From contig JAEUWC010000017.1 in NCBI GenBank assembly GCA_016786465.1, positions 62,001-126,000 of the forward strand: 64,000 bases of DNA. The letters run 5' to 3'. Position numbers and translations under genes: made by a program. Positions 1 through 64,000 of this stretch are shown here, piece by piece. Numbering within the stretch: position 1 is the stretch's first letter; the number at the start of each line of letters is the position of its first letter. Below the pieces are notes generated by a model. It did not search any database. It was not told the origin of the DNA and saw nothing but the letters and a program-made list of their open reading frames with translations. This stretch comes from Bdellovibrionales bacterium (lineage in GTDB: Bacteria; Bdellovibrionota; UBA1018).

Positions 1-24
1 GTTCGAGCCCCTTTACCCGCTCCA
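1..24 (+). tRNA. tRNA-Gly, 3' end only
   Basis: The window opens inside a tRNA gene. A T-loop (TTCGAGC), the 3' half of the T-stem, an acceptor 3' strand TACCCGC, a discriminator T and an encoded CCA can be read. An acceptor that pairs with GCGGGTA is typical of tRNA-Gly, and tRNA-Gly/tRNA-Thr/tuf is the known order in many proteobacteria. The anticodon lies outside the window, so the identity is inferred. Confidence 0.7.
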
Positions 25-65
25 GACTTCCCGACCTTCATTGCTGAATCGCCGAAAAAGGGTCG

Positions 66-140
<75 letters not shown>

Positions 141-146
141 GTTTCT

Positions 147-236
147 CCACCGGTTAGATGGCGACAGCCATCTTCAGAAGATCCGGGGTGGGGCGAAAGT
201 CGAAGATTTCGAGGAAATCGTCGGGTTTTGCCGGGC
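147..236 (+). promoter_or_regulatory. structured leader of tuf
   Basis: Between tRNA-Thr and tuf lie 182 bases with several hairpins. They are GATGGC(GACA)GCCATC at 157-172, flanked by an imperfect CCACCGG/CCGGGGTGG outer pairing (147-153 with 183-191), and GATTTC(GAG)GAAATC at 205-219. A short CGG/CCG stem follows. None is followed by a T-run, so they look like processing sites or a folded 5' leader rather than a terminator. The function is inferred only. Confidence 0.4.
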
Positions 237-322
237 AAATCAAAATCTGTCGAATCATTAACCGTTGAAGCAGTAAAAACCTAAAACGAAAGCCCTAGAG
301 GCCAATTGAAGAGGTAGAAAAA

Positions 323-1513
323 ATGTCAAAAGAGAAATTTGATCGGAGTAAACCCCACGTCAACATCGGCACCATCGGTCACGTCGACCATGGCAAAACC
401 ACGTTGACCGCTGCAATCACCACGACCCTTTCGAAAAAGGGATTGGCACAAGCAAAAGCGTACGACCAGATCGACAATTCGCCTGAAGAAAAAGAGCGCG
501 GAATTACGATCAACACCACGCACGTTGAATATCAAACTTCGAACCGCCACTACGCACACGTCGACTGTCCTGGACACGCCGACTACGTGAAAAACATGAT
601 CACCGGCGCAGCCCAAATGGACGGCGCTATCTTGGTCGTGTCGGCAGCTGACGGCCCAATGCCACAAACCCGCGAGCACATCCTTTTGGCTCGTCAGGTC
701 GGCGTTCCTGCTATCGTTGTTTTCATGAACAAGTGCGACATGGTCGACGACAAAGAATTGTTGGACCTGGTCGAAATGGAAGTTCGCGAACTTCTTTCTT
801 CGTACAAATTCCCTGGCGACAAAATCCCAGTGGTCAAAGGTTCGGCAACGAAGGCTTTGGAAGGCGATTCAAGCGAAATCGGCGAACCAGCAATCGTGAA
901 GTTGATGGAAGCATGCGACAGCTACATTCCTCAGCCGAAGCGTGAAAAAGATAAGCCATTCCTGATGCCAGTCGAAGACGTGTTCTCGATCTCGGGTCGT
1001 GGAACGGTCGTCACCGGCCGCGTCGAGCGCGGTATCATCAAGGTCGGCGACGAAATCGAAATCATCGGACTTCGCCCAACGACCAAGACCGTCGTCACCG
1101 GCGTTGAAATGTTCCGTAAACTTCTGGACTCCGGCGAGGCAGGCGACAACATCGGCGCTCTTCTTCGTGGAACGAAGAAAGAAGAAGTCGAGCGCGGCCA
1201 AGTCTTGGCAGCTCCCGGCTCCGTCACTCCTCACAAGAAGTTCAAAGGATCGGCGTACATTCTGACCAAAGAAGAAGGCGGACGTCACACTCCATTCTTC
1301 AAAGGTTATCGTCCTCAGTTCTACTTCCGTACGACGGACGTTACCGGCGTCGTGACTCTTCCAGCTAACGTGGAAATGGTCATGCCTGGCGACAACGTTC
1401 AAATCGAAGTTGAACTGATCACTCCAATCGCAATGGAAAAAGAACTGCGCTTCGCTATTCGCGAAGGTGGCCGTACGGTCGGCGCAGGCGTCGTTGCGGA
1501 AATCATCGAGTAA
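323..1513 (+). CDS. tuf: elongation factor Tu
   Basis: EF-Tu is the GTPase that delivers aminoacyl-tRNA to the ribosomal A site. The 396-residue protein has the usual length and the complete GTP-binding set: P-loop GHVDHGKT at residues 19-26, the switch-I motif RGITI, DCPGH near residue 81 and NKCD near residue 136. Domains 2 and 3 follow ([21 protein letters not shown] and GGRHTPFF motifs). The start ATG at 323 has the purine-rich GAGGTAGA upstream. The gene sits between tRNA-Thr and tRNA-Trp at the head of the secE-nusG-rpl-rpo block. A second tuf copy elsewhere is possible but cannot be judged here. Confidence 0.98.
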
Positions 1514-1529
1514 TAATCTGAAAGTGGTT

Positions 1530-1558
1530 GGGCGGTCCCGGAGTTTCCGGGGTCGCCC
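1530..1558 (+). promoter_or_regulatory. GC-rich hairpin between tuf and tRNA-Trp
   Basis: GGGCGGTCCCGGA and TCCGGGGTCGCCC pair around a GTT loop, with small mismatches, 16 bases after the tuf stop codon. No T-run follows, so complete termination is unlikely. It may be an RNase cleavage site that separates tuf mRNA from tRNA-Trp, or a partial attenuator. Confidence 0.4.
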
Positions 1559-1582
1559 GGCTGCCGAAGATTGTAAACCTGG

Positions 1583-1658
1583 AGGGCAGTAGCTCTAACG
1601 GTAGAGCGGCGGATTCCAAATCCGTAGGTTGTGGGTTCGAATCCCTCCTGCCCTGCCA
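1583..1658 (+). tRNA. tRNA-Trp(CCA)
   Basis: The acceptor AGGGCAG pairs with CTGCCCT. The anticodon stem GCGGA/TCCGT encloses TTCCAAA with anticodon CCA at 1616-1618. The T-arm contains GGGTTCGAATCCC, and the CCA end is encoded. The gene lies directly upstream of secE, an arrangement found in several bacterial phyla. Confidence 0.95.
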
Positions 1659-1700
1659 GTTTTCGCCACCCGGGTTTTTGAGTGTCCAAGAAAGGTCCTA

Positions 1701-2075
1701 ATGGAAAGCCAGTATCAGAAGTGGGTGAATCTAGCTTACGCGGCCGTTTGTGCCTTGTTTGCATATGTGATTTTGGCCGGTGGAACCCGCCTGGCTGCGG
1801 CTTACGACCTTGAAACCAAGGTTAGAAACATTGATTTGATCATTCGCGTGGGATCGATCGGCCTAGCCGCGGTCCTGTTTTTTGCGCTTTTCAAGAATCG
1901 CCAGGCGAATGGATTCATGAACGAAGTGGTCGACGAGCTGGCGAAAGTCACCTGGCCGACTCAAAAAGAAACGACTTCTGCGACCGTGATTGTCATCATC
2001 ATGGTCCTTATTTCCGGGGTGGTTTTGGGCCTCCTGGACTACGTTTGGACCCGATTGGTCCAACTTGTGATTTAG
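1701..2075 (+). CDS. secE: preprotein translocase subunit SecE
   Basis: SecE clamps SecY in the SecYEG protein-conducting channel of the inner membrane. The 124-residue product has two predicted N-terminal membrane segments, an amphipathic stretch carrying the family signature (EVVDELAKVTWPT, about residues 74-86) and a C-terminal membrane helix. Three segments resemble the longer E. coli-type SecE rather than the single-span form. I chose the ATG at 1701, preceded by AAAGG; upstream in-frame codons run back into tRNA-Trp and are not credible. The gene is immediately followed by nusG, as in most bacteria. Confidence 0.93.
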   Translation: MESQYQKWVNLAYAAVCALFAYVILAGGTRLAAAYDLETKVRNIDLIIRVGSIGLAAVLFFALFKNRQANGFMNEVVDELAKVTWPTQKETTSATVIVIIMVLISGVVLGLLDYVWTRLVQLVI

Positions 2076-2094
2076 ATCTGAAAGTAGGTTTTCT

Positions 2095-2628
2095 GTGTCA
2101 GATATGAATTGGTACATTGTTCACACGTATTCGGGCTACGAAAACAAGGCAAAGATCGCCTTGGAAGAGCGTATTAAGTCCTTGAAAAAAGAGGCTTTTT
2201 TCTCGGAAGTGATCGTCCCTGAAGAAAACGTGGTCGAGTTGGTTAAGGGTCAGAAGAAAACGACCAAGCGTCGTTTTTTCCCAGGGTACATCCTGGTGAA
2301 AATGGTTCTGAACGACGAAACCTGGCACATCGTGAAGAACACTCCGAAGATCACCGGTTTCGTGGGCGACAAAGTGAAGCCTGTTCCGGTTCCAGAAGTA
2401 GAAGTCCAAAAGATGACCAACCGAATGGTCGAAGGTCAGGCCAAGCCCCGCCCACGGATTTCTTTCGCCGAAGGCGAAAACGTTCGCGTGGTGGATGGAC
2501 CATTCTCGAACTTCAACGGAGTGGTTGAGGATGTTAATCAGGATAAGGGCAAAGTGAAGGTCCTGGTCTCGATTTTCGGTCGTTCAACCCCTGTGGAATT
2601 AGACTTCATTCAGGTTGAAAAGATTTAG
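2095..2628 (+). CDS. nusG: transcription termination/antitermination protein NusG
   Basis: NusG binds RNA polymerase, suppresses pausing, and couples transcription to Rho or to ribosomes through S10. The 177-residue protein has the NGN domain (MNWYIVHTYSGYE... with RRFFPGYILVKM) and a C-terminal KOW domain (about residues 124-177, GENVRVVDGPFSNFNG). The start is probably the GTG at 2095, because GTAGG lies six bases upstream. An ATG at 2104 (MNWYIV) is also possible but would leave a 15-base spacing. The gene follows secE with a 19-base gap. Confidence 0.96.
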   Translation: MSDMNWYIVHTYSGYENKAKIALEERIKSLKKEAFFSEVIVPEENVVELVKGQKKTTKRRFFPGYILVKMVLNDETWHIVKNTPKITGFVGDKVKPVPVPEVEVQKMTNRMVEGQAKPRPRISFAEGENVRVVDGPFSNFNGVVEDVNQDKGKVKVLVSIFGRSTPVELDFIQVEKI

Positions 2629-2675
2629 GACTTTTGTTAAACGCACCAGCTCAAGTTCAATTTAGCACCAAAAAT

Positions 2676-2690
2676 GCGGTATTTTACCGC
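2676..2690 (+). promoter_or_regulatory. small hairpin in the rplK leader
   Basis: GCGGTA(TTT)TACCGC is a perfect six-base-pair hairpin about 50 bases upstream of rplK, followed by a duplicated GCTGATTT. It might be part of an L1/L11 feedback site, but only the inverted repeat itself is seen. Confidence 0.3.
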
Positions 2691-2737
2691 TGATTTCGGC
2701 TGATTTAGACGTGAATTGGCCCAAGTAGGAAGTTTTT

Positions 2738-3163
2738 ATGGCGAAAAAGGTTGTTGGACAGATCAAGCTTCAAATTCCTGGCGGACAGGCAAACCCAGCA
2801 CCCCCCGTTGGACCAGCACTAGGTCAACGTGGCGTGAACATCATGGAATTCTGTAAGGCCTTCAATGCGAAGACCCAGGACATGAAGGGCACCGTGATCC
2901 CCGTGATCATCACCGTTTATTCGGATCGTTCGTTCACCTTCATCACCAAGACCCCCCCTGCATCGGTTCTGCTTTTCAAGGCAGCGAAGATCGAAAAAGG
3001 CAGCGGCGAACCCAACAAGAACAAAGTGGGCAAAGTTACGAAGAAGCAAGTGGAAGACATCGCAAAGACCAAGATGCCCGACCTGAATGCAGGCAGCGTT
3101 GAAGCGGCGATGAGAACGATCGCAGGTTCTGCACGGAGTGCAGGAATCACCGTTCAAGATTAA
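2738..3163 (+). CDS. rplK: 50S ribosomal protein L11
   Basis: L11 binds 23S rRNA helices 43/44 with L10-L12 and forms the GTPase-associated centre, the target of stringent-factor and thiopeptide action. The 141-residue protein is of standard length. It starts [31 protein letters not shown], containing the conserved proline-rich linker, and ends with the RNA-binding domain ([17 protein letters not shown]). It is the first gene of the ribosomal part of the block, with the SD AGGAAG seven bases upstream of the ATG. Confidence 0.97.
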
Positions 3164-3225
3164 GTTTTTAAACAAAAGTGGGAGCTGGAAACTTTGGGTT
3201 CCGGCGCTTGAACCACGGAGGACGT

Positions 3226-3963
3226 ATGGCTGATAAGAAGCAAGCTGGTGCTGGAAAGCACGGCAAAAAGTACAACAACGCGAATTCCAAGCTGACGGTT
3301 GGAAAAAAGTACACGATTGAAGAAGCTTTCAAACTTCTTCCTGAAGTGACTTTCGCGAAATTCGACGAAACCGTCGATGTCGCTTTCACCCTGGGGGTTG
3401 ACCCAAAGCACGCGGATCAAATGGTTCGCGGCGCAATCGTCATGCCTCACGGGATTGGTAAATCAGTTCGCGTCGCCGTTCTGGCGAAAGGCGAAAAAGC
3501 AAAAGACGCAGAATCAGCTGGCGCCGACTTCGTCGGTTCTGACGACCTGATCGAAAAGATCGCAGGTGGCTGGTTCGAATTCGACAAGATGATTGCAACA
3601 CCAGACATGATGGTGGCGGTCTCTAAAGTCGGTAAGTTGCTTGGACCTCGTGGTTTGATGCCGAACCCAAAATTGGGAACGGTCACCATGGACGTCGCAA
3701 AAGCCGTCAAAGAACAAAAATTGGGTAAAGTTGAATACCGCGCTGAAAAAGCCGGCATCGTTCACTGCCCAATCGGCAAGAAATCGTTCGGCAGCCAGAA
3801 GCTTCGCGAGAACTTCATGACTTTGGCCGGTGCGATCATCAAGGCAAAACCCCCAACCAGCAAAGGCATCTACATGAGAGCGGTCACGCTTTCTTCGACG
3901 ATGAGCCCTGGGATCTCAATCGATCCGATGGACACCATCAACACGGTGGGTGGCGGCGCTTAA
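3226..3963 (+). CDS. rplA: 50S ribosomal protein L1
   Basis: L1 forms the mobile L1 stalk that helps release E-site tRNA, and in many bacteria it represses its own operon. The 245-residue product contains the conserved [15 protein letters not shown] motif near residue 141 and the C-terminal [12 protein letters not shown] chose ATG 3226 because GGAGGA precedes it with good spacing; an in-frame extension back to 3178 lacks an SD. Compared with E. coli L1 there is a lysine-rich N-terminal extension of about ten residues. It lies 62 bases after rplK. Confidence 0.97.
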
Positions 3964-3985
3964 GCCGTAAGAAAAGGATTCGACC

Positions 3986-4519
3986 ATGAAACGTGAAGAA
4001 AAATCCGCGTTGGCGGCAGAAGTAAAAGAGAAGTTTCAAAAAGCAAAAGTCGCGATTTTCGCTGACTACAAAGGACTTTCGGCTACCCAAGCTGACGACC
4101 TTCGTAAGCAGCTTCGCGCAACAAACACCAAAGTGCAGGTTTTGAAGAACAACGTCGCACGCTTGGTGACCAAAGACGGCGGCTTCGGCCCAGATGCGAA
4201 AGACTTGATGGATTCGGTTGTTGGACCGACCCTGGTTGCTTTCGCTTTCGGTGATCCAGCAGCGGCCGCAAAAGTGATTCAAAAGTTTTCGAAAGACAAT
4301 GAAGCTTTGAAGCTGAAAGACAGTCTTTTGGATAACAAAAAGATTTCGGCGGCAGCGGTTGAAGAATTGGCTGCATTGCCTTCGAAAGAAGTTCTTTTGG
4401 CGAAGATGTTGGGAAGCATTCAAGCACCCGTCAGCAACTTCGTCGGAGTGTTGGCGGCCCTTCCAAGAAGCTTGGTCACGGTTCTGTCGGCAATCGAAAA
4501 GAAAAAGGCCGGAAACTAA
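3986..4519 (+). CDS. rplJ: 50S ribosomal protein L10
   Basis: L10 anchors L7/L12 dimers to the ribosome and binds L11. The 177-residue protein carries the N-terminal RNA-binding domain (ADYKGLSATQADDLRKQLR) and the C-terminal helix that recruits L7/L12 dimers. AAGGATTCGACC precedes the ATG. It lies 22 bases downstream of rplA. Confidence 0.96.
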   Translation: MKREEKSALAAEVKEKFQKAKVAIFADYKGLSATQADDLRKQLRATNTKVQVLKNNVARLVTKDGGFGPDAKDLMDSVVGPTLVAFAFGDPAAAAKVIQKFSKDNEALKLKDSLLDNKKISAAAVEELAALPSKEVLLAKMLGSIQAPVSNFVGVLAALPRSLVTVLSAIEKKKAGN

Positions 4520-4534
4520 TTTTTATAAAAGTTG

Positions 4535-4551
4535 GGTCGCATGATGCGGCC
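4535..4551 (+). promoter_or_regulatory. hairpin between rplJ and rplL
   Basis: GGTCGCA(TGA)TGCGGCC forms a seven-base-pair stem with one G-U pair in the 79-base rplJ-rplL spacer. It may help set the excess of L7/L12 over L10 synthesis, a role inferred only from its position. Confidence 0.35.
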
Positions 4552-4598
4552 TAGCAAACAGTCCAGGAAGGCAAGCAGGGAGTAACGAGGTAATAATC

Positions 4599-4979
4599 AT
4601 GTCAGCAATCACTAAGGAAAATGTCATTTCCTTTATCGAAAATATGTCAGTTCTAGAGCTTTCCCAATTGGTGAAAGAACTAGAAGCTAAATTCGGCGTT
4701 TCGGCCGCTGCCCCAGTCGCAGTCGCTGCCGCAGGTGGCGCAGCCGCCGGTGCAGCTACCGAAGCTAAAACCGAATTCAACGTCGTCTTGTCCGCTTCTG
4801 GCGACAAGAAGATCGAAGTCATTAAAGAAGTTCGCGCGATCACGGGCTTGGGCTTGAAAGAAGCAAAAGACCTGGTCGAAGGCGCTCCGAAGACCCTGAA
4901 AGAAGGCGTCTCGAAGGCCGACGCTGAAGAAATGAAGAAGAAGCTTGAAGCAGTAGGCGCTAAGGTCGACATTAAGTGA
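4599..4979 (+). CDS. rplL: 50S ribosomal protein L7/L12
   Basis: L7/L12 is the multicopy stalk protein that recruits translational GTPases. The 126-residue product shows the N-terminal dimerisation domain, an Ala/Val-rich hinge (about residues 36-53) and the C-terminal factor-binding domain ([20 protein letters not shown]). A purine-rich GAGTAACGAGGTAATAATC precedes the ATG. It is the last ribosomal gene before rpoB. Confidence 0.97.
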
Positions 4980-5025
4980 TCTTAACCCTGCTCGCTATCG
5001 GACTTTAGACTGAAAAATTCCGGTT

Positions 5026-5058
5026 TGCCTAGGCTCCTTGCAAAGGGAGTGCTAGGCA
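5026..5058 (+). terminator. rplL-rpoB attenuator hairpin
   Basis: TGCCTAG and CTCC pair with GGGAG and CTAGGCA across the loop TTGCAAA. An outer, slightly bulged pairing of AAAATTCCG with CGGATTTT adds to it, and a T-rich stretch (5066-5080) follows. The shape fits a partial terminator or RNase III site like the one known in this spacer in E. coli, which lowers rpoBC expression relative to rplJL. Confidence 0.6.
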
Positions 5059-5186
5059 GACTCGGATTTTCATTTTTTCTGTTGTGTTTCTTCAAAGGCA
5101 CCTGTAACCCCACGTCTACTCAACAATTTGGGTATTAATGGGACGGGTGGCCTGGGTTCTTTTTCTTCTTTGAAGGAACACAAACG

Positions 5187-5229
5187 ATAGAGCGATCAGG
5201 GCGGTAAGTACTGCCTTTGTACGCTCTAT
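5187..5229 (+). promoter_or_regulatory. stem-loop in the rpoB 5' leader
   Basis: ATAGAGCG (5187-5194) pairs with CGCTCTAT (5222-5229) and encloses an inner stem GGCGGTA/TACTGCC (5200-5216). Together they form a long hairpin 43 bases before the rpoB start. No T-run follows directly. In the 292-base rplL-rpoB gap it is the second strong structure after the attenuator; no protein-coding gene is seen in the gap. Confidence 0.45.
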
Positions 5230-5271
5230 TGCCTTTTGTCATTCGTTTCTGAGTACCACTAAGGAGTCAGC

Positions 5272-9408
<4,137 letters not shown>

Positions 9409-9443
9409 TCGCTCATCGTGTGCAAAAGATTTGAGGAAGAATC

Positions 9444-12400
9444 ATGAAAGACCTACTGAACTTTTTTGATAAGCCGAAAGATCCCCTAAGTTTTACTGGG
9501 ATCAGGATCTCGCTGGCCTCTCCGGAGAAGATCCGCGAGTGGTCGTACGGTGAAGTGAAGAAGCCGGAAACGATCAACTACAGAACCTTCAAGCCTGAAA
9601 GGGATGGATTGTTCTGTGCGAAGATCTTCGGACCCGTGAAAGACTACGAATGTAACTGCGGCAAGTACAAGCGCATGAAGCATCGTGGCGTCGTCTGTGA
9701 AAAGTGCGGCGTCGAAGTCATTCAATCCAAAGTCCGTCGTGAACGCCTGGGTCACATTGAATTGGCGACCCCAGTGGCTCACATCTGGTTCTTGCGCAGC
9801 TTGCCTTCGCGAATGGGTGCCCTTTTGGACATCACTTTGAAAGAACTTGAAAAGGTTCTTTATTGCGAAGCTTATTTGCTGGTCGATCCAGGCAACACTG
9901 GATTGGAAGAAAATTCAGTTCTTCCAGAAGACAAGTACGTACAGCTGGTGAAAGACGGAATGACTTTCACGGCATCCATGGGTGGCGACGCCATCCGTGA
10001 ATCATTGAAGAAGGTCGACATCGAAATGTTGTCGCGCCAGCTTCGCCGTGAAATGCGCCAAACGACTTCGGAAGCTCAACGCACGAAGATCTCGAAGCGC
10101 CTGAAAGTCGTCGAAGCTTTCAAAGCCAGCGGTTCAAACCGCCCCGAATGGATGATGTTGGAAGTGATTCCAGTCATCCCACCAGAACTTCGTCCGTTGG
10201 TTCCTTTGGACGGTGGCCGTTTTGCGACTTCAGATCTGAACGATCTGTATCGCCGGGTCATCAACCGGAACAACCGTTTGAAGCGTTTGATGGAATTGAA
10301 CGCTCCAGAAATCATCATTCGAAACGAAAAGCGCATGCTTCAAGAAGCAGTCGACGCTTTGTTCGATAACGGCCGTCGCGGCAAGACCTTCACGGGTCCT
10401 AACAAGCGTCCGCTTCGTTCGTTGTCTGACATGCTGAAGGGCAAGCAGGGTCGTTTCCGCCAAAACCTATTGGGTAAGCGGGTCGACTACTCGGGCCGTT
10501 CCGTCATCGTTGTCGGTCCAGAACTGAAATTGCATCAGTGCGGATTGCCGAAAGTGATGGCTTTGGAACTGTTCAAGCCATTCATCTACAACAAGCTTTC
10601 GGAATACGGCTACGTCACGACCATCAAGTCTGCGAAGAAAATGGTCGAAAAGCAGCGCCAAGAAGTTTGGGATATCTTGGAAGAAGTCGTTAAGGAACAT
10701 CCGGTTCTGTTGAACCGTGCTCCTACGCTTCACCGCCTGGGCATCCAAGCGTTTGAACCCGTGTTGATCGAAGGAAAAGCAATTCAATTGCATCCTCTGG
10801 TCTGCGCGGCCTTCAACGCCGACTTCGACGGTGACCAAATGGCCGTCCACGTTCCTTTGTCGATCGAAGCACAGATCGAAGCTCGCGTCTTGATGATGTC
10901 GACGAACAACATCCTGTCGCCTGCACACGGTAAGCCGATCATCGTTCCATCGCAGGACATCGTTCTGGGTCTGTATTACATGACCCGTGAACGTCCGTTC
11001 GGTCGTGGCGAAGGCAAGATTTTCTCGAGCCCGAACGAAGTTCAGTTCGCTTTGGATGCTGGGATTGTCGGACTTCAGTCGAAGATCAAGTGCCGTATCC
11101 ACGGAAAAGTGATGGATACCACCGTTGGTCGCGCACTTCTTTCAGAAGTCGTTCCTACGGAAATTCCTTTCCAGGCCTATAACAAGGTCTTGGGCAAGAA
11201 GGACTTGGCCGAATTGATTGACCTTTGCTACCGCCTGACCGGCAACAAGAAGACGGTTCTTTTGGCCGATGCCTTGATGTCGACCGGTTTCAAAAACGCC
11301 ATGCGCGCCGGGATTTCAATCTCGGTTCACGACATGTTGATGCCTCCAGAAAAGAAAGACCTTCTGGATAAAGCGTACGCACAGGTCCACGAAATCGAAA
11401 ACCAGTACGTTGAAGGTTTGATCACCGACGGCGAACGCTACAACAAGGTCATCGATATTTGGGCTCAGACGTCCGAACAGATCGCATCGGCCATGATGAA
11501 GCGCTTGTCGACCCAGACTTTCCAAGCTCCAGTGGGTTGGAAGGGTAAGGAAAAAGAAATCACGGCGCCTGCGTTCAACTCCATCTTCATGATGGCGGAC
11601 TCCGGAGCCCGGGGTTCGAACGCTCAGATCCGTCAGTTGGCGGGTATGCGGGGATTGATGGCCAAGCCGTCTGGCGAGATCATCGAAACTCCGATCGTCG
11701 CGAACTTCCGCGAAGGTCTGTCGGTGTTGCAATACTTCGTTTCGACTCACGGAGCGCGTAAAGGCTTGGCCGATACCGCTCTGAAGACGGCAAACTCGGG
11801 TTACTTGACCCGTCGTTTGGTCGACGTTTCACAAGACGTCATCGTCACCGAAGTTGACTGCGGAACTTTGGACGGCTTGTACGTCGGAGCCCTGGTCGAA
11901 GGCGGCGAAGTCATCGAAAAAATGGGCGACCGGATCTTGGGTCGTGTGGCGCTTGAAGACGTCATCGATCCGATCAACAACGAATTGTTGGTCAAGCCGG
12001 GCGAAGAAATCACTGAAGACAAAGTGAAGCGCATTGAAGACAGCGGTATCGACAAGATCCGCATTCGTTCAGTGCTGACTTGCCAAGCGAAGAAAGGCAT
12101 CTGTGGCCTATGCTACGGTCGTGACCTGGCTCGCGGACGCATGGTGAATATCGGCGAAGCCGTCGGTGTCATCGCTGCACAGTCGATCGGTGAACCTGGA
12201 ACCCAGCTGACCATGCGTACCTTCCACATCGGTGGTACCGCATCACGTCGCGCTGAACAGTCGAACCTGGAAGCGAAAACCAAAGGTACGATTAAGTTGG
12301 TCAACGTCACGATGGTCAAAAACAAAGAAGGCCATATGACCGTCATGAACCGGAACGGAGAATTGATCGTTCTGGACGCTAACGGACGTGAACGTGAAAA

Positions 12401-13580
12401 GTACCAGCTGGTCTACGGCGCAAAGCTGATGAAGAAAGACGGCGAAATCGTCGAAAAAGGCACTGTCATGGCCGAGTGGGATCCATATTCCACTCCGATC
12501 ATCACGGAAGTCTCGGGTGTCATTCAGTTCGAAGACATCGAAGAAGGCGTGACGATGCAAGAGCAGTTCGACAGCGTCACGGGTCTTTCGCACAAGGTCA
12601 TCATCGAATCCAAGGCAACGGACAAGCGTCCGAAGATCTTGATCACCGATGGCAAGGGCAACGTTCTGAAGATCGAAGGATCTTCAAATCGCGTCGCTCG
12701 CTACATGCTGCCAGTCGGCGCCAACCTGGTTATTTCGGATGGCGAAGAGATCAAAGCGGGTGATTCGATTGCGAAGATCCACCGCGAAACGACGAAGACG
12801 AAAGACATCACCGGGGGTCTTCCTCGCGTTGCCGAGCTTTTCGAAGCTCGTAAACCGAAGGATTCATCGGTCATTTCTGAAATCGACGGAATGGTTTCGT
12901 TCGGTAAAGACACGAAGGGTAAGCGCAAGGTCTTGGTCGCTCCTGAAAGCGGCGAGCCTCGTGAATATCTGATCGGCAAAGGCCGCCACTTGGCGGTCAA
13001 CGAAGGCGACTATGTGAAGGCTGGCGAACCGTTGATGGACGGACCGGTCAATCCGCACGACATTCTTCGCGTTATGGGCGAAAAAGCCTTGGCGAAGTAC
13101 TTGGTCGACGAAGTGCAAGAAGTCTATCGTCTGCAAGGCGTTAAGATCAACGACAAGCACATCGAAGTCATCGTTCGTCAGATGCTGCGCAAAGTGAAGA
13201 TCAAGGACGTTGGCGACAGCGCCTTCTTGATCGGCGAGCAAGTCGACAAAGCGATCTACGAAGCCGAGAACCAAAAAGTTCTTCAGTCCGGCGGCGCAGC
13301 TGCTACGGCCGAAGGCTTGCTGTTGGGTATCACCAAGGCATCGTTGACGACCGAAAGCTTCATTTCGGCAGCTTCGTTCCAAGAAACCACCAAGGTCTTG
13401 ACCGAAGCTTCGATCAGCGGACGCGTCGACTTCCTACGCGGCTTGAAAGAAAACGTCATCATGGGACGTTTGATTCCTGCCGGAACGGGTCTTGCGAAGT
13501 ATAAGAAACTTCGCGCGATTATCGAAGAAGGCGACTACAGCAGCGTCGGAAACGAAACTCAAGAAGTCGCGTCTTTGTAA
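9444..13580 (+). CDS. rpoC: DNA-directed RNA polymerase subunit beta'
   Basis: RpoC carries the catalytic magnesium site of RNA polymerase. The 1378-residue protein has the N-terminal zinc ribbon (CNCGKYKR...CEKCG, about residues 70-90) and the invariant NADFDGDQM starting at residue 458 with three metal-binding aspartates. It also has the bridge helix/trigger loop region ([19 protein letters not shown]) and the second zinc site ([13 protein letters not shown]). A GAGGAAGAATC sequence precedes ATG 9444. It is the last gene of the block and ends before a strong terminator. Confidence 0.98.
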
Positions 13581-13590
13581 AAAGAATACA

Positions 13591-13628
13591 AAAAGGGTCT
13601 GATCCGGTTCGGGTCAGGCCCTTTTTCT
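13591..13628 (+). terminator. rpoBC terminator
   Basis: AAAAGGG and CTGACC-type stem bases pair with GGGTCAG and CCCTTTTT around a GTT loop, and the 3' arm ends in T-rich sequence. The hairpin lies about ten bases after the rpoC stop and is a typical intrinsic terminator. Confidence 0.85.
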
Positions 13629-13644
13629 TTTGAGAAATTTTAGT

Positions 13645-13719
13645 GCGGGATTAGCTCAGCGGTAGAGCAGGGCTTTTACACAGCCAAGGTCGGGAGTTCA
13701 ATCCTCTCATCCCGCACCA
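13645..13719 (+). tRNA. tRNA-Val(TAC)
   Basis: The acceptor GCGGGAT pairs with ATCCCGC, followed by discriminator A and an encoded CCA. The D-arm is GCTC...GAGC, and the anticodon loop TTTACAC contains TAC. The T-arm has GGGAGTTCAATCCTCTC. The outermost anticodon-stem pair (G27-A43) is mismatched, which is slightly unusual. A 16-base copy of the 3' end occurs 200 bases downstream (see findings). Confidence 0.93.
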
Positions 13720-13729
13720 TTTTCGAAAC

Positions 13730-13770
13730 AAAAAGGCCTGAGCTCTTCGAGCCCCGGCCTTTTTGTTTTT
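13730..13770 (+). terminator. terminator downstream of tRNA-Val
   Basis: AAAAAGGCC pairs with GGCCTTTTT, enclosing GCTC(TTC)GAGC, and GTTTTT follows. The structure is symmetric enough to stop transcription from both directions, so it can serve tRNA-Val and also block read-through from aqpS on the other strand. Confidence 0.8.
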
Positions 13771-13867
13771 GAAAGCGGCGCGAAAGAGAGTCTTGAAAGT
13801 GCTCCGAGTTCGTTTGCGAGGTCGCTTCGCTCTTCTCGCTAACGCCTCTCGCACGCCGCGGGATCGT

Positions 13868-13889
13868 CAAAACGCTCATCCGCGTTTTG
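13868..13889. repeat. CAAAACGC/GCGTTTTG inverted repeat after aqpS
   Basis: CAAAACGC(TCATCC)GCGTTTTG is a perfect eight-base-pair hairpin 18 bases beyond the aqpS stop codon. It could end the ars transcript on the minus strand, although no T-run follows the stem. It lies inside the 200-base interval bounded by the two copies of the tRNA-Val 3' end. Confidence 0.4.
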
Positions 13890-13901
13890 CCGCCCTCGCA
13901 C

Positions 13902-13917
13902 TCCTCTCATCCCGCAC
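13902..13917 (+). repeat. duplicated tRNA-Val 3' end (att-like)
   Basis: TCCTCTCATCCCGCAC at this position is identical to 13702-13717 inside tRNA-Val, exactly 200 bases apart. The copy overlaps the stop codon and last codons of aqpS on the minus strand. Duplication of a tRNA 3' end is the hallmark of site-specific integration, but no integrase gene is visible nearby, so this is an att-like scar at most. Confidence 0.55.
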
Positions 13918-14575
13918 GATCTTTTTTTAATCCACGAAGCAGAAGAAAACCAAGCCCAGCACCTACGACTTGGGCCAAGACAAAAGCAGGAACACCTGCC
14001 CAATGGATTCCGGAAAAAGTGTCGGTCAAACTTCGCGCAAGGGTTACCGCCGGATTTGCAAATGACGTCGAAGACGTCGCCCAGTAGGCTGCGACAATAT
14101 AGCAAGCAACGGCAGCGGGCGTGGTATCAGGCTTTTTCTTTCCGGTTAACCCGATCACTAGAATCAGCCCCAGCGTGGCCAAGACTTCCGAAACCGCCAA
14201 GCGAAGTTCCGCCCGATGGTGATTTGAAAGTTGAAAGACTGCCTGCCCAAAAATAATATGGGTCAATAGCACCCCAGAAATCGCACCTAGAACCTGCGCA
14301 GCAACATAAGATAGCCATTCTTGGGTCGTTAATTTTTTGGAAATCCAATCCACCAGGCTGACGACCGGATTGAAGTGGGCGCCCGACACGCCTTCGAAAG
14401 CCTGAATCAGGGCATAAAGCCCAGCACCTGTTGCCAGTGAATTCGCCAAAAGCGCAAGCGCCGCATTCCCCTGGGCCAGGGTTTCACCCATGATCCCCGA
14501 ACCCACAACGGTCACCAAAAGACCGGCAGTTCCAAGGAATTCGGACAACAGACGCCGATTCAGGTCTGGCTTCAT
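13907..14575 (-). CDS. aqpS: aquaporin-family channel of the arsenic operon
   Basis: MIP-family channels move water, glycerol or uncharged metalloids. The 222-residue protein has six predicted membrane segments and both pore motifs: HFNPVVS near residue 65, where NPV replaces the first NPA, and FANPAVTLAR near residue 168. In Sinorhizobium meliloti an aquaglyceroporin (AqpS) replaces ArsB in the ars operon and lets arsenite made by ArsC flow out. The same arrangement is seen here, with the gene one base after arsC. Its last codons and stop lie inside the tRNA-Val repeat copy. A general glycerol or water channel is the alternative, but the operon favours arsenite. Confidence 0.85.
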   Translation of the reverse strand: MKPDLNRRLLSEFLGTAGLLVTVVGSGIMGETLAQGNAALALLANSLATGAGLYALIQAFEGVSGAHFNPVVSLVDWISKKLTTQEWLSYVAAQVLGAISGVLLTHIIFGQAVFQLSNHHRAELRLAVSEVLATLGLILVIGLTGKKKPDTTPAAVACYIVAAYWATSSTSFANPAVTLARSLTDTFSGIHWAGVPAFVLAQVVGAGLGFLLLRGLKKDRAG

Positions 14576-14576
14576 T

Positions 14577-14999
14577 CTAGGCCCTTTCGTTCAACTGGGT
14601 TTTGAATTCCTGAAGCTTCTTTCGAATCGAATCTCGCGTTGATCGAAAACGGTTCAAAAATTCTTCGGGTGAAAGGGGTTCCTTTGAAGCAGGATCGGGA
14701 AGGGGCCAGTGCAGTTTCTTTGCCTTGGAAATGATCACCGGACAAACTTCTTCCGCACAAAGTGTGATCACGTAATCGATCTTCGAAACGAATTCGGGAT
14801 CTAAATCATCCACCGACTTCGAATAATGATGCGAAATATCCAGACCCACTTCCTTCATCGACTGAACCGCGTAGGGATTCAGTTGGCCGGGCTTTGATCC
14901 GGCGCTTTGAATTTCAGCGTCGGCAAATTCGGCCCGAGCCAAGCCTTCTGCAAGCTGACTACGGGCCGAATTTGCCACACACATAAATAGAATCTTCAT
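14577..14999 (-). CDS. arsC: arsenate reductase, low-molecular-weight phosphatase type
   Basis: ArsC reduces arsenate to arsenite in the cytoplasm. The 140-residue product begins [15 protein letters not shown], with the CX5R phosphatase loop (Cys7 to Arg13). It has the redox pair [10 protein letters not shown] around residues 80-85 that typifies thioredoxin-coupled enzymes, and the Asp of LPDPA near residue 99. I chose ATG 14999, which overlaps the arsI stop as ATGA; an ATG three codons upstream is possible. It lies between arsI and aqpS, so arsenate would be converted to the substrate of the channel. Confidence 0.92.
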
Positions 15000-15436
15000 C
15001 AGCAGCAACCTGTCTGGGAACCGTCGTCAGTTGGGCAGCATTCGGAAGCTTCCGCACCTTTTTCTTTGAAGACTTCTACATCCGCCATCGTTCTATATGC
15101 TTCCCAAGGCACTCCGGCAGGATCTTCGACCCAGGCCTTGTCCGACTTGGCGTAGCAACAAGTTGTCTCGCCTTCTTCGGATACTCCTAAATCGGCATTC
15201 TTCAGTCTTTCGGTTAATTCTTCAAGTTCCTTGGGTTCATCCACTTGAATTCCCAGATGATCCACACCGGTCGTACCGGTTAGGGTCGAAACCGCGAAGT
15301 TGATGCGGGGATCTTCCAACATCCACTTTGCATAATCCGACTTTAACTTGGATGGCTTTTGGCCAAACAAGGTTGAATAGAACTGAACTGACTTTTCGAT
15401 GTCCTTCACGCCCACATGAATATGCAGTCTTTTCAT
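14999..15436 (-). CDS. arsI: ArsI/CadI-type glyoxalase-fold protein (probable C-As lyase)
   Basis: ArsI is a non-haem iron dioxygenase that breaks the carbon-arsenic bond of trivalent organoarsenicals. The 145-residue protein has a VOC fold with candidate iron ligands His5, His60 and Glu112. It has the vicinal pair Cys93-Cys94 that binds methylarsenite in characterised ArsI. The C-terminus is cysteine-rich (ECCPTDD... ending GCC), which may also bind metalloid. ATG 15436 has the SD GGAAG and begins one base after the arsR stop; a longer frame upstream overlaps arsR and is rejected. CadI-like proteins of unknown function are the alternative. Confidence 0.8.
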
Positions 15437-15437
15437 C

Positions 15438-15776
15438 TTAGCACTTCCTTTCGTTACATCCGTTTTTGGCCTTGCCGCCCTTCGGCTTGGCCTGTTTTGA
15501 ACAGCAGTTCTGAACCAGAAAATCGACCAGATCATCCATCAGGTCGCAGTTCGCAAAATACGTGATCTGCCTGCCTTGCTTCTTGGAAGTCACCAGCCCG
15601 GCCTTAGCCATATGAGACAGGTGAAAGGACAGGGTGTTGTCCGGGATCTTCAGCTGCGAAGCGATCTTTCCGGGCAATAGGCCGTCGCTGCCGTATTCAA
15701 CTAAAAGTTTGAATACCCGAAGCCGGGTTTCCTGCGACAGTGATGCGAAAGCTTCCAAGGCATTAAACATTTCCAT
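15438..15776 (-). CDS. arsR: ArsR-family arsenic-responsive repressor
   Basis: ArsR repressors leave their operator when arsenite binds cysteine thiols. The 112-residue product has a winged helix (residues 10-90, LSQETRLRVFKLL; recognition helix NTLSFHLSHMAKAGLV). Instead of the classical CxC site in the DNA-binding helix it has Cys91-Cys92 plus further cysteines in a lysine-rich tail, like the C-terminal site of Acidithiobacillus ferrooxidans ArsR. It is the first gene of the operon. The start at 15776 falls almost at the predicted transcription start, so the message may be leaderless; Met3 is an alternative start. Confidence 0.9.
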   Translation of the reverse strand: MEMFNALEAFASLSQETRLRVFKLLVEYGSDGLLPGKIASQLKIPDNTLSFHLSHMAKAGLVTSKKQGRQITYFANCDLMDDLVDFLVQNCCSKQAKPKGGKAKNGCNERKC

Positions 15777-15811
15777 AGTTCTAGAATAATGGAACTATTA
15801 CTGTGCGTCAA
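15775..15811 (-). promoter_or_regulatory. ars operon promoter and ArsR operator
   Basis: On the minus strand TTGACG (15811-15806), a 17-base spacer and TATTCT (15788-15783) make a good sigma-70 promoter. The inverted repeat ATAGTTC-N10-GAACTAT (15775-15798) covers the -10 box and the start site and is a natural ArsR operator. Repressor bound here would block RNA polymerase. Confidence 0.75.
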
Positions 15812-15819
15812 GTGTCTTG

Positions 15820-15839
15820 AAAAAACCGCAAGATTGCGG
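15820..15839 (-). terminator. terminator of the tag operon
   Basis: On the minus strand CCGCA(ATCT)TGCGG is followed by TTTTTT and directly abuts the tag stop codon. It separates the tag operon from the ars promoter immediately downstream. Confidence 0.8.
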
Positions 15840-16406
15840 CTATTTGGACCTGTTTTTGAAGCAATTTGCCGAATGGTCGTTCACCAAGCCACAGGCCTGC
15901 ATGAAGGCATAGCAGATGGTGGTTCCCACAAACTTAAACCCAAGTTTTTTTAGGGCTTTGCTCATGGCATCCGATTCGGCAGTCCTTGATGGGTAATCGC
16001 CCAATCCTTTTCGTGCATTCACAATGGGCTTTCCGCCGACAAACTGCCAAATGTAGCGATCGAAACTTCCGTACTGTTTTTGAACCTGAAGGAACGCCCG
16101 AGCGTTCAAGACGGCGGACTTGATTTTCAACCGGTTGCGGACGATGCCTTCGTCCTTCATCAAAGCGGCCTGCTTTCTTGCGTCAAAACGTGAAACCTTC
16201 TTTGGGTCAAACCCCGCAAAGGCTTTTCGATACCCTTCGCGCTTGTTCAAAATAGTCGTCCACGAAAGGCCTGCTTGTGCTCCTTCCAGAATCAAGAATT
16301 CAAAAAGTACGCGATCGTCGTGAACAGGCTTTCCCCATTCGCGATCGTGATAGGTCAGATTGGGTTCTTCGGTCGCCCAGGGGCAACGGTTCTTGATTTC
16401 AGCCAT
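15840..16406 (-). CDS. tag: DNA-3-methyladenine glycosylase I
   Basis: Tag removes 3-methyladenine from alkylated DNA and starts base-excision repair. The 188-residue protein has the family length and begins NRCPWATEEPNLTYHDREWG. The zinc-binding set of the family is present: Cys8, His20, His178 and Cys182 (NDHSANCF). The catalytic-pocket region LILEGAQAGLSW is intact. It is the last gene of a three-gene operon with a DUF4180 protein and a methyltransferase; its start abuts the DUF4180 stop. Confidence 0.93.
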   Translation of the reverse strand: MAEIKNRCPWATEEPNLTYHDREWGKPVHDDRVLFEFLILEGAQAGLSWTTILNKREGYRKAFAGFDPKKVSRFDARKQAALMKDEGIVRNRLKIKSAVLNARAFLQVQKQYGSFDRYIWQFVGGKPIVNARKGLGDYPSRTAESDAMSKALKKLGFKFVGTTICYAFMQACGLVNDHSANCFKNRSK

Positions 16407-16781
16407 TTATAGATTTCTTTCGGTTAGGACCTTGATCGCGGCTTCTGAACTTTCTACAAAGAAAACCTGCCTTCCGCGATTGGATTCGGTAATGAAAGCG
16501 CGAAGACTTTCGCTTTCAACCTTCGAAAAGTCACCCACAATGGCCAGCTGGATTCCGTAGTTCGTGGCTTTCTGAAGAATTTCGCCAGCAAGCTTGGTTT
16601 TGAGGACGAAAAAATCCGGGGAAAGATTCGCTTGATGCAGAATGATCTTCTGCGTCTGGTGTTCGTAAGAAAGACTCATCATCAGATCCAATCCGTCTTG
16701 CACAGTCTTTACCAGCAGGTCGTCTGATTTGACTTCGACGATTCGATTTTCCCCGGTCTGATGGACCAATGCGCGGATCAT
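16407..16781 (-). CDS. DUF4180 family protein
   Basis: The function is unknown. The 124-residue protein matches the DUF4180 pattern as I know it: SPDFFVLKTKLAGEILQKA, then LAIVGDFSKV, then FITESNRGRQVFFV and a C-terminal helix. It looks like a small alpha/beta domain without a signal peptide or obvious catalytic residues. It overlaps the upstream methyltransferase by four bases and abuts tag, so the three are probably co-translated. A link to repair is only suggested by the neighbour. Confidence 0.8.
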   Translation of the reverse strand: MIRALVHQTGENRIVEVKSDDLLVKTVQDGLDLMMSLSYEHQTQKIILHQANLSPDFFVLKTKLAGEILQKATNYGIQLAIVGDFSKVESESLRAFITESNRGRQVFFVESSEAAIKVLTERNL

Positions 16782-17365
16782 GACGGGTCCTTTCGAAAAA
16801 CCAGGGCCGCCCAGTCGTTCAATTCCGCTTTTTGCGGTTCCGGCGAAAATCCGACAATGCAGAAGGCCAAAGTCAGTCCGGGAATCTGCGCGCGCGTGAA
16901 TCCACTGATCAAAAGCCGCCCGCCGGGGCGAACGGATTCATGAAGTGAACGCGCCAATTCGCGAAGGGGTCCTTCTAGGATATTGGCGATGACAAGATCG
17001 AAACGCGGCCCCCAATGATTCGGCGCTTGATCGCTGATTTCAATGGGGACTAAACCGGCATCAAGCGAAGAATTTTCGAAGGCCGCCCGAAGCGCTTCTG
17101 GATCAATGTCAGTGGCCACGACTTCACGGGCCCCGCGAGCCCTTGCGATTCGTGCCAAAACCCCCGTGCCCGTACCCACGTCCAAAACTTTTTCCGGGCG
17201 GGATGTTCTACAAATGAAATCAACGATCCCTGCACAAAGGCGAGTCGTTGGATGGCTACCGTCCCCAAAGGCATGGCTTGGCACCTGGTTGAAAATCAAG
17301 CGACCAGGATGGCCGGGGGCCTGACCCAAAAAAATCTGCGGTGAAAGCTGGATGGATTCGTTCAC
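16778..17365 (-). CDS. PrmA-like class I SAM-dependent methyltransferase
   Basis: The 195-residue protein resembles the catalytic half of ribosomal protein L11 methyltransferase. It has a FGDGSHPTTRLC stretch like the PrmA FGTGxHPTT motif, the SAM motif VLDVGTGTGVLA near residue 60, TDIDPEA and LVIANILEGPL. It lacks the L11-recognition domain that makes PrmA about 290 residues long, so its substrate is probably not L11 or is recognised differently. It leads the operon with DUF4180 and tag and faces the divergent membrane-protein gene at 17388. Confidence 0.75.
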   Translation of the reverse strand: MNESIQLSPQIFLGQAPGHPGRLIFNQVPSHAFGDGSHPTTRLCAGIVDFICRTSRPEKVLDVGTGTGVLARIARARGAREVVATDIDPEALRAAFENSSLDAGLVPIEISDQAPNHWGPRFDLVIANILEGPLRELARSLHESVRPGGRLLISGFTRAQIPGLTLAFCIVGFSPEPQKAELNDWAALVFRKDPS

Positions 17366-17387
17366 GAATCAGGCATACACTGGGACC

Positions 17388-18035
17388 ATGTTCATCGGAC
17401 ACTTTTCGTTAGCCTTAGCCGCAAAAAAAGTCGCGCCCAAGACTTCGTTGGGAACCCTGATCCTTTCAGTCGTCTTCGTCGACGCGATCTGGCCCATCTT
17501 TCTTTTCTTAGGGTGGGAGCACGCGCGGATCGTCCCCGGGATCACCGCGATGGTCCCAATGGACCTTTACGATTATCCCATCAGTCATAGCTTAATCGGG
17601 GGCGCAGGTTGGGCTCTTTTGTTCGGAGGGGTCTATTACGCGTTGACGCGCTATTCGCGTGGAGCCTGGGTTCTTGCGGCTGGCGTTCTGAGCCATTGGT
17701 TCTTGGATTTTGTTACGCATCGTCCTGATATGCCCATTGGATTTGCGGCAGATGCCCCGAAGTACGGACTTGGGCTTTGGAATTCAATTCCGGCCACGAT
17801 GGCCGTTGAAATTCCGATGTTTTGCCTGGGGATCTGGATTTACTTGAAAGCGACCCGCGCCAAAGACGCGATTGGAAAATGGGCATTGGTCGGTTTTCTA
17901 GGGCTTTTGGTGGTCATTTATTTTGCCAGTGTATTTGGCCCGCCGCCGCCTAATGAAAGCGCACTGGCCACATTCGGACTATTCACTTTGCCGCTTTACG
18001 CGTGGCCGTATTGGATTGATCGCCACCGGAAGTAA
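17388..18035 (+). CDS. DUF457/YdjM-like integral membrane protein
   Basis: The 215-residue protein has about six predicted membrane segments. It carries the His/Asp motifs seen in the membrane-bound metal-dependent hydrolase-like family (N-terminal MFIGHFSLALAAKK, DLYDYPISHSL, LSHWFLDFVTHRPD). Activity is unproven for most members. I chose ATG 17388 because residues upstream would overlap the divergent methyltransferase gene and lack the conserved start. It probably heads a plus-strand cluster with the propeller protein (26 bases downstream), the MFS transporter and the zinc-finger protein. Confidence 0.65.
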   Translation: MFIGHFSLALAAKKVAPKTSLGTLILSVVFVDAIWPIFLFLGWEHARIVPGITAMVPMDLYDYPISHSLIGGAGWALLFGGVYYALTRYSRGAWVLAAGVLSHWFLDFVTHRPDMPIGFAADAPKYGLGLWNSIPATMAVEIPMFCLGIWIYLKATRAKDAIGKWALVGFLGLLVVIYFASVFGPPPPNESALATFGLFTLPLYAWPYWIDRHRK

Positions 18036-18061
18036 GTTATGTTTTCCAAAAGAGGTCAGCC

Positions 18062-19759
18062 ATGAGTGTTCTTCTGAGTCTAGGAATTCTAGTCAGTCCA
18101 GTGTACGCGCAAACATCTTTGAAAATCATCGATGCAACGAACCAGAAGCCGTTGAATCAGGTGATGGTCACGTTGACGACGCAGGAACCCAATCTGACGC
18201 GTTTTTCCAATTCAAGTGGCTTGGTCAGTTTTCCTGAAGCAAAACCATCGGATCAGTTTCGCATCCGCCTTCTGGGCTATAAGGACCAGACCACGAATGA
18301 AAAAGCGATCCAATTGCAGCCAGAAACGGATCCCGTTCAATTGGCAATGCAATTGCCCGCAAACGTTTGGCTGGGAAATTTAAACTTGGGATCGGCTGAA
18401 ACTTTTACGCATTTCAAGATGCAGTGTGCGTTTTGCCACCAACAAGGAAACGTTTTTACACGAATCCCCAGGACCGCAGAAAATTGGACCCCGATCATCA
18501 AGCGAATGGTTCGGTATGGGTCGCGTCTTCCATCCGAGTATCAAAAGTCACTTCCCGAACTTCTTGAAAAGGAATGGACTCGTCTTTCCCAGAACCCTCC
18601 GAAAATGCCGCCGGTAAAAGACTACGGTTTGAATCTTTCAAAAGTGAAAGTGACCGATTGGAAGATTGGTGATGCGTATTCGCAGACCCACGACATTCTT
18701 TTCACAAAAGGCGTTCTTTATGTCGCCGACAATATTCAAGACCGTTTCTATGTGGTGAATCCCGAAACGAATCAGATTCAAGGCTTCGACGTGCCTCATC
18801 GCGAAGGCGAAAAAAATGGTGGATTGATCGCAGGAAGATTGAAGGACTTTCCGAAGCACAACAGCACGTCAAACCTTCACTCTTTGGCGGAATCTCAGGT
18901 TGACGGGCACATCTTTTTTACTCCGTCGGCGCAGCGTCGGATCATCGAATTCGATCCGAAAACCAAGGGGTTTACCCTTCACGAAATGGATGATGGCTTC
19001 TATCCGCACACCATTCGACTGGATTCGTCGGATCGCGTTTGGTTCACTTTAGCTTTGTCGAATCAAATTGGAATGATGGATCGTAAGAATGGGAACAAGT
19101 TTACCCTATACGACCTTCCGACCCGTTCATTCAAAGAAAAGATGACGAATCGGTTGATGCCTTACCTTTTCAAACTGATGTCTTGGGGGCTTCCGATTTC
19201 AAATTGGGTGAACGTGGATAAACAGGCGTCGGGGACTCCGCTTCCATATGGAATCGACATTACACCGGACCAAAAGGTTTGGTTCGCAAGATTGCACACT
19301 CAAGAAATCGGACGCATCGACCCGCAGTCAGGGGAAATTAAGCTTTATAAAACCCCATTCATGGGTCCAAGGCGTCTGCGTACGGACAGTCGTGGCCATC
19401 TTTGGATCACGTCGTACGGCGAATCAAAAATTGGGCGATTTGACCCAAAGACTGAAAAGTTCGATGTCTTTGATCTGCCCGTTTATCCGCTGGGAAGCGA
19501 AACCCCTTACGCCCTGAACGTGGACCGCAAAAATGACATCGTTTGGGTCACTGGAAACCAATCGGATTCGCTTTACGGATTGGACATTCGAACCCAGAAG
19601 TGGATGACCGTGCCATTGACCCGTCGAACGACATTTACCCGGGATATCGAATTTGACGAAAAAGGAAATCTTTACACGGCGAATTCCAATTTTCCGGCGT
19701 GGCACGTCGAAGGTGGCGGCCCGACCACATTTAAAGTCGAAATCGAGAACGCCAGATGA
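18062..19759 (+). CDS. exported haem-motif / Vgb-like beta-propeller protein
   Basis: The 565-residue protein has a signal peptide (MSVLLSLGILVSPVYA). A small carboxypeptidase-regulatory-like beta domain follows (about residues 18-95), then one CxxCH haem-attachment motif (CAFCH, 122-126), then a propeller built of repeats (VWFT...QIG, VWFARLHTQEIGRIDP, LWITSYGESKIGRFDP) like virginiamycin B lyase. With one CxxCH it could be a monohaem periplasmic cytochrome; real lyase activity is doubtful. AGAGG precedes the ATG. It overlaps the MFS gene by four bases, suggesting a shared pathway. No true function is recognised. Confidence 0.75.
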   Translation: MSVLLSLGILVSPVYAQTSLKIIDATNQKPLNQVMVTLTTQEPNLTRFSNSSGLVSFPEAKPSDQFRIRLLGYKDQTTNEKAIQLQPETDPVQLAMQLPANVWLGNLNLGSAETFTHFKMQCAFCHQQGNVFTRIPRTAENWTPIIKRMVRYGSRLPSEYQKSLPELLEKEWTRLSQNPPKMPPVKDYGLNLSKVKVTDWKIGDAYSQTHDILFTKGVLYVADNIQDRFYVVNPETNQIQGFDVPHREGEKNGGLIAGRLKDFPKHNSTSNLHSLAESQVDGHIFFTPSAQRRIIEFDPKTKGFTLHEMDDGFYPHTIRLDSSDRVWFTLALSNQIGMMDRKNGNKFTLYDLPTRSFKEKMTNRLMPYLFKLMSWGLPISNWVNVDKQASGTPLPYGIDITPDQKVWFARLHTQEIGRIDPQSGEIKLYKTPFMGPRRLRTDSRGHLWITSYGESKIGRFDPKTEKFDVFDLPVYPLGSETPYALNVDRKNDIVWVTGNQSDSLYGLDIRTQKWMTVPLTRRTTFTRDIEFDEKGNLYTANSNFPAWHVEGGGPTTFKVEIENAR

Positions 19760-20961
19760 TCCGACTGGTGATTAAGAACGGAAAGTTTTACCTTTCGTGC
19801 CTGCTTGCATTCACTGCAGGACACGTCACGAACTATTCCGTTATTTTGTTCAGTCAGGACTTCTTGAAATCGGATTTTCTTTCCGGTGTTGGATTTGGCC
19901 TTTGTTTTGGTCCACCGTTGATTCTGGGCTGGGTTGCTGGTGTTTGGTGCGATCGGATTTCCCCCATCAAAATCATTCACGCAGGCGGAGCCGTCTTCAT
20001 TCTTTCGAATCTGCTGCTGTTGGCGGGTGCGCAACAAGGAAGTCCCGCCGCAGCGGTGCCCTGGATTCTGAGCGGGGCTTTTTTTGCAGGCGTGGCCTGG
20101 AGCTTTGTTTCTCCGGCCAGAATGACGGCCTTGAGACTTTTCATGTCAGAATCCGACCTGAAGCCCGCATCTTTGTTCTTCAATCTTTTGGTGATGCTGG
20201 GGTTTGGCTTAGGACCGATGGTGATTGCGTTTGTTCGAACGCGATCGAACTGGAACTGGGTTTTCATGACCGCAATGGTCTTCTTTGTAATCAGTTCTGC
20301 CCTGCTTTTGAATTTGAAAACACGTTCGGCATCGGCAGAAAAAGGGGCGAAGAAAAGAACCGTGACCCAAGATGTGTTGACTGGAATTCAGGCGGTTACC
20401 GGAAATCGATACCTTCGCGAACTGATGATCTGCGCGGTTTTTGGCTACATGCTGATGGGTCCTTTGCAGGTTATTGTTCCAAAGCTTGCGACTCGCCAGT
20501 TGGGTCTTTCGGAATTAGAACGTGGAAGTTTGTTGGGTGCACTTGCCCCTTCGTTTATCGTGGGCGGAGCACTTTGTGCTGTCTTGATGAAGAAGATCCG
20601 GAACGGTTGGTTGATTCTGGCTTCGATTGCATTAGCTGCGGTCTGTTTCGGACTGCTTTCACAGTACAAAACGGTTCAGATCGCGACTGCACTGATTTCA
20701 GGTGTTGGAATCATGGGGGGAATCGCCATCAGCACGATCGTGAGCTTGATTCAGGCCCACGCATCCGATGCAACACGCGGAAGGGTCACTTCCATGTACA
20801 CCATCACGTCCCAAGTGATGCCAGCAGTTTCTGGTTTGCTTTCTGGTATCTTGATCCACAAGTTTGGCGAAGTTCATGCGGCGTTAACGGTTGGCGTATT
20901 CTTGTTTTTAGCGATGCTGCTTCACACGGTTTGGATGAAGAATCTTCGGTCACTTCCATGA
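19756..20961 (+). CDS. MFS transporter
   Basis: The 401-residue product has about twelve hydrophobic segments and the loop motif GVWCDRISPIKI between segments 2 and 3, with a central basic loop (about residues 190-205). It fits the major facilitator superfamily, in the inner membrane, of the drug-efflux or enterobactin-exporter type. The substrate is not evident. It is overlapped ATGA-style on both sides, by the exported propeller protein upstream and the FBP-type protein downstream, so all three are likely co-translated. Confidence 0.85.
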   Translation: MIRLVIKNGKFYLSCLLAFTAGHVTNYSVILFSQDFLKSDFLSGVGFGLCFGPPLILGWVAGVWCDRISPIKIIHAGGAVFILSNLLLLAGAQQGSPAAAVPWILSGAFFAGVAWSFVSPARMTALRLFMSESDLKPASLFFNLLVMLGFGLGPMVIAFVRTRSNWNWVFMTAMVFFVISSALLLNLKTRSASAEKGAKKRTVTQDVLTGIQAVTGNRYLRELMICAVFGYMLMGPLQVIVPKLATRQLGLSELERGSLLGALAPSFIVGGALCAVLMKKIRNGWLILASIALAAVCFGLLSQYKTVQIATALISGVGIMGGIAISTIVSLIQAHASDATRGRVTSMYTITSQVMPAVSGLLSGILIHKFGEVHAALTVGVFLFLAMLLHTVWMKNLRSLP

Positions 20962-21428
20962 GTTTGATTTCAATTTCTAGTGAAGCTGAACTGTTGAATT
21001 CCTTTCGACCCCACGACCGAAAGACTGTCTACGTGCCTCGAGGGTGGCAGTTTCCGATTTCCCAGAACTACTATCTGGCTTGGGTCGAACCTTACGGCGT
21101 CAGAACTTTCTTGGCGTTCAAAGAGCCCCAGTGGAAACACTTGGTCGGGGTTTCCTTTCGGCGCGACCAACAAGGAAGTTCGGTTTCTGCACCTGGAATG
21201 TGTGATTGGTGTCACGCACATGGAACTTCAGATCAGATTGGACTTTTAACCACGCGGGTGAGTTCGAACCGCCGAGTCGGTGTGAACCTTTGTCTTGATT
21301 TATCTTGCATCGACAAGATGGCAGACGCCGCGAAACAGATGGGGATGGATCTGGACCGAATGGCCGCCGTTCATCGTCAACGGATGGCGCACTTTTGCCA
21401 GGCGGCCCTGGGATTCAGATTTTCATAG
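20958..21428 (+). CDS. FBP-domain (EF-G-binding type) zinc-finger protein
   Basis: The 156-residue protein contains a treble-clef-like zinc finger CDWC...CLDLSC (about residues 79-115). It is embedded in the pattern of the FBP C-terminal domain found in FusB/FusC-type proteins that bind elongation factor G and rescue it from fusidic acid. The N-terminal half is a small beta-rich region. ATG 20958 overlaps the MFS stop. Pairing a putative EF-G protector with an efflux pump would make sense as an antibiotic-response unit, but resistance is not shown. Its end abuts the convergent lysE remnant. Confidence 0.7.
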   Translation: MSLISISSEAELLNSFRPHDRKTVYVPRGWQFPISQNYYLAWVEPYGVRTFLAFKEPQWKHLVGVSFRRDQQGSSVSAPGMCDWCHAHGTSDQIGLLTTRVSSNRRVGVNLCLDLSCIDKMADAAKQMGMDLDRMAAVHRQRMAHFCQAALGFRFS

Positions 21429-22052
21429 CAGAAACCGAATCAAATTCCAGATGCTTAAACCGACCAAGAAGGCACCGATGCCCATCAGCATTCGCCGAAT
21501 CCATTTTGGATTCAGTCGATCGTGATTTCGATGAATCAGAAAAAGCATCAACCAAAACCAAGTAACAATACCCAGTTACACGCCGACCGAAAACAATAGG
21601 GCATGGGTAATCGAATAAGGAAAAAGCCGGTAAGAATACAAAGATGCGATCACGGTGGACCAGGTTGCGATCAGCGTCGGGTTCAAAATACTGATTCCAA
21701 AGCCCACGCCAAAAGCGCTTTTCTTGCCCGTGATTTCGGTGGGTGTTCCACCTTGGGTCGAAGAAGCAGACTTTGAAACCATGAAGTAAATGCCCAATGC
21801 GCCAAGGATGATGCTGGTAAGATACTTTGAAATACTTTGCAGGTAGGGAACGGAATCCAAAAGCAGGTTAAACCCAAAAAACGCTAAGAAGACATAAAAG
21901 GCTTCGGCCAACGCGGCCCCGGCTGCGACAGCACGTCCCTTCCGGGTCTGCTTTTTTAGTCCGAATCGAAGGATGATTGCAGATACTGGGCCTGCAACGG
22001 GAACGGCCCCGAAAAATCCAAAAGTGAATCCAAAGAAAAGCGAAGCAAACAT
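21423..22052 (-). pseudogene. LysE-family exporter interrupted by in-frame TAA
   Basis: The frame starting at 22052 encodes a LysE/RhtB-type amino-acid exporter with N-terminal FGFTFGFFGAVPVAGPVSA. It stops at TAA 21576-21578 after 158 codons. The same frame continues without a shift for 50 more codons to TGA 21423-21425 and encodes the expected C-terminal hydrophobic part (LGIVTWFW..., ending IWNLIRFLL). The total of about 209 codons equals the family length. A single CAA-to-TAA change explains it; a sequencing error or suppression are alternatives. The 158-residue product would lack its last two membrane segments. Confidence 0.85.
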
Positions 22053-22094
22053 GGGTTTGAATTCATGTTACGCTATGAAAAAGGAAAAATATTT

Positions 22095-22487
22095 ATGAAA
22101 AAATGGGGGCCTTTAGTTGCGCGTGTTCTTCTTGGATTGGTTTTTACGGGTGCAGGTATTGCCGCATTCGCTGGTGGGTTGAAATTCCCAGATGGGATTC
22201 CAGAACCTATGGCGACTTTTGCGCGCGGAATTGCAGTGACCACTTACTTTATGCCGCTATTGAAAGGGCTGGAAGTCATCTGCGGTTTGATGCTTCTTTC
22301 TGGACGTTTTGTTCCTTTGGCGTTGGTGATCTTGGCTCCGATCGTGGTGAATATTCTAGGCGTTCATTTGTTCATGGCACGCGATGGTTTGGTGCTTGCG
22401 ATCGTGATTTTCGCTTTGGAAGGCTACCTAGCGCTATTCAGTCCATACAAGGGCCCGATTCGCGCCCTTTTCAAAGCAAAATCCTAA
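22095..22487 (+). CDS. DoxX-family membrane protein
   Basis: The 130-residue protein has four predicted membrane helices and the DoxX-like start ARVLLGLVFTGAGIAAFAG with PLLKGLEVICGLMLLSGRFVPLAL. DoxX-like proteins are small inner-membrane proteins linked in some organisms to redox or organic-sulfur metabolism; the role here is unknown. I chose ATG 22095 with AAGGA nine bases upstream over an ATG at 22065. It is divergent from the lysE remnant and convergent with the M23 gene, sharing stop-codon bases with it. Confidence 0.75.
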   Translation: MKKWGPLVARVLLGLVFTGAGIAAFAGGLKFPDGIPEPMATFARGIAVTTYFMPLLKGLEVICGLMLLSGRFVPLALVILAPIVVNILGVHLFMARDGLVLAIVIFALEGYLALFSPYKGPIRALFKAKS

Positions 22488-23077
22488 AGAGCGGTGTAGC
22501 TACTTCCTGCCTGTAGGCCGAAGTTGTTTGTCGCAGTATTGCTAAAGGTTACGGGTGTACTATCGGCCCCGCTACTTGCGCTTCGAGAAACTTCAAAGTG
22601 CATGTGCGGGGCCGTTGAACATCCGGTGTTTCCGCTCAAGCCGATTGTTTGACCCTGCGTGACCGAAGCGCCGACCGATACCGTCGGCCCATTCTTGGTC
22701 ATGTGATAGTAGCCTGCGACTGTCCCATCCGAATGCTGAATGCGGACCACGTTGGCCATTCCAGGTCCGCAGCCATTCCCGTCACTGTTGTTGCTGATGA
22801 CTTCAATGACCGTCCCCGCCCGAGCCGCGACGATCGTCGTTCCTATCGGCATGTCGATATCGTAGGCGTATCGGCTGGTGCCGTAATGAGTGAACCCCGA
22901 ACAATTCCCCTGGCCAATTTCTTGAGTCGTCCCGACCGTCCAGGGCACTTTATAGGCTGAAGTGGAAGAAGCAGGATAGTTTCCGCAGACCCCATTGTTC
23001 GAAAGCGGATCCGCACCCGGGCCGCAGGCACTGATCAAAAACAACCCAAGAAATGCGACTTTTTTACGCGTTTTCAT
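22484..23077 (-). CDS. M23-family lipoprotein endopeptidase
   Basis: The product is a 197-residue lipoprotein (LFLISAC, lipidated Cys18). Its LytM/M23 domain carries the zinc ligands of a glycyl-glycine-type endopeptidase: HYGTSRYAYDID for the first His/Asp pair and HMHFEV for the HxH motif. Such enzymes cut peptidoglycan peptides in the periplasm. GATVSVGASVTQGQTIGLSGNTG-like sequence, as in M23 barrel-sandwich folds, lies before HMHF. Extra cysteines suggest disulfides. The protein is short and has no separate binding domain. Confidence 0.87.
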   Translation of the reverse strand: MKTRKKVAFLGLFLISACGPGADPLSNNGVCGNYPASSTSAYKVPWTVGTTQEIGQGNCSGFTHYGTSRYAYDIDMPIGTTIVAARAGTVIEVISNNSDGNGCGPGMANVVRIQHSDGTVAGYYHMTKNGPTVSVGASVTQGQTIGLSGNTGCSTAPHMHFEVSRSASSGADSTPVTFSNTATNNFGLQAGSSYTAL

Positions 23078-23088
23078 AGACTGCCTTT

Positions 23089-23511
23089 CTAAAATCGGTA
23101 TCCAATATTGGGCGTGTATTCGATCGAGAAACCGACTTTGTACAAGATGGGTATGGAAATATACCAGTTCCCGGAAAGTTCAGCGCCAAAGCCTGCAAGC
23201 AGAGCTATGCCGGTTCCCCAAAATGGACTGAAGCGTAGACCCCCGCCACCTTCCCAAAAATAATTTCCCTGGGTACGGAAGACATAGCCTGCTACTGAAT
23301 CCAGGGTCGTCAGCGAACCGGTTGGAAAATTGGCTTGAATGAAAATGCTGTTCGATTTCTTGGTGAACATGTACCGAAGTCGCGCACTCATCCCAAAACT
23401 TGAACTGGTTCCTTCCAGCTTCTGGTAGCTTCCCGCAAGGGTTCCTTGAAGATCGCCCGCAAAGGTAGAAGTTGAAGTAAGGACCCCAATCACGATCCAA
23501 AGCGCTTGCAT
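23089..23511 (-). CDS. small exported beta-barrel-like protein
   Basis: The 140-residue protein has a signal peptide (MQALWIVIGVLTSTSTFAG) and then alternating hydrophobic/polar strands ending in aromatic GYRF, as outer-membrane barrels do. No family is recognised. ATG 23511 overlaps the stop of the upstream, similarly built gene (TAATG), so translation is probably coupled. A longer frame start at 23559 lies inside the neighbour and lacks a signal peptide. Confidence 0.6.
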   Translation of the reverse strand: MQALWIVIGVLTSTSTFAGDLQGTLAGSYQKLEGTSSSFGMSARLRYMFTKKSNSIFIQANFPTGSLTTLDSVAGYVFRTQGNYFWEGGGGLRFSPFWGTGIALLAGFGAELSGNWYISIPILYKVGFSIEYTPNIGYRF

Positions 23512-23969
23512 TAGAACACCACCCTCATTCCCAAGTAGGGAAGGTAATCTACGGTCCATCGCTTGTCGTTACCTACGGTGATGTACTTTGCAGTGACAGG
23601 AACGGCGATTCGAAAGTTTCTGGTGAATTGCCAGCCCACTAATGCCCCGCTTAGAAAGCCGTTTCCGGAAACGCCTTCAAACTTGCGGCGCACGATCGCA
23701 GCTTCGAGTTCGACGACGACTTCGCGCCCAAAGCGCAAACCTGCACCATAGGTCAGGTCGGTCAGATAGTCGTGCTGGGGTTCAATTCGAACAATGGGCC
23801 CTAGTGCGAAGGAACCGACGCCAAACATCAAAGAATTTCGGGTTCGGACGTGAATGGAATTTCCGCCCTGTCCGACGTTTCCCGCCAGAAAAAAGTCGGT
23901 TCCCAGGTCGACGCCTGCGTGTGTGGGATTTGCTAGCCCCAAATAGATCAAGACCAAGAATCGGAACAT
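23511..23969 (-). CDS. small exported beta-barrel-like protein
   Basis: The 152-residue protein starts with a signal peptide (MFRFLVLIYLGLANPTHAG), followed by amphipathic beta strands and a C-terminal Phe (GMRVVF), the usual signal for BAM-dependent outer-membrane insertion. It resembles its downstream neighbour in plan but not obviously in sequence. The two probably form a unit. Confidence 0.6.
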   Translation of the reverse strand: MFRFLVLIYLGLANPTHAGVDLGTDFFLAGNVGQGGNSIHVRTRNSLMFGVGSFALGPIVRIEPQHDYLTDLTYGAGLRFGREVVVELEAAIVRRKFEGVSGNGFLSGALVGWQFTRNFRIAVPVTAKYITVGNDKRWTVDYLPYLGMRVVF

Positions 23970-24010
23970 GGTTCGATTCTAATCAGCACTTAAATTGTTG
24001 TCAGGTATTT

Positions 24011-24202
24011 TCAGTCGATCCTGGGCTGAGGACCGGGACGGATTCCGATCAGATCCGGGTCTTCGCCCGGGGCCAGGTCGGCTTTCTTTTGTTTCTTTTC
24101 TTCTTTTCGTCGAGCGCGCTCGTCGCGTTTTTCAGCTTGGCGTTGTTGATTGGATCGCTCACGGTTTCTTTTGGCCTGGGTGGCCTTGTTTGGAATCGCC
24201 AT
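24011..24202 (-). CDS. small highly charged protein
   Basis: The 63-residue protein starts MAIPNKATQAKRNRERSNQQRQ, contains a dense Lys/Arg/Glu helix (residues 8-41) and ends in an acidic-proline tail (GEDPDLIGIRPGPQP). No function is known to me. The helix could bind RNA or be a coiled coil. It begins seven bases after the zinc-ribbon frame, which favours a real two-gene unit. Confidence 0.5.
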   Translation of the reverse strand: MAIPNKATQAKRNRERSNQQRQAEKRDERARRKEEKKQKKADLAPGEDPDLIGIRPGPQPRID

Positions 24203-24208
24203 CGGGAA

Positions 24209-24424
24209 TCATTTGCGCCTTTCCGGGCGCAGTCGGGTTACTTTTTCGCAGGGAAAGCATAGGTGGACTTGTTGTCGTTCCCAAATCACCCATTTCCCAA
24301 GCCTCGCGGCATTCTTCTTTCTACAGTGGTAGCAGCGGAATTCTCCGGGCCGAGGTCTTGCTGAATCTAAAGCCGAACGGGTTTGACCCCGTTCGGCTTT
24401 TCCAGATCCTGAGTCTGAGCTCAA
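24209..24424 (-). CDS. small zinc-ribbon-like protein, start uncertain
   Basis: The frame ends with CYHCRKKNAARLGKWVIWE...CFPCEK, a four-cysteine zinc-ribbon pattern, and a basic tail. The only start near its full length is a TTG at 24424 overlapping the stop of the RRM gene. That route passes through the terminator hairpin at 24369-24402, whose bases would encode GKAERGQTRSAL. The true start may be a non-ATG codon downstream of the hairpin. The cysteine motif makes a real product likely even though its N-terminus is unclear. Confidence 0.5.
   Translation of the reverse strand: MSSDSGSGKAERGQTRSALDSARPRPGEFRCYHCRKKNAARLGKWVIWERQQVHLCFPCEKVTRLRPERRK
24369..24402 (-). terminator. terminator after the RRM gene
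   Basis: On the minus strand AAAGCCGAACGGG-type bases pair with CCCGTTCGGCTTT in a long perfect stem about 20 bases after the RRM stop codon. T-rich ends are present on both strands, so it may act in both directions. Confidence 0.75.
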
Positions 24425-24750
24425 TAGCGAGCACCGCCGCCGCTGCGGCGTGAATCAAAGCGTCCTCCTTGAGGACGGCCGCCACCGCGATTATCGCGAG
24501 GAGCCATTGGCTTTGCTTCGTTGATCGTCATGTTGCGTCCTTCGTAGTCGGCACCGTTGAACTTGGTGATGACTGCGGTCGCTTCGGTATCCGACGACAT
24601 TTCGACGAAACCGAAACCACGCGAACGACCTGTTTCACGGTCGGTCATGATCTTGACTGATTCTACTTTTCCGCACTCTGCGAAAGTCTCAGCAAGAAGT
24701 TGCTCAGACGCTGAAAACGGAAGATTACCAACAAATAACTTTTTACCCAT
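24421..24750 (-). CDS. RRM-type RNA-binding protein
   Basis: The 109-residue protein has one RNA recognition motif with RNP-2 LFVGNLPFS (residues 5-13) and RNP-1 RGFGFVEM (about 44-51). A Gly/Arg-rich tail (GGGRPQGGRFDSRRSGGGARY) follows. Such small RRM proteins of bacteria bind single-stranded RNA and are often cold-induced. An ideal AGGAGG lies upstream of the ATG, and a long leader precedes it. Confidence 0.9.
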   Translation of the reverse strand: MGKKLFVGNLPFSASEQLLAETFAECGKVESVKIMTDRETGRSRGFGFVEMSSDTEATAVITKFNGADYEGRNMTINEAKPMAPRDNRGGGRPQGGRFDSRRSGGGARY

Positions 24751-24893
24751 AAATACCTCCTAAGGCTATGGAGCCGCTCAAGAGGATATGGACACTGTGC
24801 CCGTAGACTCGAAAGAGACAAAGATAAAGCTAACCCACAACGGTTAACATCCGAGCCTTGGAATAGATACGAATATTCCTAAATTCGAGCCAA
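24751..24893 (-). promoter_or_regulatory. promoter and long 5' leader of the RRM gene
   Basis: On the minus strand TTGGCT (24893-24888), an 18-base spacer and TATCTA (24869-24864) form a possible promoter. It would give a leader of about 105 bases before the SD AGGAGG. Long leaders are typical of cold-shock mRNAs, but I see no strong hairpin. No gene lies in this gap. Confidence 0.35.
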
Positions 24894-24925
24894 GTGCATC
24901 ACCGACGAGATGGACCGAGTATCGC

Positions 24926-26242
24926 TTACTTCAATTTGTGACGAAGAGTACGTTCCAAGACCAATTGCTTGCTCTTGAATTTGTAGCTGCTTCTCTTTGC
25001 CGACAGAAAAACTTGAAGGCGGTCACCTTTGTCGAAAGCGCGCTTAGCCATCTTCGCTGACAATCCTGGAAGCTTCGTCAGTTCAATCCGGAAGGATCCG
25101 TCGGTCTGAAGTCCTAGATCCTTTCGTTTCAAAACTGCCACGCCTAGGTTTCGCTTCACAAAGGGAAGCAGGCCTTCTTTCTGAAGGATTTGAATCTGAT
25201 ATTCGGTTTCGACCTTCGAATGAATGGGTGAACCATCGGTGAAGATCAGTGCGGTGTCCTTACCGGTCCCTTCGATCTTCAATTCTCCCAGGTCTGCCTG
25301 GATGTTAAACTTGTCTTCTTCCAGTCGCCCTGCCGACGTCTGCTTCACTGAAAACGAAATCGGTTTTTCAAGAACCATCGGTCCGTCGCGTTCAGTTTTG
25401 ATCTCGATTTGATAATCCAGCATTGGATCCAACTTCTGCTTCAAAGCAACTTCCTGCGCTTTTCCGGTGGTCGCTACGAAGTTCAAAACCTCTTTCGGAT
25501 TGGAACCCTCGAGATCCGTGATCTGCACTTCGTAGCGGACACTGGTGCGGGGCACGACCCCCGCGTCTGAGAACTTCAGCTTTGGGTTCGAATCCCGAAT
25601 CAACTCGATTCTGTGGATCGACCCGTCGGTCAAATCTTTTCCCGTGTATTTTGGGACGCGGATCAATTCGACCTTGAATCCATTTGTGCCGTAAGGTTGA
25701 GGAGCAAGTGCCTGATAACCAAAGACCGGCGAGTCCACCTGGACGTCCACGCTTTGACCCATAATGGTTCCTGTTAGATTGACGTGAACGGCTTCGGATT
25801 CTCCGGCCAATAAAATTGCGTCAGCAGGGAAGTCGACACGAACTGTTTTTGTCCAGCGTGCGACTTCGACTTTGTAAGATTCGGTTCGCACACGGTATTC
25901 AGTGCGGTAGCGAGTTTCAGTGCGATAACGAACCACTTGGCGCGAACGCGATACAGTCACCGCTTTGCATTCGCAGGAATTGCCCGAGCAAGGGATGCTG
26001 GTGCACTGAATCTGGGTTTCGTCGTAGTATTCGGTGTCCGTGTAAGGGATCTGAACTTCATAGGGAACTTGATACGAATCCAGCACGTCACGGTAATGGG
26101 TTTGATAGTCAATTTTGTCAGCACGGCCTTCGACCATGAAACTGTTCGAATTTCTGGTGAAAACTTCGGCGAATGCCGTTGAAGTTGCCGTTGATGCTGA
26201 AAGAAGTGTAACGCAGATGGCCGCGAATCGAAGGAAGGACAT
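24926..26242 (-). CDS. exported protein of unknown function with Arg/Tyr repeat
   Basis: The 438-residue protein has a signal peptide (MSFLRFAAICVTLLSASTATSTAFA). It has a cysteine cluster CTSIPCSGNSCECKA near residue 80, then a short repeat block of RYRTE-like units (about residues 104-122). The remainder is beta-rich, without membrane segments. I recognise no family. It stands alone between the RRM gene and a divergent membrane protein. The beta-rich part may be a stack of immunoglobulin-like domains, which is only a guess. Confidence 0.7.
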   Translation of the reverse strand: MSFLRFAAICVTLLSASTATSTAFAEVFTRNSNSFMVEGRADKIDYQTHYRDVLDSYQVPYEVQIPYTDTEYYDETQIQCTSIPCSGNSCECKAVTVSRSRQVVRYRTETRYRTEYRVRTESYKVEVARWTKTVRVDFPADAILLAGESEAVHVNLTGTIMGQSVDVQVDSPVFGYQALAPQPYGTNGFKVELIRVPKYTGKDLTDGSIHRIELIRDSNPKLKFSDAGVVPRTSVRYEVQITDLEGSNPKEVLNFVATTGKAQEVALKQKLDPMLDYQIEIKTERDGPMVLEKPISFSVKQTSAGRLEEDKFNIQADLGELKIEGTGKDTALIFTDGSPIHSKVETEYQIQILQKEGLLPFVKRNLGVAVLKRKDLGLQTDGSFRIELTKLPGLSAKMAKRAFDKGDRLQVFLSAKRSSYKFKSKQLVLERTLRHKLK

Positions 26243-26317
26243 GTTGACCCCATTTCTTATTTTTTATGGGCCATTGAGCAAGATCAGTACCAACCTGGAC
26301 TGCAATAAAATGGAGAT

Positions 26318-26378
26318 GCCCGCCAGTGGTGGCGATCAGGGACCGTGCGTAGTGGTGCTTTTCGGCTGCTAGGCGGGC
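26318..26378 (+). other. structured 61-base element in a 200-base intergenic region
   Basis: GCCCGCC (26318-26324) pairs with GGCGGGC (26372-26378). Between them an inner GCCA(GTG)GTGGC-type hairpin can form. The element lies between divergent genes, so it belongs to one of two leaders or to a small RNA. I cannot match it to SRP RNA, a c-di-GMP riboswitch or any other class. A GTCG(TTAG)CGAC hairpin follows closely. The rest of 26243-26443 shows no gene. Confidence 0.35.
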
Positions 26379-26443
26379 TTGGAATCATGGGTCGTTAGCG
26401 ACACATTCTTGAGATCGCACCTTTATAGGCCGATAAGTCGAGT

Positions 26444-27310
26444 ATGAAAAACTTTCTTCTGGGGTTGGGGATCGTTGGACTTTGGATTGGGGCCGCGTTT
26501 CTGGGGGTAGCGAGTCTAGGAATACCGCTGCTGTACTACCTAGCAGTTGGGGCATTTTTTATCGGAGTCTACCTTTTCCTGGGATTCTTTCCTACCACGA
26601 TGACAGTCCGAAGAAAGTGGGTTCCGGTAGCAGGGGTCATTGTTTTGATTCTTGGGCAGTGGGGAAAGTACCGGGTCATGAACCATGATCTGGCAGCATT
26701 CTTCGGAACAGGAAGCAGTTGCACCCATCCGGCCGCGTTCTTTCTTTCGTTTTCTGAATCAAAAAAAGAAGCCTTTCAGCTTTCAGAAGATTTTTGCAAC
26801 TTAATGAAGTTTCGCGAAAAGCTTGAAAAACTAACCGATTTTGAAGGCCAGGCAGCACAAGTCATCCAAGTTGCTCAGAAGGTTTCGGCAGCGGGTCGGA
26901 TGAATGCGACAACTGCGACGATGATTAGCGCGATCATTGTGTTGAACCGAACCAAACAGAATCAAACCGCGATCGATGAAGCTGCCCGAAAAGGGATCAA
27001 GCTGGGAATGTTTAACGACCTGCTTCAGGTGGTCGAACTTTATCCGGTTGCAAACATGCCAACTACGGCTTTGGGAAGTTCGCAACGCGAACTGGACGAA
27101 ATGAACTATCATTTGAACCGGAAAACAGTTTCGCGTTTTGTGGGTACGTTGAAGAACGGAATTGCGAAACTAAAGAAGGAAGAAACGCGCGAGCCTGCAT
27201 CCACGGCTAAATTCGATGAAAGAATTCTGGAAGTTCAAAGAAAGTGGGGAATTACGGACCAGGACGTTCAAGCCGGGATGAGCGGAAGAAGCACGGAAAC
27301 GGATTTGTAA
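26444..27310 (+). CDS. membrane protein of unknown function
   Basis: The 288-residue protein has three N-terminal membrane segments (about residues 3-22, 29-50 and 60-76) and a long soluble, mostly helical C-terminal region with many Lys/Glu/Gln. No motif or family is recognised. The gene is followed three bases later by the GDPD gene, implying co-expression. Confidence 0.65.
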   Translation: MKNFLLGLGIVGLWIGAAFLGVASLGIPLLYYLAVGAFFIGVYLFLGFFPTTMTVRRKWVPVAGVIVLILGQWGKYRVMNHDLAAFFGTGSSCTHPAAFFLSFSESKKEAFQLSEDFCNLMKFREKLEKLTDFEGQAAQVIQVAQKVSAAGRMNATTATMISAIIVLNRTKQNQTAIDEAARKGIKLGMFNDLLQVVELYPVANMPTTALGSSQRELDEMNYHLNRKTVSRFVGTLKNGIAKLKKEETREPASTAKFDERILEVQRKWGITDQDVQAGMSGRSTETDL

Positions 27311-27312
27311 GT

Positions 27313-28116
27313 ATGTGGTCAAGGGCGGTTGCCGTACTTTCTTTTCTGGTGTTCTTTTCGGGGGGCGATGTCTGGGCAAAGAACCTAGGTCACCGGGTAG
27401 GCGCAGGAAAGAACGAATTCCATAAGGACCTTCCGGAAAATTCGATCGTCGCGTTGAATGCGGCAGTCACAAAAGACACGACGGGACAGGCCCTTCAAGA
27501 TCATCCTGACTTTCGATACTGCGAGTTTGACGTTCAAGAAACCGCTGACCATCAGTTGGTATTGTTTCACGATGAAAGCCTAGTTCGGATGCTTCCCGAT
27601 CAAGAATTTAATCGTGCAGCGATCGAAATGATTATCACTGATCCAAAAGTAAAGAAGCGCGTGGGAAAGAAGAAGGTCGAATACAAAGATCTAGAAACTC
27701 GCCACCTTACTTTGGCGCAGATCCAATCTTTACGGTTCGGAGAAAAGTGGAAGGCAGGACCCGTTGAAGGTGTTCCGACATTAAAGGACTTTCTGGATGC
27801 GGCGATGTCATTGAAGCTGGCAAAGCCGATTGGTGCGGAAGTGAAGCTTCTTTATTCAGATCAAGGCAAGAACGAATACATTCGACTGCTTGAAAACTAC
27901 CGCAACCTGTACGCGTTACCCAATCCTCCGAAACAAGAAAAAGGTTACGATATGTCCGCCGACGGTGTATCGGTCCTGGCCGGAAAAGTTGCATTTCGAC
28001 GAACCTTTGGCCGCGTGTTCACACGCAAACGGAAAACCTGGTGCCAGACGCTTTCAAAGCACGGCTTTAAGTTCATCTACAGAACCGGCGCTCACAGTGA
28101 AAATCACTGCCGATAA
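27313..28116 (+). CDS. exported glycerophosphodiester phosphodiesterase-like protein
   Basis: GDPD enzymes split glycerophosphodiesters into glycerol-3-phosphate and an alcohol. The 267-residue protein has a signal peptide (MWSRAVAVLSFLVFFSGGDVWA), then GHRVG with the first catalytic His, PENSIVAL, CEFDVQ and FHDESLVR with the second His, then AEVKL. The N-terminal catalytic half is intact. The C-terminal part lacks the usual aromatic and GxDGxxTDxP motifs and is divergent. ATG 27313 lies directly after the upstream stop; in-frame codons before it overlap that gene. Activity is likely but the substrate is unknown. Confidence 0.75.
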   Translation: MWSRAVAVLSFLVFFSGGDVWAKNLGHRVGAGKNEFHKDLPENSIVALNAAVTKDTTGQALQDHPDFRYCEFDVQETADHQLVLFHDESLVRMLPDQEFNRAAIEMIITDPKVKKRVGKKKVEYKDLETRHLTLAQIQSLRFGEKWKAGPVEGVPTLKDFLDAAMSLKLAKPIGAEVKLLYSDQGKNEYIRLLENYRNLYALPNPPKQEKGYDMSADGVSVLAGKVAFRRTFGRVFTRKRKTWCQTLSKHGFKFIYRTGAHSENHCR

Positions 28117-28120
28117 ACCA

Positions 28121-28540
28121 TTATTCGCAGAAGATACGAACTTTCTCGCCGCTGTTTCCTTCCACATCGACTGAAAGGTCCGTTAAGTGTTGGACTAGTT
28201 CTTCAAGGTTTTCCGGCTTTACTTTGGAAACGTCGAAGTCGACACCGTTTTCTTTCAGTGCCTTGTTGATGGGTTCATGTGCGACCGTGGGAAGTAGCGC
28301 TGCCAGGCGCATCCCCGCGCGGATCAGATTCATCGGAACGCGCACGTTGACTTTTCCACCGTGCGGTCCCTTGTCCCCGTCTACGATCACTCGAAGATAC
28401 TTTGGTGCAGACTTCATCTGGCCTTCTTCTGTTGGGGCGCTCGAAAGGGATTCCAAGAGTTTTTCAGCTTCAGACGCATTGATCTTTCCTTCGGAAAGCA
28501 AGTTCAGGATTTTTCTTCTTTCTTCAGACAGGTTCGACAT
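28121..28540 (-). CDS. SHOCT-like / YvlB N-terminal-type protein
   Basis: The 139-residue protein opens with EERRKILNLLSEGKINASEAEKLLESL, the short helical motif found at the N-terminus of YvlB-like stress proteins. A second domain follows (residues 46-139) with VNVRVPMNLIRAGMRLAALLP. It has no signal peptide. AGGAGTGCC precedes the ATG. The same helical motif ends the DUF2089 protein two genes upstream, so the two may interact. The genes form a three-gene operon with a membrane protein. Confidence 0.7.
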   Translation of the reverse strand: MSNLSEERRKILNLLSEGKINASEAEKLLESLSSAPTEEGQMKSAPKYLRVIVDGDKGPHGGKVNVRVPMNLIRAGMRLAALLPTVAHEPINKALKENGVDFDVSKVKPENLEELVQHLTDLSVDVEGNSGEKVRIFCE

Positions 28541-28552
28541 AGGGCACTCCTT

Positions 28553-28804
28553 TTAGTGAATTGAAATAAGAACTTTGGCTTCGGGGGATTCGACATCCAC
28601 CAGGGTCCCGCGAAGTTCGCACATGAAGCGGTAAGTCTGGACGATTACAGGCCCAAACTTGGACCAAGAAAAAAGCGCGAAAAGTAATACAGGAACTGAA
28701 AGCAGAAGCAGAATGGGCCAGATCAAGAAGATCGGGATCCAAAGGGGGGGAATCCAGCTTTTCGGGGATTTGAACTGAATTCGAATCAACGAGGGTAGAA
28801 TCAT
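28553..28804 (-). CDS. small membrane protein
   Basis: The 83-residue protein has one or two hydrophobic segments (about residues 18-50, WIPIFLIWPILLLLSVPVLL) and a short polar C-terminus with VESPEAKVLISIH. AAGGAAGG precedes the ATG. It sits between the DUF2089 and SHOCT-like genes with small gaps, suggesting that it anchors or senses for them. No family is recognised with certainty. Confidence 0.65.
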   Translation of the reverse strand: MILPSLIRIQFKSPKSWIPPLWIPIFLIWPILLLLSVPVLLFALFSWSKFGPVIVQTYRFMCELRGTLVDVESPEAKVLISIH

Positions 28805-28815
28805 CGGCGCCTTCC

Positions 28816-29199
28816 TTAGATCTTTTTCAGTTCGTTTGCCGCATCTTCGGCGCTGATTTCCCCGCGTTCTAAGCGAGCCAAGATTTCCATTCGGGATTCA
28901 GACGAAGGTGCGCCAGAGGGCACCCCAAAGCCCAGGGCTTCCGAGATTCGGTTGAGGCGGCCCTTGACGGTCGGGTAGCTTACGCCAAAAAGTTTTTCCA
29001 TTTCCTTGATCGATCCGTGAGTCTTCACAAAGGCCGCTACGAAGACTTGGTCTTCCATTGAAATCTGCGCCAAAGGCGGAAGTTCAAAATGACCTTCGAT
29101 GGCGATCGAACTCTCCCGAAGCTTCACTCTTTCGACGGTGATGGGCTTTCCTCGGGTCAGTTCAGTCAGTTCTTTCCAGTCTTGAAACATTAAGAACAA
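28816..29199 (-). CDS. DUF2089-family helix-turn-helix protein
   Basis: The 127-residue protein has the DUF2089 pattern: LPPLAQISMEDQVFVAAFVKTHGSIKEMEKLFGVSYPTVKGRLNRI, which forms a helix-turn-helix (about residues 40-85), and a C-terminal ILARLERGEISAEDAANEL motif. It is a probable transcription regulator of its own operon. The TTG at 29199 has AGGG at short spacing; ATG 29190 is an alternative start without an SD at good distance. The N-terminal zinc ribbon found in some DUF2089 proteins is absent. Confidence 0.8.
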   Translation of the reverse strand: MFLMFQDWKELTELTRGKPITVERVKLRESSIAIEGHFELPPLAQISMEDQVFVAAFVKTHGSIKEMEKLFGVSYPTVKGRLNRISEALGFGVPSGAPSSESRMEILARLERGEISAEDAANELKKI

Positions 29200-29323
29200 T
29201 CTACCCTAATTCTTAAAAAAATGAATATTAAAATTGATAAAATTAATTTTGGGCTCGATTAGGGTTCAGTTAGGGGTTGTTTTTGTTGGGCTTTTCCCTA
29301 GTCTCAAGCCAAAAGGAATCCTT

Positions 29324-29884
29324 ATGAAATCCATTTTTGCAGCATTGGTTTTGTCTTCATTTGTAAGTCCCCAGGCCTACGGGGCCTTGGACATGAAGCC
29401 GGGTCTTTGGAAGGTCGATTTGAAAATCAAGGCCGCAGGGAAAGAAATCGATTCAGAAAAGCTGAAGCAGATGAAGGCCATGATGGATTCAATTCCAGAA
29501 GCTCAGCGTAAGCAGATGGCACAGATGATGGGAAAGATGGGCGGCAAGGATATGCCCGACATGAATCAGTTCATGGGTCCCAAAGGCGACATCCAAATTT
29601 GCTACACCAAAGAAATTTTGGATAAGCCCGAAAACATGGGCAACTACGAAAAAAACCGAAAATGTGATTTTAAGGTGAAGTCCAGTTCTTCAACCCAAGT
29701 TGAAACCGATTTTAAGTGTGAAGATGGCACAGAAGGATCGGCGCATTGGAAAATCCTTAGCCCCGAGACTTACGAAGGCACGGTTTCGGCTAAAACCAAG
29801 CGCGGGTTGGCCGAAATCAAACACAAAGGAACTTTCGTTTCTGCGGACTGCGGTAAAGTGAAACCTTTTGGAAAGGCGAAGTGA
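29324..29884 (+). CDS. DUF3617-like exported protein
   Basis: The 186-residue protein has a signal peptide (MKSIFAALVLSSFVSPQAYG) and a MKPGLWKVDL start, as in DUF3617 proteins. Met/Gln/Lys-rich helices (about residues 45-80) follow, and three or four conserved cysteines in the C-terminal half (ICYTKE, KCDF, KCEDG, ADCG) probably form disulfides. The function is unknown. ATG 29324 has AAAGGAA upstream; a longer frame start lacks a signal peptide. The PhoD-like gene follows with an overlap. Confidence 0.75.
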   Translation: MKSIFAALVLSSFVSPQAYGALDMKPGLWKVDLKIKAAGKEIDSEKLKQMKAMMDSIPEAQRKQMAQMMGKMGGKDMPDMNQFMGPKGDIQICYTKEILDKPENMGNYEKNRKCDFKVKSSSSTQVETDFKCEDGTEGSAHWKILSPETYEGTVSAKTKRGLAEIKHKGTFVSADCGKVKPFGKAK

Positions 29885-30876
29885 CCTTTATGAAGTTTAT
29901 TTTGTCTTTCTTATTTCTGGCGTCCGTTCAAGTGGCAACGGCCGCAGACGATCGAAGCAGTCAGTCCCTGGATCGCCTAGCTTTTGGATCCTGCAATCTT
30001 CAGCTTCTTTCGCAAAATTACTATGGGACGATTCAAAAATTCAGTCCGCAGGCATGGATCTGGGCAGGTGACGCCGTCTATACAGACCACTTCCCGATGT
30101 TCATGCGAAAATTGGCTTTTCAGAAGGTCAAGAAAAGCAAAAGCTACCGCAGTTTAATGGCTTCGACTGAAGTCATGGGGACTTGGGATGACCACGAATA
30201 CGCGGCCAATAACCAGGGCGGCGAATACAAGCACAAGAACAAGACCAAGAAGCTTTACTTGGATTTCATCGGTGTACCCGCCGGCGATATCCGTTGGTCG
30301 CGAGACGGGATTTATTGGTCAAAGACCTATGGGCCTGCTGACCAAAGCGTGAAGATCATCCTTTTGGATACGCGCTACTTCCGAGACAAAAAGCAGATTG
30401 GCAAGAAATCCCAAGATGGTTTCTTGGGGCGTGATCAATGGGATTGGTTGGTCTCTGAACTGTTGGTCGATCCTGCGAAGCTGACCTTTGTGGTTTCCAG
30501 TTCGCAACTGATCTCGAATCAAGAAGGTCAGGACGACAGTTGGTCGGGCTATCCGGAAGAGCGTCTTCGCTTTTTGGATCTGGCTGCTGTTTCGCAAAGT
30601 CATATCGTGATTCTAAGCGGCGATCGCCATTACGCCGAATTGGCAAAAATCGACCACGGCGGAAAAACTTTCTGGGAGTTTACCGCCAGTGGGATGACCC
30701 ACACGGATAAAAAGGCTCCCGAAAATCCGCTTCGGGTCGACTTCGCACTTCGGAAAAGGAATTTTGGTCTGGTCGATGTCCAGTGGGACGCACAGAATAG
30801 GCCGCAGGTCACAGTTTCCGCTAAATCACCCAAGGATGGGAAAGATTGGTTTAAGCGCAGCTTTCAACCCAACTAA
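29881..30876 (+). CDS. PhoD-like metallophosphatase
   Basis: PhoD-type phosphatases are calcium/iron-dependent extracytoplasmic enzymes. The 331-residue product has a signal peptide (MKFILSFLFLASVQVATA), then FGSCN, WAGDAVY, TWDDHEYAANNQG and LDTRYFRD. It ends with SGDRHYAEL and EFTASGMTH, the metal-binding set of the family. It is shorter than the classical PhoD of over 500 residues because the N-terminal domain is missing, as in several marine and predatory bacteria. GTG 29881 overlaps the previous stop; ATG 29890 would give a neater signal peptide. Confidence 0.87.
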   Translation: MTFMKFILSFLFLASVQVATAADDRSSQSLDRLAFGSCNLQLLSQNYYGTIQKFSPQAWIWAGDAVYTDHFPMFMRKLAFQKVKKSKSYRSLMASTEVMGTWDDHEYAANNQGGEYKHKNKTKKLYLDFIGVPAGDIRWSRDGIYWSKTYGPADQSVKIILLDTRYFRDKKQIGKKSQDGFLGRDQWDWLVSELLVDPAKLTFVVSSSQLISNQEGQDDSWSGYPEERLRFLDLAAVSQSHIVILSGDRHYAELAKIDHGGKTFWEFTASGMTHTDKKAPENPLRVDFALRKRNFGLVDVQWDAQNRPQVTVSAKSPKDGKDWFKRSFQPN

Positions 30877-30891
30877 TCGACCCTGGGTTCT

Positions 30892-31335
30892 TTAGCTTTC
30901 GGTTGCTGCCGTCGTCGTCGAATAAAGCCTTCTGGCTAATTCCGCGCTTAGGTTCTTATAGAAAAGTTTTTCGACGTCTGCGTTTTTCCCAAACCACGCT
31001 TGTAGACTTTTGGGTTTGAGCAACAATGCAGAACTGGGGTGCGTTGCCTGAACGCTTGCGGTGGCCCCCATGGTGACGACGAATAACGAAATCTCTCCGA
31101 AAAAACTTCCGCGTCCGATTCGATCCGCCAGGATCTGACCCTTTTTCGAAACTTGGAAGGACCCTGAAAGAGGAATCAGAAGCCCTGGAACGGGCTGACC
31201 CGATTCCAAAAGGTAATCGCCCGCCTTTAGGCTCAAGATTTCGCCTGTTCCCGCCAGGCCCGAAAGCGTTTCCGAGCTTAATCCATGGAACAATTGCGAA
31301 TGAGAAAGAATCTGGGCGATTTCCTGAGGGGTCAT
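30892..31335 (-). CDS. cyclic nucleotide-binding domain protein
   Basis: The 147-residue protein is almost only a CNB domain: LFHGLSSETLSGLAGTGEILSLKAGDYLLESGQPVPGLLIPLSG, then GRGSFFGEISLF for the phosphate-binding cassette (about residues 81-92). It lacks the helix-turn-helix of Crp proteins, and the Arg usual in the cassette is not clear, so ligand binding is uncertain. It may be a stand-alone sensor. It is convergent with the PhoD-like gene. Confidence 0.8.
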   Translation of the reverse strand: MTPQEIAQILSHSQLFHGLSSETLSGLAGTGEILSLKAGDYLLESGQPVPGLLIPLSGSFQVSKKGQILADRIGRGSFFGEISLFVVTMGATASVQATHPSSALLLKPKSLQAWFGKNADVEKLFYKNLSAELARRLYSTTTAATES

Positions 31336-31353
31336 AAACTTAGGGTAGCCCCC

Positions 31354-31383
31354 TTTAAATCAAAGACAAGTGCTTAATATAAT
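31354..31383 (+). promoter_or_regulatory. possible promoter of the lipoprotein gene
   Basis: TATAAT at 31378-31383 is a perfect -10 box with TTTAAA 18 bases upstream as a weak -35. Transcription would start about 95 bases before the lipoprotein ATG at 31486, in an AT-rich intergenic stretch unlike its surroundings. Confidence 0.4.
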
Positions 31384-31485
31384 AAGTGATTTTGCTACTC
31401 ATTTATTTCTTCTCATAAATAAAAGCAGTCAGTGTAGGATTCGCTCGGCCCGCTTAACTTCTCTCTCAACAGGGAGAAATGATTT

Positions 31486-32574
31486 ATGAACACAAGTTTA
31501 GAGAATGGTTATCGTTGGGTGTGGCCGGCCGCAGCAATCGTCACGGTGCTGATGGCGACTTTGGCTTCGGGCTGCGGAGTATTGGCTGAATCCGAGCGTT
31601 CGGCAAGAGACCCTCAGTTTTCTTGTGAAGGCCAAGTCAACTTTGATCAGAATGTTGGCTTTCAGTATCGATCCAGCCTGGATTCGATCCTGAATGGTGC
31701 GCAACTGGATCTGGTTCAGTCCGAAGTTTTTGTCAGGATCGAAGACACTTCGGTCAGCGCCGGTGGATCTTACGCCGAAGCGCTGGTGGTCGATGCCGGA
31801 TCAGAATTGAAGTCCACCTGTCGGGCTCAACTGAACGAAAAGACGGGAACGTTGACGGCAAAGTTCCCGTCCAGAATTGAAAAAACACAATCTGGGCAAT
31901 CCCGACTGACGGAAGTCGAACTTGAAACCACCTTCCTTCGCGGCCAGTTGAGAAGTGAACTTCGAGAAGCCGGATACCGATCGGTGTCCGACGCAAACAC
32001 CGCCGGTAACTTTTTCCCGGGGTGGACCGTTAGAAAAATCTATCGTTCAGAACTGAATACTTTCAACCAAAGCCTGAAATGGGTTTTTGTCCTGGATCAA
32101 AACACGATGCGTGGCGCGGATCGCAGCACCTTGTCGCTTCGGGTGACCTATCAGCAGCGCCCTATCAAAGTTCTGACTTCGACGAACTGCGCGGACCTGA
32201 CCGGTACCTATTCGACGGGAACAGAAAACTTCCACGTCTATCAAACCGGTTGCCAGGAAGTTCAGTTTCAAACCGACGCATACGAAATCAATGACGACTA
32301 TAGCGAAACCGTTAAGACCAATGGCGAACTGGTGCAAAGGGTGTCTTCCCGGGGCACCCGTTACATGACCTTGGCCTTTTGGGAACCGACTTCGGTCAGT
32401 AATCGACTGACGATCATCCGATCTTCGGAATTCGAACGCGGGATTGGATCCAGCACGACTGAAGTGCTTTCACTTGAACACGAAAACTGCCAAGGCGTTG
32501 CGACCCGAGAGCGCCTGCTGAAGCGGACTTTGTACCGCGGTGGCAAGAAAACTAACTGCACAATTTACAGATAA
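31486..32574 (+). CDS. lipoprotein of unknown function
   Basis: The 362-residue protein has a lipobox LASGC (lipidated Cys30) after a hydrophobic stretch. A beta-rich body follows with several Cys (CEGQVNF, CRAQLN, NCADLTG, CQEVQF, NCQGVA, NCTIYR) suited to disulfides. I recognise no family. An adenine-rich AGGGAGAAATGATTT precedes the ATG. The next gene, a regulator, begins 13 bases on and is likely co-transcribed. Confidence 0.7.
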   Translation: MNTSLENGYRWVWPAAAIVTVLMATLASGCGVLAESERSARDPQFSCEGQVNFDQNVGFQYRSSLDSILNGAQLDLVQSEVFVRIEDTSVSAGGSYAEALVVDAGSELKSTCRAQLNEKTGTLTAKFPSRIEKTQSGQSRLTEVELETTFLRGQLRSELREAGYRSVSDANTAGNFFPGWTVRKIYRSELNTFNQSLKWVFVLDQNTMRGADRSTLSLRVTYQQRPIKVLTSTNCADLTGTYSTGTENFHVYQTGCQEVQFQTDAYEINDDYSETVKTNGELVQRVSSRGTRYMTLAFWEPTSVSNRLTIIRSSEFERGIGSSTTEVLSLEHENCQGVATRERLLKRTLYRGGKKTNCTIYR

Positions 32575-32587
32575 AGGTAAGATTCCA

Positions 32588-34495
32588 ATGCGTACTCATC
32601 AAAATCCAATGGTTTACGGAAGTAGTGGATCGGTTAATCGAATGCTTCAGGAAGAATCCCATTTTGAAATCTGGAAGCTGCGGATGGACGGCGAACTGGA
32701 TGCGGCCCGAGAAATGTGGATCCGCGCAAAGTCGAAACTTCAAGCAGGCGTTCGGAATATTGACTTGGAACTTTTGCAGGCGTCTTTTCTGCGCGCGGAA
32801 GGGAAGATCCAAGCGTCCGAAAAGATGATTCAGGAATGCTGGCGGCTAAACGAAGGTTCAGGAAAAGTTCCGGCCTTTCAGTTGGTCTTCCAGCGGGGCC
32901 TGACCGCGCTGTACAAGTCGGATCGATCAGCGGCGCTTTCGGATTTTGTTTTGGCAAAATCATTTGCAGAAAACGAATTCGAAAGACTTTGGGTCCTAAA
33001 CAACATTTTAAGCTCGATGGACAATATGGGTCTGCCTTACCAGGCAACTTTGAAAACCCTTCAAGAAGAATTGGATCGAGCCATGTTGGGTCGTGAAGGT
33101 TCAGCCCCGGTCGGAATTCGCGGTGTGCTTCAACAAGCGAATGCATTCCGTTCGATACACGCTTTTCGAGAAGGACACTTCGACCGAATTCTAAGCGAAA
33201 ATCGCAAAGGCCAGACGGGTCAGGAACAGTGGCTTCGACTTTTGACCGCGGAGCTTCCTTTCGTCGCAGGCACCGATCGCGTGTCGGATGCCGAGCGTGA
33301 AAAGTTTTTCTTGGAAAACCCAGTGTTTCACGTGAATTCGTTTCGCGCGCGGACACTTCAGGGGGTCTTGCATCCCGAGGATTCCAAACAGTATCGGTGG
33401 GGTGATTTTTCAGATCGCGTTTACCTTTGGACCTGGCGTTGGTTGGTGAAACCCGAAGAAGCCTCGATGGACCGTGTTCTGTCTTTAATCAGCGGACTTG
33501 AAGTGCGCAAGGCTTCCGAAAAGCTGGGTTCGGACGATTTTCAACAAATTCGAAATTCTTTGAAATGGATTTCACTTTTCGATCACGATTCTCAGCAGGC
33601 GATGGAAACGTTGATGCGAAACTTTGCTCCTGCGACTTTTCGTGAAGACCCTTGGTTTCGCTATGAAGAACTGGTCATCGACACCCTGCTTGCGCTTCGG
33701 GACGGAAGGCGTTTTGAACACCAAGAACTTTTAAAAATGGTTCAAGCGCATCCCGTTCATCAGGAAACCTACCAAAGCCTTTCGGGCCTGGTAGATCCGC
33801 AGTTTCCAGGGAACGCCGACACATCATCGTGGACTGCTTTCAAGGATCGCCTGACTGAATGGGTGGCTAGCCACGAACAGGAAAAGACAGTGAAGCTGGT
33901 CATCGACTTGAAGCGGTATGCGGCAACGACGACCCGCCCGCGTAAAACGATTCTCAGCCATTCGCTTTGCCGTGCTTTTGAACTTCTTCAGGCTCAGGCT
34001 TCGGTCAGCTGTGAAGAATTTCTTCGGGAATGTTTCGGGTTGCCGCGGTATGAACCCTTGATTCATCAGCCCAAGATCTTCAACTTGCTTTCGCGGATGC
34101 GGCAGTTGGCTCCGTCGACTTTGCGTTTTGGCGTCCGCGACGGATCCGTATTTGCCGAAGGTGATTGGGAATCCGTGGGTTGGGTCCGCCCAAGCGCTTC
34201 TTCCAGGATTTTGGCGAAGAATCCGCTATGGAAAGAACGGTTGGACGACTGGAAGTCTCAGTCGCCCGGTGCGAACGCAGACCGCCGTGACACGGCACAG
34301 AAGAACCAACTTTTTGGATCGATCGAAAAACTTCGTGAAAAAAATGACGGAATTTCTCGACGCGATATTGAAGAAGCACTCCAAGTTTCGCGCGCTACGG
34401 CGAATCGAATCATCGAGAAATGGGTCCGCGAAGGATTCCTGACTCGTGAAGGACGTTCCAGAAATATTCGGTACCGTTTGGCACAGAACCTCTGA
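32588..34495 (+). CDS. large regulator with C-terminal winged helix
   Basis: The 635-residue protein has a long helical N-terminal and central region resembling a solenoid of TPR-like hairpins (about residues 25-200). Its C-terminal winged-helix (about 570-635) shows EKLREKNDGISRRDIEEALQVSRATANRIIEKW and GFLTREGRSRNIRY. The product is probably a cytoplasmic transcription regulator; the ligand or partner is unknown. ATG 32588 has AAGGTAAG upstream, and a longer frame overlaps the lipoprotein gene. Its pairing with that lipoprotein suggests a linked envelope response. Confidence 0.65.
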   Translation: MRTHQNPMVYGSSGSVNRMLQEESHFEIWKLRMDGELDAAREMWIRAKSKLQAGVRNIDLELLQASFLRAEGKIQASEKMIQECWRLNEGSGKVPAFQLVFQRGLTALYKSDRSAALSDFVLAKSFAENEFERLWVLNNILSSMDNMGLPYQATLKTLQEELDRAMLGREGSAPVGIRGVLQQANAFRSIHAFREGHFDRILSENRKGQTGQEQWLRLLTAELPFVAGTDRVSDAEREKFFLENPVFHVNSFRARTLQGVLHPEDSKQYRWGDFSDRVYLWTWRWLVKPEEASMDRVLSLISGLEVRKASEKLGSDDFQQIRNSLKWISLFDHDSQQAMETLMRNFAPATFREDPWFRYEELVIDTLLALRDGRRFEHQELLKMVQAHPVHQETYQSLSGLVDPQFPGNADTSSWTAFKDRLTEWVASHEQEKTVKLVIDLKRYAATTTRPRKTILSHSLCRAFELLQAQASVSCEEFLRECFGLPRYEPLIHQPKIFNLLSRMRQLAPSTLRFGVRDGSVFAEGDWESVGWVRPSASSRILAKNPLWKERLDDWKSQSPGANADRRDTAQKNQLFGSIEKLREKNDGISRRDIEEALQVSRATANRIIEKWVREGFLTREGRSRNIRYRLAQNL

Positions 34496-34507
34496 TAGTC
34501 TGTGGGC

Positions 34508-35089
34508 ATGGAAAACAAGAGCCCGTTTTTTACACCCATCGATGAGATTCTTTTTCAAACCCGGATCGTCCAAATCAGCGGTCCTGTCGGCAGCGAGCTG
34601 GCCTATTCGGTGAATCGTCAGCTTCTGGCCCTTGAAAAGGCAGACTCGTCGAAACCTGTTTTCTTGTTCATTGATTCGCCCGGTGGCGAAATCAATTCGG
34701 GATTCTCGATTTTCGATATGGCCCGTTTCATCAAGCCGGAAGTTTACACGATCGTCGCGGGCCTTGCGGCAAGCATGGGATCGTTGATCGCACTTTGTGC
34801 TAAGAAGGAAAACCGTTTGGCGTTTCCAAACAGCAAGTTTTTGATTCACCAACCTTTGCTTAGCGGAACGTATTATGGATCGGCTTCGGATTTGGACATT
34901 CGCGCGAAAGACATTCTTCGTACGCGCGAACGGATCAACAAGCTTTACGCGGAAGAAACCGGAAAGCCCCTAAGCGTGGTTCAAGAAGCCACCGATCGGG
35001 ATAACTGGATGACGCCAGACGAAGCAAAAGCCTTTGGATTGATCAGTCGGATCGTGAAAAGCCACGACGAAATCTTAGGCAAGAAATAG
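34508..35089 (+). CDS. ClpP-family serine protease
   Basis: The 193-residue protein resembles ClpP: FLFIDSPGGEINSGFSIFDM, then GLAASMGSLI with the active Ser near residue 97, then KFLIHQP with the active His near residue 122, and ATDRDNWM with the Asp near residue 171. ClpP forms tetradecamers with Clp ATPases. No clpX or clpA lies nearby, and no propeptide is evident, so it may be a second ClpP paralogue. ATG 34508 is chosen over GTG 34502. Confidence 0.87.
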   Translation: MENKSPFFTPIDEILFQTRIVQISGPVGSELAYSVNRQLLALEKADSSKPVFLFIDSPGGEINSGFSIFDMARFIKPEVYTIVAGLAASMGSLIALCAKKENRLAFPNSKFLIHQPLLSGTYYGSASDLDIRAKDILRTRERINKLYAEETGKPLSVVQEATDRDNWMTPDEAKAFGLISRIVKSHDEILGKK

Positions 35090-35090
35090 T

Positions 35091-35759
35091 TTGAAAATCC
35101 TTTTCAGGGACAAGGAATTCGTCGCGGTTCATAAACCCAGCGGCGTGCCTGTGTATTCTGATCCAAACGCCAGGGAAGAAGGCGCACAGGATCTTTTGAA
35201 AGAAAGTCTGGGTCGACCCGTTTTCCCAGTGCATCGCTTAGACAAGGGCACTTGCGGCATTTTGGTCTTTGCCTTTCGTTCTGAATCAGCAGCGCGCCTG
35301 CAAAAACTTTTTTCATCCAAGCAGGTTGAAAAGACCTATTGGGCGGTGGTTCTGGGTGAAGCCCCGGAAGGCGGGAAAATCACCGAACCTTTGGCCGGCA
35401 ACAAAGAAAAAGAAAAGAAACCCGCACTGACTTACTTCAAACGACGCGGAATTCTACATCTGCGACTGGATGACGAAACACCCTACGTTTTAAGCTTTTT
35501 GGAACTGAACCCGCACACGGGCAGATTTCATCAAATTCGAAGGCATTTGAAACATATCGGGTTTCCGATCGTGGGTGACCCCGATTACGGTCCGATTGGT
35601 GTTCAGAAAAAAGTTCAACGAAAGTTAGGAACCCAACGAATTTTGCTTTCATCGGTTCGACTTTCCTTTCGCCATCCCTTTCATCAAAAGATTGTCGAGG
35701 TTTCGTCCACCCCCCAGGACGATATGGCCAAAGTCATTCGGCTTTTTCAGAAGGGTTAA
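35091..35759 (+). CDS. RluA-family pseudouridine synthase
   Basis: The 222-residue protein has the RluA core: VAVHKPSGVPV, the catalytic HRLDKGTCGILVFA with Asp near residue 51, EKTYWAVV, LNPHTGRFHQIRRHLKHIGFPIVGD and a C-terminal RHPF. There is no S4 domain. Size and motifs fit RluA/TruC types that modify 23S rRNA or tRNA; the site cannot be told. The start is TTG 35091, right after the clpP-like stop. Its stop overlaps that of the convergent oxygenase. Confidence 0.88.
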   Translation: MKILFRDKEFVAVHKPSGVPVYSDPNAREEGAQDLLKESLGRPVFPVHRLDKGTCGILVFAFRSESAARLQKLFSSKQVEKTYWAVVLGEAPEGGKITEPLAGNKEKEKKPALTYFKRRGILHLRLDDETPYVLSFLELNPHTGRFHQIRRHLKHIGFPIVGDPDYGPIGVQKKVQRKLGTQRILLSSVRLSFRHPFHQKIVEVSSTPQDDMAKVIRLFQKG

Positions 35760-36388
35760 AATCGATCAGGTTGAACCCATTCGTAATTGAAGCTGACGCT
35801 GATGCGCGGCTTTGTCGACTTTCCTGCACGGTAGGATGGGACTTCATGTCTCACGAAGCTTTCGAAAAGGACCAAGCTGCCCTCGCTGGGTTTATAGGTA
35901 TGAAAAAGTCCGGATCCCTTTTCCAAAATCGAAGGGCGCGCCATGAACTGCGTGGCTCGAGGATCCTCGAACCGAATGGCAGGGCAACCCGGCGGGGTTT
36001 TTAGGTAAAAGGTTCCACTAACGGTCGAAAGCGGGTGCAGGTGAAAGGGGTGACTTGCTCCCGGTTTCATGATGTTGATCCAAAAAGTCGTCATCCGAAG
36101 ACGCCCGCCTTTCAGGTCGTAGCCTAGTTCTTGGGCGAAAATGGCCACCTGTGAATCGATCCATCGACCCAGCTTTTCAAACTGACTGCTGCGAAGGTGC
36201 AAGTCAGTGATCGAAGCGTACGAAGTGTATCCATGAGGGTAGTTGACCAGTGACCACTTTCGTCCCTGATCGTCGAGCCGCGCGAATCCTTCGCATTCTT
36301 CCGCAAGTTCACGACACAGTTTTTTGTCTTTAAATCGGGTTGAAAAAATCAGGGTTGGAAATAGGGCGGTGGACCGAAGTTTTTTCAT
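35756..36388 (-). CDS. 2OG-Fe(II) oxygenase-like protein (TIGR02466 type)
   Basis: The 210-residue protein has the jelly-roll metal motif HPFHLHPLSTVSGTFYL (His x His pair, about residues 114-118), then IRFEDPR and LVLFESFVRHEVPSYRAG with the third His, and RISVSFNYEW with the Arg for 2-oxoglutarate. The substrate is unknown. The true start is ATG 36388 (MKKLRSTALFPTLIF); the longer frame reaches into the divergent promoter. It is divergent from the XRE regulator. Confidence 0.8.
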   Translation of the reverse strand: MKKLRSTALFPTLIFSTRFKDKKLCRELAEECEGFARLDDQGRKWSLVNYPHGYTSYASITDLHLRSSQFEKLGRWIDSQVAIFAQELGYDLKGGRLRMTTFWINIMKPGASHPFHLHPLSTVSGTFYLKTPPGCPAIRFEDPRATQFMARPSILEKGSGLFHTYKPSEGSLVLFESFVRHEVPSYRAGKSTKPRISVSFNYEWVQPDRF

Positions 36389-36410
36389 AGTTGAGCCCTT
36401 ACTCAGGTTT

Positions 36411-36438
36411 TTGACAATCTCTTTAATTCCCGTAATCA
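36411..36438 (+). promoter_or_regulatory. promoter of the XRE regulator gene
   Basis: TTGACA at 36411-36416 is a perfect -35, with TAATCA at 36433-36438 (16-base spacer) as a weak -10. It lies in the 75-base space between the divergent oxygenase and XRE genes, so the regulator could control both. Confidence 0.5.
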
Positions 36439-36463
36439 GCGCGGGTGATATTCTGGCGTGAAT

Positions 36464-37360
36464 ATGACCGAACAGGAAAAAGTTGCTGCCAAGAAAATAT
36501 CCAGAATCATGCGTGCTGCAAGAAAGCAACTAGCATTGACGCAAGAGCAGGTTGCGAAAAAGCTAGGAATTTCACAAAGCGCGCTATCGAAATTAGAACA
36601 CGGAACGCTCGTGGCGTCTGCGCCACAATGGTTTGATTTCTGCGAGTTGACCGGAATTCCCGCCGATAGTTTGAAGTCGGGCTACATCGACCTAGAAACT
36701 AAAGCTGTGGTCGAAGATGGAAACCGCAAAGGAACCTTCAAACTTCCTAGAAAATACGCCAACAATCGAACCGTAAAAATTCGCGAATTGCTTCCCGTCA
36801 TGCGCTTTATCGAAGTTCAATTTGGTGAAGACAAACTTTTAGATTTTTTCCGCATTTCAAAAATGGACGAAGATTTTTTCATTCATTTGGACAACCAAGT
36901 GAACTTAGATTTTCGGATCGACCTTTTCAAATTTCTGGCTCAGCAAGGCGTGTCCCTTCCGGAATCCATGTTGATGATCGCGGCAGGCGCAGGACGTCCA
37001 GATGGGCACGGCAACTTTCGCCGCAAATTGGATGGTTTGAAACAGCCTGCTGATTTCGTGAAGACTTGGGTTCAAAGTTCGCGACTTTACAACTGCGACC
37101 TGAACTACAAGATTGAAAACGAAAGCGCATCCTACATCGATGTCAGCATCACTCCGGAATCCACTTTCCCAACCGAAAAGCTGACATCAGATCCGGCGAT
37201 GACTCAGGTCCTTTGCGAATACGTTCGCAGCTACATTGAAAGCCTGGCTCGGTACGGGACGGATTTAGAAAAACTGAAGTCTGCCGGCAAGAAAGTGAAA
37301 CAGCTGGAAAGCCTTCAGCTAGGACACAACCGCGGACTGTATCGATTGGAACTTCCTTAA
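36464..37360 (+). CDS. XRE-family helix-turn-helix regulator
   Basis: The 298-residue protein has an N-terminal HTH (about residues 11-50): RKQLALTQEQVAKKLGISQSALSKLEHGTLVAS. A long C-terminal domain of unknown type follows (residues 90-298; LPVMRFIEVQFGEDKLLDFF, DISITPEST-like beta stretches), perhaps a ligand-binding domain. GTG 36458 is an alternative start. The target is unknown; the neighbouring oxygenase is a candidate. Confidence 0.8.
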   Translation: MTEQEKVAAKKISRIMRAARKQLALTQEQVAKKLGISQSALSKLEHGTLVASAPQWFDFCELTGIPADSLKSGYIDLETKAVVEDGNRKGTFKLPRKYANNRTVKIRELLPVMRFIEVQFGEDKLLDFFRISKMDEDFFIHLDNQVNLDFRIDLFKFLAQQGVSLPESMLMIAAGAGRPDGHGNFRRKLDGLKQPADFVKTWVQSSRLYNCDLNYKIENESASYIDVSITPESTFPTEKLTSDPAMTQVLCEYVRSYIESLARYGTDLEKLKSAGKKVKQLESLQLGHNRGLYRLELP

Positions 37361-37364
37361 GGAA

Positions 37365-38183
37365 CTAAGGGGACGTCTCTTCGGGGACATCCCAAAGCGT
37401 TTCTTTTTCTTCCATGAATTGAATCAGCGCTGGCAATGCCGCTGCTGGATTTTCAAAATGCGGCCAGTGGCCGGCATTTGAAACGAATTCCACGCTGACG
37501 TCGGAAGCGCCTTCCAGAATTTTTCGTCCATGTGAATTCCATGGAGCAATCCGATCTTCCGATCCGTGCAAGATCAATGTCGGAAGATTCCCCAAAATTT
37601 TTCCCGCTTTACTGGCCAAGTGTGGCGTTTCAAACCAGATGGATTTCGCCAATCGATAATCTGCCGGAAAAAGTTTTGCCCACTTCGAAAAAGTCTTTTG
37701 GGCTTCTTCCCGGTGCCAGGAATCTTGAATCATCTTTTCGAACGCTTCTTGGCTTTCCAATGACCGGTCCAAAAGGTCATGATCCAAAACGGGGTTCACC
37801 AAAATCAGCTTTGCGACCCGCCCGGGGTGATTTCGAATCCAATCCATCGCTACCCAAGCTCCAAAGCTATGGGCGATCAAGATCATCGTTCGACCTGAAA
37901 GCAAGCGATCGAAGATCGTTTCAAGATCACTTTGCAGTGAAGTCCAGGTGGGTTTGATTCCAGGTTTAAGCAGGGATTCTCCGGATCCCAAAAGGTCCAG
38001 ACTGACCCAAGGGTAATCGGTAGGAAGTTGCGGAGCAATCAAGGCCCGTTCAACACGGGCGTGAAACCCCGGGATTCCCGGAAGGTACACACAAACGGGT
38101 TTGGATCGGTCTGAATCACCGATCTGACTATAGACCCGATAAAGCGCGCTGGGAGTTTCAATCCCGTGAAGTGAAAAACTCAA
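37365..38183 (-). CDS. alpha/beta-hydrolase
   Basis: The 272-residue protein has the alpha/beta-hydrolase triad: nucleophile in AHSFGAWVAMDW (about residue 106), Asp in LHGSEDRIAP and His in NAGHWPHFENPAA. An oxyanion-type LPGIPGFHARVERAL stretch lies near residue 35. It is probably a cytoplasmic esterase or lipase; the substrate is unknown. It ends the lemA-TPM-TPM operon, whose neighbours are envelope proteins, and is convergent with the XRE gene. Confidence 0.85.
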   Translation of the reverse strand: MSFSLHGIETPSALYRVYSQIGDSDRSKPVCVYLPGIPGFHARVERALIAPQLPTDYPWVSLDLLGSGESLLKPGIKPTWTSLQSDLETIFDRLLSGRTMILIAHSFGAWVAMDWIRNHPGRVAKLILVNPVLDHDLLDRSLESQEAFEKMIQDSWHREEAQKTFSKWAKLFPADYRLAKSIWFETPHLASKAGKILGNLPTLILHGSEDRIAPWNSHGRKILEGASDVSVEFVSNAGHWPHFENPAAALPALIQFMEEKETLWDVPEETSP

Positions 38184-38199
38184 ATTTTAAGCCCTGCCC

Positions 38200-38625
38200 T
38201 TAGTCTTGGCTGACCTGGTTTGACAGCTCATTTGGATTAGCTTGATTCGGATCATTGGGAAAGTACTTCTTCAGTGTTTTCCCGATTTCTGAAACCGTTT
38301 CGGCAATCGCTAAGTCGACTTGTTTTGTCTTTAGTGCAGCCGCAAGGCCTTGGCAGGTTGCGGTCCAGTAGCTTTGTCCGACTTTTTCATGAATGCCCGT
38401 ATCGCCAAAGATCGCAAAGCGGCGCTTTCGAAGTTGGACGTAAAGTAAAACGCCGTTTCGTCCCTTCGTTTGATCCATCTTTAGACGACGGAAAACCTTT
38501 TCTGCGTTCTTTAAAGGGTCGCCCTCGAAAATTCGACGACTTAAGTGAACCCGGATTTCAGCCGAAGTTTCTTTTTCGGCTTCTGCGATTGCGGACTCGG
38601 TTTGAACCCACTTACCAGTTGCCAC
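38200..38625 (-). CDS. TPM-domain protein (cytoplasmic/soluble form)
   Basis: The 141-residue protein is a TPM domain (residues 9-125): SAIAEAEKETSAEIRVHLSRR, RRLKMDQTKGRNGVLLYVQLRKRRFAIFGDTGIHEKVG, then YWTATCQGLA. No signal peptide is present. It starts at GTG 38625 with an excellent SD GGAGG five bases upstream, lying inside the glycine codons of the upstream TPM gene, so the reading frames overlap by 14 bases. The longer frame to 38832 is an artefact of the repetitive upstream DNA. Confidence 0.8.
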   Translation of the reverse strand: MATGKWVQTESAIAEAEKETSAEIRVHLSRRIFEGDPLKNAEKVFRRLKMDQTKGRNGVLLYVQLRKRRFAIFGDTGIHEKVGQSYWTATCQGLAAALKTKQVDLAIAETVSEIGKTLKKYFPNDPNQANPNELSNQVSQD

Positions 38626-39382
38626 TTGCACCTCCACCGCCGGAAGATCCGCCGCCGCCCCCGCCGAAGCCGCCGCCTGCTCCGCCACCAAAACCACCGC
38701 CCCCGCCAAATCCGCCGAATCCACCGCCCGAACTTCCGTCATCCCAATAGCCGCGGCGCCTGCGTCCACCCACGCCGCCCAGGGTTTGACCGGCCTGAAT
38801 GAAAATAATGAAAATGAAAAAACAGACGGCAATCGCCAAAATAATTTTTGCGGTCGTCGGGTTCATGCCTGCCGGCGAAGAAATTCGGGTGTTCGGATCC
38901 AGCGCAGGGCTGTCTAGTATGGTCAGGATCTGGTAGGTCGCGTTCACCGCGGCTTGTTCCGCGTTTCCGGCGCGAAGCTGCGGAACCAGGCTTTGGTCGA
39001 TCACTCGCATCGACATGGCATCGGTCAGTACGGGTTCAAGTCCGTATCCCACCTCGATTCGTGCTTTACGTTCCTTGAAGTACACGGCGACTAAGACGCC
39101 GTTGTCTTTTCCTTTTTGTCCCAGCTTCCATTCTTTGAAAACTCGCTGGGTGTAGTCGACCAGGTCTTCTCCGTCCAAAGATTCAAAAAATGCGAAAAGA
39201 ATCTGATCTGTGGTCAAGGATTCGTGCTTTTTCAAAAGCAGGTCGATCGCCTTGGCGCCGCTTAAGGAAATTCGCGGTTTTCCTTCTTGAAAGACGTAAC
39301 GATTCGGAACGGCGGGAATTTCCTTCGCCCACGCAGTTGCCGTGGAAAGGAAAATCAGCGCCCAAAGAAATTTAGAATTCAA
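38612..39382 (-). CDS. exported TPM-domain protein with Gly-rich tail
   Basis: The 256-residue protein has a signal peptide (LWALIFLSTATAWA), a TPM domain (about residues 22-165, KAIDLLLKKHESLTTDQILFAFFES, DNGVLVAVYFKERKARIEVGYGLEPVLTD), a membrane helix (about 178-198) and a tail of Gly repeats ending GGSSGGGGASGNW. YgcG-like TPM proteins are inner-membrane proteins facing the periplasm. I chose TTG 39382; ATG 39442 would overlap lemA by 71 bases and give an improbably basic N-terminus. It follows lemA, a common pairing. Confidence 0.8.
   Translation of the reverse strand: MNSKFLWALIFLSTATAWAKEIPAVPNRYVFQEGKPRISLSGAKAIDLLLKKHESLTTDQILFAFFESLDGEDLVDYTQRVFKEWKLGQKGKDNGVLVAVYFKERKARIEVGYGLEPVLTDAMSMRVIDQSLVPQLRAGNAEQAAVNATYQILTILDSPALDPNTRISSPAGMNPTTAKIILAIAVCFFIFIIFIQAGQTLGGVGGRRRRGYWDDGSSGGGFGGFGGGGGFGGGAGGGFGGGGGGSSGGGGASGNW
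38631..38635 (-). promoter_or_regulatory. Shine-Dalgarno inside Gly codons
   Basis: GGAGG, five bases before the GTG start of the downstream TPM gene, is formed by glycine codons of the upstream TPM gene (TGG AGG TGC frame). It decides the start at 38625. Confidence 0.7.
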
Positions 39383-39953
39383 CTTTCGGCGCCGTCGCTG
39401 CGCCCGCTTGGGCCTGGAAGTATTCCTTTTCCTTGAAGCCACGGAATGCGGCTACAAAGGACTGCGGGAATTTTCGCGTGTAGGTATTGAAAAGGTTGCA
39501 TGAATCGTTGAACCGTTGCCGTTCAATGGTGATTCGGTTTTCAGTGCCTTCAAGCTGGGATTGTAGATCACGGAAGTTCTGGTTGGCCTTTAGATCCGGA
39601 TACTTTTCGACGGTGACCATCAGTCTGGAAAGTGCGCTTCCCAACTGTCCTTGTGCCTGTTCAAAGCGTTTCACCGCGCCTTCACCCGAAAGGTTGACCT
39701 GCGACGCAGATGCTCGGGCCTTGGTGACTTCTTCAAGGACTGAAGCTTCGTGCTTGGCGTATCCCTTGACGGTCGCTACCAGGTTCGGGATCAGGTCCAT
39801 CCGGCGCTGGTACACGTTTTCAACCTGGGCCTTTGCTTTGTTCACGCCTTCGTCCAGTTCAACCATGGTGTTTCCCACGCTGACGAACCAAAGACCCATC
39901 AGAAGTACTAGGCCTACGAAGCCACCCAAGACCGCCAAAACTGTTTTATTCAT
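39372..39953 (-). CDS. lemA: LemA family protein
   Basis: The 193-residue protein has an N-terminal membrane helix (VLAVLGGFVGLVLLMGLWF) and a LemA helical bundle: VELDEGVNKAKAQVENVYQRRMDLIPNLVATVKGYAKHE (residues 32-70) and ITIERQRFNDSCNLFN. LemA proteins are inner-membrane proteins of poorly known, envelope-related role, typically encoded before TPM proteins. I chose ATG 39953, because the frame upstream lacks the hydrophobic start. It is divergent from the receptor gene at 40031. Confidence 0.92.
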   Translation of the reverse strand: MNKTVLAVLGGFVGLVLLMGLWFVSVGNTMVELDEGVNKAKAQVENVYQRRMDLIPNLVATVKGYAKHEASVLEEVTKARASASQVNLSGEGAVKRFEQAQGQLGSALSRLMVTVEKYPDLKANQNFRDLQSQLEGTENRITIERQRFNDSCNLFNTYTRKFPQSFVAAFRGFKEKEYFQAQAGAATAPKVEF

Positions 39954-40030
39954 ATGACGTAAAGTGGGATCAAACTGGGGCTGTGTCAAATGGTATTGAA
40001 AAGATTCAGGAAGTAGCAGATGAACCGGCG

Positions 40031-41776
40031 ATGCACCGCGCAGTTTGGGCTTTATTTTTAATTGGAAGCGCTGCTTTTGCCGCTGATGAATTGACCTTAG
40101 ATCCTGTGGTGGTGAACGCTGTTCCTGCTGACATCCTTTCGCAAGATTCGGTGGTTCCGAAACAAAAGATTCGAACAGATCCAGTTTCGTCGTCTGGAAG
40201 CATTGGGCGTTCGCTTTTGACGCGAACCACTTTACCGATTTCTGAAACCGGAATTCCGGGCGAACCTTCTTCAGTTCGCGGATCTGGACGTTCGGCAGAC
40301 GATTTGGACGCCCGAATTTTCGGCGTGCCGATGAATCCTCCGCAGGGCGGCGGATTCAATTTTTCAAGCTTCCCATCTTTTCTTTGGTCAGAAGTGCGCT
40401 ATCAGCCGGGGCCCGGACTTTCAGGAAGCGAACCGCGCGCGGTCAGTGGACAGTTGCAGCTGGTCCCGTGGAGTTTTGAGGCCTTGAACGTCGACCAGAA
40501 GCAAAGCGGCTTCGGCGCACGCCAGTTTTTTTCTTCTGCCGGAATTTTGCAAACAGCGGCGATGGGGACGACGGGACTTCGCGACGGTTCCGGCGTTGCC
40601 GGCGTGATGGGAGTCAGCGAAGGTTCTGCAAAGGGCCCGTCAGGAAGTTTTTCGGCAGTGAAAAATTTGGGTGAAAACAAGCTTCGATTTCACCTGATCG
40701 GAACGAATATTCGTTCAGACAGCTTAGGGACGGTTTCTTACGTCACGCCAAGGGCTTCGATCGAAAACGCCCGCGTGATTCCGGTTTTGCAGTTCGATAC
40801 TTCTGCGATTCAAACCAGCGCATTTGCGGAGCTGGCACGAATAGATTACCGCGACCCGGATTCGTCGCTTTTTACTTTGGATTTGGTTCAGCAAGTCGGA
40901 GCCAACACGGTCTACAAAAAGCAGGGATGGAGACTGGGTCTGGGCGGTCGTTACGTGTATTACCGCGCCCGTGATCGTGGAACTTTCAAAGAAGCGGTGG
41001 GGCAGATTCAGATCACTCGAACCCAAGCTTTTTCAGAAAAGTGGGTTTTCGAACCATCGCTGGCTTTGACGGAAGTCACTTCGTTTTCAGTCTATCCGGT
41101 TTGGTCCGCAGGTCTTTCCCGCACGGACACCTGGGGCGGAGAAATCTATTTCCGCGCCGGCGCTTCAAGAAGAACGCCATCCCTTTTGGATCGCCATTAC
41201 GGAATCGCGGGTTTTTTCGTGCCCAATCCAAATTTGAAACCCGAATTCACCACAACGGCCATTTTGGGTTGGCAGAAGGATTCAGGCGATCTGACCCTTG
41301 GATCCCGTTTTCAGGGGCAGCAAATCACCGATGCCCGGGTGATGCAGGGGCTTCAGCCGGTGAACGCGGGCAAGGCTAGAATCTTAAGCTGGGCGACGGA
41401 TGCATCGTTTCAATGGAATGCGGAACACCGGTTGAATTCTAGTTTTTTAGTCAACCTTTCTGAGCTTGAAGCCCCTGGCCGATCAACTGAACCATTCTTT
41501 GGGCTGCCGGCTTGGACCCAAATCGGGTCTTGGGACTGGGATAAGGGCAGATGGGGTACTTCATTGGCCTATCGCTGGACCAGCGGGTTCAAGAATTCGT
41601 TTGGACCTAGCGTTGGACCCACGGTTTATGCGGATTGGTCGGGGCGTTATCGGGTCAATTCGACTTTCGAAGTGGGGGCTCGCGTCGACAATCTTTGGGA
41701 TGCGAACGTTCGCTTGGCCGCGGATTATCCAAGGCTTCTTAGAAGATTTTCCCTTCTGCTATCCGCTACTTTCTGA
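40031..41776 (+). CDS. TonB-dependent-receptor-like outer-membrane protein
   Basis: The 581-residue protein has a signal peptide (MHRAVWALFLIGSAAFA), a plug-like N-terminal part (about residues 22-140: LLTRTTLPISETGIPGEPSSVRGSGRSADDLDARIFGVPM) and a barrel of amphipathic strands. It has a FFVPNPNLKPEFTTTAILGW motif and a C-terminal Phe (LLLSATF). It is smaller than the usual 22-strand receptor; no typical TonB box is clear. Substrate unknown. ATG 40031 is chosen; an extra in-frame start at 39983 has no signal peptide. Confidence 0.78.
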   Translation: MHRAVWALFLIGSAAFAADELTLDPVVVNAVPADILSQDSVVPKQKIRTDPVSSSGSIGRSLLTRTTLPISETGIPGEPSSVRGSGRSADDLDARIFGVPMNPPQGGGFNFSSFPSFLWSEVRYQPGPGLSGSEPRAVSGQLQLVPWSFEALNVDQKQSGFGARQFFSSAGILQTAAMGTTGLRDGSGVAGVMGVSEGSAKGPSGSFSAVKNLGENKLRFHLIGTNIRSDSLGTVSYVTPRASIENARVIPVLQFDTSAIQTSAFAELARIDYRDPDSSLFTLDLVQQVGANTVYKKQGWRLGLGGRYVYYRARDRGTFKEAVGQIQITRTQAFSEKWVFEPSLALTEVTSFSVYPVWSAGLSRTDTWGGEIYFRAGASRRTPSLLDRHYGIAGFFVPNPNLKPEFTTTAILGWQKDSGDLTLGSRFQGQQITDARVMQGLQPVNAGKARILSWATDASFQWNAEHRLNSSFLVNLSELEAPGRSTEPFFGLPAWTQIGSWDWDKGRWGTSLAYRWTSGFKNSFGPSVGPTVYADWSGRYRVNSTFEVGARVDNLWDANVRLAADYPRLLRRFSLLLSATF

Positions 41777-41878
41777 TATCCAGGGCGCATTACACACATC
41801 CCTGTTTCTTGGTCATTGGGGCTAAGTTTCGTGGTGCTGAAAAGGCAGGTCACTGCATTTCGGTCATGGGGGTGGAGG

Positions 41879-41901
41879 GAAATTCGGTCCCGCCGAATTT
41901 C
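41879..41901 (+). promoter_or_regulatory. hairpin in the rpsB leader
   Basis: GAAATTCGG(TCCCG)CCGAATTTC is a perfect nine-base-pair stem about 78 bases before the rpsB start. T-rich sequence (41918-41940) follows some distance after it. It could be an autoregulatory S2 site or an attenuator. The 202-base gap 41777-41978 shows no gene. Confidence 0.5.
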
Positions 41902-41978
41902 AGAACCGCGGATCAGTTGTTTTTAGTTTCTTTCGTTTTGAAAGAGTCTCAAGCCTGCCCGCTTTCCGTCTTAGGAGT

Positions 41979-42842
41979 ATGAAACAAATGCCTCAAATCA
42001 CCATGCGTGAATTGTTGGAAGCCGGCGTCCACTTTGGACACCAAACCCGCCGTTGGAACCCGAAAATGAAGCCTTATGTTTTCGGCGCACGTAACGGAAT
42101 CTACATCATCGACTTACAAAAGACCGTCGACCAAGCTCGCACCGCATGCGACTTCGCGACGAAAGTTACCGCTGAAGGAAAGAAAGTTCTTTTCGTCGGC
42201 ACCAAGAAACAAGCCAAGGACGTTGTCGAAGAAGAAGCACGCCGTTCCGGAATGTACTTCGTCACCAACCGTTGGTTGGGTGGCATGCTGACCAACTATC
42301 AAACCGTTCGCCAGTCGATCGACCGCTTGAAGAAAATTGAAACTCTGAAAAATTCGCCAGACTGGACCGACGTTCCTAAGAAAGAACAGGCCCGTTACGA
42401 TCGCGAATTGGACAAGCTGAAGAAAAGCTTGGGCGGAATCGAAGACATGAAGAAGTTGCCAGGCGCAATCTTCGTCATCGACACCGAAAAAGAACACATC
42501 GCCATCAAAGAAGCGAAAAAATTGGGAATTCCAACGATCGCTGTCGTCGACACGAACTGCGATCCAGCTGACATCACCCACGTCATTCCAGGAAACGACG
42601 ACGCCATTCGTTCGGTTCGTTTGTTTGCGAAAATGATCGCGGACAGCTGCCTAGAAGGCGCAAAGATTCACCAGGAAAAGCTTCGTGCTCAGGACGCTGC
42701 TTCGGACTCGAAAGACGACGATGCAAACCAGAAGAAAGTTTCGCGTTTCGAAGGCGATATCGACCTTCGTGGAATCGACGAAGCCGACCTGGAAGCAACT
42801 GAAGAAACCGCTACTACTGAAGAAGAAGCGCCTAAGGCGTAA
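41979..42842 (+). CDS. rpsB: 30S ribosomal protein S2
   Basis: S2 binds 16S rRNA late in 30S assembly and docks S1. The 287-residue product begins [30 protein letters not shown], the conserved S2 start, and has the family body: [62 protein letters not shown]. It is longer than E. coli S2 by an acidic tail (about residues 240-287). An SD AGGAG precedes ATG 41979. It begins the rpsB-tsf-pyrH-frr block. Confidence 0.98.
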
Positions 42843-42893
42843 CAAAAAAGGAGCCGAGGTCCGGGCTGCGGCCCCGCCACTCGGGTTTTAAAT

Positions 42894-43517
42894 ATGGAAA
42901 TCTCAGCAAATCTCGTGAAGGAACTTCGCGAAAAAACTGGCGCTGGAATGATGGACTGCAAGAAAGCATTGGCGGAAACGTCCGGTGATTTCGAAAAAGC
43001 CATCGAATACCTTCGTAAAAAAGGAATCGCATCTGCTTCGAAAAAAGCAGGACGCGCAACCAAAGAAGGTTCAGTTTCGGCTTACATTCACGGCGAAGGC
43101 AAAGTCGGCGTTCTGGTTGAAATCAACTGCGAAACCGACTTTGTCGCTCGTACGGAACAATTCAAAAACTTCGTGAAGGACGTTTCGATGCACATCGCAG
43201 CTGCGATGCCTCTTTACGTTCAATCTTCTGAAGTTCCAGCTGAAGTCATTGCGAAAGAAAAAGAAATCGCAGTGGCTCAGATGGCCGCTTCTGGAAAGCC
43301 TGCCGCTGTCTTGGAAAAGATCGCTGAAGGCAAAATCAAGAAGTACTTCGAAGACACCTGCCTGATGAATCAGACCTTTGTGAAGGATCCTGAAAAAACC
43401 ATCGAGCAGCTTCAGAAGGAAACGATTGCGACTTTGGGCGAAAACATTTCGATTCGTCGCTTCGTTCGCTTCGCGCTAGGCGAAGGAATGAAAGAGACGG
43501 CGGAAGCCGCTCACTGA
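42894..43517 (+). CDS. tsf: elongation factor Ts
   Basis: EF-Ts regenerates EF-Tu-GTP by nucleotide exchange. The 207-residue protein has the N-terminal UBA-like domain (VKELREKTGAGMMDCKKALAE), the EF-Tu-binding TDFVAR and a shortened core lacking the second half of the E. coli protein, as in many other phyla. The start is ATG 42894. It follows rpsB by 51 bases. Confidence 0.96.
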   Translation: MEISANLVKELREKTGAGMMDCKKALAETSGDFEKAIEYLRKKGIASASKKAGRATKEGSVSAYIHGEGKVGVLVEINCETDFVARTEQFKNFVKDVSMHIAAAMPLYVQSSEVPAEVIAKEKEIAVAQMAASGKPAAVLEKIAEGKIKKYFEDTCLMNQTFVKDPEKTIEQLQKETIATLGENISIRRFVRFALGEGMKETAEAAH

Positions 43518-43524
43518 TCGGTGA

Positions 43525-44319
<795 letters not shown>

Positions 44320-44337
44320 TTTTAAGGAGACACAAGA

Positions 44338-44895
44338 ATGTCAAAAGCAGTCGTCGATTCAATGGGACAGCAAATGGACAAAGCAATTCAGTCTTTGAAG
44401 GCTGAATTGGCGAAGCTTCGGACCGGACGCGCATCAACAGCGTTGGTGGATACTGTTCACGTCGATTATTACGGATCAAACGTTCCTTTGAACCAGGTTG
44501 CGAACGTGACGACGCCTGATGCGCGCACGATCCAAATCGCTCCGTGGGAAGCGGGAACTTTGGGCGCGATCGAAAAAGCGATCTTGGCCGCCAACATCGG
44601 GCTGACCCCGCAGAACGACGGAAAAGTCATTCGTGTCAACCTTCCGCCCATGACGGAAGAACGCCGCAAGGAATTGGTGAAGCTGGTGAAGAAGATGGGC
44701 GAAGAATCCAAAGTCGCTATCCGCAACAACCGCCGCGACGGAAATGAAGAAGTGAAGAAGCTTGAAAAGGCGAAGACCATTTCTGAAGACGAAGCGAAGA
44801 AGTGGACCGACCAGGTTCAGAAAAAAACCGATGAAAAAACGGCTGAAGTCGATAAGGTCGTCGCTGCAAAAGAAAAAGAGATCATGACGGTCTAG
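44338..44895 (+). CDS. frr: ribosome recycling factor
   Basis: RRF with EF-G splits post-termination ribosomes. The 185-residue protein matches the family length and motifs: LAKLRTGRASTALVD, YYGSNVPLNQVANV, PPMTEERRKELVKLVKKMGEESKVAIRNNRRD. An SD AAGGAGA precedes ATG 44338. The uppS frame overlaps its stop. Confidence 0.97.
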   Translation: MSKAVVDSMGQQMDKAIQSLKAELAKLRTGRASTALVDTVHVDYYGSNVPLNQVANVTTPDARTIQIAPWEAGTLGAIEKAILAANIGLTPQNDGKVIRVNLPPMTEERRKELVKLVKKMGEESKVAIRNNRRDGNEEVKKLEKAKTISEDEAKKWTDQVQKKTDEKTAEVDKVVAAKEKEIMTV

Positions 44896-44897
44896 TG

Positions 44898-45671
44898 ATG
44901 ACATTGGCAGTACGGGGTCCCGCAATTCCAAGCCACGTGGCCATCATCATGGATGGCAACGGGCGTTGGGCTCAGAAACGTGGGCATCCTCGAGCTTTTG
45001 GTCATATCCGCGGCGCTTCTCGCATCAAACCGATTGTCGAGCATGCTCAAAGGCTTGGAATTCGCGCGTTGACTCTTTATGCGTTTTCGACTGAGAACTG
45101 GAATCGTCCGCAGGCGGAACTTGATGCGTTGTGGAAGATTTTGAAAAAGTTCTTGGCCAAAGAAGAAGCGCATCTTGCGAAAAACAATGTTCGCTTGCGG
45201 GTCATCGGTGAAATCGAGCGTCTGGGCAGTGATGTTCGTCAAGTTCTTGACCCCGTGTTGGAAAGGCTTGGCCACAACACTGGCCTTCAACTGACATTCG
45301 CCGTATCCTACGGATCACAGCGAGAAATCGTCCGCGCCGCCCGGCACTTCGCAATGGATTGCGTCGGGGGAAAAAGGAATCCAAATGAGCTCGATGAGGG
45401 GCTTTTTGGTCGGTATCTTTGGACGGGAGACTTGGGGGAACTTTCCCAAGTCGATTTAGTGATTCGGACCAGCGGGGAAATCCGAATTAGTAATTTTCTT
45501 TTGTGGCAGGCCGCGTACGCTGAATTTTATTTCACCGATACGTGTTGGCCCGACTTTGGTCCCGAAGATTTGGATCTTGCGGTCGCTTCGTTTCAGCGAA
45601 GGGATCGCCGCTTCGGGGGAATCGGAAAGGTCTTGAAAAATGATCGCAGCGCTTTGGACAAACGAACCTGA
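44898..45671 (+). CDS. uppS: isoprenyl transferase (undecaprenyl diphosphate synthase)
   Basis: UppS builds the C55 lipid carrier for peptidoglycan. The 257-residue protein has the cis-prenyltransferase motifs: IIMDGNGRWA with Asp19, HIRGASRI, AFSTENWNRP and LWQAAYAEFYFTDTCWPDF. In the substrate loop the usual RTGGE is RTSGE (Gly to Ser). ATG 44898 follows GTG 44895, which overlaps the frr stop; either start is possible. It overlaps cdsA by 32 bases, so the two lipid genes are coupled. Confidence 0.94.
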   Translation: MTLAVRGPAIPSHVAIIMDGNGRWAQKRGHPRAFGHIRGASRIKPIVEHAQRLGIRALTLYAFSTENWNRPQAELDALWKILKKFLAKEEAHLAKNNVRLRVIGEIERLGSDVRQVLDPVLERLGHNTGLQLTFAVSYGSQREIVRAARHFAMDCVGGKRNPNELDEGLFGRYLWTGDLGELSQVDLVIRTSGEIRISNFLLWQAAYAEFYFTDTCWPDFGPEDLDLAVASFQRRDRRFGGIGKVLKNDRSALDKRT

Positions 45672-46485
45672 GTTTCGCAAACGGGTCATGACCGGCTTTG
45701 CCGGCGTGTCCATGATTTTGTTGTTAGCCTATTTGGCAGGCAGAACGGGCTTGGCCCTTTTAGGAATTGCCGTCGCTTTAGGCTGCATGAACGAGTTCGT
45801 CGAAATCGTTTTCAAATTGGGTGATAAACCCGAAAAAAAATTAGTCATGATGGGCACGACCTGGTTGGTCGCCTTTGTGAACTATTGGATTCCAAGAAAC
45901 GAATTCGAACTTCTGGTTTTATCGTTCTTGGGTATCTTCACGTATTTTTTGGTGACGGCTTCCCGTCACGAAGGCGATTCCTTTGTCGCGCACTTTAAAG
46001 AATTCATCTTTGCGGCGTTTGGTTTGATCTACCTGGCCTTTATTCCGCTGTATCTGCCTTTGCTGTACAGCGCCGGTTCGGGAAGTCACTGGGGAGTTCT
46101 TTTTCTGTTCGTGGTTTGGGCAACCGACACCGGTGGTTACTTCGCCGGCAAGAAGTATGGATCCCGAAAACTTTATCCAGCGATTAGCCCCAAGAAAACT
46201 TGGGAAGGCGCATACGGCGGCTTGGCTTTATCGGTGGTGATCGCTTTAATCTACAAAGTCCTGGTCTTTAGAAACATGCCTTGGGGTGCAATCGTTTTTG
46301 TTCCCTTGCTAGTCAGCCCAGCGGCGCAGATCGGTGACCTTTGTGAAAGTTTCCTGAAGCGTGCTTTTGACGTGAAAGATTCCGGACAGATTCTGCCCGG
46401 CCATGGTGGATTCCTGGATCGTTTTGACGGAATTCTGTTCAGCCTGCCCGTCATGTACGGCTGCTTTAAGATTTTTGCGAACTAA
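45640..46485 (+). CDS. cdsA: phosphatidate cytidylyltransferase
   Basis: CdsA makes CDP-diacylglycerol for phospholipid synthesis in the inner membrane. The 281-residue protein has about eight membrane segments, WATDTGGYFAGKKYG, SPKKTWEGAYGG and the C-terminal CDS signature DSGQILPGHGGFLDRFDG. The ATG at 45640 lies inside uppS; no better start downstream is seen. Its product feeds PssA encoded at 49981. No dxr gene lies between it and rseP. Confidence 0.95.
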   Translation: MIAALWTNEPEFRKRVMTGFAGVSMILLLAYLAGRTGLALLGIAVALGCMNEFVEIVFKLGDKPEKKLVMMGTTWLVAFVNYWIPRNEFELLVLSFLGIFTYFLVTASRHEGDSFVAHFKEFIFAAFGLIYLAFIPLYLPLLYSAGSGSHWGVLFLFVVWATDTGGYFAGKKYGSRKLYPAISPKKTWEGAYGGLALSVVIALIYKVLVFRNMPWGAIVFVPLLVSPAAQIGDLCESFLKRAFDVKDSGQILPGHGGFLDRFDGILFSLPVMYGCFKIFAN

Positions 46486-46506
46486 GGTTCGCGCAAGGAG
46501 GTTCTT

Positions 46507-48135
46507 ATGTTGAACGTCATCGGTTTTTTGGCCATTTTGGGCCCTTTGGTGATTTTTCACGAATTCGGTCATTACCTTTTCGCGCGACTGTTTAAGGTCA
46601 AGGCGGAAGCCTTTTCGATCGGGTTTGGCCCAATCTTGTGGTCCAAGCAGATCGGAGAAACCAATTGGCGCGTATCTGCGATTCCATTAGGCGGTTACGT
46701 CAAGCTTCTGGGGGATTCGCCCGACGTGAAGCTGACCGAAAGCGAAAAGAAGCGCGCGCTACCCAACCAGGTGGCGTGGAAGCGTTTCTTTATTTTCTTC
46801 GGCGGACCGCTTTTCAATTTCATCCTGGCTTCGTTCATTTACATGCTGATCCTTTTGATCGGCGAACAGCATCTGACCAGCCGTGTGGGTCGCGTGGTCC
46901 GTGGCAGCTACGCCGAAAAAGTCGGATTCCAAAGCGGCGACAAGATTCAAAAGGTGAACGGAAAAGAAGTCCGTAAGTTTGAAGAAGTCTTGGTGGCTTT
47001 GAACGAAAATCCAGGGCGTGAAGTCGTGTTTTCCTTAGATCGTGCGGGTCGACCGCTTGAATTGAAGGCAACGCCGACTTCGCAAGAAGGTTACAGCATT
47101 TACGGCGAAAACATTCAGGTAGGAGAAATTGAAGGACTTCTGGGCAATGCGCGTACCGCGCAAATTGGGGTTTCGAATCCAGGTTCGGTTGCGGGCCTAG
47201 CCGGTTTGAAGACGGGCGAAACGATTGCCAAATGGAACGGCCAGGCCGTTTCGACTTGGGAAGAAATCGAAGTCTTGGGATCATCCCTAAAAGGCGGGCA
47301 GACCTTGAACCTAACGGTCACGGGTGAAAAAGGGGCTTCTCGTGAAGTGTCCCTAAAGGTGCCTGGCGATTTGAAAAAGGGTTTTGAAAATGCCCTGGGT
47401 CTTTTTTCTTCGGAAATGTTCATCGAAAAAACCGTGCCCAAAAGCCCAGCTGAAACGGCGGGAATCCAGGCCATGGATCGCTTGGTTGCGATCGCTTCAA
47501 CTGAAGTGAATAGCTTCTTTTCTTTGAAAGACGCGGTTCAAAAAAGCGGCGAAAAAGCCGGCAAAATTCATGTGAAGTGGGAACGTCAAGGCAAGATGAT
47601 GGAAGCCGACTTGGTTCCAACGGAAACCAAGACCAAAGATCCGATGATGAAGAAACACGTTCAGTACACGATTGGCGTCATGCCGATGTTGGTCTGGACT
47701 GAACCAGAAACCATTACCGAACGGATCTTGAATCCGTTCGTCCTTCTTTATCGCGGTACTGAACGGATGATCATTTTCAGCTACAGGAATCTGGTCACCA
47801 TCGGAAAGCTGTTTACGGGCGATGTTTCGATCAAGACTTTGGGTGGACCGATCTTGATTGGAAAAATTGCGGGTGAATCCATTTCCAGGGGCTTAACTGC
47901 GTTTTTGAACACCATGGCCCTTTTGTCGATTGGACTTGGGGTCTTGAACCTTCTTCCGGTTCCGGTTTTGGACGGCGGTCACTTGGTACTTCTGACTTTG
48001 GAAGTGATTCGCGGGAAGGCACTGACCATTCGTCAGATGGAAATCATCCAGCAGGTTGGCCTTTCGCTGATTCTGCTTTTGATGGTGATCGTCTTCAGCA
48101 ACGACGTTGCTCGGATCTTACCCGTCTTTAACTAG
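46507..48135 (+). CDS. rseP: site-2 metalloprotease RseP
   Basis: RseP cuts membrane-embedded anti-sigma factors and leftover signal peptides. The 542-residue protein has HEFGH at residues 18-22 in its first helix, SIGFGPIL, a PDZ region (about residues 113-190), a second PDZ-like region (about 195-320) and the conserved LPVPVLDGGHL in the C-terminal part. The length (450 in E. coli) is larger because of an extended PDZ region. AGGAGG lies upstream of ATG 46507. It follows cdsA as usual. Confidence 0.95.
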   Translation: MLNVIGFLAILGPLVIFHEFGHYLFARLFKVKAEAFSIGFGPILWSKQIGETNWRVSAIPLGGYVKLLGDSPDVKLTESEKKRALPNQVAWKRFFIFFGGPLFNFILASFIYMLILLIGEQHLTSRVGRVVRGSYAEKVGFQSGDKIQKVNGKEVRKFEEVLVALNENPGREVVFSLDRAGRPLELKATPTSQEGYSIYGENIQVGEIEGLLGNARTAQIGVSNPGSVAGLAGLKTGETIAKWNGQAVSTWEEIEVLGSSLKGGQTLNLTVTGEKGASREVSLKVPGDLKKGFENALGLFSSEMFIEKTVPKSPAETAGIQAMDRLVAIASTEVNSFFSLKDAVQKSGEKAGKIHVKWERQGKMMEADLVPTETKTKDPMMKKHVQYTIGVMPMLVWTEPETITERILNPFVLLYRGTERMIIFSYRNLVTIGKLFTGDVSIKTLGGPILIGKIAGESISRGLTAFLNTMALLSIGLGVLNLLPVPVLDGGHLVLLTLEVIRGKALTIRQMEIIQQVGLSLILLLMVIVFSNDVARILPVFN

Positions 48136-48137
48136 CC

Positions 48138-48977
48138 ATGAAGTTTTTGGCTTGGGATACTTCCAGTCATTTCGGAGCGATCTGCGCGGTCGAGTCCGCG
48201 CGTGAAGGTGCGGCGGACGCCATGCCCCAGATTCGTGCCGAATTTGCATTGGGGGTCGAAGCCGCGCATTCTGAGCGTCTTCTTTGGGCCATTCACCAGA
48301 CCTTGGAAGCCTGTCGTTGGAAACTTTCAGATGTCGACGTATTTGGAGTCGGGGTCGGGCCGGGAAGTTTTACTGGCCTGCGAATCGGGATCACGACCGC
48401 TAGGACCCTGGCCCACACGCTTGCAAAGCCTTTGGTTGGTTTTTCGTCGATGGCGGCTTTGGTTCGACCGATGGCCGAAACATTGGCGGTCACAGAACCC
48501 AAGACTTGGATTTTTGCGCAAACGGACGCCTGCAAGGGCGAATGGTTCACCTTGATGGGACCTGCGAAAGAAATCTTACTTTGCCGAAATGACCCGCTTC
48601 AGTGGCGAAAAGCGGTCAAAGAACAGGTGCAAGATCCTCAGGCGGCGTTGAAAGCGTTCAGTGTTCAGGTAAAGAAGGCGCGCGGAAAATGGGCTGCCTT
48701 CGGCGATGACCTTTCGGATGATGCCCTTAAGGCATTGCCCAAGAAAAGCAGGGTTCAGCTTCCAAAAAGCACCCCCCTTCGAGTCATTCCACGCTATGCG
48801 GGAATATTGACCGTTGAAGCGTTTCAACACGGCCACGACGCAAAAACCCAGGATCCGCTAGCGGTTCATCCGCGCTACTTGCGGGTTGCGGATGCTGAAA
48901 AGAACTTAAAAGAAGGTCGATTGAAGAAGAACGCGCCGACACGAAACGTGGATTTGATCGAGGCCACTGGGAAATGA
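48138..48977 (+). CDS. tsaB: tRNA N6-threonylcarbamoyladenosine protein TsaB
   Basis: TsaB pairs with TsaD for the t6A modification of tRNA. The 279-residue product has LAWDTSSHFGAICAVE, EAAHSERLLWAIHQTLE, GVGPGSFTGLRIGITTA and the later GFSSMAALV motif. It is longer than E. coli TsaB (231), with a Lys-rich C-terminal part. It begins two bases after rseP and overlaps the DMT gene by four bases. Confidence 0.9.
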   Translation: MKFLAWDTSSHFGAICAVESAREGAADAMPQIRAEFALGVEAAHSERLLWAIHQTLEACRWKLSDVDVFGVGVGPGSFTGLRIGITTARTLAHTLAKPLVGFSSMAALVRPMAETLAVTEPKTWIFAQTDACKGEWFTLMGPAKEILLCRNDPLQWRKAVKEQVQDPQAALKAFSVQVKKARGKWAAFGDDLSDDALKALPKKSRVQLPKSTPLRVIPRYAGILTVEAFQHGHDAKTQDPLAVHPRYLRVADAEKNLKEGRLKKNAPTRNVDLIEATGK

Positions 48978-49930
48978 GTCTTTTGGGTCAGTTGATTCCT
49001 TCTGATTCAGCAGCGAATTCATGGTTGGGACCGGTCGGTGCACTGATGTCTTCTGTCACCTGGGCCACCGGAAGTTCCGCTTATTCAAAAGTTTCAAAGG
49101 CGGCGACGCCTTTTGCCGTCAACCTGACACGGGCTTGCATTGCTTTTGTCTTGTTCACTGCGATCCATTTTATTTTTTCGGAAAATTTGGCCGCCGCATT
49201 TGATGCGATTTTTTCGCTTCAAGCGTCGAATGTCGGTTGGATGGCAGTTTCGATTCTGTCTTGCTACGTGATCGGCGACGTCCTATTTCTTCGCAGCACC
49301 CATTTTCTGGGCGTTCCAGGTGGACTAGCGATCGCTTCTTGCTATCCGATTTGGACGGCGCTGGTCGGAGCGATCTTTGATGGACAGAATCTAGGTTGGG
49401 TCAAATGGCTTGGACTTTTGGTTTCTGTGACCGGGATCGTTTTGGTGGTCTTAAACACACCCGAAGATTCGGGTTCGCACAAAAGTTCGGGTCCATCCCG
49501 TCGAAGCTTGGGAGTCCTGTTTGCCTTGGGTGCAAGTCTTTGCTGGGCCAGCAATACTTATTCGGTCGCCAAAGGAAGCCAGGGCATTTCCATTGAACTG
49601 GGAAATATGATTCGGATGTTTTTTGGAATCTTGATGATTCCCCTGATGTCCCAGGTCTTTGCAAAGAATCAGCCCCGTTTTGTCCCCGCGAAGGCGCTGA
49701 AACCGTTTCTTTGGATTTTCATCTTTGAATCCGTGTGCGGGTCGTACTTTTTTGTTGTGGGCCTTCAGAAAGCGTCGCTCGTGGTGGCTTCGACATTGGC
49801 CTCGTTGGCGCCTGTGATTGCTGTTCCCATTGGATGGATGATGCGAACCGAGAAATTTAATTTGGCTAGGACCGCAGGGGTTTTTAGTGTCGTCGTAGGG
49901 CTTTCCCTGTTGATGGGAATTCTGTCTTAA
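48974..49930 (+). CDS. EamA-family DMT transporter
   Basis: The 318-residue inner-membrane protein has about ten hydrophobic segments arranged as two EamA repeats (about residues 20-135 and 165-315), as in the drug/metabolite transporter family. The substrate is not evident. ATG 48974 overlaps the tsaB stop. Gene context gives no clue. Confidence 0.8.
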   Translation: MSLLGQLIPSDSAANSWLGPVGALMSSVTWATGSSAYSKVSKAATPFAVNLTRACIAFVLFTAIHFIFSENLAAAFDAIFSLQASNVGWMAVSILSCYVIGDVLFLRSTHFLGVPGGLAIASCYPIWTALVGAIFDGQNLGWVKWLGLLVSVTGIVLVVLNTPEDSGSHKSSGPSRRSLGVLFALGASLCWASNTYSVAKGSQGISIELGNMIRMFFGILMIPLMSQVFAKNQPRFVPAKALKPFLWIFIFESVCGSYFFVVGLQKASLVVASTLASLAPVIAVPIGWMMRTEKFNLARTAGVFSVVVGLSLLMGILS

Positions 49931-49980
49931 CGCAGGGCATAAGTCTGGCCCAAGTCGTGTCCCATGGTATGCTGCCGGGG

Positions 49981-50715
49981 ATGCGAAAGATCTATATTTT
50001 GCCCAACATGGTGACGACCGCGAACATGTTTTGCGGCTTCTATTCAGTGATTCTTTCCAGTCGCGGAGAATTCTTGCACGCCTCGTGGGCGATCATCGCC
50101 GCAGCGGTTTTTGATGCGATGGATGGAAGAATCGCTCGAATGGCGAAAGCGACCAGCCAGTTCGGCGTTGAATACGATTCCCTTTCAGATCTGACTTCAT
50201 TTGGAATGGCTCCGGCCTTCTTGATGTATTACTGGGCGCTTCTTCCTTTTGAAAGATTGGGGTGGGTCGCAGCGTTTATGTACCTGGCTTGTGCGGCACT
50301 ACGCTTGGCAAGGTTCAACACCAACACGGCAGTGGCTCCGAAGGGATTCTTTCAGGGATTGGCAAGTCCCATTGCGGCGGGGCTTCTAGCAACTCTGGTC
50401 ATCTTTCAAAATGCGACGGGATTTCCAGACGCCGACAGTGAAACGATTTTTTCGACTCGGGTCTTGGGTTTGACTTCTGTTTTGCTGACCGCCGCGCTGA
50501 TGGTCAGCACGATCCGCTTTCCATCCTTTAAGGAACTGAATTGGCGTTCGAAAGCGACCTTTGGCTATCTGATGATTTTGATGGTGACGTTGGTCTTGGT
50601 TGCGCTGAAACCCGAGATCACGCTTTTCGTCGTTACTTGTTCGTATATTTGTCTAAGCCTGATCTGGAACGTTTATCGGCTCTTGGCTGGAAAGACCGAA
50701 GAGGTCAGCGCTTAA
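49981..50715 (+). CDS. pssA: CDP-diacylglycerol-serine O-phosphatidyltransferase
   Basis: PssA makes phosphatidylserine from CDP-diacylglycerol and serine, feeding phosphatidylethanolamine. The 244-residue protein has the CDP-alcohol phosphotransferase motif DGRIARMAKATSQFGVEYDSLSD (about residues 50-72), where the spacing of the Asp residues and Gly is intact, and about six membrane segments. Size fits the PssA type of Gram-positives and many Gram-negatives. The ATG at 49981 fits homologue starts (MRKIYILPN); GTG 49957 or ATG 49969 are alternatives. asd follows directly. Confidence 0.92.
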   Translation: MRKIYILPNMVTTANMFCGFYSVILSSRGEFLHASWAIIAAAVFDAMDGRIARMAKATSQFGVEYDSLSDLTSFGMAPAFLMYYWALLPFERLGWVAAFMYLACAALRLARFNTNTAVAPKGFFQGLASPIAAGLLATLVIFQNATGFPDADSETIFSTRVLGLTSVLLTAALMVSTIRFPSFKELNWRSKATFGYLMILMVTLVLVALKPEITLFVVTCSYICLSLIWNVYRLLAGKTEEVSA

Positions 50716-51801
50716 GTGAAACAGAACCTTCGCCCTATGCGTATCGCAGTCGTGGGAGCGACCGGCGCGGTTGGCAAGGAAATGTTGCCCATCTTAGAAG
50801 CGCGGGGTTTTCCGGTGGCGCAGCTGGTTCCTTTTGCATCGGCCCGGTCTGAAGGAAAGGTCGTCAGTTTCAGGGGGCATGCGATTCGCTGCCAAGTTTT
50901 GAAGCCGGGTTGCTTCCAAGGCATCGACATGGCTTTCTTTGATGCTTCAGACGCCATTTCTAAAGAATGGGCACTGAAGGCAGCCGAAGCAGGCGCATGG
51001 GTGATCGATAATTCAGCGACCTATCGCATGGATCCCGACGTTCCTCTTCTGGTTCCCGAGGTGAATGGATCGCTGCTGAAGAAACGAGTCGCCGAAGCGA
51101 AAAAACCGAAGAACAAGCTGGGTGCAAAAGTAAGAATCCTTGCTGGGCCAAATTGCACGACAGCCCAATTAGTCATGGTTTTAAAGCCCATCGATAAGTT
51201 GGCTTCGATCACACGAATCGTGGTTTCGACCTATCAAAGTGTCAGCGGCGCTGGTGCTGCTGCGATGGACGAATTGGCCGCGCAGACCGTGGGGATGTTT
51301 AATCAGAAAAAACCTCAACCTAAAGTCCTGGCCCACCAGATCGCGTTCAATTGCATTCCTCATATCGGAGGATTCAAGGAAGGCGGCTACACCAGCGAAG
51401 AAATTAAAGTAGCCCAAGAATCACGAAAAATTTTGGGGCTGCCCAAGTTGAAAGTCACTTGCACTGCCGTTCGCGTTCCGACCTTTTCCTGCCATGCCGA
51501 AAGCGTGAACATCCAAACCAAGAAAAAGTTCAAAATCGCCGCTGTTCGCAAAGCGCTTGCCGCATTCCCGGGAGTGATCGTTCAGGACGACCCTTCGAAG
51601 AATATTTATCCGATGAATCAGACTTCGGAAGGCGATCTTGTGGAATCGGCTACGGGACGCGATGCCGTTTACGTCGGACGTATTCGCGAAGACGATTCGG
51701 TCCCCAATGGAATGAATCTTTGGATCGTGTCGGACAATCTTCGCAAGGGCGCCGCTTTGAACGCAGTTCAGATTGGAGAGGCACTGCTTGAGCACTTGTA
51801 A
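50716..51801 (+). CDS. asd: aspartate-semialdehyde dehydrogenase
   Basis: Asd makes aspartate semialdehyde for lysine/diaminopimelate, threonine and methionine synthesis. The 361-residue protein has the NADP-binding VVGATGAVGKEMLPILEARGF, the active-site GPNCTTAQLV (Cys near residue 144), STYQSVSGAG, HIGGF and RVPTFSCHAESV with the catalytic His. The start is GTG 50716 right after the pssA stop, or ATG 50737. It overlaps the start of the exported CFI-box protein by 14 bases. Confidence 0.95.
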   Translation: MKQNLRPMRIAVVGATGAVGKEMLPILEARGFPVAQLVPFASARSEGKVVSFRGHAIRCQVLKPGCFQGIDMAFFDASDAISKEWALKAAEAGAWVIDNSATYRMDPDVPLLVPEVNGSLLKKRVAEAKKPKNKLGAKVRILAGPNCTTAQLVMVLKPIDKLASITRIVVSTYQSVSGAGAAAMDELAAQTVGMFNQKKPQPKVLAHQIAFNCIPHIGGFKEGGYTSEEIKVAQESRKILGLPKLKVTCTAVRVPTFSCHAESVNIQTKKKFKIAAVRKALAAFPGVIVQDDPSKNIYPMNQTSEGDLVESATGRDAVYVGRIREDDSVPNGMNLWIVSDNLRKGAALNAVQIGEALLEHL

Positions 51802-54232
51802 GGCTCTTTTCAGAGTTCTTGCAACGCTTACGCTTTCAACGCCGGCTTTTGCTCAGACCGTGACGTCGTACGGGGTTTCGCCCTATTCCATCGTCAATTA
51901 CGGGGGCACTGAATTCCTGAACTACGCCAACGACACTTTGGCGACCACTGTGGACACCGACGACGGTTTTTACTTGTTGGATATTTTAAACGGGCCCATC
52001 AGCAACGGAAGCACAGCCGCGGCAAACCACGGCCCAATGCAGTTTGATGTATTCGTATCCAGCCCTCCTTCCGGAAGTCGGGTCATCTTGATGGTCAAAG
52101 CCGGAAGCAAGTTCATTGGAATTGCCGCTGCCGGAATCGCCGGAACGACCTTAACCGACTGCGCGACGAATCGAACCACCGGGTATTGTCACAACGTTGC
52201 AGCCGGTTACGGCGCAAACCCAAACAATGCTGCGAAGGCAGCGATTTACACTTCAGGCCAAACGATTCGACTTCAGATTTACCCTGCCGACATCTGTGCA
52301 GCCAACAATGACAGCAGCTTGGACGCTTTCTGTACAGGCGTGCTGGTCAAGACACCGTCAGCGACCACTGCGCCCACGATTGCTTTGACCGTTCATGTGG
52401 CAGCCGTTGCTTCTGACACCACTGACCCTGCATCACTGACGTTGACCGGCGGTGACACCTTTAGTCTGAAGGTCATGACCGGTGGCCCTGGGGCGGTGAC
52501 CTGTGCAGCGACGCCAGGAAACACGGATTTCATTCAAGTCGGTGACGGCGTGGTCTTCCTGAACGTCGATGATGTGGACTATTCGTTGACCGCGACGGCG
52601 AACATCGCGCCCAATAAACTGATTTTTCTGGGCAATGTGGGTGGTCCACCATCCTTGGTTCCTCCGTTTTCTACGGGTGGGAACGAAATCATTACCAAAG
52701 TCGAATATACCGGAACTGGCGCAATGCAGATTGGGGGTTTCACGAACGGAACCGCCTATGACACCGACATCATGCTTCGGGACGCAGCTGGCGCATTGAC
52801 TGGAACTTCGACCACTTGTTCCTTAACAGGAGTACAGACGCAGACGATCGATGGGTTCTTGGCACAGGATCGATGTTTCATCGCGACGTCTGCTTTCGGT
52901 TCAAGGAATATTTGGCCCGTCAGGAATCTTCGAAAATTCAGGGATCAATGGTTGCTGAAAAGCGATTTTGGTCGAAGCATGGTTAGGGCCTATTACCGGC
53001 AGGGTTCCAAAGCTGCGGACTGGCTTGACCGGCATGCGGGCCTGAAACCCATGGTAGCCGCACTATTGGTGCCTGTTTGCGTAATGGCCTACATCCTGAC
53101 CCACCTTTGGGCGTCGGTCATTTTCTTTGGATTGATCGCTTTGAATTTTGTCGGTTTTCTAGTTCGGCGCCAATTCCTGAAGCAATTCGTAGCAAGCGCT
53201 TTGCTTTTTGGGATGCTTTCAGGATCGACCCAAGTTTTGGCGCAGGATTCGGTTTCCCCGCACATCGATCAAATCAAAGCCAAAAGTAAAATTTACCAAA
53301 GGGATGCCGAAGCCGAAGCAGAAGAACAAGCGAAAGGGACTTATACTCAGCGTGAAAAGGAAAAACTACTGAAAGAAAAGCCCCGCGACGGTTCGACTTT
53401 TGTTCCCGAAGGGTCGAGCTATACCGAAGGCCTGAAGTCGAAGATTCTGGAAAAGGAATCCGCTGATCCCAGCGAAGGCTACACGGATCGAATTAAAAAG
53501 CGCCTGATTGAAGAAGAAAAAGAACTGACCGAAGGCGGTGCCATTCAGAAAGTTCAAGACGGAAAGTCAGAATTGGAAATCAAGTACGCCGACCGCATTC
53601 GAAGCGCCATGATGTTTCGAGTCGGTGTAGCCATTGATCGAACCTTCACGGTCAGCAGCGGGGCTACGGCGGCGAATTTTTCGACCGTTTACGGATCGGG
53701 CTGGGCCCCGGATTTTCTGTTTAGCTATGAATGGCAACCGTACCACAGCGAGTGGTTTGGAAATATTGGTTTTGTTTTCGGCGGCGGTCTGGCTTTCTAC
53801 GACGGCAAAGGAAGATTCCAGAATCCGCCGCCTTCAATTCCGCCAGAACTAGGGGGCGGGTCTTACGATGCCGTTTCGTCCGTGAAGTTTCGTTTTTACA
53901 CCGTGCCTGTTTTTGCGGGATTGAATTACCGATTCAATCTTTTTCGCATCGTTCGTCCGTACGTCCAAGCAACACCGATGCTGCTGGGATATTGGGAAGG
54001 TCGAACGGATCGAACCAATGGCCAAAAGGGATTTTCTAAGGGCGCGATCCTTAGCGGCGGCATCGCGATTCCGATGAACTTTCTCAGCAGGAAAGAAGCA
54101 GGCGATCAGTACACTCAAAGTGGAATTCAACGCATGAGCCTGATGATCGACTTTTCAAAGCTTTTCACGATCGCTAGCGCCGTGAACTTTAACTATCAAG
54201 GAATCAGCATCGGCTTCTTGGCCGAAATGTAA
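51788..54232 (+). CDS. exported CFI-box protein with C-terminal beta-barrel
   Basis: The 814-residue protein starts with a signal peptide (MSTCKALFRVLATLTLSTPAFA). A beta-rich domain of unknown type follows (about residues 23-355). A CFI-box-like block CFIATSAFGSRN begins at Cys363 and runs through RNLRKFRDQWLL and VRAYYRQGSKAADWLDRH to two membrane segments (about 419-470). After a second signal-like cleavage site (VLAQD, about residue 486) a charged linker and a beta-barrel (about 600-814) follow. CFI-boxes usually end proteins, so this is odd. TTG 51788 has SD GGAGAGG; a TTG at 51773 is less likely. No function is known. Confidence 0.75.
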   Translation: MSTCKALFRVLATLTLSTPAFAQTVTSYGVSPYSIVNYGGTEFLNYANDTLATTVDTDDGFYLLDILNGPISNGSTAAANHGPMQFDVFVSSPPSGSRVILMVKAGSKFIGIAAAGIAGTTLTDCATNRTTGYCHNVAAGYGANPNNAAKAAIYTSGQTIRLQIYPADICAANNDSSLDAFCTGVLVKTPSATTAPTIALTVHVAAVASDTTDPASLTLTGGDTFSLKVMTGGPGAVTCAATPGNTDFIQVGDGVVFLNVDDVDYSLTATANIAPNKLIFLGNVGGPPSLVPPFSTGGNEIITKVEYTGTGAMQIGGFTNGTAYDTDIMLRDAAGALTGTSTTCSLTGVQTQTIDGFLAQDRCFIATSAFGSRNIWPVRNLRKFRDQWLLKSDFGRSMVRAYYRQGSKAADWLDRHAGLKPMVAALLVPVCVMAYILTHLWASVIFFGLIALNFVGFLVRRQFLKQFVASALLFGMLSGSTQVLAQDSVSPHIDQIKAKSKIYQRDAEAEAEEQAKGTYTQREKEKLLKEKPRDGSTFVPEGSSYTEGLKSKILEKESADPSEGYTDRIKKRLIEEEKELTEGGAIQKVQDGKSELEIKYADRIRSAMMFRVGVAIDRTFTVSSGATAANFSTVYGSGWAPDFLFSYEWQPYHSEWFGNIGFVFGGGLAFYDGKGRFQNPPPSIPPELGGGSYDAVSSVKFRFYTVPVFAGLNYRFNLFRIVRPYVQATPMLLGYWEGRTDRTNGQKGFSKGAILSGGIAIPMNFLSRKEAGDQYTQSGIQRMSLMIDFSKLFTIASAVNFNYQGISIGFLAEM

Positions 54233-54237
54233 CGGTC

Positions 54238-55056
54238 ATGTGGAAATACGCGGCACTGATCAATTACGTTGGAACCCAGTACACGGGTTGGCAGAAACAG
54301 AAAGGACAGGCGTCCCACGGTGGTCCTAGCATTCAGGAAATTCTGGACCTAGCACTTCGGCAGGTGACGTCGGAACCTGAAACCAAGACGGTGGGAAGCG
54401 GAAGAACCGACAGTGGCGTTCACGCCGCCGGGCAGGTTTGCCACTTTGTTTTGAAGCGCAAGGAATGGAAGACAGAAACTTTGAAGATGGGGATGAACAC
54501 GAATCTTCCGCCCGATATTCGGGTCGTTGCAGTTCGTCCCGTGGCAATTGAATTTCACGCTCAACACAAAGTCGAAAAAAAGCAATACAGCTATTACTTT
54601 CAGCAAGGCCCATGCGCGATTCCGTATCTAGAGCCCTACAGTTGGTGGATTCATAAGCCGCTGGATCTAAAGGCCATGCAAAAGGCCATGGACATCATAC
54701 AGGGCGAACACGATTTCTTGCCCTTTCAGGGGCGAAAGGCCAAGGCCGGGCCGACTGTTAGGACCCTTTTTGAAGCGGAAATCACTAGTGAACCCATCCA
54801 TTTTCCGGGTCAAACGATGACTACCCCTGAAATCCGTCTGGTCCGGGCGCGCCTGGTCGGCAGTGGATTCCTGAAACAGATGGTCCGTGGAATCGCGGGG
54901 ACCCTATTGCAGGTGGGCGAAGGACGGCGCCCCCCCGAGGATTTTGCCCATATTCTTAAGACCTTAGATCGGGGTCTGGTGGGGGCTACGGCACCCGCCA
55001 AGGCGCTTTGGATGGAGCGTATTTGGTACGACCCCAAGTGGGGCCTAAACTGGTGA
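54238..55056 (+). CDS. truA: tRNA pseudouridine synthase A
   Basis: TruA makes pseudouridine at positions 38-40 of tRNA anticodon arms. The 272-residue protein has GSGRTDSGVHAAGQV with the catalytic Asp near residue 60, YVGTQYTGWQ, the NTNLPPDI loop, FLPFQGRKAK and VGSGFLKQMVRGIAGTLLQVG. A start at ATG 54238 is five bases after the preceding gene. It is followed after 44 bases by tig. Confidence 0.95.
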   Translation: MWKYAALINYVGTQYTGWQKQKGQASHGGPSIQEILDLALRQVTSEPETKTVGSGRTDSGVHAAGQVCHFVLKRKEWKTETLKMGMNTNLPPDIRVVAVRPVAIEFHAQHKVEKKQYSYYFQQGPCAIPYLEPYSWWIHKPLDLKAMQKAMDIIQGEHDFLPFQGRKAKAGPTVRTLFEAEITSEPIHFPGQTMTTPEIRLVRARLVGSGFLKQMVRGIAGTLLQVGEGRRPPEDFAHILKTLDRGLVGATAPAKALWMERIWYDPKWGLNW

Positions 55057-55100
55057 TTTGTCTGGAAAAACGGCGCTTTTTGACCTAGAAACGCCGCACT

Positions 55101-56423
55101 ATGCAAATCAATGTTCAAGTAGAAAAGTCGTCGGCCGTATTGCGTAAACTGACCGTGAAGGTCCCCGCTTCTGAAGTAGCAATTCGCTTCAATCAGGGCC
55201 TGGCTGAAGTTCAGCGCACCGCCAAGATCAAAGGCTTCCGCCCTGGGCACGTTCCGATGGCCGTCGTGAAGCAGTACTACGGCGAAGACGTGCGCCACCA
55301 AGTTTTCCACAACATCATCGATGATTCTTTCCGCGAAGCAGTTCGCAAAGAAAACATTCGCGCAGTCGGTCGTCCGAAGATCGAAACGCCCAATCACAAA
55401 ACGGGCACTGGCGAACACGATCACACGATCGCAGAAGACCAGGACCTGACCTACACTGCAACGGTCGAAGTCCTTCCAGAAATCGAAGTCAAAAATTACA
55501 AAGGCCTTTCGGCAACCCGTCTTCCAGTGGAAGTCACTGACAAAGACATCACGACGGTCGTGAACGGTCTTTTGGATGCGCAATCTGAATTGGTTGTGGC
55601 TGGTGAAGGTCCCGTGAAAAAGGGCGATCATGCTGACTTGAATTTCGCAGGCGGTTTGGTGACCGATAGCGGAATCGAAGAAAAGCCGGGCATGAAGGGT
55701 TCGCGTGTGATTGAAATCGGATCTGACACCTTGATCCCGGGTTTTGAAGAACAAGTTGAAGGAATGAAAAAGGGCGAAACGAAAACTTTCCGGATCGCTT
55801 TCCCTAAAGACTATTTCGACAAAGATTATGCTTCGAAGGAAGCTGAATTCACGGTTACCGTGAACGAAATCAAACAAAAGAAGCTTCCTGATCTGAATGA
55901 CGAATTCGCTAAGACCATGGGTTACGAAAACGTCGCGGACATGCGCAAAAAAGCGGAAGAACATCTGACCCGTGAAAAGACCCAGGAATCCGATCGTAAA
56001 GTCCGCAGCGACCTTCTGGCAGCGTTGATTGAAAAGAACAACTTCGACTGCCCAGAAAGCCTGATTCGCGCGCAGACGAACGCTTTAGCACAGGACGCGG
56101 TCGAAAATTTAAAGCGCCAAGGATTTTCGGAACAGATGATCAACGATGCTTTGCAGACCGAATTCGAAGGTTTGAAGAAGCGCGCTGAAACTCAGGTCCG
56201 CGCAAGCCTGCTTCTGGAAGCTGTCGCCAAGAAAGAAAACCTTTCTGTGACCGCTGATACTCGGGAAGCCGAATACAAGAAAATGGCGGAACAAATGCGT
56301 GTCGATGAAGCGCAGATTCGCGACTTCTACGCCGGAAATGCTCAGCGCGCTGAAGATCTGGAATACCGCCTTAAGGAAGAAGTGGCAGTTCGCTTCCTGA
56401 TGGATTCGGCCAAGATCAAGTAA
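55101..56423 (+). CDS. tig: trigger factor chaperone
   Basis: Trigger factor binds nascent chains at the ribosome exit via the L23 site. The 440-residue protein has the N-terminal domain (residues 1-115; KGFRPGHVPMAVVKQYYG with the GFRxGxxP motif), the FKBP prolyl-isomerase domain (about 160-245; GDHADLNFAGG, PGFEEQVEGMKKGE) and the helical C-terminal arms. Length equals the family norm. It ends before an efficient terminator that lies inside the convergent mscS gene. Confidence 0.96.
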   Translation: MQINVQVEKSSAVLRKLTVKVPASEVAIRFNQGLAEVQRTAKIKGFRPGHVPMAVVKQYYGEDVRHQVFHNIIDDSFREAVRKENIRAVGRPKIETPNHKTGTGEHDHTIAEDQDLTYTATVEVLPEIEVKNYKGLSATRLPVEVTDKDITTVVNGLLDAQSELVVAGEGPVKKGDHADLNFAGGLVTDSGIEEKPGMKGSRVIEIGSDTLIPGFEEQVEGMKKGETKTFRIAFPKDYFDKDYASKEAEFTVTVNEIKQKKLPDLNDEFAKTMGYENVADMRKKAEEHLTREKTQESDRKVRSDLLAALIEKNNFDCPESLIRAQTNALAQDAVENLKRQGFSEQMINDALQTEFEGLKKRAETQVRASLLLEAVAKKENLSVTADTREAEYKKMAEQMRVDEAQIRDFYAGNAQRAEDLEYRLKEEVAVRFLMDSAKIK

Positions 56424-56432
56424 GCCAAAGCT

Positions 56433-57482
56433 TTAGGTCGTCTTTGTAATATCCAAACGGGGTCCCGCTAGCGGGATCCCGTTTTTTTCTAGCTTCTGAA
56501 TCGCATCTTGCAAAATCGAATTCGCGATTACCGTCTGTCGCCCAAAATCTTCAACAGCGTAAATCAGTTTGTAGGGTAGCCAAGATTCATGCGTGTCTGA
56601 AAGAAGCACAAAAGGCTTGGGATCTTGAAGGACTCCGGGTGCTGCCTGACAAGATTGGATCAAGGCGTCTCGAACCTTTGAATCGTTGGCCCCGTGAGGG
56701 ATCCGAAAGGTCAATGCACGAAGCGGCGGATTGGCTCCGACCGAATAGTTGGTGACTTCGCCTTGAGCGACCATGCGGTTTGGGATGCTCAGGATTTCAT
56801 CGCTCAGACCAACCAGCACGGTTGCTCGCCAGGAAATTTCTTCGACCCGGCCCACCCATTTTGTCGTGCCTTGACTGACTTCAATCCAATGACCGATTTC
56901 ATAGGGCTTATCCAACTGAAGGGCGATTCCGGCAAAAAGGTTTCCCAAGGTGTCTTGCAGTGCAAGACCCAGGATCAATGAAAAGATCGCCGACGTCGCC
57001 AAAAGCGGAGCCAGTCGAATGCTGAAGACGTCACTTAAGATCCAGCCACCGATCAGAATGGATAAAAGAAGCGAGGAAATATTAACCAATAGGACCGGTA
57101 CGCCGGTCTTCATGCTGCCGATGAAAAGGTATTCGAAAACCAGGATCCTGGCCGTGCGGACGAAAACGACTGCGCCCATGACGATGGTTGCAAAGCCCAC
57201 GTAGCCCGCAATTCTGGGTGCTGTGTCGGTGTCTTCGCCGCCCAGGCGGCGAATCGCCAGGTAGGTCAAGAAAAGCGTCGTCGCTAGGACCAGATAGCCC
57301 AGCAAATTGATGAATAGCCTTTTGATGTTGCGGTGGCGGTCTTCTGAAACGTTCCGCAAAAAAACCAGGTAGATCAGGAACGCGGTCACAGCAAGTCCCG
57401 CGATGGCCAATGCCGGTTCTAAATGAATCAGGCCATCAATCTTTTCGAGCGGAATCCACGGCGTCGGTCTTGGGTTCATCAA
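56433..57482 (-). CDS. MscS-family mechanosensitive channel
   Basis: MscS channels release solutes on hypo-osmotic shock. The 349-residue protein has four or five membrane segments followed by the MscS core: LALQDTLGNLFAGIALQLDKPYEIGHWIEV, RVEEISWRATVLVGLSDEILSIPNRMVAQGEVTNYS and a C-terminal alpha/beta domain. The pore helix Gly/Ala pattern lies near residue 185. It overlaps the outer-membrane gene upstream by 47 bases. Its last codons form the tig terminator. Confidence 0.9.
   Translation of the reverse strand: MMNPRPTPWIPLEKIDGLIHLEPALAIAGLAVTAFLIYLVFLRNVSEDRHRNIKRLFINLLGYLVLATTLFLTYLAIRRLGGEDTDTAPRIAGYVGFATIVMGAVVFVRTARILVFEYLFIGSMKTGVPVLLVNISSLLLSILIGGWILSDVFSIRLAPLLATSAIFSLILGLALQDTLGNLFAGIALQLDKPYEIGHWIEVSQGTTKWVGRVEEISWRATVLVGLSDEILSIPNRMVAQGEVTNYSVGANPPLRALTFRIPHGANDSKVRDALIQSCQAAPGVLQDPKPFVLLSDTHESWLPYKLIYAVEDFGRQTVIANSILQDAIQKLEKNGIPLAGPRLDITKTT
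56455..56488 (+). terminator. tig terminator inside mscS coding sequence
   Basis: AAACGGGGTCCCGC pairs with GCGGGATCCCGTTT around TA, and seven Ts follow. It stops tig transcripts 30 bases after its stop codon. The same bases encode the end of MscS (KNGIPLAGPRLDI) on the other strand. Confidence 0.85.
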
Positions 57483-58641
57483 TATTCTGCTTTTCTAGTT
57501 TGCTCATCGAAACTCGGAAGCCCACGGCTCCGTGAATCAAGGTCAGGGAATTTCCTTGGGTGGGGTTGCTAAAGGAAGCGTACGAAAGTTCATAAAAAAT
57601 GAACCAAGGCCGGTTTCCTTCGGCAGCAAAAAGGCTGGTTTCGTAACGTGCGCGAACATCGATGCCGTTTCCTAAATACGCAAACCGAATTCCCATCGCT
57701 TTATAATTGGAATTGATTTCTTTGGAAGCGCCCCCAAATACCAATTGCGGACCAAAAACGGACGAAACTCCGTACGCTGAATTCGGCACCAGCATTCCCC
57801 AAAGAAGTGGGCCCAGTCCGATTCGCCAATCCAGGTTCATCCACTTCAGTTTTTCCAGCGCGTAGCTTCCTTGAACGCCTACCCCATAGTAGCGAGCCAA
57901 GGGTAGGTTGCTAGCCGACGAAGAAAACGGAAGTGCCGTAAAGCGGAAAGATCCGATCAGTCGCCATTTTGGGTGAACGGGCATCATGTAGTCACCGACC
58001 AACGCCAATCCGAACTGGGTCGTCGAAATATCAAACGGTTGTTCCGAATAGTTCGCAAAGTCGAATGCTGCGCCCAAATTCAAACCAGGCTTCGACGAAC
58101 TTCCCAGTTCAGCGTCTTCGACTTTGACCCTCATCATGAAGGAAACTTCTGATTTTCCCTTTTCACGAAAAAGGCCGATCGGATCCCCACTGACGCCAAC
58201 GACGCTTGCGCCCTGATTCAATCTTCGCGCGGGATCCAGCGATTTAACGCCCCTGGGTACTTTTTCGGGGACTAGCGGAGAATCAGGAGCCGGAAACCAT
58301 TCGAACTGCTTAGGCATCCAGAAGTACAGATTCACTTTTCGGTTCTTGCCCGTTCCGCTGACCTTGCCGTCATACGGCCAATCGTTCGGAACGGGTTTAC
58401 CAGTCGGATCAAAAAATTCGATAAAGACGCGAGACGGCTTCGGCACGACTTCGCTGCTGTCAGTTGAAAGACCTTCAGGAACTGCTGGTGATGGTTCTGA
58501 AGTGGGCGACGGCGATGCTGATGGACTAGCGATGGGCGACGGAGTGGGCGACGCTTCGGGGGTCGACGCCGGATCTTGGGCCCATGCGAAAGTTGAAAGT
58601 GAGTAGACTGCGCCTGCTAGTGTGATGAAACGAATCGGCAT
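57436..58641 (-). CDS. outer-membrane protein with Pro/Ser-rich N-terminus
   Basis: The 401-residue protein has a signal peptide (MPIRFITLAGAVYSLSTFAWA), a Pro/Ser/Ala-rich segment (about residues 23-60), then beta-strand-rich sequence of a barrel type (residues 145-400) with a non-barrel insertion containing VFIEFFDPTGKPVPNDW. The C-terminus is polar (SARKD) rather than aromatic. No family is recognised. It overlaps mscS, so both are probably co-expressed. Confidence 0.65.
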   Translation of the reverse strand: MPIRFITLAGAVYSLSTFAWAQDPASTPEASPTPSPIASPSASPSPTSEPSPAVPEGLSTDSSEVVPKPSRVFIEFFDPTGKPVPNDWPYDGKVSGTGKNRKVNLYFWMPKQFEWFPAPDSPLVPEKVPRGVKSLDPARRLNQGASVVGVSGDPIGLFREKGKSEVSFMMRVKVEDAELGSSSKPGLNLGAAFDFANYSEQPFDISTTQFGLALVGDYMMPVHPKWRLIGSFRFTALPFSSSASNLPLARYYGVGVQGSYALEKLKWMNLDWRIGLGPLLWGMLVPNSAYGVSSVFGPQLVFGGASKEINSNYKAMGIRFAYLGNGIDVRARYETSLFAAEGNRPWFIFYELSYASFSNPTQGNSLTLIHGAVGFRVSMSKLEKQNIDEPKTDAVDSARKD

Positions 58642-58650
58642 CCCTTAGGT

Positions 58651-59547
58651 TTAGGATACTTTAAATTCGTAGGATTTCATTAGTTTTGACGCAATTGGGT
58701 TCTCAATCTTCCGAGTTGCGGCAACCAACCACACTTCTTCGCTGATATTGGAAAGAGTCCCTAAGCTAACCAGCTTCTTTTCTTCAATCAGTTCTCGAGC
58801 AGCGGCTTCCGCGATGGGAATCAGGCCAACTCCGGCTGTGCCCAAAAGCTTCTGTACCGCAGTATCCTGTGTTTCAGCCACAATGTCGGGCGATATTCCG
58901 TTGATCTTAAAGAAGTGGTCCATGTCGTGGCGAAGTTTGCTGTGAGCAGTGGGCAGAATAAAAGACTGGCCGTCCAGCGACTGCGGAAAGTTGGCCTTCA
59001 AGTTTTTCGAATCTTTGCTGCCACAAACAATGACGTCCAATGAAGCAATTCTTCGTGAAACAATTCCTTTTTCTTCGGTGACCGGAGCAGGGAAGTTCGT
59101 CAGAAGTAGATCCAGTCGATGTGCGTTCAGTTCGCGAAGAAGTTCATCGCCTTTGCCTTCAAGAATAGAAACTGAACAAACACCCGTCTGATAAGCGGCA
59201 AGAACCAGGTTCTGAATGATCGCTTTAGGTATGCTGTCCAGAGCGCCAATCTGGACGTGGATGCGATTTTTTGAAAGTCGATCATGAATGGCTTCGACCA
59301 TTTCATTGCCCATTTTGAAGATTTCGTTCGAGTAGTTCAGGGCGACTCGACCCGCTTCAGTCAGAACCAATCTACGGTTTTTTCGCTCGAAAAGTTTTTG
59401 CCCCAAAGATTCTTCCAACTGCTTCAACTGAGTACTGAGTGTGGGTTGTCCCAATCGGAGCTTTTTTGAAGCGTTCGCGATCCCACCTTCGGTGGCGATG
59501 GTGCGAAAATAGTAAAGGTGATGGTAGTTCAGCCAGTGGGTCATCAT
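58651..59547 (-). CDS. NhaR-like LysR-family regulator
   Basis: The 298-residue protein starts with the NhaR-type winged helix MTHWLNYHHLYYFRTIATEGGIANASKKLRLGQPTLSTQLKQLEESLGQKLFERKNRRLVLTEAG, followed by a linker helix and a substrate-binding domain (about residues 90-298). NhaR controls sodium/proton antiport genes in E. coli, but no nhaA lies here. ATG 59547 has GGGTG upstream and is preferred over GTG 59556. Upstream is a long intergenic region with palindromes that may be its operator. Confidence 0.85.
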   Translation of the reverse strand: MMTHWLNYHHLYYFRTIATEGGIANASKKLRLGQPTLSTQLKQLEESLGQKLFERKNRRLVLTEAGRVALNYSNEIFKMGNEMVEAIHDRLSKNRIHVQIGALDSIPKAIIQNLVLAAYQTGVCSVSILEGKGDELLRELNAHRLDLLLTNFPAPVTEEKGIVSRRIASLDVIVCGSKDSKNLKANFPQSLDGQSFILPTAHSKLRHDMDHFFKINGISPDIVAETQDTAVQKLLGTAGVGLIPIAEAAARELIEEKKLVSLGTLSNISEEVWLVAATRKIENPIASKLMKSYEFKVS

Positions 59548-59600
59548 GGAAAGCACCCTATGGGATACTTCCTTTAAAACAAAGATTTTTTATCAAATAT

Positions 59601-59661
59601 TCTGGAAACTAGAATGATTCGGTTTGATCAAATTCCAGACAGGTGCCTGACATCGGGTCAG
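59601..59661. promoter_or_regulatory. palindrome cluster upstream of the LysR gene
   Basis: In the 300-base gap 59557-59856 the inverted repeat TCTGGAA/TTCCAGA (59601-59607 with 59633-59639) encloses the perfect palindrome TTTGATCAAA (59623-59632). Next come CAGG/CCTG and CTGAC(ATCGG)GTCAG (59647-59661). These could be operators of the LysR regulator or a repeated genomic element. The remainder, 59662-59816, is AT-rich at first, then C-rich, and shows no gene. Confidence 0.4.
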
Positions 59662-59816
59662 ATTTTCCAAGCTTGGTTATAAAAAACGTTAATTTGTTCA
59701 ATAAGTTACGACGATCGGGATCCCTGAATTCGATGGCACAACGGCTGCAATAACTAGATACAACAATTTGAAAGCTTGTTCCTGACCCCCCTTCCCCCTA
59801 ACCCCTAAGGAACAAA

Positions 59817-59850
59817 GAAAAGGCCAGGTTCCCCCCCACCTGGCCTTTTC
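59817..59850 (-). terminator. terminator downstream of the GH1 gene
   Basis: GAAAAGGCCAGGT pairs with ACCTGGCCTTTTC around a run of Cs, with T-rich sequence on both sides. On the minus strand it follows the GH1 stop codon after six bases and is followed by TTTTCTTTG, a typical terminator. Confidence 0.8.
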
Positions 59851-59856
59851 GCTTTT

Positions 59857-61230
59857 TTATCGGCGGATTGAATTCTGTGTCGCGAAATTCTTAAAAAGTT
59901 CGGCGCTAGGTCGAGCCCGGCGGTTCAGCGTCGAATAGTCCACTTCAAAAAGACCAAAGCGCGGGCCGAAGCCGTGGATCCACTCGAAATTATCCAAAAG
60001 CGACCAATGGCAATAGGACTGAACGGGGACGCCGGAATCAATGGCCCGGGCAACTGCTTGCACATGGGTCCTTAAATAGTCTTGGCGCTTCAGATCAGTG
60101 GCGTCGTCGACACCGTTCTCGGTGATCAGAATAGGAAGAGAATACTTGCGATAGGCCTGCTTCAGAATCTTTTCCAAACCATCTGGATAGCTTTCCCAAT
60201 TGGCGGGCGAATACATCCTTTCTAGGAAGTCTCCATCGGAAGGCTTGGGCTTGCCCTTCGCTGCGCGCATCACAGCGCCCGAGTGAATCCGGTCGCGAGT
60301 GTAGTAGTTGATTCCCAAGTAGTCTTGGGTGCCACGCAGGCCCTGGATTTCCACATCGATCGACACCATCTGCGGAATCTTCATCTTCAAACGGCCCGTT
60401 TTCAGCGCATTGGGAAAAGCCCAGTTCCAAGCATCTTCCAGAATCTGTGCGGTCAGCTGATCCACCGGGTTCAGCTTTCGCTTCGCTTGGAAAAGACGAA
60501 GGTGGTTAGCGGTTCCGACTTGAACTTCAGTCTTCGACTTCTTTGCTTCTTCCTTTAGTGCCGCATAAGCGGCCGCATGCGATTTCAAAAGGCCGATCAA
60601 CACCGGCGCAATGTCTTGCATCGGGCGCTTTTCTTGGGGCGGGACATTCCCAAGAAAGTAGCCGCCCATGATGTGAACCATGGGTTCGTTGATGGTAATG
60701 AAAAATCGAGCTTTTGGGGCAATTTTCGATCGAACCAGACGGGCGAAATCGGCGAATGCCTTAGGGGCACCTTCCCACTCCCAGCCGCCTTTGTTTCGAA
60801 ACCAAAGCGGTGAAACAAAATGATGAAGGGTGATCAAGGGTTCAATTCCAGCGGCTTCAAGCTGAAGCACTTGATCTTGATAATGTTTCACTTCGGCAGC
60901 GTCGATGACCCCTTCCTTTGGTTCGACCCGGGACCATTCCACTGAAAAACGATAGCTGTTCGCACCGATGCTTTTCATCAGAGCAATGTCTTCCGATACA
61001 CGCGTATAAGAACCCGCAGCTAGTCCTGACTTCTGCCCGCCCGAAATCGCGCCGGGTTGTTTTTCAAATTCCCACCAATCGCTATGGACATTGTTCCCTT
61101 CGATCTGATGTCCGGCGGTGGCCGTGCACCATTTGAAGTCCTTTGGAAACACGATGGTCTTGGGTTTTGCTGCATGCGCAAAGGGATTCAGCGCGAAAAA
61201 AACCAAAATTCGGGCAACTTCGATTGTCAT
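59857..61230 (-). CDS. exported GH1 beta-glucosidase
   Basis: GH1 enzymes hydrolyse terminal beta-glucosides or -galactosides. The 457-residue protein has a signal peptide ending NPFAHAAK, then the GH1 start FPKDFKWCTATAGHQIEG, SFRFSVEWSRVEP-like sequence, FITINEPMVH with the acid/base Glu near residue 184 and LITENGVDD with the nucleophile Glu near residue 367. GH1 proteins are usually cytoplasmic; export here would suit scavenging or predation. ATG 61230 has GGAAGT upstream. It follows the mutT-like gene by ten bases. Confidence 0.9.
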   Translation of the reverse strand: MTIEVARILVFFALNPFAHAAKPKTIVFPKDFKWCTATAGHQIEGNNVHSDWWEFEKQPGAISGGQKSGLAAGSYTRVSEDIALMKSIGANSYRFSVEWSRVEPKEGVIDAAEVKHYQDQVLQLEAAGIEPLITLHHFVSPLWFRNKGGWEWEGAPKAFADFARLVRSKIAPKARFFITINEPMVHIMGGYFLGNVPPQEKRPMQDIAPVLIGLLKSHAAAYAALKEEAKKSKTEVQVGTANHLRLFQAKRKLNPVDQLTAQILEDAWNWAFPNALKTGRLKMKIPQMVSIDVEIQGLRGTQDYLGINYYTRDRIHSGAVMRAAKGKPKPSDGDFLERMYSPANWESYPDGLEKILKQAYRKYSLPILITENGVDDATDLKRQDYLRTHVQAVARAIDSGVPVQSYCHWSLLDNFEWIHGFGPRFGLFEVDYSTLNRRARPSAELFKNFATQNSIRR

Positions 61231-61240
61231 AAAGTACTTC

Positions 61241-61660
61241 CTAGCGCGCGCGGTCCATCAAAAGTCGAACGGCCGGCAGATCAGCGGGTGCCCATTCGTA
61301 GTGCTTCAGGTCTTCAACCATCGCCCATTCTACGCGGTCGTGGCTTTCAAAAATCGTTGGGACTTCAGATTCTTCGCCCAGTGAACAAAGAAAGACGTCC
61401 ATTTCGATTTCACTTTGTGGGTACCGGTGCTGGATCTTGATCAGGTTTTCTTGAACCGACACGGTCTTCAATCCCAATTCTTCATTCAATTCGCGCTTCA
61501 GGCACTGTTCAGAAGTTTCGTTCTTTTCGATCTTCCCGCCCGGGAATTCCCAAAAGCCTTCCAAATTCTTACCCGGCTTTCGACGCGCAATCAGGATGCG
61601 ACCATTGCAAACAATAGCCGCTGCAGCGATCCGGTACTTGGGAAGTTTGGGCTGTGACAT
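61241..61660 (-). CDS. mutT: MutT-type Nudix hydrolase
   Basis: MutT removes 8-oxo-dGTP from the nucleotide pool. The 139-residue protein has the Nudix box GGKIEKNETSEQCLKRELNEELGL (GX5EX7REUXEEXGU fits exactly, about residues 36-58) and YRIAAAAIVCNGRILIARR before it. Length fits MutT. Its partner gene in the operon is an exported beta-glucosidase, which is an unrelated function. The 8-oxo-dGTP specificity is not proven. Confidence 0.87.
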   Translation of the reverse strand: MSQPKLPKYRIAAAAIVCNGRILIARRKPGKNLEGFWEFPGGKIEKNETSEQCLKRELNEELGLKTVSVQENLIKIQHRYPQSEIEMDVFLCSLGEESEVPTIFESHDRVEWAMVEDLKHYEWAPADLPAVRLLMDRAR

Positions 61661-61720
61661 TTCTTATCGTATCGCAGTTGAAACTGGCAAAATCAACCCC
61701 TGTTTGCTAACAAAACGCCC

Positions 61721-62320
61721 ATGGATTTCAACTGGTTAGACCGACTTCAGGCCGAAGGTTTCGCGGTCGTCGATGATTTCTTGGATGCCGACGTAGCCCA
61801 TGGCCTTTGGCAATCCGCAAGGCGTTTGAAATCGGAAGGGCGCTTTCGTGGCGCCGGCATCGGCCAGGGTTCTGACCACCAGGTTCAGAAAAGAATTCGT
61901 GGCGATGAAGTCCTTTGGTGGGATGGCAAAATGGGTCCGATCGAATCGAAGTTTTCAGATCGATTGACCGAAGTCAAACAGGCCATCAATCAAGATTGGT
62001 TTTTGGGTCTTTGGGAATGGGAAGGGCATTACGCCTGTTACGCGCCCGGGACGTACTATGAAAAGCATGTGGATCCGTTTCGCGAAGATGATTCGCGCGT
62101 GCTTTCGACGATCACCTATTTGAATCCGGATTGGCAAAAAGAAGATGGGGGCGAATTGGTGATTTATCCAACTTCGCATCCCGAAGGCCTTAAGATCGAA
62201 CCCAAGGCAGGACGCCTGGTTGTTTTCTTTTCTGAAAAACTTCCTCACGAAGTCTTGAAAACCAGGCGCGACCGCTACAGCATCACGGGCTGGTTCAAAA
62301 AACGGAAGGTTCAACGATGA
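61721..62320 (+). CDS. 2OG-Fe(II) oxygenase, prolyl-hydroxylase type
   Basis: The 199-residue protein has a prolyl-4-hydroxylase-like jelly roll: YAPGTYYEKHVDPF with the HxD iron pair (about residues 114-116), DGGELVIYP, RLVVFFSEKLPHEV with the distal His and RYSITGWF with the Arg for 2-oxoglutarate. The substrate is unknown; proteins and small molecules are both possible. It overlaps the F420-ligase-like gene by four bases, so both are in an operon. Confidence 0.83.
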   Translation: MDFNWLDRLQAEGFAVVDDFLDADVAHGLWQSARRLKSEGRFRGAGIGQGSDHQVQKRIRGDEVLWWDGKMGPIESKFSDRLTEVKQAINQDWFLGLWEWEGHYACYAPGTYYEKHVDPFREDDSRVLSTITYLNPDWQKEDGGELVIYPTSHPEGLKIEPKAGRLVVFFSEKLPHEVLKTRRDRYSITGWFKKRKVQR

Positions 62321-63033
62321 AAGCCACAGCGGTAAGAACACGCATTTTGAAGCGGGGCGAAGATCTTTTTGATTTCATCGTGGAAGGCACGCGCCCACCG
62401 TCGGACGCAAGCATTCTGGCGGTCACATCGAAGATCGCTTCGATTGCCGAAGAACGAATCGTTCCAAAGAAGGATATAGAAAAGCTGGACCTGATCAAGC
62501 GTGAAGCCGATGTCTATCTGGGCGAGATCATGGCGGGCGTTTCGTTGACCATCAAGGAAGGGCTTTTTATTCCGTCGGCGGGAATTGATGAATCCAACGC
62601 GGATGGTGAATATTATATTCTGTATCCCGAACGGCCAGCTGATTTGACCCGCCTTCTTTGGACCAGACTTAAAAAGCATTGGGGCTTAAAGAATTTTGGA
62701 TTGATTTTAACCGATTCGCATACGCACCCGTTGCGCCGTGGGGTGACGGGAATTGCACTTTCTTCATTTGGATTTGACCCGGTTCACGAATTGGTGGGCG
62801 AACCGGACCTTTTTGGAAAACCTTTCAAGTACAGCGCCGTCAACGTCGTGGATTCTTTGGCGACGACGGCGGCCCTGATGATGGGTGAAGGAAAAGAATC
62901 AAGTCCGCTGGCTTGGATTGAATCGGCACCTGTGCGCTTCAAAGATGTTCCTGAAACCCAAGTCTCGATTGCGATGGAAAAAGATCTTTACCTTCCGATT
63001 TACAAATCCCTGATCGAGAAATCCAAGCGATGA
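62317..63033 (+). CDS. F420-0:gamma-glutamyl ligase-like (CofE family) protein
   Basis: CofE adds glutamate to coenzyme F420-0. The 238-residue protein has family-like motifs: SAGIDESNADG with the nucleotide/metal-binding Asp, LTDSHTHPLRRGVTGIALSSFG, LFGKPFKYSAVNVVDSLATTAALMMGEG. No other F420 genes (cofC, cofD, fbiC) lie in the window, so it may glutamylate another molecule such as a folate. ATG 62317 overlaps the upstream oxygenase stop; the Gfo/Idh/MocA gene starts in the same way. Confidence 0.78.
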   Translation: MKATAVRTRILKRGEDLFDFIVEGTRPPSDASILAVTSKIASIAEERIVPKKDIEKLDLIKREADVYLGEIMAGVSLTIKEGLFIPSAGIDESNADGEYYILYPERPADLTRLLWTRLKKHWGLKNFGLILTDSHTHPLRRGVTGIALSSFGFDPVHELVGEPDLFGKPFKYSAVNVVDSLATTAALMMGEGKESSPLAWIESAPVRFKDVPETQVSIAMEKDLYLPIYKSLIEKSKR

Positions 63034-64000
63034 ATCCCGTCAAAGTAGGCCTGATTGGCTATGGACTTTCAGGGCGCGTCTTTCATGCACCTTTCTTGAA
63101 GAAGCTTCCTGAATTTCAAGTGACCCAAGTTTTTTCATCGCGTGAAAAAGAAGTACGCTTCGATTTTCCAGACGCCTCGAAAACGAAATTGGCGGCGTCG
63201 GTTGATGACCTATTGAAAAGTGATGTGGATTTGGTCGTGATCACGTCTCCGAATACGGAACACTATTCGCAGGCGAAGGCCGCGCTTCAGTTGGGCAAAC
63301 ATGTCCTTTTGGAAAAGCCGTTTGTCGCAAAGTTATCCGAAGCAGAAGAATTGATGGCCCTGGCAGAACAGAAGAAAAAGGTTCTGTCTGTCTTTCATAA
63401 TCGCCGCTTTGATGGCGATTTCATTTGGATGAAGGAAGCCTTGCGTGGCGGACGTTTCGGTGACTGGACTTTTTTTGAAAGTCGATTTGATCGCTTTCGT
63501 CCCTTGCTTCCAGCCGTCGAACAACGCCGGTGGCGCGATCAACCCTTATCCATGAGCGGAGTCTTCTGGGACCTGGGACCCCATCTGATTGATCAAGCCA
63601 TTTGCCTTTTAGGTTTTCCCAAAGACATTCAGCTTCGACTTTTATTTCAACGCGCGGGGGCCACGGTGGACGATGGTTTCATTCTGCACTTGGGATATGG
63701 AAATCAAAGCCATGGGACGTCGAAGCTAGCTGTCTTAAGCGCGGGTTCGGTAGTCGCCTTTCCAGAATTTCGCATGCGACTGGATGCGGCAAAAGGCGGA
63801 GCGCAGATCATCGGAATGGATGGTCAAGAAGAGTCCCTTCGTACGGGTCAGGGCCAGGCGATACGGCAAAAACTAAGAACTTTTGATGGGGATTCCAACC
63901 AGGAATCTGATATTCCAGTGGGAGATTACACGCAGTTTTATCAAGGGATAGCCGAAGCCATTTTGTATGGCAAAGACGCACCCGTTACGGCCCAGGAAGC
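63030..64000 (+). CDS. Gfo/Idh/MocA-family oxidoreductase, 3' end cut off
   Basis: The frame runs open from ATG 63030 to the end of the window (over 320 codons). It starts VGLIGYGLSGRVFHAPFL, the NAD(P)-binding Rossmann motif, then has HVLLEKPFVAKLSEAE with the conserved Lys/Pro, FHNRRFDGDF and SGVFWDLGPHLIDQA. It resembles YdgJ-like sugar dehydrogenases. The ATG overlaps the stop of the CofE-like gene as ATGA. The start codon is clear; the last codons are beyond the window. Confidence 0.88.
   Translation, partial: MNPVKVGLIGYGLSGRVFHAPFLKKLPEFQVTQVFSSREKEVRFDFPDASKTKLAASVDDLLKSDVDLVVITSPNTEHYSQAKAALQLGKHVLLEKPFVAKLSEAEELMALAEQKKKVLSVFHNRRFDGDFIWMKEALRGGRFGDWTFFESRFDRFRPLLPAVEQRRWRDQPLSMSGVFWDLGPHLIDQAICLLGFPKDIQLRLLFQRAGATVDDGFILHLGYGNQSHGTSKLAVLSAGSVVAFPEFRMRLDAAKGGAQIIGMDGQEESLRTGQGQAIRQKLRTFDGDSNQESDIPVGDYTQFYQGIAEAILYGKDAPVTAQE

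Follow-up and report, generated by a model that had tools for sequence, protein, structure and literature searches.

A duplicated tRNA-Val 3' end in a Bdellovibrionales genome probably brackets a small non-coding element of a family found behind tRNA genes

To understand why the 3' end of a tRNA gene should occur twice within a few hundred bases, the second time inside the end of a protein-coding gene, we examined tRNA-Val(TAC) and its surroundings in a 64-kb stretch of a Bdellovibrionales genome (hereafter the window). The tRNA gene (13645-13719, plus strand; ARAGORN; Rfam tRNA, 62.9 bits) lies directly 3' of rpoC, and its final part, TCCTCTCATCCCGCAC, which runs from T-loop position 59 to the acceptor 3' strand (13702-13717, plus strand), recurs as a second, partial copy of the tRNA end at 13902-13917 (plus strand). 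As a preliminary description of the locus had reported, both 16-base copies are exact, their spacing is exactly 200 bases, and the second takes in the end of aqpS (13907-14575, minus strand; a MIP channel, Pfam MIP). The part of aqpS inside it comprises two codons and the stop, TGA. Ungapped extension of the two copies yields 25 bases at 88% identity, and the whole 64-kb window holds no third site for TCCTCTCATCCCGCAC within three mismatches. By a rough estimate for one tRNA tail, the chance of a 16-base tail repeat within 600 bases is about 1.5e-6.

The copies bracket only about 200 bases, in which neither cargo nor integrase was found and no gene is recognised. Directly behind the tRNA stands a terminator-like trailer hairpin (13720-13773), with no strand assigned; the consensus scan places a terminator-like site here on the minus strand only. 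It is followed by a putative, degenerate antisense copy of the T-arm and acceptor arm (13778-13797, plus strand), at the position expected from the family described below, and by a core (13815-13902, plus strand) that matches our covariance model R2 at 61.3 bits (G000:C22:75815-75902), a match that is not independent since the window sequence is one of the seven used to build R2. A variable hairpin, AAAACGC...GCGTTTT, occupies 13869-13888 (plus strand) of this core. The antisense arm of the window is weak and individually not significant: its score of 18 is reached by 74 of 2000 shuffles and by 7 of the 36 non-Val tRNAs of the genome. A longer, 50-base arm (score 48) was rejected because it consists mostly of the trailer hairpin, without which the score falls to 18. 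Folded as RNA, positions 13720-13930 give a z-score of -4.45, owed in part to the trailer hairpin. When other tRNA tails were swapped in, 15 of 40 gave an equally stable fold, so that the window's own tail brings no gain. A search of plasmids found no similar DNA, and a match at G035:C18 (L042) falls in apparent coding sequence.

Looking for the 200-base unit elsewhere in the genome gave a divided answer: its sequence is unique, while four other tRNA genes show the same arrangement. Behind five of the 39 tRNA genes detected, namely Val(CAC), Arg(CCG), Arg(TCT), His(GTG) and Val(TAC) itself, the gene's own 3' end is repeated over 16-23 exact bases at a distance of 168-210 bases; at the remaining 34 the longest downstream match is at most 10 bases, as it is in the upstream control. 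Ser(GGA) and Glu have inverted copies of 14-15 bases in place of sense copies. The former is also one of the hosts of a further arrangement, type D, read by eye as a long, near-perfect palindrome of tRNA trailer around a core (L080 1571-1800, L209, L251, L243, L205), its other hosts being Pro(TGG), Leu(CAG), Leu(TAA) and Gln(CTG) of G002, where the core reads CACGG..CCTCGC..GCAAG.

At the loci of this genome a common order can be read, from tRNA through trailer, antisense T-arm and core to sense tRNA end, with the trailer hairpin between tRNA and antisense arm and a conserved core of roughly 75-100 bases. Three unrelated cores, A (that of the window), B and C, use this one layout. To follow them through the phylum, we used two covariance models: R1, made from five core C elements, has 52 matches in 15 of 144 genomes, and R2, made from seven core A and B elements, has 41 matches in 14 of 144. 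An intact tRNA lies within 700 bases of 36 of the 52 R1 matches, in all 36 cases upstream and on the same strand, and none is nearby in the other 16. For R2, whose tRNA context covers the 30 of 41 matches that have a locus (the 11 without one being left out), 21 of 30 face a tRNA 3' end and 9 have no intact tRNA nearby. The preliminary description had also suggested that the repeat might belong to a small element derived from a tRNA and about 200 bases long; this is borne out, and the family is widespread. Family B is not family A reversed, since separate A-only and B-only profiles miss each other's elements. A pattern for the A core has four matches in genome contigs, three of them in MAG contigs that appear to be those of G025 and G024, already covered; the fourth, in Caballeronia sordidicola, has no tRNA in 8 kb and was counted as chance.

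The arms of these elements match the tRNA behind which they stand. Among 56 distinct tRNA-element pairs (duplicates and pairs more than 300 bases apart being dropped), a sense copy of at least 11 bases of the own tRNA is present in 46, compared with 4 of 2576 when elements are paired with tRNAs of other isotypes. For antisense copies of at least 11 bases the figures are 22 of 56 and 15 of 2576, and for antisense sequence extending over acceptor strand and trailer they are 30 of 56 and 40 of 2576. Host isotypes include Arg, Gly, Leu, Met, Ser, Gln, His, Val, Tyr, Trp, Cys, Asp and Glu. The junction is fixed as well: the sense copy starts at T-loop C56 in most pairs of family C (23 of 32) and family B (7 of 8); in family A, 6 of 9 pairs have it starting four bases after C56 (+4). 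Its right end is looser, and where the tRNA genes of a genome do not encode CCA it lies near the gene end. The elements keep a constant orientation to the tRNA in family C (35/35) and family B (11/11) and nearly so in family A (9/10), where a single core (L164) faces its tRNA in reverse. The window element, with an A core in A orientation behind a tRNA whose sense copy it carries, belongs to family A by these features. Tandem starts of elements are seen only outside the window (e.g. G040 Arg(TCT)), which has one unit. Elements also stand between the tRNA genes of clusters in G082 and G001; in the Gly-Tyr-Thr-Trp cluster of G082:C115 (L132), separate host-matched elements belong to Gly, Tyr and Trp. 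Three family C elements of the window's genome (L122 on C2, L123 on C16, L124 on C18) are orphans with no intact tRNA near, and the arms of those on C2 and C16 match Ser(CGA) and Ser(TGA) with 13-19 sense and 15 antisense bases. Decayed tRNAs in front of the orphans were considered and rejected, the upstream alignment scores lying within those of shuffles and not significantly tRNA-like.

Core C shows strong covariation. In 46 distinct sequences, 95.6% of the cells of 35 pairs are paired, compared with 35-41% in slid controls, and 33 of the 35 pairs have changes on both sides; the score is reached by none of 500 shuffles. The mixed A and B alignment is weaker than that of core C and exceeds its controls on most measures; both alignments were fitted to the structures of their own models, and the pairing counts are biased towards those structures. 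When a foreign tRNA tail was swapped in, the predicted fold became weaker in 40 of 47 cases, and the own tail ranked within the best 5% in 22 of 47. Family A is in general weak in this test.

Occupation of tRNA genes by the elements is patchy. The survey over all detected tRNA genes covered three genomes. In two genomes from a single genus, copies of at least 11 bases follow 8 of 41 and 9 of 33 tRNA genes, only Gln(CTG) being common to both. The flanks upstream of the tRNAs in this pair mostly align and those downstream mostly do not, being too diverged for a clean empty site to be demonstrated. At tRNA-Val(TAC), which is mostly rpoC-linked, a copy of at least 11 bases is present in 5 of 31 loci and absent from 26, among relatives all too distant for flank alignment. 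The element behind it also differs in type, belonging to family A in the window, G024 and G028 and to family B in G045. A different sequence is also found behind tRNA genes: GGCTCTTCCCC, an insertion-sequence-like end that we take to be ISL3-like, lies 39-403 bases downstream of 14 of the 41 tRNA genes of G002 (loci L181-L210, L241-L251), a genome of the same family. In G025 it follows one of 33 tRNA genes, and in the window's genome none of 39. The insertion sequence with GGCTCTTCCCC seems to favour tRNA trailers. In G002, 13 of 41 tRNAs lie less than 600 bases from a contig end on their 3' side and none of 41 on their 5' side.

How else might the duplication be read? That it is a fortuitous match can be suggested by the shortness of 16 bases alone; the expectation given above speaks against coincidence, and the excess of own over mismatched tRNA copies (46/56 against 4/2576) refutes it. 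The preliminary description itself had taken the repeat for the scar of a cassette that carried the ars operon into the tRNA end and created the coding end of aqpS at its junction, and the operon is accessory in this genome, as none of the 33 tRNA-Val loci of relatives that were searched has an ars match behind the tRNA. Synteny of rpoC and tRNA-Val(TAC) is conserved there, the rpoC C-terminus being matched in 32 of the 33 (some loci represent the same place twice). A second ars operon, moreover, adjoins a tRNA with an element in G039 (L179, G039:C26), convergent with tRNA-Pro(GGG). The end of this tRNA is repeated over 20 bases at about +198, and the tRNA also has an 11-base antisense and, by eye, a B-like core. 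Against the cassette stands the arrangement itself: the ars operon is not enclosed by the copies and lies beyond both, no further copy of the tRNA end follows it within the window, and the structure is shared by four further tRNAs of the genome. In G024 and G028 a family A element sits behind the same rpoC-linked tRNA-Val with no ars match in the loci searched. Homologues of aqpS occur in 7 of 58 genomes searched, this one included, and the eight loci in other genomes, which are arsR-arsI-arsC-aqpS or shorter sets at other places, never adjoin tRNA-Val. The operon is found at other sites in relatives, which is one part of the observation that the preliminary description had named as refuting its reading; the other part, a shared aqpS C-terminus, is not seen, the C-termini of the homologues being different. 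Since they differ and the loci lie elsewhere, the aqpS stop within the tRNA copy is explained as an overlap at a convergent gene end. A junction that brought in ars and made the end of aqpS is accordingly very improbable. The ars operon is, in our judgement, probably a neighbour unrelated to the element, and may itself have arrived separately at a variable tRNA-Val flank; given G039, the flanks behind such tRNAs may attract incoming genes.

The main rival to a settling element is a functional RNA of the tRNA trailer, made by read-through, whose antisense arm would pick either the T-arm of the tRNA or the downstream copy and so tune folding, processing or termination, as the rtT RNA of E. coli is supposed to do. 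The constant orientation, the strong covariation, the arms matched to the host tRNA, the elements inside the tRNA clusters of G082 and G001 and, with the reservation about the trailer hairpin, the predicted fold of 13720-13930 are all what such an RNA would show. A conserved regulator would not be expected to occupy different tRNAs in species of one genus, or to appear at one tRNA with different cores or none, and in the window a terminator-like hairpin stands before the element; we regard a trailer RNA as possible and on the unlikely side. An emptied genomic island has also to be weighed, in which the copies would be attL and attR of a tRNA-targeting integrase with its crossover in the T-loop. 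Such integrases leave identity blocks from the T-loop to the end of the tRNA, which is the span of the copies here, and the variable 3' flanks of the tRNAs would suit this origin. It would not account for cores that are conserved families with conserved structure at a short distance from the tRNA, for one core at many tRNAs with unrelated ends or for the antisense arm, and there is no integrase among the five neighbour proteins scanned. We consider an integrase relic unlikely.

The reading that we favour, and think probable, is that the duplicated tRNA end brackets one small non-coding element of a tRNA-trailing family. Its members would be non-autonomous, would settle behind tRNA genes and would use the end of the host tRNA for their arms, a mechanism that we infer. 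The same cores stand behind many tRNAs with arms matching each host, and the occupied tRNAs differ between species of one genus. An element would arrive at a tRNA 3' end with its junction at a fixed T-loop position, leaving the tRNA intact, and its arms would probably be written by fold-back (template-switch) copying around the hairpins, from X to rc(X) to X; copying of this kind would also keep the arms paired. As RNA or as single-stranded DNA, the arms could then close a helix like that of T-stem and acceptor, with the core replacing the T-loop. The elements, in which no cargo is recognised, are most likely selfish or structural. Among the genomes compared we found no transposition, no empty site and no partner enzyme. 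Genes for Y1 transposase and reverse transcriptase do not follow the distribution of the elements, and both were rejected as partners; PF01797 has no match in the element-bearing G024, G028, G040 and G045. More tentatively, and with less than even confidence, one may suppose an unnamed, phylum-wide class of propagating tRNA-tail elements that mimic the top half of the host tRNA (T-stem and acceptor with the 3' end, the core serving as T-loop) and move by fold-back copying that rewrites their arms; of this class only the E. coli rtT would be known to date.

Of the known systems, rtT (RttR, Rfam RF00391) at E. coli tyrT is the closest in design. It too lies directly behind a tRNA gene in fixed orientation, with an antisense T-stem/acceptor, GGGGAAGGAT, before the core and a copy of the tRNA 3' end closing the unit; in E. 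coli K-12, three 178-base units stand behind tyrV, each made up of antisense GGGGAAGGAT, core and sense ATCCTTCCCCCACCACCA. It differs in its three tandem units behind tRNA-Tyr, where the window has one; here, many tRNAs and several core families are involved. The Rfam RtT model matched none of 40 relatives (the E. coli control was positive), RF00391 is absent among the Rfam matches in window positions 13000-15000, and at gathering score nine element loci gave tRNAs only and no RtT. The elements are thus rtT-like in layout and not members of the RtT sequence family. To our knowledge, neither the origin nor the function of the E. coli rtT repeats is settled, and in the open-licence PMC literature we found no description of tRNA-tail elements outside E. 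coli. Islands integrated at tRNAs share the direct repeat of the tRNA 3' part, the intact tRNA and the T-loop junction with the elements, which instead have a structured, conserved core and an antisense arm and enclose neither an island nor an integrase between the copies. Bacterial palindromic repeats such as REP/BIME are likewise short, structured, non-autonomous and intergenic, whereas the present elements are tied to tRNA 3' ends, have host-derived arms and are not tracked by Y1 transposase genes. One study (PMC8794818) describes how template switching creates and maintains such reverse-complement stems; quasipalindrome mutation of this kind, as presented there, shares the reverse-complement copies and the keeping of paired stems. 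Alone, it leaves conserved core families at many tRNAs unexplained.

With one layout and several unrelated cores at tens of tRNA genes in one phylum, the origin and function of the rtT repeats become open to comparative tests, and the strong covariation marks an unannotated structured family that is ready for the study of transcripts and structure. If the elements do move, tRNA 3' ends would be home to a class of tiny mobile elements able to rewrite their arms, and it would be wrong to read every 'partial tRNA' repeat as the att site of an island.

Follow-up and report, generated by a model that had tools for sequence, protein, structure and literature searches.

The window (the whole analysed stretch of 64,000 nucleotides from a Bdellovibrionales bacterium, contig JAEUWC010000017.1) contains an open reading frame (ORF) of 814 amino acids (51788–54232) that, by comparison with relatives, consists of two adjacent genes fused in frame; many relatives keep them apart. 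The fused ORF is best read as a polyprotein that would be cut by the ordinary signal peptidase I between residues 485 and 486, yielding the two products that the split genes encode (probability about 0.72). Coordinates are on the forward strand unless stated otherwise. The ORF has a TTG start with ggagagg upstream, and its 5' end overlaps the end of the asd gene by 14 nt. By ORF and synteny, asd (aspartate-semialdehyde dehydrogenase, 50716–51801) and truA (54238–55056) are its conserved upstream and downstream neighbours.

The comparison sample consisted of about 90 Bdellovibrionota genomes and was MAG-based. The conserved neighbourhood in the fetched loci was rseP-tsaB-(eamA)-pssA-asd-[CFI protein]-[barrel]-truA-tig, and the open frames found in relatives by searching for the barrel family fell into two size classes (approximately 710–860 and 320–430 amino acids). 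The two halves were found as one ORF in 33 of the 79 classified genomes, and as separate adjacent genes in the other 46. An earlier note on this DNA had divided the protein into two functional parts, processed near residue 486, and had suggested a comparison with homologues that carry these parts as split genes. The 46 genomes with two overlapping genes support that division, and with it the predicted site. The fusion point was at the same place in all one-ORF genomes compared. All fused ORFs contained the CFI-box (33/33), and the barrel fused without it, which had been named as the counter-case, was found in none of the 33. Both arrangements occurred across the order and the phylum, and six of the fused genomes were outside the order of the window genome. 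In nine genomes of more distant families, the barrel was present at the locus without an adjacent CFI gene, and some of these families carried CFI-box genes elsewhere. One genome (G044), initially assigned as fused by ORF length, was actually split, its open frame being due to high GC.

The reading frames of the split genes differed in 44 of 44 pairs, and the barrel start lay over the CFI stop, with a median overlap of 4 nt, also the most frequent value. The barrel starts in these pairs, which were assigned partly by SD match, had SD matches of 3–7 nt. From this arrangement, the split CFI and barrel genes look translationally coupled. Since they usually overlap by 4 nt and lie in different frames, a net frame shift near the junction suffices for fusion. 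Other operon pairs also overlap, yet none was a single ORF (pssA/asd, 0/52; truA/tig, 0/50; rseP/tsaB, 0/22); likewise, asd was never fused to the CFI gene (0/58), nor the barrel to truA (0/81).

The recurrence of the fusion was assessed on a species tree of four genes (Asd, TruA, PssA, and Tig), some branches of which are weak. The fused and split states needed 14 changes, with FastTree and IQ-TREE alike; well-supported branches forced 11–12 (FastTree) or 9 (IQ-TREE) of them. The gene tree of the N-terminal part needed 12 changes and that of the barrel 15, with six forced in each. Because the gene trees also need many changes, one fused gene transferred between lineages fails to explain the pattern, and HGT of this kind was ruled out. 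The trees indicate that the CFI and barrel genes merged about a dozen times.

The N-terminal half starts with a signal peptide (residues 1–22, 51788–51853) that is recognised in the sequence and ends in STPAFA/QTV (the slash marks the cut here and below); relatives have a similar leader. The exported part that follows (approximately residues 23–351, 51854–52840) consists of Ig/FnIII-like domains according to AF2, Foldseek, and a profile match. In the AF2 model of this half, built from the relatives' alignment (mean pLDDT 85), the Ig/FnIII-like part was followed by the helical CFI-box and two long hydrophobic helices. The N-terminal domains matched FnIII/Ig tandems in Foldseek, and FnIII of chitinase A1 and titin in profile comparison. 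The N-terminal half can thus be described more precisely as an exported Ig/FnIII-like protein. A Pfam search of the 814-residue protein gave nothing notable. In an alignment of 75 homologues, Cys182 of the N-terminal domain and Cys363 of the CFI-box were invariant and Cys170 was nearly so; a disulfide or metal role of these residues is possible.

The CFI-box (residues 363–430, 52874–53077) matched NCBIfam NF041770 with 69.6 bits (E 1.5e-19) over positions 1–68 of 69, which is the full domain. The score is well over the curated cut-off of 40 bits, so the match is not due to chance, and the earlier placement of the box in the middle of the protein, at residue 363 of 814, was correct. The window protein thus has the same full-length domain as the CFI-box-CTERM proteins, but the C-terminal position expected for these is seen only in the split homologues; the box of the window protein is internal because of the fusion.

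The earlier note took the CFI-box for a sorting or processing signal, with a cut near residue 360 that releases a surface domain and a second cut at 486. The NCBIfam name does specify a CTERM domain, and the C-terminus of the split homologues resembles sorting signals in having a motif, membrane helices, and a basic tail. The box, however, is a long conserved helical domain and not a short motif, as seen in the alignment and the AF2 model, and the split CFI protein keeps its C-terminal helix. The combination of motif, membrane helix, and basic tail, as in rhombosortase- or archaeosortase-like signals, is also broken up: the box is retained without the second helix and basic tail both in clade b (described below) and in a paralogue, CFI2, of the window's own genome. 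CFI2 (235 amino acids; contig C16, L057:4029–4736, reverse strand) has neither a signal peptide nor a membrane helix. Cleavage at the CFI-box is therefore very improbable.

The CFI2 gene adjoins priA and lepB, the gene of signal peptidase I, and this position of lepB had suggested that the CFI-box and signal peptidase I are linked. The idea was dropped because, in the two further genomes examined (L131 and L138), priA was again beside the second CFI-box gene and lepB was absent from the fetched flanks. The outgroup family f15 (L145, L147, L148, L149, and L150) had exported proteins that carry a CFI-like box at the C-terminus and a membrane helix and are encoded at other loci with no adjacent barrel. 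The profile of the window N-domain did not match the N-terminal parts of these proteins, and N-part homology with them is consequently not claimed. A literature search found no paper on the CFI-box or on Bd0484–Bd0486, only a mention of Bd0487.

The barrel half comprises a helical linker (residues 486–605, 53243–53602; AF2) and an 8-stranded outer membrane barrel of the OmpA/OmpX type (residues 606–814, 53603–54229; NF053801, AF2, and Foldseek). In the AF2 model made from the relatives' alignment, the barrel had eight strands and a mean pLDDT of 84 (>90 in most barrel strands), its closure being read from the model. Foldseek matches were OmpA, OmpX, Ail, NspA, and OmpW. The window barrel shares strand number and these matches with OmpA/OmpX/Ail-type barrels, but sequence identity to them is only about 10%, and it has the long N-terminal helical linker with Y-T/I-D/E-x-x-K repeats. 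These repeats, in units of approximately 20–30 residues with helices, were present in the window's order and absent from the other families of the phylum examined. The C-terminal domain also matched NF053801, the 'Bd0486 family outer membrane beta-barrel' (77.9 bits, E 8e-22), a score far below the curated cut-off of 370, and by this comparison the window barrel is a homologous but distant relative of the Bd0486 family. The Bd0486 family barrel has the same syntenic position, with the asd/CFI gene before it and truA after it. One genus, presumably Bdellovibrio, scores above the cut-off, and its sampled genomes encode the barrel separately from the CFI gene; the window version is fused to the upstream gene.

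Between the two halves, hydrophobic/amphipathic helix 1 (residues 417–438, 53036–53101; AF2 and alignment) overlaps the end of the CFI-box profile. It is followed by membrane helix 2 with a basic patch ending in VRRQF (residues 440–463, 53105–53176; AF2), the counterpart of the anchor at the C-terminus of the split homologues; the second hydrophobic helix spans residues 440–466 in the AF2 model. The segment after the basic patch (residues 464–485, 53177–53242; sequence and alignment) resembles a signal peptide and reads LKQFVASALLFGMLSGSTQVLA followed by QD, with the candidate site VLA/QD at 485/486. It has the n-, h-, and c-regions and the (−3,−1) site of an embedded signal peptide, as in FbcH-like polyproteins. 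The two membrane segments, the VLAQD site, and the barrel-like domain had all been pointed out before, and AF2, NF053801, and Foldseek agree with this order. Two other parts of the earlier proposal were not supported. The split CFI proteins have at their end a membrane helix and, behind it, a tail with a mean net charge of +2.9; their C-terminus is thus probably cytoplasmic, which speaks against the 'surface' location given to the N-terminal half. 'Self-processing' is not needed either, as an ordinary signal peptidase I suffices and is encoded in the window's genome (PF10502).

From these features, we infer the following topology, cleavage, and final locations. The first half would be exported by the N-terminal signal peptide, and the second membrane helix would cross from the periplasm to the cytoplasm, anchoring it. 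The basic patch would remain cytoplasmic, and the embedded signal peptide would re-enter the membrane. Signal peptidase I would cut after VLA (485/486), freeing the barrel into the periplasm for assembly in the outer membrane and leaving the FnIII/CFI protein in the inner membrane.

The features of the embedded signal peptide were conserved among the fused proteins. The anchor, the basic patch, and the complete internal signal peptide were all kept in 19 of the 33 (class a), including the window protein; in these 19, the 20 residues around the n-region contained 1–6 K/R and no D/E, and the hydrophobic core was kept. With cleavage sites read by hand in all 33 fused proteins, the −1 residue was A in 29, S in 3, and G in 1, and the −3 residue was A in 15, S in 10, L in 4, V in 2, T in 1, and I in 1, while −2 was any of 13 residues. 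In an all-fused clade of five (G062, G130, and the MAGs L151–L153), the signal peptide sequence had diverged (L151–L153 are 42–52% identical to G062), and the pattern was retained: basic patch, core, and L[KR]A before the cut were present in all five. A crude weight-matrix score supported most, not all, of the candidate sites; the site of G112 was poor and the n-region of G126 weak. Shuffling of the sites, scored with a self-trained matrix, gave individually weak p-values, since alanine-rich stretches reach good scores even in shuffled form, and this test was replaced by the column and control comparisons.

Alternatively, the fused protein might stay uncut as a single chain, with its FnIII/CFI half inserted in or located at the inner membrane, the helical linker across the periplasm, and the barrel in the outer membrane, forming a covalent envelope tether; in clade b, FnIII/CFI would be tethered directly to the barrel. 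Such a chain could account for the frequency of the fusion and its retention in old clades, for the linker of about 120 residues between the site and the barrel, and for the fact that clade b lost the second helix together with the signal core, which leaves a single exported chain. The (−3,−1) pattern, however, is kept in practically all fused proteins while −2 is free, which is hard to explain without cleavage, and many sister lineages manage without a covalent link. An uncut chain is for these reasons regarded as unlikely.

A separate synthesis of the barrel from an internal start codon, in which case the fused product would matter little, was also considered. A few fused genomes (G035, G007, and G019) do have an in-frame ATG, GTG, or TTG with SD-like matches of 4–5 nt before the signal core. 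The n-region of the window protein, however, contains no ATG, GTG, or TTG and no preceding SD-like sequence, several other fused genomes have none either, and the split pairs, by contrast, show SD matches, their starts having been chosen partly by SD. Such a start has very little probability. The codon at the expected start in the window, which is the first of the internal signal peptide (53177), is CTG followed by A, and may be a remnant of the (A/G)TGA through which stop and start overlap by 4 nt in the split genes.

Clade b comprises twelve members of family f5 that lost the second helix and the signal core and kept the whole CFI-box. Losing both together removes a pair of membrane crossings, so that export of the barrel is unaffected. 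In these proteins, CFI-box helix 1 leads straight into the small-x-small site and the linker of the mature barrel. In eight ungapped, equally spaced sequences, −3 and −1 were A or S in 8/8, −2 was G, S, D, H, or N, and +1 was E, D, or Q. The preceding helix carries conserved P, E, and K/R, and would make a poor signal core. G040 (L036) lost the second helix and the signal core independently; it kept an AKA/E site and has a longer stretch between CFI-box helix 1 and the small-x-small site. The junction of G010 (L054) was intermediate, with the second helix present and the signal core gone. With the N-terminal half exported, a site directly behind one membrane-spanning helix would, in the simplest topology, face the wrong side in clade b; either the helix must then be interfacial, or another mode of cleavage operates. 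Our guess for this clade is that an interfacial helix is cut. It is also conceivable, at rather low odds, that cutting of the fused protein is incomplete in certain lineages, most of all in clade b, leaving the FnIII/CFI domains covalently linked to the outer membrane barrel. The lineages would then form a graded series, with two free proteins at one end, a cleaved polyprotein in between, and a tethered protein at the other end, and the (−3,−1) site would set the amount tethered.

The proposed polyprotein has a known counterpart in the cytochrome bc1 of Bradyrhizobium, in which FbcH contains cytochrome b and c1 in one gene and is cut at an internal signal sequence; our literature search found no paper on FbcH-type polyproteins. 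In both cases, one gene would give two envelope proteins that are encoded separately in relatives and are separated by signal peptidase at an embedded signal peptide. The proteins themselves are different, one half of the window protein is predicted to reach the outer membrane, and in a single phylum its fusion has arisen many times, always at one junction. This recurrence at a single junction and the predicted outer membrane destination of one half are new. The locus may be regarded as a replicated natural experiment, the same two envelope genes having been fused about a dozen times in a phylum that includes predatory bacteria, while the other operon pairs tested never were. The fusion is likely tolerated because the embedded signal peptide lets signal peptidase undo it. 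As a general prediction, fusion to a downstream signal-peptide gene should be tolerated by genes whose product has a C-in membrane anchor at its end. For annotation, a 'CTERM' domain in the middle of a protein can mean a fused downstream gene and not a new processing system. The conservation of the pair points to a two-protein envelope module in the relatives of Bdellovibrio.

A further ORF of the window (57436–58641, reverse strand, 401 amino acids), just past an MscS-like gene, has a putative signal peptide and a Pro/Ser-rich stretch followed by barrel-like sequence.
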